Source of the DNA: Acidobacteriaceae bacterium
GTDB taxonomy: Bacteria > Acidobacteriota > Terriglobia > Terriglobales > Acidobacteriaceae
Direction of reading: 5' to 3'
Assembly: GCA_003151985.1 (NCBI GenBank)
Contig: PLZC01000070.1
Location: 239-44,206 of the forward strand
DNA length: 43,968 nucleotides
In this document: positions 1 through 43,968 of the stretch, piece after piece
How positions within the stretch are numbered: position 1 is the first letter of the stretch
Layout of the letters: every line of letters starts with the position of its first letter
The notes under the pieces: generated by a model
The model's input: the letters and a program-made list of their open reading frames with translations, nothing else
Told to the model about the DNA's origin: nothing
The model's database searches: none
Program-made: the position numbers and the translations under genes

Positions 1-1132
1 GCATCTGGCTGAAGTAGACAAGGCGCAGGGCTTCGGCGCGGCGGATGGAGCCTTCGGCTGGTTCGAGTTCGCCGCGCAGCAAGCGGAGGAGGGTAGTTTT
101 GCCACTGCCGTTGGGCCCGACGAGTCCGACCTTCATGCCCGCGGTGAGAATGAAATTCAGCCCCTCGAAGAGCCGGGGGCTCTTTTGATCTTTTGGACTC
201 GCTTCTGTGGGATCCAGGGTTGCCGGGACGTCGCAGGCGACATTGTCGAACTCGACCAGGCGTTTGCTCTTACGCATGCTGGCTTCAAAATCGATGCCCG
301 CGGAGTTGACGGTGGTGCGGGCGTCCATGGCAGCCAACTGTCCGATCATGGCGTTGGCCGTGTCGATGCGCGCTTTGGACTTTGTGGCGCGGGCCTTGGG
401 GCCGCGCCGCAGCCATTCAATCTCAGTCCTGACGCGATTGCGCAGGCTGTCCTGCTGCCGGCTCTGGGACTCGAGGTAGGCTTGTTTCTCTTCGAGGAAA
501 TGGCTGAAGTTGCCCTTCACGCGAAAAAGGCCGCCGGCAAAAACACGGTTCAGCTCGATAATCTCGCTTGAGGTGCTTTCCAGGAAGTAGCGGTCGTGGC
601 TCACCGTGACGGCGGCGAACGAGGAGGATGTAAGCAGCTCTTCCAGCCACTCGATGCCGGCCAGGTCGAGGTGGTTGGTGGGCTCGTCCAGCAGCATCAC
701 TTCAGGCTGGGAAACCAGCGCCTCGATAATAGCCAGCCGTTTGCGCCACCCGCCGGAGAGGGACGCGGACTCAACATTCAGATCTGCGAAGCCGGCACGC
801 CCGGCCAACTCGCGCAGGCGGCCTTCGCGCTCCGATTCGTTGACGTGCGCGGCCGCCAAGGCCTCTTCCAGCACTTGGCGGATCGTACGACCGCTGGCAA
901 AACGAGAATCCTGGGGCACGTAAGCGGCGCGGGCCCGCTTGCGCACCGCAAGTTCGCCCGAGTCCGGCTCAACCTGCCCCGCAAGGACGGCCAGCAGCGT
1001 GGACTTGCCGGCTCCATTCGGGCCGATCAGTCCGATGCGATCGCCGTCTTCCACAGTGAATGAAATCTCGAAGAACAGGGGAGTGGCGCCGAATTGTTTG
1101 GTTACGGATTGGGCATTGAGAATCGGGGGCAT
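1..1132 (-). CDS. ABC-F family ATPase (Uup/EttA-like), 3' end outside window
   Basis: Reading leftward from the ATG at 1132-1130 gives 377 codons open to the window edge, so the C-terminal part is missing; ABC-F proteins are usually 530-640 residues. Two ABC modules are visible: Walker A GPNGAGKST (residues 37-45), signature LSGGWRKR (125-132), Walker B with DEPTNHLDL (149-157), the charged inter-domain linker containing WLRRGPKARATK (240-251), and a second Walker A GPNGSGKTT (339-347). There are no membrane segments. The NHLDL box and the linker are diagnostic of ABC-F, cytosolic ribosome-associated ATPases that rescue or regulate translation. Uup versus EttA cannot be decided without the C-terminus. 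A purine-rich GGAAG lies just upstream of the ATG. It does not belong functionally to the sugar locus. Confidence 0.93.
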   Translation of the reverse strand, partial: MPPILNAQSVTKQFGATPLFFEISFTVEDGDRIGLIGPNGAGKSTLLAVLAGQVEPDSGELAVRKRARAAYVPQDSRFASGRTIRQVLEEALAAAHVNESEREGRLRELAGRAGFADLNVESASLSGGWRKRLAIIEALVSQPEVMLLDEPTNHLDLAGIEWLEELLTSSSFAAVTVSHDRYFLESTSSEIIELNRVFAGGLFRVKGNFSHFLEEKQAYLESQSRQQDSLRNRVRTEIEWLRRGPKARATKSKARIDTANAMIGQLAAMDARTTVNSAGIDFEASMRKSKRLVEFDNVACDVPATLDPTEASPKDQKSPRLFEGLNFILTAGMKVGLVGPNGSGKTTLLRLLRGELEPAEGSIRRAEALRLVYFSQM

Positions 1133-1215
1133 CTCTTCCAAGGGTACCGTGTTGGGGGCCGGCGATGCAGGTCATTCCCGCACAAGGCTGTTCGGTCTGG
1201 GCAGTAATCATCATC

Positions 1216-1424
1216 ATGACCGCAGCATCGGCTGGCATACGTTCCGGCACAGTTACCGTTCGTTGCTTAGCGAAGAAGAGACTCCGCTCGATGTCCAGCA
1301 GAAGCTGATGCGTCACGCGCACCTGTCGACCACTGAACAGTATGGCGGTCCGCCGATGGAGAACCGGCGCAAGGCGAACAGCAGGGTGGTGCGGCAAATC
1401 CTGTCTCGAAAGTCATCACGATAG
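1216..1424 (+). pseudogene. C-terminal fragment of a tyrosine recombinase (integrase remnant)
   Basis: The reading frame ending at the TAG 1422-1424 encodes about 70 residues of a phage-type integrase catalytic domain. The box GWHTFRHSYRS holds the H-x-x-R motif, the LMRHAHLSTTEQYG segment supplies the second conserved His, and its Tyr is the expected nucleophile. The N-terminal arm-binding, core-binding and first-Arg parts are absent: upstream the frame runs into the antisense of the ABC-F gene start. A full integrase is 300-400 residues, so this is a remnant. It points toward a tRNA 3' half about 75 bases downstream, the usual arrangement of an integrase beside its attachment site. Confidence 0.8.
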
Positions 1425-1438
1425 CCCCAAAAAACCAA

Positions 1439-1462
1439 ACCGGGCGCGAAATAGCGCCCGGT
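1439..1462 (-). terminator. Rho-independent terminator hairpin downstream of the tRNA fragment
   Basis: Perfect 9-bp GC-rich inverted repeat (1439-1447 with 1454-1462) around a 6-base loop. Read on the minus strand it is followed by TTTGGTTTTTTGGGG. It lies about 40 bases beyond the 3' end of the minus-strand tRNA fragment, so it is probably the original terminator of that tRNA gene; on the plus strand it could also end transcription from the integrase remnant. Confidence 0.75.
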
Positions 1463-1500
1463 ATCCCGTTGGGTTGGCTTTTGGGTTGGGTTTTGCTAAA

Positions 1501-1544
1501 TGGTTGCGGGGCTGGATTTGAACCAGCGACCTTTGGGTTATGAG
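1501..1544 (-). pseudogene. 3' half of initiator tRNA-fMet (CAU), probable attachment-site remnant
   Basis: The minus strand reads anticodon loop CTCATAA (anticodon CAU at 1542-1540), then CCC, the variable loop AAAGGTC, a perfect T-arm (GCTGG TTCAAAT CCAGC), and an acceptor strand ending in CCA at 1503-1501. The three C residues after the anticodon loop fit the GGG/CCC anticodon stem typical of initiator tRNA. No D-arm or 5' acceptor strand exists on the other side: the tRNA match stops at the anticodon loop. The acceptor strand appears one base short (four C where fMet genes usually have five). This is what remains when an element integrates into the 3' part of a tRNA gene; it is unlikely to make a functional tRNA. 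Confidence 0.8.
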
Positions 1545-2112
1545 TTCTCAAATATAGCATTGTAAAAGAGTTAGCAGGAGTGGTTGGTTACCATGAGTAG
1601 TCCTGAGGAACTCACAGGAAGGTGGAAGAGCTTGGAGGATGGGTTGAGATTGGGTTTGGGATTTGCTGCTGACCATAGTCCCTACCCACCGATGCAGACG
1701 AGTCCACCCATAGTTGAAAGTTGAGCGGCGGTTCGGCCTGCTTCTGAAAGAATCGGGTTGCCAAACCTTGAGAGAAGAACCGCCGCGAAGAAAGCCCGGA
1801 TGCCAAGAAGAGCGTGGCCGAGCGGTGTAGTGGCCCCTCGTGGGTACGTTCTTGCCCACAGCTCGATTGGCCGCCATTTACACGGCTTAACCTAATTGAA
1901 CTTCCCGTAGTGGGGGGTCGGATGTTGTTATCCCATGACCGCCATTCCGAACAGTGGGCGAGAATGGTGCTACTTCCCACTTCGCGAAACGACCTAGACA
2001 AGACACGGAATGGCTAAGGCGTACCATTGAATACGCGATGATCCCGCAAATATTTGAAACGCGAACACTCGGCCCAGGGCGACTGTTCTTCTGGCTGCAC
2101 CTTCACTCTGGA

Positions 2113-2126
2113 CGCAAACGTTTGCG
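2113..2126. promoter_or_regulatory. Perfect palindrome CGCAAACGTTTGCG, LacI-family-type operator candidate
   Basis: A perfect 14-bp palindrome with a central CG, the architecture of operators bound by LacI/GalR-family repressors. It lies about 235 bases upstream of the GH2 start codon. No LacI-family gene is in the window, so the regulator would be encoded elsewhere. I found no second exact copy. Confidence 0.45.
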
Positions 2127-2225
2127 AAGCCATATGGAAATGGCGCATGCGATTTCCAAGCCTGGCTCGGCCAGGCGTCATCTTGCAGGTCAGTCAAGCA
2201 GCCTCCAAGCTGATCAAGGCCCTGA

Positions 2226-5564
<3,339 letters not shown>

Positions 5565-6100
5565 TGGTGGGTGCATAGGGTCGGTGGCCTGGGCTGTTCA
5601 TGCAGGGTCTTGCCGGGGTCGCGCGAAGAGGGAATCGTAGTTGTTTTTGGTGCCCATCTGATTCACGCGGCCCCGCTGAATTACGCGGCGTTCCTTTAAC
5701 GTCTGGCGTAACAAGTGACCTATGAGCATATGATTTCAGGCAGTTCACAGTTTAACGGAAGCTGAAACCGATTGAAACATGGCGGAAACTTACCGCTTGA
5801 ATGGTCACTCAACTATTCTCTGTCGTGTGAAACGCCGGGCTCATAAGCCGGCTGAGAAATCGCACGGGGGTTTCCTATCCTTCTTCGGGATTCAACGGTC
5901 CGGCGTATGCAGCGATCTCGCACAGGTTGTATGGCGACGCCAACACATGGTATTGAAAGTGATCAGGCAGATGCAGACTCCTTCAATCGCGTCGGACAGG
6001 TGAGCGGCAGTGTTGAATCACTAGCGACCATCTCTCAAAAAGCATTTGAATCGTTTGGATCAACTGGCGCACCCGGCTGCATCTTTTCGCAGGAGGACAT
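5565..6100. other. Intergenic region with presumed promoter of the four-gene operon
   Basis: 536 bases with no convincing gene: short frames lack domains and ribosome-binding sites. Notable content is a set of helically phased GAAAC direct repeats (5764-5833, listed separately) and a GC-rich self-complementary stretch near 5835-5860. No clear terminator follows the GH2 stop codon. Confidence 0.4.
5764..5833 (+). repeat. Phased GAAAC direct repeats
   Basis: GAAAC occurs at 5764-5768, 5774-5778, 5785-5789 and 5829-5833. The start-to-start spacings are 10, 11 and 44 bases, so all copies would face one side of the helix. This could be a regulator-binding array about 270-340 bases before the next gene, but the unit is short and chance is possible. 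Confidence 0.3.
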
Positions 6101-6103
6101 TTG
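6091..6103 (+). promoter_or_regulatory. Strong Shine-Dalgarno deciding a TTG start
   Basis: AGGAGG at 6091-6096 is the strongest ribosome-binding motif in this area and is followed four bases later by TTG 6101. No in-frame ATG lies near it, and the signal peptide begins exactly at this TTG. Confidence 0.65.
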
Positions 6104-7834
6104 TTCAGACTTTCGCATCTAATCACGATTGGAACGTGTCTTCTGGTTACGTGCTTCACTTGGCTCGCGGTCTTTGAGCGGGCTAGCGGGCAGCAAGTCG
6201 GCACCGATGGAAAGCCCCTGGCTGTATTCGGTATCGGAGCAGACGACCACACATCAAGAGATCTATCCAAGTGGATTCCACAGATGGCGGCCATTGGTAT
6301 CCGCAACATGCGGGCCTGCCGCACGCTGTGGTCTGATGTCGAGCCGGAGGAAGGAGAGTGGAACTGGCTGCAATTGGACGAGCAATTGAACTACCTTGCG
6401 GATCATCACATGGAGTGCTGGGGACTGCTCTATGGTGGAGTGAAATGGGATACCAAAGATCCCGAAGGCGGATTTCCCAGTCATGACCTCGAAGCCTGGT
6501 CGAAATATGTCTTTGAAACTGTCAAGCATGCCAAAGGCCGCATCAGGTACTGGGAGGTGTGGAATGAGCCTCCTAATGGAACCAACAACGCGCCGCCGTA
6601 TGAATATGGCCGGCTGATGGCGGCAACCTACGAGGCCGTGAAAGCGGCCGATCCGACAAGCCAGGTGGGCATGGCAGCGCAATCCGTCAACCTGAATTAC
6701 TTGGAGCAAGCAATTCGAGGCGGTGCAAAAGACCACTTCGATTACATCACGCTTCATCCCTATGAGACGCTGGGCAGCGTGACCGACCATTGGGGGATAG
6801 AGCCTGTTTACATGCACATTGTTCCAACCCTCAGAAAAATGTTGGCGTCCCAGGACCTGCCTCGCAAAGATGTCCCGGTTTGGTTCACCGAGATGGGTTA
6901 CGACGCAGGAAAGAGCCCCGAACTGCAGGCGCAGGCATTGGTCAAGGCCTATACGATGGGCATCGCCGAAGGTGTGTCTGTCATGAACTGGTTTGAAGGC
7001 ATCGACGGCGACAGCGGCCCTATGGGTCTGCTAGACGAGAAAAGCCATCCACGTCCCTCCTACACGGCAATGGCGCAGATGATCAAATCCCTAGGGGACA
7101 ATCCCGAGTATTTGGGTTGGGTCACTTTCAACGGACGCGATGACGCATTTCTCTTTCGGTCGTCGGGGAAGCCGGTGATGGTGGCTTGGGCGCCTGGACG
7201 CACCACTGACTTCCTGGCGTTTGCGCAGGAGGTTCAAATCGTCGACCCCCTGACCGCACGCCTCTCTTCGGCACGCTCCTGCAACCTTTCCTCGTCTCCG
7301 ATTCTGGTAGAGGGCGTTCCGGAAAATCTCGTTTCGCTCGCGGAGAAGAACAAGCACCGTTCCTTTCCGTGGAATGGAGACTATACCGGCGCCAAGACTG
7401 TATTTGTCTTAATGAACCGTTCCGTCGTAGCCAAAGGCTTACACCCCCAACAGGGCGACGGGCTCCAGGCCGACGTGGTCGCTTATGGGGGCTCAGCCCG
7501 ATCGGGGAGCGTGGCTGGTGGGCCTGTATTCATCGTCGACCCGAACTTTCTCTCCTACACCGCCGGCGCTATTAAGATCACAGCCGTCGTTCGTCGCACC
7601 CCTGAAAACCGCCCTGCAAAACTGATTCTCGAGTACGAATCGACCACCGGCTTCAAGAAGTTTCCGGCCTTTGATATACCGGATGACAAGAGATGGCATG
7701 TCGCCCACTGGAAAATCGATGATGCGGAGTTTGTCAGCAAATGGGTACTCAACTTCCGCTTCGATCTGGGCGACTATTTGGTCAGGAAGGTAAGCGTGAC
7801 CAAGCTGGATGCAAAAGAATCCGCACTGGAATAG
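6101..7834 (+). CDS. Exported clan GH-A glycoside hydrolase (GH39/GH5-like) with C-terminal beta domain
   Basis: A 577-residue protein starting at TTG behind a strong AGGAGG. An N-terminal signal peptide has a hydrophobic stretch at about residues 7-26. The TIM-barrel domain (about 35-350) carries the clan-A signatures: acid/base Glu156 in YWEVWNEPPN and nucleophile Glu264 in VWFTEMGYD. Residues about 430-577 form a separate beta-rich domain ending with NFRFDLGDYLVRKVSVTK, probably a jelly-roll carbohydrate-binding module. That tail recurs in a tiny gene at 39673-39894. The linkage cleaved cannot be told from sequence; retaining beta-xylosidase, beta-mannosidase or beta-glucosidase activity are options. 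It is first in a four-gene same-strand run with gaps of 94, 65 and 50 bases. Confidence 0.85.
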   Translation: MFRLSHLITIGTCLLVTCFTWLAVFERASGQQVGTDGKPLAVFGIGADDHTSRDLSKWIPQMAAIGIRNMRACRTLWSDVEPEEGEWNWLQLDEQLNYLADHHMECWGLLYGGVKWDTKDPEGGFPSHDLEAWSKYVFETVKHAKGRIRYWEVWNEPPNGTNNAPPYEYGRLMAATYEAVKAADPTSQVGMAAQSVNLNYLEQAIRGGAKDHFDYITLHPYETLGSVTDHWGIEPVYMHIVPTLRKMLASQDLPRKDVPVWFTEMGYDAGKSPELQAQALVKAYTMGIAEGVSVMNWFEGIDGDSGPMGLLDEKSHPRPSYTAMAQMIKSLGDNPEYLGWVTFNGRDDAFLFRSSGKPVMVAWAPGRTTDFLAFAQEVQIVDPLTARLSSARSCNLSSSPILVEGVPENLVSLAEKNKHRSFPWNGDYTGAKTVFVLMNRSVVAKGLHPQQGDGLQADVVAYGGSARSGSVAGGPVFIVDPNFLSYTAGAIKITAVVRRTPENRPAKLILEYESTTGFKKFPAFDIPDDKRWHVAHWKIDDAEFVSKWVLNFRFDLGDYLVRKVSVTKLDAKESALE

Positions 7835-7928
7835 ACCGGGCGGAAACCTGCCGCAGGTTCAATTTTCATTCGGCACAGGACAATTGGCCGACTCTCACCA
7901 GACTGGAAGACGCAAGTTGGATAAGACA

Positions 7929-9842
7929 ATGGATGCCTTGGATCGCAGTTTGCAGGGAATCACAAGACGCAGGTTCATCGTCAACGGAGTTTGCTGTTCG
8001 CTCTATGTCGCCGCGGCCGGTTCCTCTGCTGCGAGCGCCGGCCCCGTCAGCAGTGAAACAACCGGACAAAGCGGCACCGCGCAGCCGCCGGCGCCCGGAT
8101 GGGCGAAAGACCTCGTCATTTATGAAATCGCGCCGAAGGGATTCACATCACCATCAGGAGCGGGCACGGGGAACTTCAACAGCTTGAGAGAAAAACTCCC
8201 GTATCTTCGGGAGTTGGGAATCACGGGAATCTGGCTGGCCGGCTATTCGCTTTGCGATGCGCATCATTTTTACAACATCTGGACCCAGTATGCTGTCATC
8301 GAGCCGGGGAAATTCGACCCTTCCCTTGGCACCCAATCGCAATTCAAGGAATTGATTGATGAGGCTCATCGCAATGGCATTCGGATTTTTCTGGACACTA
8401 TTACGCATGGCCTGATGAAGGGAAGTCCGGTGATCCGCGATCATCCTGATTGGTTTCGCGGAAGCAGCTGGGGTATGGACGACTTCGACTGGGCAGGCGG
8501 ACATCCCGATCTCGACGACTGGTGGGTCAAACTCTACACAGACTTCGTGGCCAATTATGGGATCGACGGTTTCCGTCTGGATGTCGATATCTATCGGCCC
8601 GACCTGTGGGCGAGAATTCGGCGGAACTCGGCCGCTCTCGGCCATCCGATCGTCATATTCGAAGAAGTCAATTCGGCCACTGAAGGAGTGACTGATTTTA
8701 CTCAGAAAGGCTTGCTCATTCCCTCCGCCGCAAGGCCTGATCCGGTCAAGAGTGAAACAAACGATGTCGACTTTGGCAACGATGTCCCCGGTGTGTATAG
8801 CCGGAAATTCGGTGAATCGGGCGACTACCGCGTCGAGGTTCAATACAGCGATGATGGAAGCACTGTCTCAGGGTCCGTGCGAGAACCGGGCAAGCTGAAA
8901 GTTCTGCTCACCGGCCTCACGACCGACATTGTGCCGCGGCGATTCCTGGAGCGCAAACCTATGCCTGATGGAATCGCCGACATTGAGCTCGTGGTTGAGA
9001 ATGTCGGTAATCGTCCCATCGAGAACATTACTGTGCGGGATGACCTGGGACAGACCTGGCAGCTCCACCCCCTCGGTGAAATACGCCAACTTGGAATCGT
9101 TCAGGGTAACGCTACAGGGAGTTCGACCGGCACTCCTGTTCATCTCTTTCTGGCTACTTTGGCCGCGGCATATCCTTCGGCGCTCTTGAGTTGTCATGAC
9201 AATGGTTGGGAGGGCTTCCCGGCGAATGCCAATCCGTTTACGGCGCAAGGCAGCCGGGCGCGATTCGGGTACTCTTTCCTGTTCACGCCAACCATCCCAA
9301 TCTTCTTTTCCGGTGAAGAATTCGATGCGACATTTCAGCCACTGCCGGGCCTTTCACCCTATCTGTATAGTGGTGCAGAGCCTGGCAAAGGGCGCTGGCT
9401 GTACGGAGCGCAACTTGATTGGGAGGAGTCGAATCGCGAACCGCACCGGTCGATGCTTCAGGACGTCAAATCGATGATCGCGCTCCGCGGCGAGGAAAGA
9501 GATGTGTTTGCGCCGTCGATGGATCGTGTTCGTCCCAACCTCTGCGCCGTGCCCTGCAAGTGCGACACTGCCATTCCAGTTCCGTATATGCGCTGGGCCC
9601 AAAAGAAGGCGATTGTAGTTGCCGCGAACCGCAACACCGAGAAGGACGTGAAGGTTGTAATGAATATCCCACTGAAAAATGCCGGGATGGATGGCCACGC
9701 AACTTACACAATCACGTCACTCTGGCCGCAAAGACATACAACTACCGCGACACCATCGCAACTGGATGGGTGGAGCTGCGTCATTCAGCGAGACAGAACT
9801 CCCGGCGGTGGTGTTGCTGTCTGGCGCATTGAGCCTGCGTAG
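7929..9842 (+). CDS. Tat-exported GH13-like alpha-glycosidase
   Basis: A 637-residue protein when started at ATG 7929; an upstream ATG at 7809 is in frame but overlaps the previous gene and would bury the leader. The leader has twin arginines (ITRRRFIVNG) and an Ala-rich hydrophobic core, a Tat-type signal. The catalytic barrel shows the GH13 regions: region I near IFLDTITHG, region II GFRLDVD with nucleophile Asp218, region III IFEEVN with Glu246, and region IV SCHDNG with Asp424. A long insert between regions III and IV (about residues 275-405) contains an Ig-like beta stretch, unusual for plain amylases. It likely cleaves or transfers alpha-glucosyl-type linkages outside the cytoplasm. Region I lacks the usual NH pair, so the subfamily is divergent. 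Confidence 0.82.
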   Translation: MDALDRSLQGITRRRFIVNGVCCSLYVAAAGSSAASAGPVSSETTGQSGTAQPPAPGWAKDLVIYEIAPKGFTSPSGAGTGNFNSLREKLPYLRELGITGIWLAGYSLCDAHHFYNIWTQYAVIEPGKFDPSLGTQSQFKELIDEAHRNGIRIFLDTITHGLMKGSPVIRDHPDWFRGSSWGMDDFDWAGGHPDLDDWWVKLYTDFVANYGIDGFRLDVDIYRPDLWARIRRNSAALGHPIVIFEEVNSATEGVTDFTQKGLLIPSAARPDPVKSETNDVDFGNDVPGVYSRKFGESGDYRVEVQYSDDGSTVSGSVREPGKLKVLLTGLTTDIVPRRFLERKPMPDGIADIELVVENVGNRPIENITVRDDLGQTWQLHPLGEIRQLGIVQGNATGSSTGTPVHLFLATLAAAYPSALLSCHDNGWEGFPANANPFTAQGSRARFGYSFLFTPTIPIFFSGEEFDATFQPLPGLSPYLYSGAEPGKGRWLYGAQLDWEESNREPHRSMLQDVKSMIALRGEERDVFAPSMDRVRPNLCAVPCKCDTAIPVPYMRWAQKKAIVVAANRNTEKDVKVVMNIPLKNAGMDGHATYTITSLWPQRHTTTATPSQLDGWSCVIQRDRTPGGGVAVWRIEPA

Positions 9843-9907
9843 GCGTTCTTTGAATCGAGTTACGGTTACAAGTCAAAAAAGCCTTTTGAATTTGTCTCGG
9901 AGGAGTA

Positions 9908-12760
9908 ATGCAGGACATTCTTGACCGCAGAGCATTTCTAAGCGCCTTGGGAGGTTTTGTTTCGAGCCTTCCCATTACTCCTGATGTGCTAAGGGCGATT
10001 CGCACTGTCGGCGGGAACTCAGAGGGAGCCAGGACCAAAGCCTACGGAAGCGGGCATTTCGGGGAGTGGGTTACCGACGAATTCGACCTGCCCGCTTTCC
10101 ATTACACCTGCGATCAGACCAAGGATCCTGCCGCAGTCACACCAATTGATCCAGCATTCCTTTCGCCTACTAACCAAATGCATCAGGTCGGAAACGATCG
10201 GCTTGTTGCGGTTGTGTCGAACTACGGCTATGTACAAGTCCGCCAAGATGAAGGCGCACCGAAGTTCCTGAACGACTTTTGTCCGGAACGAGGCCAATAT
10301 GGCGGCGGCATAGGCTTCCTGACGGATGGCGATAGTTTCCTCAGCACGTATTATCCGGGCAATGCCGGAACCTTTGATCGGACGTTCGGCATTGGTTATG
10401 TGCGGAAGCAAGTTGGCTGTACCAAATTCGCAGTCGATCAGGTCATTTTTGCTCCTTTCGGAGATGATCCGGTGCTGGTATCTCAAGTGCGCGTGACGAA
10501 CCGAAGTGATCGTGAAGCAAACCTGAGATGGATCGAGTACTGGGGATGTCAGCCTTACCAGTTCTCATACCGCTCTTATATGCAGGCCAGGACCATTGGA
10601 AAAACAAGCCTGACGCAGGACCTGCGGCGGGATTTTAACGAACGATTCGCGCACGACGTCCAAATTCGCGATGGCAATCGTTTTCTCTTGGAGCAGAAGC
10701 GCTTCCTGGGGCGGACGTCATCGGATGAACAAGCGTGGAGAGAGGTGCTATCGCACATGGGAAAGCCCCTTCAGGATCCTGGTGCAGGAAGCTCTCGCCT
10801 GGAGGATCTCGACCCCCCGTCGACGTTTCTCGCGTCCTTGGATGGTCCGGCGGACAGATTTTCTGCCAATGGCAAGGCATTCTTCGGGTCAGGCGGTGTG
10901 AGTAATCCGAAGGGCCTGGCCCACGAACTGGACACAGATCTGAATGTGCATGGACCTGAAGCCGCTTTGCTCCTGGAACGCAGGATCACACTCAAGCCCG
11001 GAGAGAGCCGGACGCTTTACTTCTTATATGGATATGTTCCTCAAGGTACGAATGCAGCTTCATTAATAGACAGCTATCGAAAGACCCCGTCCTCTTTATG
11101 GGCACAGTCGAGCGAAAAGTGGAAGAACGACGGCATGCACTTCTCCACGAGCGAAGAGCCATGGGTTGGACGCGAACTCACGTGGGACCACTATTATCTG
11201 CGCAGCAACCTGACATACGATAGTTTCTTCCAGGAGCATATTCTCTCTCAGGGACATGTCTACCAGTACCTCATAGGTTTTCAAGGTGCGGCCAGAGACC
11301 CGTTACAACATGTTTTACCTTTCGTCTTCAGCAATCCGCAGGTTGTCAGAGAGATCTTGCGCTACACGCTGAAAGAAGTGCGTGCGGACGGATCGATTCC
11401 CTATGGAATTATTGGCTACGGGATGACCATGCCGGGTGATGTCGATAATGCCAGCGATTTGCCATTGTGGGTGCTATGGGTTGCCAGCGAGTACGTGTTG
11501 GCCACGCGCGATACTTCCTTCCTCAGTGAGGAAATCCCGACCTATCCCCTCTATGGGCCTGAAGCAAGGAAGGAATCTGTTCGCAATCTGCTGGCGCGAT
11601 GTTACACGCACATGGTGAATGATGTGGGCGTGGGCCAACACGGGATCATGCGCATGTTGATGGATGATTTGTCGGATGCCATCGTTGGTGAGCACGTTCC
11701 GCCAAAACTGCGTGGTGAATGTCTTCGCACGGGCGAGAGCACTTTTAATTCCGCGATGGCTGCCTACGTGTTCGATTTCTACGCGAAAATGCTGACGTTC
11801 GCAGGCGAGAGCAACGAATTGGCAGCCGACGCCATTTCGCGGGCCGAGGCACAACGATCGGCGACGCGGGCGCAATGGACAGGAAGATGGTTCCGTCGGG
11901 CCTGGCTAGGTCCTACGCTAGGATGGGTGGGCGAGAACAGCTTGTGGATAGAGCCGCAGCCATGGACAATTATCGGACGAGTGACGAGTCCCGAACAGGC
12001 TCGCGAATTAGTCCGATCTATTGACGATTTGCTTCGCCAGCCCTCGCCAATCGGCGCCATGCAAGTTAGCCGGGGAGATCGCACGGCGGAGGAGATGGGA
12101 GCAAGAATAGGCACTTCGCAAGACGGCGGTGTTTGGCCTTCGTTTAACGGCCAATTGATATGGGCACTTGCACGCATTGATGGCGCGATGGCTTGGGACG
12201 AGTGGAAAAAGAACTCATTTGCCAGGCATGCTGAGGTCTATCCGGAAATCTGGTACGGAACCTGGAGTGGCCCCGACACACTGAATTCAGTATTGAACGA
12301 CTATCCAGGCGGGACGATGCTGAGTGACACAATTATTCTACAGAAGGGACAGAAAGGGCCACTCAACATTTTGGATGACGCGGGATGGACGGACTTCCCA
12401 GTCATGAATATGCACCCTCATGCGTGGCCGCTATATACGATTCCCAAGCTTCTGGGAGTCGAGTTTACGAGCGAGGGCGTGGAACTTGCGCCGACAATTC
12501 CTCTCAAAACCTATCGATTTGATTCTCCACTGCTTGGGGTGGTGAAACTGAACGATCGTTATGAAGGCTGGTATGCACCGTTCGCCCAAAAGGGTAAGTG
12601 GTCCATCACAATAAGATTGCCTCAGAAGGAGGCCGAGCAGATCACGATGGTTGAAGTAAACGGAATTCAGCACACCGCGAAGTTCGACGCTAATGGAGCC
12701 ATCAGTCTGATCGGCGAAGGTGGTCCAGGGGAACCATTCCGCTGGATGCTTCGAAAGTGA
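9908..12760 (+). CDS. Large exported (alpha/alpha)6-barrel enzyme, GH94/GT36-like
   Basis: A 950-residue protein. GGAGG stands five to six bases before ATG 9908. The leader DRRAFLSALGGFVSS looks Tat-type. Residues about 40-400 resemble the N-terminal beta-sandwich of the GH94/GT36 superfamily (GNDRLVAVVSNYGYVQ; YGGGIGFLTDGDSFLSTYY; APFGDDPVLVSQV). Residues about 420-800 form an alpha-helical catalytic barrel (DVDNASDLPLWVLWVASEY; SLWIEPQPWTI), followed by a C-terminal beta domain. Known GH94 members are mostly phosphorylases of beta-glucosides or chito-oligosaccharides, but an exported phosphorylase would lack steady phosphate, so a hydrolase or unknown specificity is as likely. Assignment rests on recalled family pattern, not alignment. 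Spacing of 65 bases to the GH13-like gene suggests co-transcription. Confidence 0.65.
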   Translation: MQDILDRRAFLSALGGFVSSLPITPDVLRAIRTVGGNSEGARTKAYGSGHFGEWVTDEFDLPAFHYTCDQTKDPAAVTPIDPAFLSPTNQMHQVGNDRLVAVVSNYGYVQVRQDEGAPKFLNDFCPERGQYGGGIGFLTDGDSFLSTYYPGNAGTFDRTFGIGYVRKQVGCTKFAVDQVIFAPFGDDPVLVSQVRVTNRSDREANLRWIEYWGCQPYQFSYRSYMQARTIGKTSLTQDLRRDFNERFAHDVQIRDGNRFLLEQKRFLGRTSSDEQAWREVLSHMGKPLQDPGAGSSRLEDLDPPSTFLASLDGPADRFSANGKAFFGSGGVSNPKGLAHELDTDLNVHGPEAALLLERRITLKPGESRTLYFLYGYVPQGTNAASLIDSYRKTPSSLWAQSSEKWKNDGMHFSTSEEPWVGRELTWDHYYLRSNLTYDSFFQEHILSQGHVYQYLIGFQGAARDPLQHVLPFVFSNPQVVREILRYTLKEVRADGSIPYGIIGYGMTMPGDVDNASDLPLWVLWVASEYVLATRDTSFLSEEIPTYPLYGPEARKESVRNLLARCYTHMVNDVGVGQHGIMRMLMDDLSDAIVGEHVPPKLRGECLRTGESTFNSAMAAYVFDFYAKMLTFAGESNELAADAISRAEAQRSATRAQWTGRWFRRAWLGPTLGWVGENSLWIEPQPWTIIGRVTSPEQARELVRSIDDLLRQPSPIGAMQVSRGDRTAEEMGARIGTSQDGGVWPSFNGQLIWALARIDGAMAWDEWKKNSFARHAEVYPEIWYGTWSGPDTLNSVLNDYPGGTMLSDTIILQKGQKGPLNILDDAGWTDFPVMNMHPHAWPLYTIPKLLGVEFTSEGVELAPTIPLKTYRFDSPLLGVVKLNDRYEGWYAPFAQKGKWSITIRLPQKEAEQITMVEVNGIQHTAKFDANGAISLIGEGGPGEPFRWMLRK

Positions 12761-12810
12761 GTTGAGCAACCGCTGCTCGTCTTGAGCAGAGATTGAGATA
12801 GGCTGATCTG

Positions 12811-14022
12811 ATGAAATTTTCTCGTGCTGTCGTCGTCCATTGTGCTATCGTCACGCTCCTCGTGGTCATCGCGGTGGGCCAGTCTTTTCATTCAGCGAAC
12901 GCTGAATCCCGGAAGAACAGCACAACCAAGCGGATTCCAGTTATCGACGTGACTGACATGTACATCCCGGCATCCGACTGGGGCGACAACTTCGACCTGG
13001 TGACTGCGTACGGTTTGCCTGAGATCGATCTGAAGGCAGTCATTCTTGACATCACGCAAACCGAGCGAAAGGCCTGGACACGCGACCCCGGCATCATCGC
13101 GGTCGAACAGCTCAATTACATCTTCGACAGGAACGTTCCCTTTGCCGTTGGTCCATTTGAAAAAATGAGATCTCTCGACGACAAGATGCTTGACGCTCCG
13201 GCCTATGAGCAACAGGGTGTCAAGCTGTTGTTGCAAACGCTTCGTGACAGCCCGGACCCGGTCACGATATTGTCCTTTGGTTCGCTGCGTCCGATTGCAG
13301 TTGCCTATAATCGCGATCCAGCTTTGTTTCGCTCCAAAGTTGCCGCTATTCACATCAGTGCAGGCACCGTGTATGCGGACCTTAAGTCAGTTCCTTTTGT
13401 CGATCACCCGTGCGTCTGTGACGGGCCAAAGTTCAATCGGGAATGGAATGTCGATTTGGACCCGCTGGCATTTATTAGAATGCTACGTTCCGATCTCCCC
13501 ATCGCGCTCTATCCATGCGCTCAGAGATATGGCGCCGATAAACTCGATCCGCATGATTCGTATTGGTTGATGCCGAATCTCGAATTTGTCCAGCAGATGA
13601 ATCCAAAGCTCCAGCGCTACCTTGGATTTGTCTTTGGGGGCGCCAACCGGCTCGATTTCCTGAAGGCGATCGATTTTGGACTTTCCGCTGCCGAGAACAC
13701 GGCCGCGGCCGAAGCGCTCAAGAAGCCACACAACGTGTGGGAGACTGCGATTTGGATCGAAGCAAGCCATCGCAAACTAGTCAAGCATGCCGATGGTTCT
13801 TACGAGATTATTCCCGCCAAATCAATTCAAGAGGGAGACTCGATCCTGCAGAATAACTTCACTCCGTGCCATATGGAAGTAAGAGGAGATGGAAACTTCG
13901 AATGTTCTCCGACCTCTGCTTCCACTAACTTCCGCTTATACGATCGCGGGGACCCGGAAGCGAACCAGACCGCACTACGGGACGCTTTGCCGAAACTATA
14001 CAAGTCGTTCCTCGCACCGTGA
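12811..14022 (+). CDS. Exported nucleoside-hydrolase-like protein
   Basis: A 403-residue protein with a clear Sec signal peptide (residues 1-31). The N-terminal segment IPVIDVTDMY...DNFDLVTAYG aligns with the Asp-rich metal-binding start of inosine/uridine nucleoside hydrolases, and VTILSFGSLRPIAVAYNRDP resembles their second conserved strand-helix. The canonical DTDxGxDD cluster is altered here (VTDMYIPASDWGDNFD), and an export signal is unusual for a nucleoside salvage enzyme, so the substrate may be another N- or O-ribosyl or glycosyl compound. It ends the plus-strand operon, 50 bases after the GH94-like gene, and is convergent with the TPR gene whose stop codon lies only 7 bases away; no terminator hairpin fits between them. 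Confidence 0.6.
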   Translation: MKFSRAVVVHCAIVTLLVVIAVGQSFHSANAESRKNSTTKRIPVIDVTDMYIPASDWGDNFDLVTAYGLPEIDLKAVILDITQTERKAWTRDPGIIAVEQLNYIFDRNVPFAVGPFEKMRSLDDKMLDAPAYEQQGVKLLLQTLRDSPDPVTILSFGSLRPIAVAYNRDPALFRSKVAAIHISAGTVYADLKSVPFVDHPCVCDGPKFNREWNVDLDPLAFIRMLRSDLPIALYPCAQRYGADKLDPHDSYWLMPNLEFVQQMNPKLQRYLGFVFGGANRLDFLKAIDFGLSAAENTAAAEALKKPHNVWETAIWIEASHRKLVKHADGSYEIIPAKSIQEGDSILQNNFTPCHMEVRGDGNFECSPTSASTNFRLYDRGDPEANQTALRDALPKLYKSFLAP

Positions 14023-14029
14023 GATCGAG

Positions 14030-15724
14030 TCAAGGACGCGTAGCCATTGCTTTCGGTTCCACCGGGAGCGGAACTTCACTGGGAACCGGCGCAAAAATGG
14101 GATCGTCGCCGGCCCAGGGCACTTGGCAGGTTTTGCCCTGCTGGTATCGAGCCAGGTTCGGGCGCAAGACGCGTGCGAGATCGAATTGTCGCGAAGACTC
14201 CAGTTGCTGAATGATCGCTTGTTGATACCCGGCGGCTTCATGGAAGCGTCCGGCCGCCGCGAGAGCCATGGCCAGAGTGATTCCGACTTCCAAGGCGTCA
14301 CCCTGCTGATTGTTCACGAGGTTCTGGACGATGCTCAGCGCGCGGCTTTGATCGCGAACTGCCCGGTCTGGCGCTGCCGCAAGCAGCCTTGCCAGCGAGT
14401 TCGCGATGTCTGCATCAGTGGGAAATGCTGCAGCGGCATCCTCGAGCAGGGCCCGCGCCCGCGCGTACGACCCCGAGTGAACCGCGGCCATCGCCTGCAT
14501 CAAACGGGCCAATCCATTCTGGGGTTCAAGCGCGGCCACGACTCCATATTCGTGCTCGGCGTCGGCGTCCTTTCTCTCGCGCATGAGAAGATTGGCCAGT
14601 TGAAAGTGAGCCGCCACTAGTCCGGGATCCAAATTGAGCGCCCGCTGAAAATGGGAGATAGCCTCGGCCTCCTTTTTGGTTTCAATCAGCAACACCCCAA
14701 TGTCGTAGTGCACGGTGGCATTGTTCGGGTCGAGATCTAAAGAGTGCGCATATTCCTTCAGCGCTTCGTCAGGCTTGCCTGATCTGGCCAGGGCAAGTCC
14801 CATGTACTTGTAAGTGATCGGATCGGAAGGGTCGAGGCTGACCATCTGGCGATAGGCGGTAAGCGCGTCGGCGAAGCGATTGTCGCGCATGGCAGTTCCG
14901 GCACGTTCCAGCAAACCGAACTTGCCTTGTTTCAGGACGTTGATCTCGTCCAGCAAGGGATCCTGAATCGTGGGTTCCACGTCGCCGCGAGCCTGCAGTT
15001 GCTCCTGCATGCGAGCAAGATCGCCCAGACCGCGGTAAGTCATGGCAAGTTGATAGTGAATGCTGGAAGCCTGAGGCTCACGGGTCAGAGCTTCGGTGAA
15101 ATACTTCAGGGCGGCCGCGTACTGATGCTCGCGTAATGCGACCTTGCCCAATCCGATCAATGCGGCTGCGGAGGAATCTCGCTGAGCCATTGCTTTGGTG
15201 AACCACTGCCTGGCCGCATCGAGGTGATCCAGGGTGAGTTCCACGTTTCCCAAACGCAACAGAGCCGGATTATTGGTTGGCTGGAGAGCGAGGGCGTGCT
15301 GGTAGTCGCTTACCGCCGCCTCGGTATCGCCGTTCGTTTGGCGCAGATAGCCGGAGTAGTAAAACCAGCGGAAGGACTCAGGATCAAGCCGCGCGGCGTT
15401 GGCATAGCAAGACAGCGCAGCATCTTCAAAGCCGTAGGCCTGGTAAATCTGCCCGAGGTTGCCGAAAGCCTCGGCCCGGCGGGCGCGAGAAGCATCGGCG
15501 TGTGCCAGAGTGGCCGCCAATGCGATCTGCGAGGCGCGGATTTGTTCCTGCACGAAGGGGTCTACGCCTGTAAGGTCCGGTTGAGGAACCTCCAGCATAT
15601 CCACTTGGCCACTCGCAGCACGAGCAGGCGCGTTCTGCGCTGCGGAGAAGTCCGAATTCATGGCAATGCTCGCCGCAATTCCCGCGAACAGTGTCACAAC
15701 CATCGCATATCGAGCCCTGATCAT
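14030..15724 (-). CDS. Exported TPR-repeat protein paired with CRTAC1 protein
   Basis: A 564-residue protein with a signal peptide (residues 1-30) and many tetratricopeptide repeats from about 85 to 430 (for example DAALSCYANAARLDPES, EAISHFQRALNLDPG). No enzymatic domain is visible. The start ATG at 15724 overlaps the stop of the upstream CRTAC1 gene by ATGA, so translation is probably coupled. TPR plus CRTAC1/ASPIC-UnbV gene pairs are, from general knowledge, a recurrent Acidobacteriota and Planctomycetota combination of unknown role; scaffolding or protein interaction in the periplasm is likely. It is the last gene of the long minus-strand series. Confidence 0.85.
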   Translation of the reverse strand: MIRARYAMVVTLFAGIAASIAMNSDFSAAQNAPARAASGQVDMLEVPQPDLTGVDPFVQEQIRASQIALAATLAHADASRARRAEAFGNLGQIYQAYGFEDAALSCYANAARLDPESFRWFYYSGYLRQTNGDTEAAVSDYQHALALQPTNNPALLRLGNVELTLDHLDAARQWFTKAMAQRDSSAAALIGLGKVALREHQYAAALKYFTEALTREPQASSIHYQLAMTYRGLGDLARMQEQLQARGDVEPTIQDPLLDEINVLKQGKFGLLERAGTAMRDNRFADALTAYRQMVSLDPSDPITYKYMGLALARSGKPDEALKEYAHSLDLDPNNATVHYDIGVLLIETKKEAEAISHFQRALNLDPGLVAAHFQLANLLMRERKDADAEHEYGVVAALEPQNGLARLMQAMAAVHSGSYARARALLEDAAAAFPTDADIANSLARLLAAAPDRAVRDQSRALSIVQNLVNNQQGDALEVGITLAMALAAAGRFHEAAGYQQAIIQQLESSRQFDLARVLRPNLARYQQGKTCQVPWAGDDPIFAPVPSEVPLPVEPKAMATRP

Positions 15725-17466
15725 AGCGCGGATCTCGCGGTGCCGCTGCCCTCACGCAGCGTAGTGTATTTCCGCAACGGCAGGCCGGTCCATTCTTCGA
15801 CTCGTCCGCTGACCCAGTGGGCCTGAACCTTGGTGATTTCCGGCGCATCACCAAGCCCGAACAAGACACGCGGATCGCTTGAGGAACAATAACTGCCGTC
15901 GGTGTGGACGCGCCGCCACAGCGTGGGCGCGTCTCGCCGAAAAACAGCCACGCGCGTGCCAAGCATGTCGCGATGATATTTGTCTCCGACCATCCGGAAT
16001 CCGATCCACGGCTTGCGATGCCCCACGTTATTCATAAGCAGACGTGCGGGCCCGCTGTTGTTTACCACCACGACATCGATGCCTCCGTCGTTGTCGATAT
16101 CGCCAAACGCCGCGCCGCGGCCCACTTCCAAACGCGAAAACGCGCTTCCGGCACGACTGCTGACGTCCTCAAATCGTCCTTTGCCGTTGTTGTGCAACAG
16201 GAGGTTGGATTGGGCATACGGGTACAGGCTGCCCTTCCGGGCTTGCTCTTCAATAATTCTCACCGCTCCGTTGACTATAAACAGATCCAACCAGCCGTCG
16301 TTATCGTAGTCAAGCATGCCTACACTGAATCCTGTATCGCGCCGGGTGGCGAGAGCGATGCCGCTCTCGTAAGACATATCGTCAAACGATCCCTTACCGT
16401 CGTTGGAATACAGGTCGGCGTGTTGCCCGGCCATAGTAGGCACGACCAGATCCTCAAAGCCGCGGCCCAGCAGATCTCCGGCATCGACGCCCATGCTGGA
16501 TTGCGGATTTCCATCTCGATCCAGAGCGCAGCCCGCTATCAGCGCGTCGTTCTTGAAGGTTCCATCGTGCTGGTTGATCCACAGTTGATTGGGGCGAAAA
16601 TCATCGGAGACGAAGATGTCAGGCCAGCCGTCGCCATTGAAATCCGCGCAGACGACTCCCATGGCACCATTAAACTCGCCGCCGATTCCCGAACGTGTGG
16701 TCACGTCTTCAAACGTGCCATCGCGCCGGTTGCGGAACAGGCGATTGGGTATTGGGTTGTACTCCAGAGGACTGCAATAATCTACCGCTCCGCTCGGCGA
16801 GGAGCACCTCGTCAAATGGGTGAACCTGAAATCTATGTAGTTGGCAACGAAAAGGTCGAGCCAGCCATCCCGGTCATAATCGACGAAGGCAGCACAGATG
16901 CTCCAACCCGGAACGTCGGTGCCGGATTCTGTGGTGACATCGGTGAATGTGCCGTCCCCGTTGTTGCGCCACATTTGATTGTGGCCGAAATTCGTGATGT
17001 AGAGATCGACCCATCCGTCATTGTTGAAGTCCGCAGCCGTAACTCCCATGCCATATCCCTGGGCCCTGATCCCGCTTTCTTCCGTGACGTCAACGAACTT
17101 GAGCGTGCAAGTGCCATCGGCATTGTGGACAGAATCATTGCGGTAAAGCCGGCCACGCAGCGGCAACTGGGGATGAAATACGGCCTTGCTCACGTCCACG
17201 GGTCCCAACATTGCGCCCTGGACAATGAACATGTCGAGGTCGCCGTCGTTGTCGTAGTCGAAAAGCGCAACGCCCGACCCCATCGTTTCCGGATAAAAAT
17301 GAGACCCCGACATCCCGTTGAAATGAACAAAATCGATTCCGGCTTCTTTGGTTCGGTCGCTGAAGATCTCTTCCGGCGTCGGCGGAACGGCGAACGCAAT
17401 CCCACGACTGAGAGCCGTAGCTGCTCCCATCTTGACGAAGCCGCGGCGGCTGATGCGATCGCTCAT
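15721..17466 (-). CDS. Tat-exported CRTAC1-family protein (FG-GAP/VCBS repeats, ASPIC/UnbV)
   Basis: A 581-residue protein started at ATG 17466, because a Tat leader follows directly (SDRISRRGFVKMGAATALS); the open frame extends 35 codons further without signal features. At least six Ca-binding FG-GAP/VCBS repeats are visible, from DYDNDGDLDMF (about residue 70) through DFNNDGWVDLY, DYDRDGWLDLF, DFNGDGWPDIF and DYDNDGWLDLF to DIDNDGGIDVV. They form an integrin-like beta-propeller. The C-terminal about 80 residues match the ASPIC/UnbV module that follows such repeats. The role is probably binding or adhesion at the cell surface or in the periplasm. The ATGA overlap with the TPR gene indicates the two act together. 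Confidence 0.88.
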   Translation of the reverse strand: MSDRISRRGFVKMGAATALSRGIAFAVPPTPEEIFSDRTKEAGIDFVHFNGMSGSHFYPETMGSGVALFDYDNDGDLDMFIVQGAMLGPVDVSKAVFHPQLPLRGRLYRNDSVHNADGTCTLKFVDVTEESGIRAQGYGMGVTAADFNNDGWVDLYITNFGHNQMWRNNGDGTFTDVTTESGTDVPGWSICAAFVDYDRDGWLDLFVANYIDFRFTHLTRCSSPSGAVDYCSPLEYNPIPNRLFRNRRDGTFEDVTTRSGIGGEFNGAMGVVCADFNGDGWPDIFVSDDFRPNQLWINQHDGTFKNDALIAGCALDRDGNPQSSMGVDAGDLLGRGFEDLVVPTMAGQHADLYSNDGKGSFDDMSYESGIALATRRDTGFSVGMLDYDNDGWLDLFIVNGAVRIIEEQARKGSLYPYAQSNLLLHNNGKGRFEDVSSRAGSAFSRLEVGRGAAFGDIDNDGGIDVVVVNNSGPARLLMNNVGHRKPWIGFRMVGDKYHRDMLGTRVAVFRRDAPTLWRRVHTDGSYCSSSDPRVLFGLGDAPEITKVQAHWVSGRVEEWTGLPLRKYTTLREGSGTARSAL

Positions 17467-17683
17467 GACGTTGTTACCCGGAACTCCCTCACTGAACTCA
17501 AAAGCCGCACCTGATATCTCTCTGCCGGAGGTCGTCGGCACTGGCAAAACTCTCATCATCGCGATGCACACGGCGATTTCGCGTTCCGAGCCAACACGTC
17601 TAGAATAGCTCCCTTGTGGCGATTTGTTTTTGTATCGTTCTGAATTGCCTCCCGTTCAGATCTCCTTTCACCTGCTTCGCACT

Positions 17684-19249
17684 TCAGAACGTGGACGAAA
17701 GTCCGTGCGGCGGCGGAGAAGTCGCCGCCAAAAAGACCCGCAACAGGAGAGTGGCATGTGACGCCACCTGAGCTGAATACTTCCCTGCCTGGAACTGCAC
17801 TTCCTCATGCGTCCACAGGTTACGTGCGTGCGCCGGGCTTTCATGAAGCTGAAGATCACTGGTGCTGATCGTCGCAGTCGCTTCCGACGGTCCCAAGTTA
17901 ACTACCGCTACGGCAACTCCTCCATCTGCCAACGGCTTGATCCACGTCTCGAGATTTCCCGTTCGCATAGGGGAGGCCTGTTTGCCCAACGGGTCCTGAT
18001 CAACCGCGATCACTTCTTTGTTCAAGAGGGTGGCCTTCGTCTCCTCTGTCATCTTTTGGAGATCGTTGCCGGCCAGCAACGGAGCGGCCACGGTGGCCCA
18101 TAGACTCATTTGCGTGCGGTATTCATCACGAGTCATGCCGCCGTTACCGATCTCAAGCATGTCTGGATCATTCCAATGTCCCGGACCGGCAAAGCGAGCG
18201 AACGCCGCCTGCTTGTCGAGATTGCCGATCATGCTGTCCCAGGTGTCGCGGATATCGTCGGTTGTGCGCCACAGATTGCCACTGACGTCGGCGCCCCAAT
18301 TTTCAACATCATCTCTGCCGTATTCGCATAGGCTGTAAACAATCCCCCGGCCGCTGGCCTCAAGGGCATCTCCCATCCTCTGGTAGACTGTGCGGATCTG
18401 GTCGTCCCGGTAGATCTTTTCTGCACTGCACCAGTCGTATTTAAGGTAGTCGATGCCCCATTTCGCGAACGTATCCGCATCTTGCTGCTCGTGACCATAG
18501 CTGGTTGGATATCCCGCGCAATCATAAGGTCCCGGCGACGAATAGATGCCGATTTTCAATCCCTTTGAGTGAACATAGTCGGCAAGCGCTGCTATGTCCT
18601 TGAACTTCTTGTTTGGCAGCAGATGTCCCTCGCTATCGCGACTGCCTTCCCAGGTCCCGTCGATATTGACATAGATGTAGCCGGCATCCCGCATCCCGCT
18701 CGAAACCAGCGCATCGGCTGCAGCCCGAATATCTGCCTCGCTTACATTCTCCCCGAAGTAATTCCAGCTATTCCATCCCATCGGAGGAGTCTTGGCAAGT
18801 CCGTTGTATGGCAGCTTGTGAAGCGGTGGGGGTGCGATGTATTCAACCTTTGGAATCTCGTCTTGCGGTAATGCAACCTTTGCAATGAAAGGGCGCCCGA
18901 ACATCAGCCCCTTCAGTTCTTCGTCAGCCACATCTCCAATGAGAGAAGGCGTTCTTTGGTCCCATGCAAAGATTTCGAAGTGTTTTCCGACCATTGTTCC
19001 GTGTATGTTTGTTTTTCCGGTCAGACTCTCAAAGGTTCCCGAGATCTGGCTTCCTTGCTTATTCAGCACAATCACTGCCTGTTCGCGCTGGCCATTCCAC
19101 AATTCCTTGCCATAGGTAACCCACCGGCCAGTAATGCCTTGGCCATAGGCACAGCCGATGAACAGCATTGATCCGAGGGACAGGCCACACACTCGAAGGC
19201 TGGCCCCGTACCCCTTATCCACGATTCGCCAGTTCTTTTTTCTCACCAT
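17684..19249 (-). CDS. Exported alpha-galactosidase, GH27
   Basis: A 521-residue protein with an N-terminal signal or lipoprotein-like segment (LSLGSMLFIGCAYGQG). About residues 35-140 form a small beta domain before the barrel. The GH27 barrel begins with TPPMGWNSWNYFGENVSE; the nucleophile is Asp272 in YLKYDWCS and the acid/base Asp332 in LWRTTDDIRDTW, and the WNDPDMLEIGN segment is conserved. A C-terminal beta domain ends the protein. It releases alpha-linked galactose; some GH27 members instead release beta-L-arabinopyranose, the same stereochemistry. The GH16 gene lies 51 bases upstream on the same strand. The start is ATG 19249 or the next codon, GTG; AAGGAAG sits immediately ahead. Confidence 0.92.
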   Translation of the reverse strand: MVRKKNWRIVDKGYGASLRVCGLSLGSMLFIGCAYGQGITGRWVTYGKELWNGQREQAVIVLNKQGSQISGTFESLTGKTNIHGTMVGKHFEIFAWDQRTPSLIGDVADEELKGLMFGRPFIAKVALPQDEIPKVEYIAPPPLHKLPYNGLAKTPPMGWNSWNYFGENVSEADIRAAADALVSSGMRDAGYIYVNIDGTWEGSRDSEGHLLPNKKFKDIAALADYVHSKGLKIGIYSSPGPYDCAGYPTSYGHEQQDADTFAKWGIDYLKYDWCSAEKIYRDDQIRTVYQRMGDALEASGRGIVYSLCEYGRDDVENWGADVSGNLWRTTDDIRDTWDSMIGNLDKQAAFARFAGPGHWNDPDMLEIGNGGMTRDEYRTQMSLWATVAAPLLAGNDLQKMTEETKATLLNKEVIAVDQDPLGKQASPMRTGNLETWIKPLADGGVAVAVVNLGPSEATATISTSDLQLHESPAHARNLWTHEEVQFQAGKYSAQVASHATLLLRVFLAATSPPPHGLSSTF

Positions 19250-19300
19250 CTTCCTTTACCAGCAAGTCAATTTAGAAATGGCCGTGCCCGCAGCGAACTT

Positions 19301-20470
19301 CTAGTGATAAACCCTGATGTAATCCACATACATGTCCACAATGTTGCCGTAACGGGACAGATCGCTGGGCCACCCGCCTCCAGTCGCCAGATTGACCATG
19401 AAATAAGTTGGGTCCTTGACAGCAAGAGGCGAAGCAGGCACTCGCAGCACTTCGACGTCATCGAGATAGAATACGAATTGGTCTGGCTTTACGAGCAACC
19501 CGTAGGTGTGAGGCGTATCCGCCCATCCGCCGCCTGCGCCGGATTTTCGCATATCGATAGGATTTGCCTTATCAACGATACCAGCGGATTGATATCCCCA
19601 CATATGTGGAGTAACCATATAGGTTGTAGGCGCATTGGGACTCTTGGGACCATCGCCTCCATAACCCTCGATGATATCTAACTCATCACTCTTGTCGCCC
19701 CACTTTCCGTCTTTATATTCATCGGTCATTGTCCACCACGCAGGCCAGTTGCCAATCGCATCGGGCGCGATGAAGCGGCACTCCATATAATAGGGGGCCT
19801 TCACTGTAAGTCCCGTGCCGTCCCGCGAATTCACCGAAGAGATCAACCCAGTCGTGTTACGCAATCCATCGGCGCGGATGATTAGGTAGGAGTCCCGCTG
19901 GTAGAACGGTCCGTCTGGCGCAGGATCGGCAAACGGAATCTGGCTGAAATCGAGACCGTCGGGCTTATGGGCTCCGTATCGTTTTCCAAAGCCCGTGCGG
20001 GAAATCGAAAGAGGACCATCAAAGTCGTCCTCGAACACAAGTGACATGCCGGCCGCTCCAGGTGGGCTTGTTTTAGGGACGCCTTCGTTCCAGACGATTC
20101 CACCTGTGTTGTAGAGCTGAAGATAGCAGGTATCGACGTAGCCGTCAGCAAGACGTGTTCCGGCAATGCGCACGGTAACTGGTCCATGCGGATACCGGTC
20201 CGCTTGAAAGTCGAAAGCCCCCGTTCCTTTGCTATCAAGCGGAACAGCGGCAACATTCGAATCAGTGCCGTACTTGCCGCCAGGCAGCCAGCTTTTTACT
20301 TGGAGAGGACTGCGATAACCCGGTGCGCTGACGTGGATGGTCGCGGTTCCATGCACGTCGGACCGATAGTCCGGGGAAGTTACGCCAATCAATTGCGCCC
20401 CGGCTTGCGGCACAAGTGCAATCGTTGCAACCGAAACGATGAGATCGATTACCCGAATTGTCTTACGCAT
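19301..20470 (-). CDS. Exported GH16 family endo-beta-glycanase
   Basis: A 389-residue protein; GAGGAG precedes ATG 20470 by about eight bases and a Sec signal peptide covers residues 1-25. Residues about 27-125 form an Ig-like accessory domain. The beta-jelly-roll catalytic domain carries the GH16 signature SDELDIIEGYG with Glu263 (nucleophile), Asp265 and Glu268 (acid/base). GH16 enzymes split beta-1,3/1,4-glucans or galactans internally; in this setting an endo-beta-1,3-glucanase or endo-beta-1,3-galactanase is likely. It lies between the GH63-like gene and GH27 on the same strand, consistent with an operon. Confidence 0.9.
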   Translation of the reverse strand: MRKTIRVIDLIVSVATIALVPQAGAQLIGVTSPDYRSDVHGTATIHVSAPGYRSPLQVKSWLPGGKYGTDSNVAAVPLDSKGTGAFDFQADRYPHGPVTVRIAGTRLADGYVDTCYLQLYNTGGIVWNEGVPKTSPPGAAGMSLVFEDDFDGPLSISRTGFGKRYGAHKPDGLDFSQIPFADPAPDGPFYQRDSYLIIRADGLRNTTGLISSVNSRDGTGLTVKAPYYMECRFIAPDAIGNWPAWWTMTDEYKDGKWGDKSDELDIIEGYGGDGPKSPNAPTTYMVTPHMWGYQSAGIVDKANPIDMRKSGAGGGWADTPHTYGLLVKPDQFVFYLDDVEVLRVPASPLAVKDPTYFMVNLATGGGWPSDLSRYGNIVDMYVDYIRVYH

Positions 20471-20597
20471 TGGATGCTCCTCGAATTCCGTCGTGCGTCA
20501 GTTCGTTAGCCCTCGGGCGTTGGGGCTCAGTCCTTTGCCGCAAAGAGCGAGAAACGCAGCACCCGCGGTGAAGCCAGTCGAGCGCCTGCCTCTCGAC

Positions 20598-23086
20598 TCA
20601 ATGACTCTCGTTGTGCTCCTTCGGTTGATTCCAGGTTCCAACGAAACTGTGCTTGCCTGCAGGAATCGTCACGATGATTGCCCCGCCTTCTTCCATAGCG
20701 GGTTTTGTGGCGCGGCCATCAACCGTCATCGTCGTTGGCCTGCCCGCAAAATCGTGGATCGTCACATTGGCTGGCCTGACGGTGTCGATATTGAACGATA
20801 ACGAGACGGACTCCGAACGGTAGTCCCGGAACACCACTCCCGCGTTCGCTTCAATTTCCATTTTGCCGTCACGTTCGATTGCCGTTCGATTCGGTCCGAT
20901 CATGACTCTGTATTGATGGCGGTCCCATCGAACATTCGAAAGAACCGCCTCTTTGGGAGGATTCAAGGCGCCGAATCTCAGCCCATCCCAGGGAGTTTCA
21001 TCAATAAACTGTTCCAGCGGAATGAGGCACAATAGTGTTCCCCATGTGTAGTGAGGATCTCCGCCGGCGGTTCCACCCCATGGGGAGTAGTTTTCATCGC
21101 TGTGCTGGTTTCTCTGCCAATCGCTCTCAAACAGGTCATAGCTTTTCTCTGCGAATTCGAGTGCTGTCCCATCCTGACCGTAGCGATTGAGCCCTTCGTA
21201 GACCAGGTAATTTGTCGGACCCCAAATATCGCCGCGCCAGTAGTATTGCTCCTTGAACGCTGGGTCATTTCGCGAGATTGTCGGAATGACGTACTGCCCC
21301 CAGAATTCATCCGGATTCAGCAGGTGGCCTTTGATCATTCGTTCTGCTTGTTGTGGAGTCGCCACACCGGCAATCAACGGATAGAAGTTAGTCGGCGAGA
21401 GGCGTCTTGAGAATCGGCCGTCCCAGTAACGGTTTTCGAATATGCCGTCCTCGTCGTTCCACAACTTCTGGGTCGCTTGTTTTATCCGTAGTCAGCGGCG
21501 AAAACCCGCTGGTCTTCCGGCTTGCCCAGGATTTCAGCAATTTCCCCCATGCATTCTGAATCGAGCGCATAGAGAGCGCTCAATCCGACATCGTCAAGAT
21601 CCATCGTGTAGGTGCCCGGATCGAAGCGGACGTCATCGTACATTGGGCTGTCGTCCATGCCGCTTTCGTATTTGGCGGTCTGGAGATTGCCCCGCCCACC
21701 TAGTGCAGGCAGAGATCCTCGGTCGCTGCCCCACTCGAGCAGTCCATCGCGGTTTCCATCTCTCTCGGGTTGCCCATCACCGCGGTCGCGAAACCACCAC
21801 TCGTGCCATCGTTTCAGCCGAGGGTAGGCCCACTCAAGAAGATTCAGGTCCCGATTCTTCTCGTAGTTCTTCCACACAACATAGGAACCAACAGGGGGCT
21901 GAGAGCGATCGGGGCTTGAGCCCGATCCACCCACCACATTTGGTACAACGCCATCAGGACTTTGCGACCCCAGAATCGCACGCACCGCGGCTGAGCTCTG
22001 ATCCGCGTCCTCCAAGTTCGTCAGCAAAGCTCCAAAGAAACAATCCCACTCGCCAACCACCCACCCGCCGAAGATATGTGCCCATCTGCGACTGATGCTT
22101 GGAAATTCGAGATCGAGGGACGGCACATAGAGCGTGTTCCAAAACATTGTGTTGCCGATTGGATCGGCCGCACCACTGAATAGCCCCTCGACATGCGGCC
22201 GCGACTCTTCGTACCGCCTGGCATTGTGCTCCAGGATCTCGTCGATTCTGCCAGGAGCTAACAGGTCCTTTGCCCGGTTGGACAATTGCAGCGAATCCCA
22301 ACCCGCCGCAGCCACAAAATGGACCCGCGAGCCGTCTTGTCCTTCAATCTCAATGCCGGCCGCGCCATTGAGCTCAGCGTCGCCGATTCGATCGGCTTCT
22401 GTGTCCGACGTGACGGCGTGCTGGCTGTTTGCATTTGTCAAATCGCCCGCATCCATCAGTGCTCGAATCTGCGCCACGTCATGAAAGGTCGCAGCCCCAA
22501 GAAGAGGACGATCGGCTCGCACAAGGAAACGGGCGGCGGTGCCAATGTGGCCGTCGATGTAATGCGCGCCGTCAATCTCGCTCTTGTCTGCCCCTGTATG
22601 GAACAGTGCCGTGGACGATGCTTCAAAGGGAGAATACGCCTCGATCACCAGGCGTGTTCCGGAGCGGGCAGTCAGCCGGCCAACAACCGTGGTTTCGTCA
22701 ACTCGTGCCCACTCCAGAGTAATGGGCGAAGTTTGCGGCGCGTGTCGCCAGCTCACCGATGCGTAGGAACTATCCGGCGCATGGGGCCCTACCGCGTCTA
22801 CGGCTTCAAAGACGCGATCTCCATCAATGAACGATCCGCTCTTTGATCCCACCCGGATCGCAAACGTAAGCCGTTCGTTATAAGCCGTACCGTCGAAAAC
22901 AATGCCATTCCACGCGTCCGGATCGAATGCTCCGACATGGATTGTGTCGAATTTGTCCTTTGATTTTTGAGCGTGCCCTGCAAGATTGGGCGCAGCGATG
23001 AGCATTACGAGAATGAACTGAATCAGCGTCTCGTGACCGCGAGAATGATTACGACCAACCATGATCTTCAGCCGCGTTATCTTCAT
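20598..23086 (-). pseudogene. GH63-like (MGH1-type) glucosidase/mannosidase gene, one-base frameshift
   Basis: Two adjacent frames encode one enzyme. The upstream part starts at ATG 23086, overlapping the GH92 stop by ATGA, has a signal-like N-terminus, and ends at TAA 21484-21482 after VFAADYG. The downstream part continues without loss in the next frame (IKQATQKLWNDEDGIFENRYWDG) to the stop at 20598. The reading is restored by adding one base near TACGGATAAAACAAG (about 21476-21490), giving about 829 residues. Family signs are the (alpha/alpha)6-barrel motifs EWDCFFGALLTN, ENYEKN-type helices, SGMDDSPMYDD, and in the second part YYWRGDIWGPTNYLVYEGL and NYSPWGG. Such enzymes trim alpha-glucosides or alpha-mannosides of N-glycan-like structures. 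Either a true inactivating deletion or a sequencing error. Confidence 0.85.
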
Positions 23087-25383
23087 TTCATTGCTTCTCC
23101 CGACATCGACGGCGGTGCATCTGCCAGAGCGCTTCCCCACTGCTTGTTGGGGTGGTCGCCCATTTCGAGAACAAGAGTTCCGCCATGGTCAATTTCAGAG
23201 TGTAAAAACCATGGCCTGCGAAGCGGCTTCCCATTCAGAGTGGCTGACTGGATGTACTTGTTCTGAGCCGATACGCGATTGGCGACGATGGTAAATTCCT
23301 TGCGGTTGCCCATGCGAATGACCGTTTTGGCGAAAATAGGGCTGCCGATCTCATAGACCGGACTGCCGGGGCAGACCGGATAGAAACCCATGGCGCTCAA
23401 CACATACCAGGATGACGTTGCGCCGCCATCGTCATCGCCTGGGATTCCCAGCGGACCGTCTCCGTACCAGACATCCATGAGCTGGCGCACTCGCCGCTGA
23501 GTCTTCCATGGCTGCCCGGAAAAATCGTAGAGATAGGGGATATGGAAGCTCGGTTCGTTGCCCTGCGCATACAAGCCGATCAAGCCGGTTGCATCAGGGA
23601 ACTGGCCGAGAAATTCATATTTCGAGTTACCATACTGCTCGACAAACAGTTGGTCGAGCTTTGCATTGAATTGATCGCGACCGCCAAAGAGCCGGATCAA
23701 ACCGGCGACATCGTGTTGCACTCCGAAGGTATAAATCCATGCGTCGACCTCGGTAAAATAATCGCGGCCGCCCAGTCCGCCACCTCGCTTTGGATCGAAA
23801 TGCGCAACCCATTCACCATCTTCGCTGCGAGGGGCCATAAAACCAATCCTGGGATCGAAGACGTTTTGATAATTCGTCGCGAGCTTCTTGAAATAGGCGA
23901 CATCCTGCCCCTTGCCAAGCGCGCCGGCTAACTGCGCAACCGCCCAGTCGTCGTAGCTGTTTTCGATCGTAACGGAGACCCCTTGGCGACGTTCCCAGCC
24001 AACCTGCGGTATGGTCTCCTTCTCGCCCCATGCCAAGGCTGGAAAGAACCCTTTATCCAAGTAAACCCGATCGACGCTCGTGAGCGGCCCGCGGCTCCAT
24101 GGGATCATAGTTGCCTCTGTAGCGTTCTTGCGCATGGCAGAGTACGCTTTATCGACATCAAAGTCGTGATAGCCTTTGGCAAACGTGTCAAGAATCAACT
24201 GAGCCGCATGATGACCGATCATTACTGCTTGCTCCCCCGCCACGGAGGGGAATGAAGGCAACCATCCGCTTTGCTCATACATGCAGAGATACGAGCGAAC
24301 CATGTCCTCCTGCTGATGCGCATTGAGAAGGAGTTGGAGCGGATGCAGCGATCTGTATGTGTCCCACAAGCCGTCGTCGACATAAAAGTCGTGTCCATCC
24401 GCGTCGTGGACGGCATGATCGTAGCCGCTGAAGTAACGGCCATCCTCGGTTATATCTGTCATGCGGCCAAGCGAGCGGTAAAGAGCGGTGTAGAAAATGG
24501 TGCGCTGGCGATCGCTTCCACCTTCGATCCGGATGGCGCCTAATGCTCGATTCCAGGCGGTGCGGGCCGCGGCCTTGACACCGTCGAAATCCCATCGAGG
24601 AATCTCCCGATCCAGGTTACGGTGCGCCTGTTCGACACTTATATAAGAGAGGCCAACCCGAACGCCGACCTGCTCCCCAGGAGTTGTGGCTCGGTCTGCG
24701 ATGAACTCGACATGGTCGCCGGATATTTCCTTATCGTGCACAACCTTTCCATCTTTCAAAGTTTGCCAGGAACTCAGCGGCGTCGAAAACTCTGCATAAA
24801 AATATGCTCTCGTTTCCTTTCCCGTCTCCGGAGCCGGGCCAATCGGCGGATCGACCCTCTCGCTACCTCCGACCTCGCTGTCGCCAAAGACAATCAGATT
24901 GGCCTTCTTTGTGAGACTCAACAGGAGCTGCGAATGTTTACCGGCGGGATAAGTGAACCGGTAATATGCCGATTCCGGCGTCGCGGTCAGTTCAGCCTTG
25001 ATTCCCCAGGTGAGGAGATCTGCCTCGTAGTAATAAGGCGTCGACACTTCAAAGTCGTGATCAAATTCCGATGCGAAATCATCGGGAACAGTACTGACCT
25101 GTCCTTCGGAGGCCATCAGAAGCGCCGGCCCGGCTGGAAAACCAAATATCTTGTCTGCGAGATATCGGTCCGTAATCCCCGGCGTTGTAACCGGGGCAAG
25201 GCTGGCCATGCCATGCGGATATTGAACCAGCGGAATGGTCGCGGAAAGTAACTGGCCGATGGTGCCAATGTTCGGTGCAATGTAATCGACAGGTTCTTTC
25301 ACACGCTGCGTAGTTCCTGATAGGGTAACGCCGGCAAGAGTGCCCAACATAACCAACGCAACTACCTTTTGCCTCGTGGTCAT
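23083..25383 (-). CDS. Exported GH92 alpha-mannosidase
   Basis: A 766-residue protein from ATG 25383 (an in-frame ATG at 25416 is also possible; both leave a hydrophobic leader MTTRQKVVALVMLGTLAG). GH92 features are an N-terminal beta-sandwich beginning VDYIAPNIGTIG and an (alpha/alpha)6 barrel with FYTALYRSLGRMTDITEDG, LWDTYRSLHPLQLLL and the C-terminal hallmark DDDGGATSSWYVLSAMGFYP. GH92 enzymes are calcium-dependent inverting exo-alpha-mannosidases acting on alpha-1,2, alpha-1,3 or related mannosides. Length fits the family (700-780). Its stop codon overlaps the GH63-like start by ATGA, implying translational coupling of two alpha-mannoside or N-glycan trimming enzymes. Confidence 0.93.
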   Translation of the reverse strand: MTTRQKVVALVMLGTLAGVTLSGTTQRVKEPVDYIAPNIGTIGQLLSATIPLVQYPHGMASLAPVTTPGITDRYLADKIFGFPAGPALLMASEGQVSTVPDDFASEFDHDFEVSTPYYYEADLLTWGIKAELTATPESAYYRFTYPAGKHSQLLLSLTKKANLIVFGDSEVGGSERVDPPIGPAPETGKETRAYFYAEFSTPLSSWQTLKDGKVVHDKEISGDHVEFIADRATTPGEQVGVRVGLSYISVEQAHRNLDREIPRWDFDGVKAAARTAWNRALGAIRIEGGSDRQRTIFYTALYRSLGRMTDITEDGRYFSGYDHAVHDADGHDFYVDDGLWDTYRSLHPLQLLLNAHQQEDMVRSYLCMYEQSGWLPSFPSVAGEQAVMIGHHAAQLILDTFAKGYHDFDVDKAYSAMRKNATEATMIPWSRGPLTSVDRVYLDKGFFPALAWGEKETIPQVGWERRQGVSVTIENSYDDWAVAQLAGALGKGQDVAYFKKLATNYQNVFDPRIGFMAPRSEDGEWVAHFDPKRGGGLGGRDYFTEVDAWIYTFGVQHDVAGLIRLFGGRDQFNAKLDQLFVEQYGNSKYEFLGQFPDATGLIGLYAQGNEPSFHIPYLYDFSGQPWKTQRRVRQLMDVWYGDGPLGIPGDDDGGATSSWYVLSAMGFYPVCPGSPVYEIGSPIFAKTVIRMGNRKEFTIVANRVSAQNKYIQSATLNGKPLRRPWFLHSEIDHGGTLVLEMGDHPNKQWGSALADAPPSMSGEAMK

Positions 25384-25782
25384 TACTTTTTGTCCCCTCG
25401 TATGAGACTGAGTCATTCGCCTCTAGAAAACTCCCGGCAACTTAGCCGAGTTTTACGGAAAGCTAGCCATGCCTGCTGGTCTCGAGACGTGTCAATCGCA
25501 AGGACGGCAAGGTCACTTGGCTCCGATCACTTTTCTGCAGGCAGCGGACCTCCAGTGCACGGACCGCAATGGATTTGGATCCACCTTCCTGGGCCAGAGA
25601 TATGGCTTCTTGACCAAATCGCGCCAAAAACACTTCTCCTCAAGGGCGGATCTCCTCACCACCGTTTCCGTCGCCGACAGCTCATTCTCAGCTCAAAGTA
25701 CATGCGGGGTAGGTTCCACATCTATCGGCTGGCCGAAGTCGGCGTTCCAGCATCAGGGCGAATCGCGCCCGCTCGAATGGAC
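25384..25782. other. Intergenic region between GH76-like and GH92 genes
   Basis: About 400 bases. Frames present are short antisense or plus-strand shadows without domains or ribosome-binding sites. No clear terminator hairpin with a T-run was seen, so the GH92 gene may be read through from upstream or have its own promoter here. Confidence 0.35.
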
Positions 25783-27237
25783 CTAATGCTGACGCGACTC
25801 CGCAATTTCAAGGCGACGCAGCGCAGGATACATTTGTTCAATCCACCTTGCGGCAGCGATCATGCTTGCTGCTCCGGCTTGGCGTACGGTTACCCACTCA
25901 GGTTTGTCTCCAAACGGTGAATGGGAATTCTCGGCGGTGCAGCTAATCGAATTCCAGCATGGACTCGAAACGTCGCCGGCGCCTTGTTCGTCGATGATCT
26001 CTCTCGCCGTGCGAAGGATAACCCCTCCGTACTGCTTTGGATTCAAAGGAACAACAAATTTGCCCCACCAGTAGCACCCGAAGCCATTTACGTTGGTGTC
26101 GAAAAGGTTCATCACTACCGTGCCCGATCCCTTGGCTGCTTTTTCCACATAGCCGTCAGGATAGATGCGGGTAAATGCATCCGCTGCCCGAACAGCCCGG
26201 GCTCTGAAATCTCTGAATTCAGGATTGACCTGGCTGATATCGCCTCCAGCCTTTTCCGCCTGCTCAAACATTGCATAGGCTGCGGTCATCATCATATGGG
26301 GCGAGGTAAACAGGTCGTGCTTCAGTGTGCATTTGGCGTCAGAAGACGGCGTCTTGTCACCAAATCCAAAGTTGCATTCTTCTTCGAACAAATCCCGCGC
26401 AACGCCGAATTCGGCCCCTGCGATGTTCAATCGTCCTCGGCCGGTGCTGTGGAGATAGTTCTCAACAAAGTTGTAGTACTTCGATGCGATCACGAGGCAG
26501 GTTTTTGCCTTCTGGGCGTCAATAGCGCGCAGCGCATCAAAAATGCCAAGAGCGCCAATAATCTGAGCAGCCATGTAAATGGAATAGCGATCCTGGTGGT
26601 CGTAGTACATCAATCCGCGCGAATTCCGTTGAAAGTCAACGGCCCACTGTTTGTCCAGATTGATCAGGGTTTCGTACGCGACATCGAGGAATCTTTCTTT
26701 CCGGGCATACTGATAAATCTGCAAGTACAGATTCACGATCCAACCGGAGTCGTCACACCAAATGGAGAAATGAGAAGGCGGCTTTCCGATCGACTCATGC
26801 TTCACCAGGTCCCACCCCGGCCAGGTCTGACAGAGCGCCAGGTTGTCTTTCCCGCTGTAGGTGTGCTCGATCCAGTCAGAAAACTCTGTGACAACCTTCA
26901 GATATCTCTGTTGACTGGTGGCCTCGTAGTTGATGATGGCGCTCTGGATCGACTGGGTACCTTGCCAGCCGTTTTGGTCCGGAGTTAGTCCTGTATCCTT
27001 TGGGTTTCTCCAGAAATCTACGCCGGGCGGCTGACAGGTAGAGTTTGAAACCAAATAATCGAACACGCTTTCCGCAGCGGAGTCGAGCGAAATCGAAGCA
27101 GAAGGTTTTGGCAGCGAGGGGGCGCCGGCGGGCGCGGCACAAATTGCCGCTCTCGTCAGATTGGGCCCCTTTAGCAGGTAGCCGGCGGAAAGACACATAG
27201 CGGTCCGAATGACTTTGCGGCGCGATAGCTCAGACAT
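25783..27237 (-). CDS. Tat-exported (alpha/alpha)-barrel glycosidase, GH76-like
   Basis: A 484-residue protein; AAGGGTG lies six bases before ATG 27237. The leader MSELSRRKVIRTAMCLSAGY is Tat-type. The rest is all-helical, as in (alpha/alpha)6/7 barrels. The segment IWCDDSGWIVNLYLQIYQ contains an Asp pair (162-163) in the context where GH76 endo-alpha-1,6-mannanases hold their two catalytic aspartates (DDNxW...). Further repeats of helix pairs follow (YYDHQDRYSIYMAAQIIG). GH76 is the best guess; GH88, GH105 or unclassified barrels remain possible. Next to a GH92 gene, a role in splitting alpha-mannan backbones is plausible. It is downstream of the receptor gene but separated by a strong terminator, so it probably has its own promoter. 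Confidence 0.6.
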   Translation of the reverse strand: MSELSRRKVIRTAMCLSAGYLLKGPNLTRAAICAAPAGAPSLPKPSASISLDSAAESVFDYLVSNSTCQPPGVDFWRNPKDTGLTPDQNGWQGTQSIQSAIINYEATSQQRYLKVVTEFSDWIEHTYSGKDNLALCQTWPGWDLVKHESIGKPPSHFSIWCDDSGWIVNLYLQIYQYARKERFLDVAYETLINLDKQWAVDFQRNSRGLMYYDHQDRYSIYMAAQIIGALGIFDALRAIDAQKAKTCLVIASKYYNFVENYLHSTGRGRLNIAGAEFGVARDLFEEECNFGFGDKTPSSDAKCTLKHDLFTSPHMMMTAAYAMFEQAEKAGGDISQVNPEFRDFRARAVRAADAFTRIYPDGYVEKAAKGSGTVVMNLFDTNVNGFGCYWWGKFVVPLNPKQYGGVILRTAREIIDEQGAGDVSSPCWNSISCTAENSHSPFGDKPEWVTVRQAGAASMIAAARWIEQMYPALRRLEIAESRQH

Positions 27238-27537
27238 GATTCACCCTTGTATGAATGAATTGATAAAACCGTTAGGGTCGTCATCCTTGCGGAATGGGAT
27301 CAGAAAGCGATGTGGAGGAAAAGTCGTGGAGGGGGTATGAAGACCGCTTCTCCAGCTTCGAATCCCCGAAGAAAGGTCCTTCCTTTATTGGAATTGCTGG
27401 GCAGGGTCCGAGCGTCTCCATCGTGTACACGCTCCCTACAGTCAAACGTTGACCGAATTTCGGCAGTTCCTGACTTTTGATCTTCGAGAAAAGGACGGGC
27501 GCTTTTGGGCGCCCGTCCAAGGATCATTTCATCAGGA
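27238..27537. other. 300-base gap holding the receptor terminator and the GH76-like promoter
   Basis: No gene is seen. It contains the terminator hairpin at 27493-27518 and, closer to the GH76-like start, AT-rich DNA (TTTTATCAATTCATTCATAC on the minus strand) suited to a promoter. Confidence 0.4.
27493..27518 (-). terminator. Rho-independent terminator of the TonB receptor gene
   Basis: Perfect 10-bp GC-rich stem (27493-27502 with 27509-27518), 6-base loop, followed on the minus strand by TTTTCTCG. It lies 20 bases after the receptor stop codon. Confidence 0.8.
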
Positions 27538-30500
27538 TTACCACTCGAACCGCGCGGCGAGCTGGCCCACGCGAGATGAATATTGCATATTCGGCGCCCA
27601 GGAGACGCCCGTTACGTAACCGAACGTCCCGCTGTTGGGGTTGGTATCCGGACCGTTGAAGTAATGGCGGTTAAACGCGTCGTAAAACTCCGCGCGCAAC
27701 TGGGCCTGATAGCGGCCTTCTTTCCCGATGCCGAAGTGCTTTACAACGCTGATGTTTTCCGCCGCCGGAAACTGGTTCCAGCGCCACTTGTTGAAGGTGC
27801 GCGGCGTGTCGCCAAAGAAGTTGTCATTGTTGTAGTACCAACTCGAGCTCCTTTGGACAATGGTTGGGTCAAAGGCGGAATTACCCGCGGCGATGGTGTT
27901 GGCAGGATTGAAGTTTTTCTGGAAGTGGTTTCTGATGTTGTTGGCATTCGCGCCATTGGCGAAGGCGGCCCTTTGATTCCCCCCAAAGTAATAATTCAAC
28001 CCGTAGGGGGAACCAATTCCACCAATCGGCGTGCCGGTGCCGTAGGCGCCATAATAGGCCAGGCTCCAGCCGCCCACGACGTAGTCCGCCGCCCGCGACT
28101 GGTTCAGCCACTTCTGGTGTAACCCCAGGGGCAGGTCGTACGTCGCGTATCCTTTGGCCAACTGCCTTTGGTCATCCGTCACCACCCACATCGTGTTGTC
28201 GTTCCCACTCTGCCGGTTTGAGCCCCATACATTCGAGAAGTTGGTGGGCGCGCCCCAGCCTACCGACGTGCTGTTGGATGTGTACTTCGAGAGGGTATAG
28301 CTCCAGTTGACGTAGAGCCCGTGGGCATTGCGGATCTTCAACTCGGCAACAACGGAGTTATAGTTGCTGGCTGCGGTATAGGCCGTATTGCCGGCAATTT
28401 CGAGCTTGCCACCGGTTACCGCCAGTTGAGGATAAGGCGCAATGGCAGCACGGGCCGGCCCTGAGAAACCGCTATAGGGGAATGGCACCGTGGCTCCGCA
28501 CTGCGCAGAGAGGGCCGCGGCATCGCCGGCGCTGCCGATTGTCTTACCGGTCATATCGCCAATGCCCAACGGGTTCGCCGCGGATGTGGCGACCGCCCCT
28601 GGACACTTCAACAAAGAGTGGTACGCGCCCCACTGCGGCCAGCTTACGTCGTATCCCTGTCCGAAGTCTTGCAGTCCCCTGCCAAAGGTGCCCAAATAGC
28701 GGGTATCGAGCACCATGCCCTTGGAGAGTTGCCATTGAACTCCGGCATAGAAGGTGTGTGTCCGGCCCAACTTCAGGAAGTCGGGGTCGACATACATCTC
28801 TGTGCCGCCCGTATGATCGCCGAAGGTAGTAGCGGTGCTGTTATGCACCGGCTGAACCGGCTTCGGGTAAGCGGTATCCCATTGGATGGCCTTTTCGCCT
28901 ACCGCATTGCCGGCTGGAGTCAAGCTTTCTGTCGCGGTGTTCAGCGGATCCTGGGTGGCTGGGCGATAGTCGTCGGCGCCGGAACTGAAGACGCCGAGCG
29001 GCACGTAGGTCAGAGAGTACGAAACGCGAGCCACTAGCTTGGGCGTAATGGAATAGGCAGCGCCAAGGTGTGGACCAAACTGGTCAAGCGGGACGTTCTT
29101 TTCGAAAGTAGTGCCGGCGCCATTCGAGAAGACCCATGCGCCCCCATACGGAGCCCAGTTGGGATTGACGACGTGGGGGTCGAAGTTTTCCCACGCGCCG
29201 TTGCCCATATGGCCGGGCATCGTGATATCCCAGCGCAGGCCCAGGTTCAAAGTGAGCTTGGGGTTGACTTTGAAATCGTCCTGTGCGAAGAAGGCCGTGT
29301 ATTTCTGCCGCGGATTGTAGCTATTGGCCCCATAGAGATTGGACGAATGCACATTTCCCATCAGCATTTCCGCAAAGCCGTTGCCCACGTAATTTGACAC
29401 CGCCGGATCGGTGGCGCCGTAAGTCTGGTTGCTGAAGGAGTAATCGTTGTTGACCAGATCGTAGTTGGACGAATTTTGCTGCTGCGCCGTCCATTGCCAT
29501 CCGAATTTGACGCTGTGGCGGCCCTTCTGCCACATCAGCGAATCCGCGGCGTTGTAGGAGTTGAAGTTCATGTGGAGATTCCAGTTTTGGCCAAAAGCGG
29601 AGAATCCCACGCCATTCGAGCCCGTCATGCCAACATACGGAAAAATCTTCTGACCGGTGCTAAAGCCGTAACTATCGGCGTTAACAGGGTTCACCGGCAG
29701 TTGCTCCGAGCGGTTCAGATTCCAGGACGCAGAGAAAGTGTTGATGAGCGTCGGCTTGATCGTGTAGTTGTCGACAACGCGGGCCATCATGTCGCTGTGA
29801 TCCCCTTGTCCAAACCAGCCGCTCCATGGCCCCGCGATCGACGAGCTGAAATTCAGCGGAGAGTCGTTCTCGTCGGTCTGCAAGTTGTACGATGCGCTGA
29901 TGTGATGCCGCTCAGAGAAGTTGTGGTCGCCCTTTACATCGACTCTCCGCTTCCAGAACTTGCTGGCTCCGCTGTACGACGGAAAGTTGCCGCCGATGAG
30001 ACGGTTCACGGGTGCCTGCTGAGAGAGATACTTGCTGTATATGGATGCAATGTTCTTGCCGATGCCACTGACTAGAGCGTCAGGCACCAGGTTCCCGGGC
30101 AAGGGTGATGCGCATTGGAGCGTCGCATTCCATGTCCTCGGATCGTAGACCTCCCCGTAGTTATAAGGCGCGCCGGTGCAGGGGTTCGTTGTACCTGCGA
30201 CGGGGCCCGAATTTGCGCCCATGGTGAGCAGCGGGCTGAGGTCGTAGGAGCCATTGCTGTCCGTCACCATTTGCGGCAGCGGAACCGTGAGACCGGTCGG
30301 AGTGGTGGTGAGGTTGCTTTGACCGTAGTATTCATAGTCGCCAAAGACAAAGGTGTGATTCTTCCATATGGGGCCGCCCGCGCTGCCACCGTAGTCGTTG
30401 AAACGGAACCTCTGCCGGCCATTCTGCCGCAGGCAGGCGGTGTCCCCGGCGGCGCACTGAGCCCTATAGTAGTTGTTGGTCCATTGATTCGCGTTGAAAT

Positions 30501-31293
30501 CCTCGTTCTGCATGTATTCAAACGCCGAGCCATGGATCTTGTTGGTGCCCGACTTGAGCACATAGACGATTGCTCCGCCGCCGGTCTGTGACAGCTCGGC
30601 GTCGGTGACGTTGGTTTGGAGTTGCATCTCCTGGAGGGCGTCCTGGCCCGGTGTAATGGCCTGTCCCTGGTTTCCCGCTGTGGCATTGGTGCCGTCGATG
30701 TAGACGGAGTTGGTGAAGGTTTCGCCGCCCGCGATCGACATCCAGTTTTGAGTTCCTGAGCTCCCGATAGAAGAAGCCCCGTTGGTCAAAGTAACGTTCG
30801 GAGCTGTGAGGGCCAGAAGGAACAGTGCATTCCGGCCGCCATTGGCGTTCAACGGCAGTGCCTCAATCGCCGTTGGTTCCAAGGTCATCGCTTCGGATTC
30901 GTTTTGCGCTTCTACTTCCGGTGTTCCGGTCACCGTCACGGTCTCCGACGCCGCGCCAACCTTCATTGCAATGTTCGCCGTGATCACCTGGCCCGCAACT
31001 GGCGAGATCCCGATCTGCGTGTAGGTCTTGAAACCGGCAAGGCTCACGTCGAGCCTATATTCACCCACGGGCAGGCCTGGGATCGTGTAAACCCCTTCCC
31101 CGTTCGTCGGGGTTGTGAAGACTGCATTGGTGCCGACATTTGTTGCTGTGACGGTAGCCCCGGGCAGAACGGCTCCTGCCGGGTCTTTCACTGTCCCCGT
31201 TATTGTTGCTCGATCGGTTTGGCTATGCGCCAGAATTCCAATCGACAAGAGAACGAACAGCAAACTGAACAATCTGTTTCTGGTTTGTCGCAT
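27538..31293 (-). CDS. Oar-like TonB-dependent outer-membrane receptor
   Basis: A 1251-residue protein from ATG 31293, chosen because GAGGAGGGG precedes it by about eight bases and a signal peptide follows (RLFSLLFVLLSIGILAHS). Residues 30-110 are a carboxypeptidase-regulatory-like beta domain (ITGTVKDPAGAVLPGATV). Then come a plug domain (LPLNANGGRNALFLLALTAP...) and a 22-strand-type barrel with many aromatic beta strands, ending QLAARFEW with a terminal aromatic residue as required for BAM insertion. No SusD-like lipoprotein gene accompanies it, typical of Acidobacteriota Oar-type receptors. It probably imports oligosaccharides released by the neighbouring enzymes, powered by TonB-ExbBD encoded elsewhere. 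A terminator follows, and a regulator gene is divergent. Confidence 0.92.
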   Translation of the reverse strand: MRQTRNRLFSLLFVLLSIGILAHSQTDRATITGTVKDPAGAVLPGATVTATNVGTNAVFTTPTNGEGVYTIPGLPVGEYRLDVSLAGFKTYTQIGISPVAGQVITANIAMKVGAASETVTVTGTPEVEAQNESEAMTLEPTAIEALPLNANGGRNALFLLALTAPNVTLTNGASSIGSSGTQNWMSIAGGETFTNSVYIDGTNATAGNQGQAITPGQDALQEMQLQTNVTDAELSQTGGGAIVYVLKSGTNKIHGSAFEYMQNEDFNANQWTNNYYRAQCAAGDTACLRQNGRQRFRFNDYGGSAGGPIWKNHTFVFGDYEYYGQSNLTTTPTGLTVPLPQMVTDSNGSYDLSPLLTMGANSGPVAGTTNPCTGAPYNYGEVYDPRTWNATLQCASPLPGNLVPDALVSGIGKNIASIYSKYLSQQAPVNRLIGGNFPSYSGASKFWKRRVDVKGDHNFSERHHISASYNLQTDENDSPLNFSSSIAGPWSGWFGQGDHSDMMARVVDNYTIKPTLINTFSASWNLNRSEQLPVNPVNADSYGFSTGQKIFPYVGMTGSNGVGFSAFGQNWNLHMNFNSYNAADSLMWQKGRHSVKFGWQWTAQQQNSSNYDLVNNDYSFSNQTYGATDPAVSNYVGNGFAEMLMGNVHSSNLYGANSYNPRQKYTAFFAQDDFKVNPKLTLNLGLRWDITMPGHMGNGAWENFDPHVVNPNWAPYGGAWVFSNGAGTTFEKNVPLDQFGPHLGAAYSITPKLVARVSYSLTYVPLGVFSSGADDYRPATQDPLNTATESLTPAGNAVGEKAIQWDTAYPKPVQPVHNSTATTFGDHTGGTEMYVDPDFLKLGRTHTFYAGVQWQLSKGMVLDTRYLGTFGRGLQDFGQGYDVSWPQWGAYHSLLKCPGAVATSAANPLGIGDMTGKTIGSAGDAAALSAQCGATVPFPYSGFSGPARAAIAPYPQLAVTGGKLEIAGNTAYTAASNYNSVVAELKIRNAHGLYVNWSYTLSKYTSNSTSVGWGAPTNFSNVWGSNRQSGNDNTMWVVTDDQRQLAKGYATYDLPLGLHQKWLNQSRAADYVVGGWSLAYYGAYGTGTPIGGIGSPYGLNYYFGGNQRAAFANGANANNIRNHFQKNFNPANTIAAGNSAFDPTIVQRSSSWYYNNDNFFGDTPRTFNKWRWNQFPAAENISVVKHFGIGKEGRYQAQLRAEFYDAFNRHYFNGPDTNPNSGTFGYVTGVSWAPNMQYSSRVGQLAARFEW

Positions 31294-31578
31294 CCCTGGA
31301 CCCCTCCTCAACCGCTTTTGGTTTGTGTTAATTGGTTGCATTTCGCACTATTTTCCCGCTCCGACCGATCCGCCTGCCGACAGTACTCTTGATCGAGCGC
31401 TTGCCGGTTTGCTTTCGGCCGCTACGGGAGCGTATCTTGATGATCGGAGCAAGGATGAGGATGAAACTCTGTTCTGGGAAGTTCCCTTGATGTTTCATAG
31501 AGTTAAGAAGACTTCCAGGGAACACGTTACGAAATCTAAGCGATTGACTATAAAAGTTTTAAGACGGTTGTTATCACT
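31294..31578. promoter_or_regulatory. Divergent promoter region, receptor (-) and regulator (+)
   Basis: 285 bases between two divergent genes. It includes a perfect inverted repeat GGGAAGTTCCC (31476-31486) and a further half-site GGGAAC (31518-31523). A TTGACT hexamer at 31544 is close to the regulator start, but no good -10 is placed properly. The regulator ATG has no Shine-Dalgarno just upstream, so it may be leaderless or weakly translated. Confidence 0.5.
31476..31486. promoter_or_regulatory. GGGAAGTTCCC inverted repeat, candidate operator
   Basis: Perfect 5-1-5 palindrome about 90 bases before the regulator ATG and 185 before the receptor start; a third half-site lies at 31518-31523, 42 bases from the first. 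Binding by the adjacent winged-helix regulator is a guess. Confidence 0.35.
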
Positions 31579-32865
31579 ATGTTAAATGCGCCCCGGCCGC
31601 GAAGTGAAAACGGCGAATCCGTGGACTCAGACGTTTGCCTCGCCGGGGTTGAGCGTTTGGTGAATAGCCGGCTTCTGTCGGGTTCCGATGCGCTCTGCAA
31701 GCTTCTTCAGTTCCTGGCTCACCACACACTCAATTCGCCTTCGGAACACGTAAAGGAGTATGAGATCGCGACACAGGTCTTCGGTCGGCGGTCCGATTTC
31801 GACCCGCAGGCTGACTCCGGGGTTCGCGTCCAGATGGGGCGTTTGCGCACCAAGCTCGCGGAATACTACCAAACAGTTGGCATCGATGACCCAATTCAAG
31901 TAGACCTGCCCAAGGGCAGTTATTCTCTCACGTTTCGGCAAAGAGTCATTGAGCCAAACCTAAACTTAGTGGAAATGAATGCGCCACCCCCCTTTGAGAA
32001 ACCGGCTGAAACGAGGGGTAGAGGTGCTTTGACCATCGCCATTGCAGCGCTTGCCGGCGCCCTCTTGATCGTCGCGATCCTCGTCTACATTTCACTTCGC
32101 CGGCCATCTGGGCTCGACGGTTCGAGCGGCCAGGCAACTCAAGCTCCATCTGCTGCGCTTAAGACCTTTTGGGGACCATTTCTCCAGGGTTCGCAATCGC
32201 CGTTTGTTGTCTTCAGTAATGCGCTGTTTGTCGGGAACGCTGTCACAGGTATGCGATATTTCGACCCTGCCCGCGATTCCCGCGATCAAATCTCACAGCA
32301 TTACACCGGCGTCGGCGAAGTAATGGGGGTGGAGGAACTCGAGGGTCTGTTCCTGCACATGGGACGGCAATTTGAAGTTAAAAGAGGCGGGTTGTTCACT
32401 TTCGACGATGCCCGCAAAAGTAACCTGATTTTCGTGGGTTCTCCAACAGAGAATCTTACGCTGGATGAAATTCCGAACACCAGTGGATTTGTCTTCAGAC
32501 AACTGCAAGTGGGAAAGAATGACCGGGTTCAGGGGGTGGTCGATTTGCGGCCACGGCCCGGCGAGAGTGCTACATATCTGCCTACACCTGGGTCGAAACC
32601 ACTGCAAGTCGATTACTCCGTCATCACCTTAGCACATGGCCTCGATCATTCCCGATGGACGCTTATTCTCGCCGGGGCCTCAACGGTTGGCACCCAAGCC
32701 GCCGTCGACTACACCTGCGATCCGGACTCGATTCAAGATCTCCTTCACCGGCTGAGTATACCTCTCGGCTCAGGGATGAAATCCTTTGAAGCGTTGCTGC
32801 GGGTCAAGGTCGCAAACGACGTCCCTCTCACCGTTGAATTGGTAAAAATCCGAAGCACAGAGTGA
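31579..32865 (+). CDS. Membrane-anchored winged-helix transcription regulator
   Basis: A 428-residue protein. Residues about 20-120 form a DNA-binding domain of the winged-helix type common in Acidobacteriota regulators (LLQFLAHHTLNSPSEHVKEY; RVQMGRLRTKLAEYY; VDLPKGSYSLTF). One transmembrane helix follows (about 150-172, ALTIAIAALAGALLIVAILV), with Arg-rich DNA-side flanks. The remaining 250 residues would be periplasmic and have no recognised domain. The layout is that of CadC/ToxR-type one-component regulators: sense outside, bind DNA inside. Being divergent from the TonB receptor, it is the obvious local regulator of the locus. No Shine-Dalgarno stands before the ATG; a GTG at 31621 is an alternative start. 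Confidence 0.8.
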   Translation: MLNAPRPRSENGESVDSDVCLAGVERLVNSRLLSGSDALCKLLQFLAHHTLNSPSEHVKEYEIATQVFGRRSDFDPQADSGVRVQMGRLRTKLAEYYQTVGIDDPIQVDLPKGSYSLTFRQRVIEPNLNLVEMNAPPPFEKPAETRGRGALTIAIAALAGALLIVAILVYISLRRPSGLDGSSGQATQAPSAALKTFWGPFLQGSQSPFVVFSNALFVGNAVTGMRYFDPARDSRDQISQHYTGVGEVMGVEELEGLFLHMGRQFEVKRGGLFTFDDARKSNLIFVGSPTENLTLDEIPNTSGFVFRQLQVGKNDRVQGVVDLRPRPGESATYLPTPGSKPLQVDYSVITLAHGLDHSRWTLILAGASTVGTQAAVDYTCDPDSIQDLLHRLSIPLGSGMKSFEALLRVKVANDVPLTVELVKIRSTE

Positions 32866-33040
32866 TTTGTCCGAGGAAGTGCGAGGCCCAACGTTGCTGA
32901 AGGACGTTGACTGCTGCCCGTTTGCACGACAATTGCCAAAGCGCACATTTCCACCAATTCAGCTATGAAGACCAAAGTTTCACCCGAGTGGCTTTAGAAT
33001 TCAAGGCAGCCCGATATTGTTTGAAGGACGGGAGTAAGTC

Positions 33041-34141
33041 ATGCCTTGTGCAAAGATCCTTGCGTTTACCGGCCGTTACGCAAACTACGGCGCAGCCGAC
33101 ACTTGGTATCCAACCTGGGCAGGGAACGGAAACTTGTACTCTCCCTGGACGGATGGAAAAGTGAACGGTGTCGAGGCTGCATCGTGGAAGGGCCCCAAAG
33201 CTACCACAGGTTACGTCACGATCCTGGGCGACGATCCGTTGCACCTGTCGTTAGTCGATGCGGCAAGTTATCCTGACGACCCAACTCCCTGCGGAGGGCG
33301 GTACCCGTCGGGCAGTTTGATCTACAAAGGTATTTGGTACTACGGCACTTACTGCCTCTACCAAACGCCCGGCAAGAACTTGAACTGGGATATTCTTGGT
33401 CCTTTCGTTGGGTTTCGGTATTCAAGTGACTATGGCAAGACCTGGCACGGTACGACCCACACGCCCGCTCATCCTCTCTTTTCCGAGTCTGCGCAGATCG
33501 GCGGAAAGATCAAAATGGGTGTCCCGCATTTCGTTGACTTCGGGCGAAATATGCAGAACTCGCCCGACGGAAAAGCCTACCTGGTAGCTCAGGGTTCCTC
33601 AGACGCTATCGCGCCGGCACGCGAGCCCGATCTGAGCTGGATTACAGCCAATCAGGTTTATCTCGCGCGGGTGAAGCCGTCGATCCGCAATATGGACAGG
33701 GCGGGCGCATATGAATTCTTCGGTGGCTACAACCTGAAGGGACAAGCAATTTGGACAAAAGACTTCCGCCGGATTCAGCCCTTGCTGACTTGGAAAGGCA
33801 GAATGGGAAATGTGGCAGTCACTTACGATGCGCCGCTGAAGAAGTACCTGATGGCCGTCACCGATGGCGGAAACACCGTTTCCAAATTTAACACCTTCAT
33901 CCTTGAAAGTAGTTACCTCACTGGTCCTTGGGCACTCGTAACGTATATGAGGAACTTTGGGGAGCAAGGATATTTTGTGAACTTCCCGTCCAAGTTCATA
34001 AGCGCGGACGGCCGGACTGCTTGGCTGTCCTATTCGGCGAACTTTACTAACTCCTACCTTCATACCGGCTATAAGTCAGACCCGGTGGGCGGGGGATATT
34101 GTTGGACGCTGCAGGAAGCTTTAGTTGAAGCCAGGAAATAG
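33041..34141 (+). CDS. Beta-propeller-like protein (DUF4185-like), apparently lacking an export signal
   Basis: A 366-residue protein; GGGAG lies six bases before ATG 33041 and an in-frame stop sits just upstream, so the start is firm. The sequence is rich in aromatic beta strands and begins almost directly with the conserved block FTGRYANYGAADTWYPTWA followed by GNLYSPWTDG, resembling five-bladed propeller proteins annotated as DUF4185 or glycosidase-like. Relatives I recall have a longer N-terminus with a signal peptide; none is seen here, so the gene may have lost its 5' end or works in the cytoplasm. No catalytic residues can be assigned. It lies 14 bases before GH127, so a shared arabinoside function is likely. 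Confidence 0.6.
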   Translation: MPCAKILAFTGRYANYGAADTWYPTWAGNGNLYSPWTDGKVNGVEAASWKGPKATTGYVTILGDDPLHLSLVDAASYPDDPTPCGGRYPSGSLIYKGIWYYGTYCLYQTPGKNLNWDILGPFVGFRYSSDYGKTWHGTTHTPAHPLFSESAQIGGKIKMGVPHFVDFGRNMQNSPDGKAYLVAQGSSDAIAPAREPDLSWITANQVYLARVKPSIRNMDRAGAYEFFGGYNLKGQAIWTKDFRRIQPLLTWKGRMGNVAVTYDAPLKKYLMAVTDGGNTVSKFNTFILESSYLTGPWALVTYMRNFGEQGYFVNFPSKFISADGRTAWLSYSANFTNSYLHTGYKSDPVGGGYCWTLQEALVEARK

Positions 34142-34155
34142 CGAGGACGATATCC

Positions 34156-36213
34156 ATGTCACACCTTACAAATCGCCGGAAGTTTCTGCAAAACTCCACC
34201 GCAGTCTGCGGAGGCCTTTTGTTGGGCCCTCATGTGAAATCGGCCGAACAGCTTGCCGCTCATCTCGACACTCCCCGCAAGGCATCGGCCCCGGTTCAAT
34301 CAACGCACGAGAGAAACCCCGCTTCTCTTTCCGCTCTTCTTCCCGGCGCCGTCGAGCCTCGGGGATGGCTGAAATCCTGGGCCATATCTGCTGCCAATGG
34401 CATCACCGGCCATCTTGACGAGTACAACGGAACTTTCCACGAGGCCTGGAAAGGACACGGTTTTTCCGCATTAGGCGCAAACGCCGATGGGACTGGATGG
34501 CCGTTGGAGCAATGCAGCTATTGGCTCGACGGCGCCATTCGCCTTGGCTATATGCTGAAGGATGCGAACCTTATCCAGAAAGCTTCGGCAAGATTGGATC
34601 GCGTAGTCAATGGTGTCTTACAGGGCGGTGAGTCTTTTATCTATTGGCGTCCGGTTTCCGCTGTCAGTGATCCGTTCAACAGTTGGGCCCATTCCCACAT
34701 GGGCCGCGCACTCGTGGCCTATTATCTTGGCTCAGGCAATAGGAAAGTACTGGAAGCGCTTGTAAAGGTCTACAAGACCTATCCATTGGATGACCTTCCG
34801 GCAACTTTTTATCGTGTATCCGGCGCCGTCAACCTGGACGCCATGTCGGATACTTACAGGATAAGTGGAGACCGGCAAATCCTCGATAACATGATCGCTT
34901 TCGCTGGGAGACAGTCTTACCTGGAAACAGCCCGGGCATGGGCAGGCGGCCAAATTGAACCCGGGCATAACGTCATCTTCTATGAACATATCCGAACGCC
35001 TGCCCTACTCTCTTCATGGATTGATTCGCAGCACAACTTGTCCGCATCGATTGCCGCCTTGGAGTGGAATGACACAAACAACCTCCTTCCCATGGGAGTA
35101 AGTTCCGGCGAAGAGTATCACGCCGGCATCGGCGCCACCCGGAACGTGGAAACTTGCGACGTTGCCGCATCCTTGTGGACCAACCTCTGCCTTGCCAAGT
35201 GCACAGCAAGCCCCGGATATCTCGATCGTATGGAACAAATATTCCTTAACGCCGGCCCGGCGCCTGTAAGTCAGGACTTCAAAACCATGTCCTATTATCA
35301 GCGGCCAAATAGATACAGCCGGACGCTTCCCGGTGAAGAGCCGGCAAACCCCGGAAAAGGGTCGTACCAATTCACAGAGATCGGCGACCCGGTCCTTTGC
35401 TGCGTCGGCAACCTGAACCGGATCATCCCGAATTATGTGATGCACATGTGGATGGCGACGCCTGACGGCGGCCTGGCAGCGACGTTATACGGCCCTTCCC
35501 GCTTGACCACGACAGTCAATGGTAGCGTAAGTGTGGTTATCGAAACCACCACTGCCTATCCGTTTGAAGAGACAATTGAGATCATTTTGAAGCCGGAGCG
35601 CGAAGTTAGATTCCCGCTATATCTCCGCATCCCTTCCTGGGTTGAAGGGCCTGAGATATCCGTCAATGGCAGGCCGCACGCTGCGAACCAACAGTCGAGC
35701 CAATTTCAATCGGTGGTGCGTGATTGGCAACATGGCGATCGGATTCGTCTTCACTTTCCGATGCGGGTTCGAGTGCTTAAGAGAAATGAGACACCGTATC
35801 CCCAGATCCCCTATTTCAAAAACAGCCGGGGAATCGCTCGGCTGAAGGACATTCACAATCCTTACGCCTCTGTCTTCTATGGGCCTCTCCTGTTTTCGTT
35901 GCCGATCCCGGAGCAATCGCCGAACGAAGAGGTGGCTGGTTTCAAGTCGAATTATGCTATCAATGTAAGCACCGGCAAACCAGATGCGAGCGAGGCCGGG
36001 ATCGATCGGGCAGCAGGCTACTCGTACGATCAGTGGAAGTGGAATCTCTCGACACCGATTTCTCTCCGAATCAACGCTCAGGAGATCGCGTGGACGCCCA
36101 CAGAGTTACAGCCGCTCCCGGAAAGAGTGATGACCGGCACTCCGACGAAGATCATCCTTGTGCCATATGGCTGCACTAAGTTCGGCATTTCCATGTTTCC
36201 TCGGTCTTCATAG
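34156..36213 (+). CDS. Tat-exported GH127 beta-L-arabinofuranosidase
   Basis: A 685-residue protein. The leader NRRKFLQNSTAVCGGLLLGP is Tat-type. An (alpha/alpha)6 barrel is followed by beta-sandwich domains. The GH127 catalytic set is present: Glu332 and Cys334 in VETCDVA, and Cys415-Cys416 in LCCVGN, matching the Glu338, Cys340, Cys417 and Cys418 pattern of the Bifidobacterium enzyme HypBA1, where these residues bind zinc and one Cys is the nucleophile. It should release beta-L-arabinofuranose, found on hydroxyproline-rich plant glycoproteins. It forms an operon with the propeller gene 14 bases upstream. Confidence 0.9.
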   Translation: MSHLTNRRKFLQNSTAVCGGLLLGPHVKSAEQLAAHLDTPRKASAPVQSTHERNPASLSALLPGAVEPRGWLKSWAISAANGITGHLDEYNGTFHEAWKGHGFSALGANADGTGWPLEQCSYWLDGAIRLGYMLKDANLIQKASARLDRVVNGVLQGGESFIYWRPVSAVSDPFNSWAHSHMGRALVAYYLGSGNRKVLEALVKVYKTYPLDDLPATFYRVSGAVNLDAMSDTYRISGDRQILDNMIAFAGRQSYLETARAWAGGQIEPGHNVIFYEHIRTPALLSSWIDSQHNLSASIAALEWNDTNNLLPMGVSSGEEYHAGIGATRNVETCDVAASLWTNLCLAKCTASPGYLDRMEQIFLNAGPAPVSQDFKTMSYYQRPNRYSRTLPGEEPANPGKGSYQFTEIGDPVLCCVGNLNRIIPNYVMHMWMATPDGGLAATLYGPSRLTTTVNGSVSVVIETTTAYPFEETIEIILKPEREVRFPLYLRIPSWVEGPEISVNGRPHAANQQSSQFQSVVRDWQHGDRIRLHFPMRVRVLKRNETPYPQIPYFKNSRGIARLKDIHNPYASVFYGPLLFSLPIPEQSPNEEVAGFKSNYAINVSTGKPDASEAGIDRAAGYSYDQWKWNLSTPISLRINAQEIAWTPTELQPLPERVMTGTPTKIILVPYGCTKFGISMFPRSS

Positions 36214-36249
36214 GTGGGGTTCGAAGAAGTCGCTGGCAATATCCACCTT

Positions 36250-37215
36250 TCATGCAGTTTCAAGGGCAACATGCGAATCGAAAGTGCCTTGGCATCGCGC
36301 CAACTTTTGCAGGTGGCGATCCACCTCATCGCGATATGGGTAGGAGTCGATCGTCTCCCGACGCGTTGTAGATAGGGAACCTGCCACCACTCCCATCCGG
36401 ATCGCTTCCGGCAGCGGGAGACCTTCGCTCAGGCCCACAGCCAGGCCTGCATTGAAGGCGTCCCCGGCGCCAACCGCATCGACCACCGCCACCGGGACAG
36501 CCGGAAATTCGCCCAATCCATCCGGCCACACCCACAAGGCCCCGCGCCCACCAAGCGTGATGACCACATTCTGCGCTCCAAGTCTCAGCAGCCCCTCTCC
36601 TAGTTCTGCGGTGTCTCGCTTATCGTCCGGTGCGAGCCCCAGGCAAATTCGCGCTTCGGTTTCGTTCGGGGTCAGTACAAATACGGAACTCAAGTCGCAC
36701 CCCCGCAGATCGCATGCGGGAGCCGGATTCAAGATGGTGCGCTTTCCCTGTAACGCCGCCATTCGCGCGCCGGCCAGAGCGGTCTCAAGCGGAATCTCCA
36801 AAGGTGAAAGCGTCACGTCCGCGCCATCAATCGCTTCTCGCCGCGCAATCAAATCTTCCGGCGTGAAACTGCCGTTCGCGCCAATGTCGATGAGAATCGC
36901 GTTCGATCCATTCCTGCCGCAAATGATGAATCCCACCGCAGTCGGCAGTCGATCGGAGTAGAGAACAGCTTTAGTGCTCACGCGTTCCCGCCTCAGCAGC
37001 TCGACGAAATTGTCACCCGCGGTATCACGCCCCACTTTGCCGAAAAATGTAGTATCGGCCCCCAGCCTGGAGGCGCAGCATGCCATGTTGGAGCCCTTCC
37101 CGCCATGCGTAACATGGTAGTTTCCGCCGGTCAACGTTTCGCCTTCCAGGGGTATCCGTTCGGTGTCGATTACCTGCGCAACAATGTAACTGCCGATAAC
37201 TGTGACCTTTCCCAT
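36250..37215 (-). CDS. rbsK: PfkB-family sugar kinase (ribokinase-like)
   Basis: A 321-residue cytoplasmic protein of normal length for ribokinases. N-terminal substrate motif GGKGSNMACCASRLGA (about 38-53), ATP/anion-hole motif DAVGAGDAFNAGLA with catalytic Asp252, and NPAPACDL, TPNETEA typical of ribokinase. It probably phosphorylates a pentose or a deoxy-sugar released by the locus; ribose itself is not proven. The gene starts 6 bases after the UroD-like stop codon, with GGAGG inside the end of that gene, so the two are co-translated. It is convergent with GH127. Confidence 0.88.
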   Translation of the reverse strand: MGKVTVIGSYIVAQVIDTERIPLEGETLTGGNYHVTHGGKGSNMACCASRLGADTTFFGKVGRDTAGDNFVELLRRERVSTKAVLYSDRLPTAVGFIICGRNGSNAILIDIGANGSFTPEDLIARREAIDGADVTLSPLEIPLETALAGARMAALQGKRTILNPAPACDLRGCDLSSVFVLTPNETEARICLGLAPDDKRDTAELGEGLLRLGAQNVVITLGGRGALWVWPDGLGEFPAVPVAVVDAVGAGDAFNAGLAVGLSEGLPLPEAIRMGVVAGSLSTTRRETIDSYPYRDEVDRHLQKLARCQGTFDSHVALETA

Positions 37216-37221
37216 ATGCGT

Positions 37222-38352
37222 CTATTCGACCTCCAGCATGGCAAGTACATTGGCTACCGGCGTGTCTGCTTGAATGTGATGCGAACCCGCGCGTATGTAT
37301 CCACCTTCGCTGCCCAGGATGCGCGACACTTCCGCCACCCGCGCTCGCACCTGTGCCGCGGTGGCGTTCGGCAGAAACTGTTGCACGTCCACGCCGCCGT
37401 GAAGCACAATGCGCCTGCCGAACTCGGCGGCCAATCGCTCCGGCTCCATGTTGCGTGCCGTTGGCTGGACGGGATTGAGAATAGCCAGCCCCATATCAAT
37501 CCAACGCGGGATCAAGCGGTACACAGACCCGCAAGAATGAAGCATCGCCGGCTTGCCAAATTCCGCGGCCGCTTCAATCAGAGCGGCATGATGCGGCTGC
37601 AGATACTTCTCATAGAGTTTCGGGCTGATAAGAAGAGACTCCTGCGAGGCCACATCGTCGTAGAAATACACAATGTCGATGAGATCGCCGGCTGTGCGCA
37701 ACACGGTGCGCAGGTTCTCCAGGTGAACCTCGGCGATTCTCTCCATGATGTAAACGGGATTCTCCGGCGCCGATGCCAAGTCAGCCAGGAAGCGTTCAAA
37801 TCCGTAGAGAGACCATGCGGTTTCAAGAACCGAGCCAACTCGGTATCGGATGCTGTAGACCGCCGTACGGTTCAGTTCTTCGATCGTCTCGCGAAGCGTC
37901 GAGAAGTCCCACCACGCGGGCTCAGGCCAGCGGTGCGCGCGCAGAGCATCGAGCGTAGGAGCAGACCCAAGGGTAAAGCTCGCAAATTCGTCGAATTCAG
38001 CGCCACCTGCTACTACTCTTCTGCGGTGTGCGCCCCAGATGTCACGATTGCTTCCGTCCGCCAGCACGCCGCGCCACATCCCGCCCGTCGAGGAGCGCTC
38101 GTGCGACGCGTCCAGATTAACGCCATCCTCTGCAACATCCGGATGCCGGCAAAACATGTCGTAGGAGACCACGCGGCAATCCACATCCAGCCGCTCCAGA
38201 ATCTCGCTACGGGATTCGGTGCCGAAGTGTTTGCCCAATCGATTCCATACCTCCGGGACGGCTGCAAAGTCGCGCGGCGTCCGTGTGGGCTTGCGAAAGG
38301 CTATAGCTTCGGTCACCCGGTCCCGATGCGTCGTGTCGAGATTCAATAACAT
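37222..38352 (-). CDS. Uroporphyrinogen-decarboxylase-family protein (MtaA/UroD-like)
   Basis: A 376-residue protein from ATG 38352, seven bases after GGAGG (a TTG two codons earlier is also open). It has the UroD/MtaA TIM-barrel pattern: IRYRVGSVLETAWSLYGFE, DIVYFYDDVASQESLLISP, the H-x-C box MLHSCGSVYRLIPRWIDMG, and HGGVDVQQFLP. Real heme-pathway HemE has a different Arg-rich N-terminus, absent here. H-x-C is the zinc-ligand motif of MtaA-type corrinoid methyltransferases. Members lying in sugar clusters have no established function. Here it lies between GH43 and a sugar kinase on one transcript, so a catabolic role is likely. Confidence 0.8.
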   Translation of the reverse strand: MLLNLDTTHRDRVTEAIAFRKPTRTPRDFAAVPEVWNRLGKHFGTESRSEILERLDVDCRVVSYDMFCRHPDVAEDGVNLDASHERSSTGGMWRGVLADGSNRDIWGAHRRRVVAGGAEFDEFASFTLGSAPTLDALRAHRWPEPAWWDFSTLRETIEELNRTAVYSIRYRVGSVLETAWSLYGFERFLADLASAPENPVYIMERIAEVHLENLRTVLRTAGDLIDIVYFYDDVASQESLLISPKLYEKYLQPHHAALIEAAAEFGKPAMLHSCGSVYRLIPRWIDMGLAILNPVQPTARNMEPERLAAEFGRRIVLHGGVDVQQFLPNATAAQVRARVAEVSRILGSEGGYIRAGSHHIQADTPVANVLAMLEVE

Positions 38353-38388
38353 TGGCAAACCTCCAACGAAGGGCGCAATCTAAGGGGC

Positions 38389-39537
38389 TCACTCTTCCGC
38401 GGGAAGCGCCACGCCGCTACATGGATCTACCTTTAACGGATGAGGATCCTTCTTCCTGGGCCATTGGTAAGGCAATTTACTTTGAGGGGTGCTTTCACCC
38501 AACTCGATCGACAATTTCCACTCCCCAACCCACTTGATCGGCGCGATATTTCCATCCGGGGCAAATTGCAGAGGTGAGCTCCAGTACTGAAAGTCGTGGC
38601 CCTTCAACCCATCGGGTCTCGAGCCCCACCGATCAGCCATCCAGATATACTCCACTCCTTCGGATGTTGGGATACGAGCTACAAAAGTCTGTTGCCCGGC
38701 TACGATCGGCTTCCCATTTGTGTCCCGGTTAATGTTGCGAAGCTGAGTGTAAGGGCCGAGCGGTTTGGACGCCGTGAGCACCCGCGCGCCACTGCCCGCA
38801 GGGCAGAAACAGCATGTCGAATCAAAGAGGGCGTAATACCGCTTACCACGCCGGAAGAGCGCCGGGGCCTCACATCCCTTTCCCAGCATGTCGCTCACTT
38901 CTCCTGTCGAGCCCAGAAAGTCAGGCGCCAGGCGTTCGATTCGGATTGCATGGTCCTGCCCAATTACGGAGTACATGAAGTATCCGGTACCGTCCTCATC
39001 GACAAAGAGACTGCCGTCCCCCGGCCGGTCTTTTGCCTGGGAGAGTTGCACCTTGGGATTGACAATCGCGAACGGGCCGACTGGGGTGTCGCTTACTGCG
39101 GCCCCCACTTGACCATCCCACAGTTGCGGATACCAGTTATACCAAAGCACGTACTTACGTGTTGTAGGGTTGTAAGCAACATAAGGCCTGTAATACACCC
39201 CGTCCGGGGGCGACTCGAGGATCTCGCCGTCGAACCTCCATCTCACAAGATCTGGAGAGCTGTAGACCCGGAACCGGTTGTTGATGCCATATCCAGCACT
39301 CTTTCCGTATGCAGTGCCGTAAAGATAGTACCGGCCCTCAAAGAACTGGAGACACCCATCGTGTGCGTCGATGATATCTCCATTCACATCGCGCCTTAGT
39401 TGGGTATTGTTTATCACAATCGTCCGAAAGTGGGGCGCCTTCGCTGGGGCATAACCAGGGCTGCCTGCCAAAACGAAACAGGATGCAAGGTACAAAGCTA
39501 TGCTTCTTCGAGCGAACAAATACCTGAATACTTTCAC
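38389..39537 (-). CDS. Exported GH43-family glycosidase
   Basis: A 382-residue protein if started at GTG 39537, preferred because a Sec signal peptide begins there (KVFRYLFARRSIALYL...) and GGGAG lies upstream; ATG 39585 is an alternative. It is a five-bladed propeller with the GH43 triad: Asp60 in DAHDGCLQFF (general base), Asp174 in RPGDGSLFVDEDG, and Glu223 in GKGCEAPALF (acid). GH43 enzymes act on arabinans, xylans or beta-1,3-galactan; the sequence cannot tell which. It is first in the minus-strand trio with the UroD-like protein and the kinase (gaps of 36 and 6 bases). Confidence 0.88.
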   Translation of the reverse strand: MKVFRYLFARRSIALYLASCFVLAGSPGYAPAKAPHFRTIVINNTQLRRDVNGDIIDAHDGCLQFFEGRYYLYGTAYGKSAGYGINNRFRVYSSPDLVRWRFDGEILESPPDGVYYRPYVAYNPTTRKYVLWYNWYPQLWDGQVGAAVSDTPVGPFAIVNPKVQLSQAKDRPGDGSLFVDEDGTGYFMYSVIGQDHAIRIERLAPDFLGSTGEVSDMLGKGCEAPALFRRGKRYYALFDSTCCFCPAGSGARVLTASKPLGPYTQLRNINRDTNGKPIVAGQQTFVARIPTSEGVEYIWMADRWGSRPDGLKGHDFQYWSSPLQFAPDGNIAPIKWVGEWKLSIELGESTPQSKLPYQWPRKKDPHPLKVDPCSGVALPAEE

Positions 39538-39672
39538 GTATTTCTTTCTCCCATTTCTAGACACAGCGGCTACGCGTTTCTGCATACTCAGCGCCAGAAG
39601 CAGGTGCTGCACCACTGATTTCTACGAGGAGTTCCCCCTTGCACTTTTCTTTGAGATGCCTTTGCCTGCCAT

Positions 39673-39894
39673 TTATTCGGCATGTCTGCGATCCTTTGGT
39701 TCGCGCTTGGTTACCGATACTTGCTTTATGTAATAGCTCCCAGGGTCGAAGCGGAAATTGAAGCCCCACATGCCGACAAACTGGGCGTCGTCGAGTTCCG
39801 CCGGCTGCGCACAAGGTGACAAGAGAACGCCAATAAGTAGGAGACCCGCGACGCAGCCTGATCGTTGCAGTTTGGTTCCGTGAGATATTACCAT
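39673..39894 (-). pseudogene. 73-codon remnant: signal peptide joined to a glycosidase C-terminal tail
   Basis: The frame encodes a signal peptide (CVAGLLLIGVLLSPCAQPA) directly followed by LDDAQFVGMWGFNFRFDPGS and YYIKQVSVTK. That tail matches the last about 40 residues of the clan GH-A hydrolase at 6101-7834 (DDAEFVSKWVLNFRFDLGDY, LVRKVSVTK), with roughly two thirds identity by eye. The simplest explanation is a paralogous exported glycosidase gene that lost its whole interior in frame. A functional mini-protein carrying only the last beta strands seems less likely. It is on the same strand as the GH43 operon, upstream of it. Confidence 0.6.
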
Positions 39895-40042
39895 TCGCGA
39901 TCCTTCGATACAGTGATGTTCAATCGGTTGATCCCGGCTTGCCCGCGACGGAAGCCGAGATAAATAGAAGGCAAATCCCTGAGTCGGCGTGAAATTACCC
40001 TATTGTTGCAGAAATGAAGGAGGATTCGCAACTTTACACGCC

Positions 40043-40072
40043 CAGTTGGAACTCAGTTGGTGGCTCAGTTGG
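40043..40072 (+). repeat. Three phased CAGTTGG direct repeats
   Basis: CAGTTGG at 40043-40049, 40054-40060 and 40066-40072, start-to-start spacing 11 and 12 bases. This could be a protein-binding array near the integrase remnant, or coincidence. Confidence 0.35.
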
Positions 40073-40387
40073 CTATATCGCTAAGGAGATTGTCCTGGCG
40101 GGAAGATCGAAGCCGGATTGTACGAACGGAATGCTTTCCTACCGAAACCGCGCATCTTGCATCGCAACCGCGGCAACGGGGTCGGAACTGAAGAGGTCAT
40201 GTCCAAACAAACTTCCTTAAGCGCGTCCAACCAAGAATCGCGCAGCTCTGGCGTTGCGCATGGCAGCGCAGCATTCGATATTGAGCAGTTGCTTCACCGG
40301 CCGGGATCAGAATGCGTTACAGTGACCCTGCGGGTCGAGAGTCCGCAGCGAACTGCAAACAGGGTCTTAACCGTTTGTGTCAGCCGA

Positions 40388-40424
40388 GGGGCAACCCCTG
40401 GGGCAACCCCACCCCTGACGGGGG
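40388..40424. repeat. Tandem GGGGCAACCCC hairpin cluster
   Basis: GGGGCAACCCC occurs twice in tandem (40388-40398 and 40400-40410), each a 4-bp stem with CAA loop, followed by CCCC-TGAC-GGGG. No T-run follows, so it is not a standard terminator; it resembles REP-like palindromic DNA. Confidence 0.4.
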
Positions 40425-40697
40425 GTGATCGAAGTTTTGATCCGCACTCGGGATTACTCTCGATAAGTTTACATTCTCGCCACCATTGATCCAGATTTCC
40501 AGATCGACAACAGAAATGCATTCGCGGCCTATTAGAGGCGCACATCTAACGACAGCCCTATTTTCCTGCCCGGGCATCTGAGTGGACTGAAGTCGCCATT
40601 CCCCACGGAAATGTCCCTTATCGTTGGTCATTCCTCGGATTCCCGCCCATTCAATTCGTCAAAATGCGCCGGCAGCATCCTTATGTATGGATAGCGC

Positions 40698-40980
40698 TCA
40701 CAAATGGAGCCGATCGTTGACTGCGACCGCGATCTCCTGCCGGCTACCCAGATAACGATCGGTCGTTTCAATCGACGCATGGCCCAGCAGGAACTGAATC
40801 TGCTCCAATTCGCCGCCCGCTTTCCGGCACTGCCGGGCGCAGGTGCGCCTCATATCATGTGCGCCGAAATGCTCGATGCCGATCGCCTTGGCCGAGGTGA
40901 CAACGACACTCGCCCAGGCATTCGGGCCTTTGGTGGACGGCGGTGGCCGTATAGAGTCCGTTACAGAGGAACAATCTATG
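40698..40980 (-). pseudogene. C-terminal fragment of a second tyrosine recombinase
   Basis: About 90 residues of an integrase catalytic domain ending at the stop 40698-40700. The boxes HDMRRTCARQCRKAGG (H-x-x-R form) and LEQIQFLLGHASIETTDRYLG (second His and the nucleophile Tyr) are intact, followed by the usual short tail. The N-terminal two thirds are missing: further upstream the frame runs antisense to the zinc-ribbon gene. It belongs to a different integrase type from the fragment at 1216-1424, so two separate elements or events are involved. Confidence 0.82.
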
Positions 40981-41493
40981 CAGAACGGGGCAGCAGCAGA
41001 GAGCGCCGGCCGGACCAGCAAGGGCGGACGGCCGCGTAAGTGCTATGACCACCTTATCGGGACCGTCCACCACTTCCTGGTGATCGACCGAATCTTCCGC
41101 CGTGCCCAGAACGAACCCTATGCGGCTACGACATGCACTCGGTGTGGCACCCACACCGAGTGCCGTCTGCGCAACATCCTGAGCGGCCACACGAAGAGCT
41201 GCAAGTGCTTGCGGCCGGAGCAGTACGTCACCAACATAAAGGTCCAGGCAGACCGGCTCCCTGAAAAGAAAGTGCCCCAGATCTGGTCAATGCAGTTCAG
41301 TGGCGCCGGCCGGTGGGCCATCGCCATAGAACACAAGCTGGCCGTGATTGTGGTGGACTTCGCTCTCCGGCGCTACCAGCGCGTTCTGGACTGGATCATT
41401 AACACCGGCCGCGCGCTGATTATGGCAATGCTGGCAGTTACTCCGCAGGTGCATGAGTATCTCAGGAAGGCAGAATGCAGGTTCCAAAACTAG
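40978..41493 (+). CDS. Phage-like zinc-ribbon protein
   Basis: A 171-residue protein from ATG 40978; the open frame continues upstream but there runs antisense to the integrase. The block TCTRCGTHTECRLRNILSG followed by HTKSCKCLR matches the Cys-x2-Cys...Ser-Cys-x-Cys ribbon found in many phage HNH or AP2-type DNA-binding proteins (usual form SGxxxSCGCL). No HNH residues are visible after it; the C-terminal 80 residues are unrecognised. The GGRPRK stretch suggests DNA binding. Origin from a phage or integrative element is likely given the neighbours. Confidence 0.55.
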   Translation: MQNGAAAESAGRTSKGGRPRKCYDHLIGTVHHFLVIDRIFRRAQNEPYAATTCTRCGTHTECRLRNILSGHTKSCKCLRPEQYVTNIKVQADRLPEKKVPQIWSMQFSGAGRWAIAIEHKLAVIVVDFALRRYQRVLDWIINTGRALIMAMLAVTPQVHEYLRKAECRFQN

Positions 41494-41648
41494 TCCGACG
41501 CGCCTCGGAAGGAGAGGCTGAGACCGACAAGGCTTGCAGGGCCTGGGAACGGATGTGGCGGTGGTACGACCGGGAACACCCGAAGGACTACTGGTGGATG
41601 CACATTGGCCCTCACGACGAGGTGGAGTTCCTCAACGAGCAATCATGA
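41475..41648 (+). CDS. Small hypothetical protein, 57 residues
   Basis: ATG 41475 to TGA 41648, overlapping the end of the zinc-ribbon gene by 19 bases in another frame, and followed 15 bases later by the RNase H-like start. The protein is rich in Trp and charged residues (AWERMWRWYDREHPKDYWW). No known domain. The dense overlapping arrangement with its neighbours is phage-like and supports it being a real gene. Confidence 0.5.
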   Translation: MQVPKLVRRASEGEAETDKACRAWERMWRWYDREHPKDYWWMHIGPHDEVEFLNEQS

Positions 41649-41663
41649 GTTAGTGGAGACACA

Positions 41664-42521
41664 ATGAAGACAGTTAACCTCACCATCGCAGGCAGCTGCA
41701 CCGGCGATCCCGGCCGCGGCGGCTGGGCCTTCATCCTCCGGATGGGCGAGCATTCAAGGGAGCGCACTGGCGGTTCCCCGCAGACCACCAAAGGCCAGAT
41801 GGAACTCAACGCCGTCATAGAGGGCCTCAAGGCCCTCCGGGAGAGTTGTCAAGTCTATCTCTTCAGCGACAATCAGCATCTGCTCGATGGCATCGAATAC
41901 CGGCGCGAGGAGTGGCGGCGCACTTTGTTTACCAGGGTGCATAAGCGTTTGCCGCATCCTCTCCCCGATGGCGACCTGTGGAGGGAATTGGACCCGCTCG
42001 CTGATAAGCATCAGATCTGGGGTCGGTGCATCGTTGGACACGATGGCCATCCAGATATGGAACGATGCGAACAGTTGGCAGAATCGCAGGCCGGGCTTTA
42101 TGCAGGTGACAGGTGCGAGTCCAGCCATGCCGCCAAGGTTGCCATCACTGGCAACCAGGCCCGGCGGGGGATTGAAGCCGAGGAGCGCAGTCCGGAATTG
42201 CTAGGCTGTATTGACCGCTTTGGCGATCTTGAACTGGCTGATCGTGGCTGGCAGATCGTTCCGCAAGGCATGCACTATCGGATCGGTAAGCTCACGCTAA
42301 TCCATGGTGACCAGATTGGAGGCGCTTACGGCGCCGGCGTCATGCCAAGCAGGAAGACTACCGAGATATTCCAGAGCAGCTGCAAGGCCACGCTCACAGT
42401 CCTCATCATTCTGCCGGATCAGTCCCGTCAATCAACGACAGAAGCAAATGGGTTACCTTCCTCAACTGACTTCTGCCGAAGAAGCTCAGATGGAATCTCT
42501 CAACCCGAAGGGTCCAGATGA
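41664..42521 (+). pseudogene. Chimeric, decayed RNase H - metallophosphoesterase gene
   Basis: Residues 1-145 are an RNase HI domain (GDPGRGGWAFILRMGEHSRE, QMELNAVIEGL, LFSDNQ, GHDGHPDMERCEQLAE). Glu47 and Asp69 of the catalytic set remain, but the first Asp is Ala9 (AGSC instead of DGSC) and the last carboxylate is Glu136 instead of Asp, so activity is doubtful. From about residue 160 the sequence becomes the C-terminal half of a phage-type phosphoesterase (TGNQARRG in place of GNHExR; PELLGCIDRFGDLELADRGW; YRIGKLTLIHGD). Its final part, including QGHAHSPH, continues in another frame after about 42335. The phosphoesterase N-terminal metal motifs are missing. Two genes were apparently fused by deletion and then frameshifted. 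Confidence 0.65.
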
Positions 42522-42618
42522 GCTACAGGAAGAAAAAGATGAAGAAGAGTTCCTGAACGGCGGAAAGTCCTCCGCCAAAGCCGCAACAATACACCACACG
42601 AAGGGAGACAACCAATGA
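42448..42618 (+). CDS. Possible small acidic protein, 56 residues
   Basis: ATG 42448 to TGA 42618, overlapping the next start by ATGA. The product is acidic (LQEEKDEEEFLNGG) with no recognised domain and no clear ribosome-binding site. It may be only the decayed end of the preceding element. Confidence 0.3.
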   Translation: MGYLPQLTSAEEAQMESLNPKGPDELQEEKDEEEFLNGGKSSAKAATIHHTKGDNQ

Positions 42619-42893
42619 AGCGACTGCTGGCATTGCTGCTGACGATTGGGGTTCTCGTAGGAGTTGCAAACGCTCACAATGGGATGCAGCACGTAATGGG
42701 AACCGTGACTTCAATCACTGCCTCGAACGTTACGGTGAAGGCAACCGACGGTAGCACACAAGTCGTGTTGCTCTCGACCGACACGAAGTATCTCAAGGGA
42801 ACGCAAGTAATCGCTGCGAAAGACATCAAGGTAGGCGATCACGTCGTCATCCACGCAACAAAGAAAGGCGACCAACTGACTGCGGCGGATGCA
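42615..42893 (+). pseudogene. Truncated exported DUF5666-like protein
   Basis: GGGAG lies about seven bases before ATG 42615. A signal peptide (MKRLLALLLTIGVLVGVANA) is followed by a small beta-rich domain with MGTVTSITASNVTVKATDGS, DTKYLKG and KVGDHVVIHATKKGDQLTA, the pattern of DUF5666/OB-like periplasmic proteins that I have seen near metal-resistance genes. After TAAD (42890) the frame runs antisense into the start of a YHS/heavy-metal protein gene, so the authentic C-terminus is lost. The open frame continues to 43145 only by chance. Confidence 0.6.
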
Positions 42894-43122
42894 TGGGGCA
42901 GGTGTATGCCCCTGGCGACTCGGTTTTCGGCTCCGGGTGCGCTGGAGTTGCATCTTGCTTGGCCTGGTTCAAGTAGTGCTCGGGGTCTTTATCGAACTTG
43001 TCTTTGCATCCGGCTGAGCAGAAATGATAGGTCGCGCCTTGATATTCACTTTTTCCCGCAGCCTCGGATGCGTCGAAAGCCATCCCGCAGACTGGATCTT
43101 TCACAGATGCTGTGCTCATCAT
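42889..43122 (-). pseudogene. Truncated YHS / heavy-metal P-type ATPase N-terminus
   Basis: From ATG 43122 the frame encodes a YHS domain (KDPVCGMAFDASEAAGKSEY, YQGATYHFCSAGCKDKF), a linker, then YTCPMHP, the heavy-metal-binding motif found at the N-terminus of CopA/SilP-type P1B ATPases. Directly after CPMHP the sequence turns into the antisense of the DUF5666-like gene. The membrane and ATPase domains are absent, so this is a 78-codon stump joined at ATGCAT (42889-42894). The intact relative would export copper or silver. Confidence 0.75.
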
Positions 43123-43607
43123 TGTGCTCTCTCAGTGGTTCGTGAATCGGGTTCGATGGCAGTCAAATGGCTGATTGTCAGCTCTTAGCGGCTATTGGGG
43201 TCACCCTAAGGAATAGGCGTCACGCGCAAATGGTTCTGAATTGCAGTCTCTCACTTTCGGTCAGTTACGGCCCGTTCAATAGCGCTCAAGTCGAGCCTTG
43301 AATACATATTGGGAGTAACGCATTCAAGCGTCTACTTTCGAGGTTGTCCACGCTGTCAAGATTATCGAGGACAAACGAACTGAGGTGCTCGTCCAGAATC
43401 TTGAAACGGTCTCATCGAAAAGATACGAGTTATCTGTGCGATTTCGCTCAAGGCGGCGGTGCAGGTGAACAGATCCATCGCCGCTGGGTACCAACCTCGG
43501 TCTGGCAGGAGTTCTTTGCAGGGCATCGCGGGTCTGGCCGTTTTAGAAGAGGATCGACGATAATCAAAGTTTGCACGATTCATCGTGCGTTGGAGAAAGA
43601 GGTTCCC
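43123..43607. other. Intergenic region before the HtrA-type gene
   Basis: 485 bases with no recognisable gene; a minus-strand frame at 43362-43583 has no domain or ribosome-binding site. It presumably holds promoters for the YHS stump (-) and the protease gene (+). Confidence 0.35.
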
Positions 43608-43968
43608 GTGCGCCGTGCCACTGCCGCTTGTTTTCCGGTTCTTGGTCTGGTTGTTTTAGGTGCGGTGTTTGCAGCCGCACAGGTTTCCGCTCCGATGGAG
43701 AAGGCCGCCCCGAGTCCAGTGCGGCACGGCCTGTTCGAGCTCGATGAAGATCTGCAGGCGCTGGCCGAACGCGTTGGGCCTGCGGTGGTGACTATCGAGG
43801 TCACCGGCCTGACCACGGTACAGGATCCAAACACGCGGCAAACGACCTATTTCGCAAAAGAGCAGGGAGTGGGTTCCGGCATCGTCGTCGATCCGTCGGG
43901 ATATATCCTGACCAATGCGCATGTCGTCGAGCATGCGACCTCAGTCTCGGTTCTGGTATTTCGCCATC
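43608..43968 (+). CDS. HtrA/DegP-type serine protease, 3' end outside window
   Basis: GTG 43608 is preceded by AGAGG at five bases and opens directly into a signal peptide (CFPVLGLVVLGAVFAAAQVSA); 120 codons are visible. The trypsin-like fold begins with LAERVGPAVVTIEVTG and reaches the catalytic His region GVGSGIVVDPSGYILTNAHV, with His in TNAHVV. Asp and Ser of the triad and any PDZ domains lie beyond the window. It would act as a periplasmic quality-control protease or chaperone. A TTG six codons upstream is an alternative start. Confidence 0.88.
   Translation, partial: MRRATAACFPVLGLVVLGAVFAAAQVSAPMEKAAPSPVRHGLFELDEDLQALAERVGPAVVTIEVTGLTTVQDPNTRQTTYFAKEQGVGSGIVVDPSGYILTNAHVVEHATSVSVLVFRH

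Follow-up and report, generated by a model that had tools for sequence, protein, structure and literature searches.

The window analysed here is a stretch of 43,968 nucleotides from a soil Acidobacteriaceae bacterium. It is an acidobacterial (Terriglobia) sugar-degradation cluster, in which GH2, GH92, GH27, GH16, GH43, GH127-like and other CAZyme genes were identified. These genes surround a divergent pair, consisting of a TonB-dependent receptor gene (27538-31341, minus strand) and a gene encoding a membrane-anchored one-component regulator of 428 amino acids (31579-32865, plus strand; assigned from the open reading frame, homologues and the structural model). The original prediction had placed a SusD-less receptor divergent from a membrane regulator in a glycan setting, and both the genes and the setting were found as described. 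Rfam gave no match in the window at the gathering score.

Domain layout of the receptor and the regulator

Pfam searches assigned the receptor, which has 1267 amino acids in its longest open reading frame, to the Oar-like OMP_b-brl_4 type (PF25183, 431 bits against a cut-off of 30), with an N-terminal CarboxypepD_reg domain (PF13620, 76 bits). No STN domain was found by Pfam search up to E 1, and no NCBIfam family, including models of the SusC/SusD importer type, matched the receptor up to the same value. SusD (PF07980) had no match in the draft genome, which is 73% complete, while a Bacteroides control genome was matched; this agrees with a SusD-less importer. The true start of the receptor is likely the second methionine, at 31293, because a Shine-Dalgarno-like GGAGGGG run lies 7 nt upstream of it in the sequence. 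Measured from this methionine, the shared divergent promoter region is exactly the 285 bp first described (31294-31578), a better figure than the 237 bp measured from the longest reading frame.

An OmpR/PhoB/CadC-like winged-helix DNA-binding domain was predicted from fold matches at residues 17-121 of the regulator (31627-31941, plus strand). The VIA matches of the domain model were PrrA (Z 7.9, rmsd 3.6 over 89), SaeR (Z 7.2), PhoB-DNA 1gxp (Z 6.6) and CadC 5ju7 (Z 6.3), all of them below the Z 8 caution line. The window regulator scored 13 bits against Pfam Trans_reg_C (PF00486), under the cut-off of 26.2, and none of 48 regulator family members matched a Pfam DNA-binding domain at E 0.01. 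At this threshold the sole Pfam matches among the 48 were two single DUF hits, and no histidine kinase domain, receiver domain or BcsB sequence family was detected. A Pfam search of the regulator up to E 1 found no sigma domain, and a family-profile sequence search of the PDB returned just two marginal sorting-nexin matches. A transmembrane helix was placed at residues 149-173 (32023-32097, plus strand) from an AF2 helix and the hydropathy maximum (19-residue window from residue 153, mean 2.9). The strongest hydrophobic window fell within residues 115-235 in 45/46, 13/13, 40/40 and 28/28 regulator proteins of the four sets analysed.

The outer domain (residues 190-428; 32146-32862, plus strand) is predicted from AF2 and VIA to be a periplasmic sensor domain with the fold of the BcsB flavodoxin-like domain and the GH67 N-domain. 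It had been described as an unrecognised domain of about 250 residues; the size is close, at about 240 residues, but the predicted fold matches BcsB and the accessory domains of GH67, GH115 and GH84. The AF2 model had a pLDDT of 87.5 and a pTM of 0.87. The top VIA matches were BcsB (Z 12.3), GH67 (10.8), GH115 (10.1), an S-layer anchor (9.8) and GH84 (9.1), after which the scores dropped to 7.5-7.4 and then to 5.8. Sequence identity across the BcsB, GH67, GH115 and GH84 matches (Z 12.3 to 8.7) was 9-16%, Foldseek E-values were 2.4e-3 or worse, and fold likeness of this sort says nothing on function. CadC-type and ToxR-type periplasmic domains were absent among the listed fold matches, an absence that does not exclude them. 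As modelled, the regulator is of the general kind that joins a DNA-binding domain, a membrane helix and an extracytoplasmic domain in one chain.

Conserved elements in the shared promoter

We compared the promoter region across several sets of regulator loci. The first set comprised 40 full-length-looking matches picked from a longer list, plus 8 more. The first held-out set consisted of 40 high-scoring matches of a longer list, from unused genomes; a qualifying divergent open reading frame was present at 23 of these. The second held-out set comprised 28 new loci; the regulators of L231 and L233 are identical to those of L093 and L095, and these two loci were dropped in a recount (26 loci). 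L086 was omitted from alignments (broken regulator frame), L096 from protein sets (its frame seems broken, and the region taken includes some coding DNA) and L250 from the promoter alignment (uncertain start).

The region contains the palindrome GGGAAGTTCCC (31476-31486) and a third half-site, GGGAAC (31518-31523), both of which had been reported in the original prediction. These could together form the operator, with a regulator dimer binding the inverted repeat in the manner of CadC. In L091, a 68% ortholog, 10 of the 11 palindrome bases are kept, a second GGAAGTTCC is present at -289, and the 20-base block holding the palindrome is the best conserved (90%, against 61% overall). Exact 5-1-5 palindromes were also about twofold enriched in the 48 loci (42 vs 20.4 ± 4.9 in shuffles) and in the 23 loci (18 vs 7.9 ± 2.6). 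However, GGAAnTTCC was found in none of the 28 further orthologs (45-50% identity), 5-1-5 palindromes were not enriched there (14 vs 12.3), and 23% of shuffles of the promoter region contained some exact 5-1-5 palindrome. In addition, the right arm, GTTCC (31481-31485), is also explained as the first of three tandem boxes. The palindrome was rejected as a general operator on the result from the 28 orthologs; for the promoters of the window and L091 we keep it as an alternative that we consider unlikely. CGTATNATACG is an example of the palindromes enriched in the two broader sets, and CGTATNATACG and TAAGGTCCTTA are examples of candidate clade-specific boxes.

The elements conserved in the ortholog clade of the window are head-to-tail GTTAC boxes, spaced at 10-11 and 45 bp. 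In the window, a distal tandem array (31481-31506, plus strand) is formed by GTTCC (31481), GTTTC (31492) and GTTAA (31502), with spacings of 11 and 10 bp, and aligns with GTTTC-N5-GTTTG-N5-GTTAC of the orthologs. A looser triple-box pattern, written after the sites were seen, was absent from all 2000 shuffled copies of the region. Further downstream, a single GTTAC box (31526-31530, plus strand), identical in the alignment with L091, lies 44 bp 5' of a proximal pair. This pair, GTTAT-N6-GTTAA (31570-31585, plus strand; 11 bp), overlaps the regulator start codon (31579-31581), and ortholog comparison located it in an equal position in L091, L094, L095 and L096. The window boxes are degenerate (GTTCC, GTTTC, GTTAT), the strict GTTA[AC]-N6-GTTA[AC] pattern is absent from the window promoter, and just 3 of the 5 bases of the middle distal box are conserved in L091.

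Among the 26 unseen orthologs, GTTA[AC] occurred 107 times (46.2 ± 6.9 in shuffles). Same-strand box pairs at 11 bp were found 10 times, at 9 loci (0.10 in shuffles), and pairs at 45 bp 16 times (0.08 in shuffles). GTTAC was present at -25 to +5 of the regulator start in 26 of the 28 further orthologs, or 24 of 26 with duplicates removed; in the scan that gave the first of these counts and the triple-box result, box patterns besides GTTA[AC]-N6-GTTA[AC] were written after viewing sequences, and their counts are descriptive. Other subfamilies, represented by 23 class-wide loci, showed neither enrichment of GTTA[AC] (23 vs 25.8) nor any 11- or 12-bp pair. This first held-out set led us to reject the boxes as a family-wide operator; after the second, they were retained for the window's own clade only. 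At the rearranged locus G074, where the receptor is 70% identical and convergent with the regulator, both genes have a box pair: an 11-bp GTTAC pair precedes the receptor reading frame (L090 8473/8484, minus strand), and a GTTAA/GTTAC pair lies immediately inside the regulator start.

The GTTAC boxes might serve another factor or be promoter elements, with the regulator acting elsewhere. The tie between regulator and boxes is a predicted one, the boxes are missing near more distant paralogs, and the proximal pair overlaps the gene start, where conservation may be partly coding. On the other hand, the boxes track the regulator clade and occur at both genes in the rearranged G074. PhoB-type domains bind head-to-tail repeats at 10-11 bp spacing; the spacing observed here suits such domains, and 1gxp is among the fold matches of the winged helix. 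We regard a different role for the boxes as improbable, and favour the regulator as the protein that would bind them.

Recurrent pairing and a proposed uptake switch

A receptor-like reading frame was found divergent within 1 kb at 31/46, 9/13, 20/40 and 28/28 regulator loci in the four sets. Three loci were counted twice across these sets, and the 88/127 rows correspond to 85/124 distinct loci. The remaining 20 of the 40 class-wide members had no divergent receptor within 1 kb; among the loci counted in this way are some with a short upstream sequence, namely L223 (370 bp upstream) and L088. In the source genome, 5 of 7 regulator loci found with the window regulator have a divergent receptor by coordinates. 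The original prediction had named a regulator unlinked to receptors elsewhere as grounds for abandoning it, and the linkage was instead found to recur.

Distances between regulators were correlated with distances between receptors across 81 pairs, which include two duplicate loci (Mantel r 0.69, permutation maximum 0.19). Receptors beside the nearest orthologs (45-49% identity; 13 listed) are only 24-34% identical to the window receptor, so the ligands probably differ. A Pfam scan of 10 chosen neighbouring reading frames in relatives identified GH38, GH31 and GH92 at L090; when L090 enzymes were compared directly with window enzymes, in two cases, no similarity was seen. At L094, which has the look of a maltodextrin-use locus, the scan identified cyclomaltodextrinase and GH77, and at L093 trehalase and GH127.

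We think it fairly probable that the locus forms a self-contained sugar-uptake switch, made up of the receptor, the membrane sensor and the tandem-box promoter. An oligosaccharide supplied by the surrounding CAZyme cluster would be taken up through the receptor into the periplasm, where the BcsB/GH67-N-like outer domain of the inner-membrane regulator would sense it or a product of it. The cytoplasmic OmpR/PhoB-like winged helix would then bind the shared promoter at head-to-tail boxes of the GTTAC type with a spacing of 10-11 bp. The distal array is on the receptor side, and its occupied boxes would most likely activate the receptor by raising its transcription, while the proximal pair over the regulator's start codon would most likely limit the regulator's own synthesis, by autorepression. 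The pairing is probably a means by which these bacteria activate the appropriate importer once its sugar becomes available.

The outer domain might instead sense the receptor, the TonB system or the state of the envelope. The fold evidence does not establish ligand binding, and the co-divergence of regulator and receptor would also be expected from physical contact. Sugar sensing is favoured by the sugar-linked fold relatives (BcsB, GH67, GH115, GH84) together with the CAZyme context, and the receptor has no STN signalling domain; we find a non-sugar signal doubtful. Pairing by chance in genomes rich in such receptors is extremely improbable and was rejected on the divergent-receptor counts across the four sets, since the 66 OMP_b-brl_4 matches in the 6 Mb source genome would give about 1% divergent neighbours (66 in ~5,000 genes, an estimate for 6 Mb) rather than the proportion observed.

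Relation to known systems

The original prediction held that the control logic differs from HTCS and from sigma/anti-sigma systems. The Pfam searches fit this view: unlike HTCS, the regulator had no match to a histidine kinase or receiver domain, and unlike an ECF sigma/anti-sigma transducer system, the receptor had none to STN and the regulator none to a sigma domain. SusR, which has the same logic, had been overlooked. This third Bacteroidota type is described as a membrane protein whose sensor lies in the periplasm and whose C-terminal DNA-binding domain is cytoplasmic, and as confined to Bacteroidetes (PMC3878776). Like SusR of Bacteroides (starch, dextran), the system here is predicted to combine a one-piece membrane regulator, a periplasmic sensor and a TonB-type glycan importer. 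Unlike SusR as described there, the winged helix is N-terminal and the order reversed, the sensor fold is BcsB/GH67-N-like, and no SusD was found. Set beside SusR-like systems, the spacing between boxes here is 44-45 bp.

A CadC-like sensor had also been proposed. The predicted layout agrees, as CadC and ToxR likewise have an N-terminal OmpR/PhoB-like winged helix, one transmembrane helix and a C-terminal outer domain. The predicted site layout appears different: CadC sites were shown to be head-to-head (PMC5430869), whereas the orthologs here conserve head-to-tail boxes of a predicted PhoB-like arrangement, and the window and L091 also share an inverted repeat. The regulator family further differs from CadC and ToxR in its outer-domain matches to BcsB/GH67-N and in having no Pfam Trans_reg_C match among the 48 members. 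It resembles PhoB/OmpR effector domains in its predicted fold and in candidate direct-repeat sites of ~11 bp, the latter known for PhoB, but it has no receiver domain, is membrane-tethered and lies under the Pfam cut-off in sequence. BcsB, the periplasmic subunit of cellulose synthase, and the N-terminal domains of GH67, GH115 and GH84 have the predicted outer-domain fold in common, which here is fused to a DNA-binding domain. We know of no BcsB flavodoxin-like domain that acts as a sugar sensor. BcsB itself is described as containing carbohydrate-binding-like and flavodoxin-like domains (PMC11379886).

More tentatively, we propose that a family of one-component glycan sensors, so far undescribed, extends across the class Terriglobia. 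The BcsB/GH67-N-like domain would read the oligosaccharide delivered by a dedicated TonB receptor, and the membrane-bound PhoB-like winged helix would activate the receptor through subfamily-specific repeated boxes. The family would be a counterpart of SusR and HTCS, and the first sensor use of the fold. In soil, Acidobacteriota rank with the most abundant bacteria, and their genomes can encode dozens of such receptors, as the source genome does. In the open-licence literature, mostly titles and abstracts, we found no description of how any acidobacterial receptor is matched to its substrate. If the proposal is true, the outer domain of each regulator could be used to find the ligand of the neighbouring receptor, and the conserved boxes would offer a direct test.

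The general kind of regulator is described in a survey of transmembrane transcription regulators, which searched with Pfam DNA-binding models and reported Acidobacteriae as somewhat enriched (PMC10269533). Because such models match none of the 48 members, the survey, as described, probably missed most of the regulator family. Surveys of membrane regulators that rely on Pfam models, which do not detect this family, probably give too low a count for Acidobacteriota.

The receptor-regulator pair and its surroundings

The best-supported reading of the locus is that the regulator, a 428-residue membrane-anchored protein encoded by a complete ORF (31579-32865, plus strand), would be a one-component sensor of imported oligosaccharides, and would act on both its own promoter and that of the divergent TonB receptor. 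The receptor (27538-31341, minus strand) is also encoded by a complete ORF and matches OMP_b-brl_4 and CarboxypepD_reg in Pfam, with no STN match. The shared region of 285 bp described in the original prediction is obtained when the receptor starts at its second Met (31293), which is preceded by GGAGGGG. SusD was not found in the genome (73% complete), in agreement with the description of the receptor as SusD-less. The window is a CAZyme cluster, encoding GH2, GH13-like, GH94, GH27, GH16, MGH1/GH63-like, GH92, GH127-like, and GH43 proteins as well as ribokinase-like, FG-GAP, and TPR proteins; GH39-like and DUF4185-like matches were both under the Pfam cut-offs. The adjoining ORFs 20598-21464 and 21482-23140 (both minus) matched successive parts of an MGH1-like GH profile (7-200 and 217-355) and look like a single gene that has been split. 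Near the ends of the window lie a weak phage-integrase piece (939-1424, plus; 24.5 bits, under cut-off) and an RNase H gene (41664-42521, plus).

We searched loci of regulator relatives (L-numbers) for a divergent receptor-like ORF within 1 kb and found one in 31/46, 9/13, 20/40, and 28/28 loci of four sets, or 85 of 124 distinct loci once three counted twice (L038/L097, L093/L231, L095/L233) are allowed for; the other 20 of the 40 loci in the third set had none. OMP_b-brl_4 was detected by Pfam in 30 of 48 divergent ORFs. The receptor was downstream on the same strand in L101, L102, and L103, and convergent in L092. Judged from coordinates, five of the seven regulator loci found with the window protein in its own genome face a receptor, while the receptor is one gene further at C385 and absent at C419. 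Regulator and receptor distances were correlated (Mantel r 0.69, 81 pairs; r 0.39 for regulator pairs below 40% identity), which is also predicted by common descent of linked genes. Receptors adjoining the 13 next-nearest regulators listed (45-49%) were just 24-34% identical to that of the window. The sugar context varied among relatives, with GH38/GH31/GH92 in L090, cyclomaltodextrinase and GH77 in L094, trehalase and GH127 in L093, and an MGH1-like enzyme in L095; the single ORF scanned in L099 encodes an FG-GAP protein. FG-GAP/UnbV_ASPIC proteins recur near receptor-regulator pairs (L093 8412-10184; L099 7456-9213; window 14030-17571, minus, where a TPR protein is also encoded).

Head-to-tail boxes in the shared promoter

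In a discovery set of 48 intergenic regions, GTTA[AC] occurred 110 times vs 53.3±7.7 in dinucleotide shuffles, with ten same-strand pairs at 11 bp (0.04 in shuffles) and three at 12 bp. Since the motif had been found in these regions themselves, it was tested on other sequences. In 23 regions out of 40 new class-wide loci, largely of other subfamilies, GTTA[AC] occurred 23 times vs 25.8 in shuffles and 11- or 12-bp pairs were absent, which rules it out as a family-wide motif. For the second test we took 28 loci from the clade to which the window regulator belongs (45-50% identity). In the 26 of these unseen before, we found 107 occurrences vs 46.2±6.9, ten 11-bp pairs in nine loci vs 0.10 (maximum 2 in 1000 shuffles), and sixteen 45-bp pairs vs 0.08; because of their relatedness (regulator identity 0.57 at the median and 0.89 for the closest), these loci do not count as independent events. 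The clade alignment showed a distal GTTTC-N5-GTTTG-N5-GTTAC, present in 21 of 28 loci and starting between 82 and 72 bp upstream of the regulator start codon, and TGTTAC-N6-GTTAA over that codon itself.

All window boxes are on the regulator strand: GTTCC 31481, GTTTC 31492, GTTAA 31502, GTTAC 31526, GTTAT 31570, and GTTAA 31581. In the 68% ortholog L091, the block from -105 to -86 is 90% identical, and GAGTTAA (7/7), GTTACG (6/6), and GTTAAA (6/6) are kept, the middle box GTTTC just 3/5. In the rearranged locus G074, receptor and regulator are convergent, and the regulator has a tRNA-Val gene upstream. An 11-bp GTTAC pair precedes the receptor ORF there, and a GTTAA/GTTAC pair sits within the very beginning of the regulator gene.

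The distal array opens with the right arm of the palindrome at 31476-31486 that was described in the original prediction. This palindrome is conserved at 10 of 11 bases in L091, which carries a second GGAAGTTCC at -289, but GGAAnTTCC occurs in none of 28 further orthologs. The window and L091 could still use their palindrome. Exact 5-1-5 palindromes were about twofold enriched in two broader locus sets, so other members of the family may use inverted sites. Several promoter regions of family regulators contain the palindrome CGTATNATACG (L058, L064, L068, L098, L099, L206, L212, and L214), which in L212 sits just inside the gene. A conserved G+C-rich stretch (GCGCCCC ... GGGGCGAGGAGCCGCAATCACAAGAAA) upstream of the regulators in L058, L064, L068, L071, and L077 looks like a structured RNA, with no Rfam match at the gathering score; an Acido-Lenti-1 RNA was identified at L071:9037-9081 (minus, 43 bits).

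Predicted folds and relation to known regulators

The full-length regulator model (pLDDT 77, pTM 0.58) comprises a helix-and-wing domain (17-121), a helix (149-173), and an alpha/beta outer domain. The N-terminal domain is predicted to have the expected winged-helix fold, aligning with PrrA (Z 7.9), SaeR (7.2), PhoB on DNA (6.6), and CadC (6.3), all under the caution line for Z. The outer domain (190-428), previously described as unrecognised, was modelled confidently alone (pLDDT 87.5, pTM 0.87), and its predicted fold matched BcsB (Z 12.3, rmsd 3.3, 164 aligned), followed by GH67 alpha-glucuronidase N-domains (10.8), GH115 (10.1), an archaeal S-layer anchor (9.8), GH84 (9.1), and three further enzyme entries (7.5-7.4), with those below at 5.8; Foldseek E-values were weak (best 2.4e-3). 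BcsB holds carbohydrate-binding-like and flavodoxin-like domains, according to the available text of PMC11379886.

As described in the accessible part of PMC3878776, SusR is an activator of the sus operons that recognises maltose on the periplasmic side, and direct repeats have been predicted as the sites of SusR-like proteins. The window regulator is proposed to work in a similar way; its domain order is reversed, and it is therefore not a SusR member. The suggested CadC-like logic holds for the layout, whereas the conserved boxes of the clade are head-to-tail, unlike the CadC sites reported in the available text of PMC5430869.

Spread of the regulator family

Pfam detected a DNA-binding domain in none of 48 family members at E 0.01, the window regulator scoring 13 bits against Trans_reg_C (cut-off 26.2). 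A published census of membrane regulators that, in its available text, was based on Pfam DNA-binding models (PMC10269533) probably missed most of this family. We found no paper on the family among the open-licence papers listed by our searches, and it is not mentioned in the accessible portions of PMC3174227 and PMC7074687.

Matches to the regulator were found in 45 of 60 near relatives (E 0.001 or better) and in 112 of 398 family genomes (E 1e-30 or better, window protein). The family profile matched 167 of 299 class genomes (E 1e-60 or better), matches per genome being a lower bound because just five candidates in each were scored. Among 66 loci in named public genomes, 14 matched over nearly full length, all with acidobacterial titles, and the remaining 52 matched the N-terminal part, reaching residue 254 at most. 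These 52 were chiefly from Alphaproteobacteria, e.g., Devosia and Bosea, and some from Acidobacteria. The DNA-binding domain is thus widely shared, and the full layout was seen in Acidobacteriota. Many Alphaproteobacteria carry the N-terminal domain of the regulator with no match to the outer domain (L105-L156; Devosia, Bosea, and others). The regulator relative in L086 (G102:C48) contains two in-frame stop codons, a TGA and a TAG, and is apparently broken.
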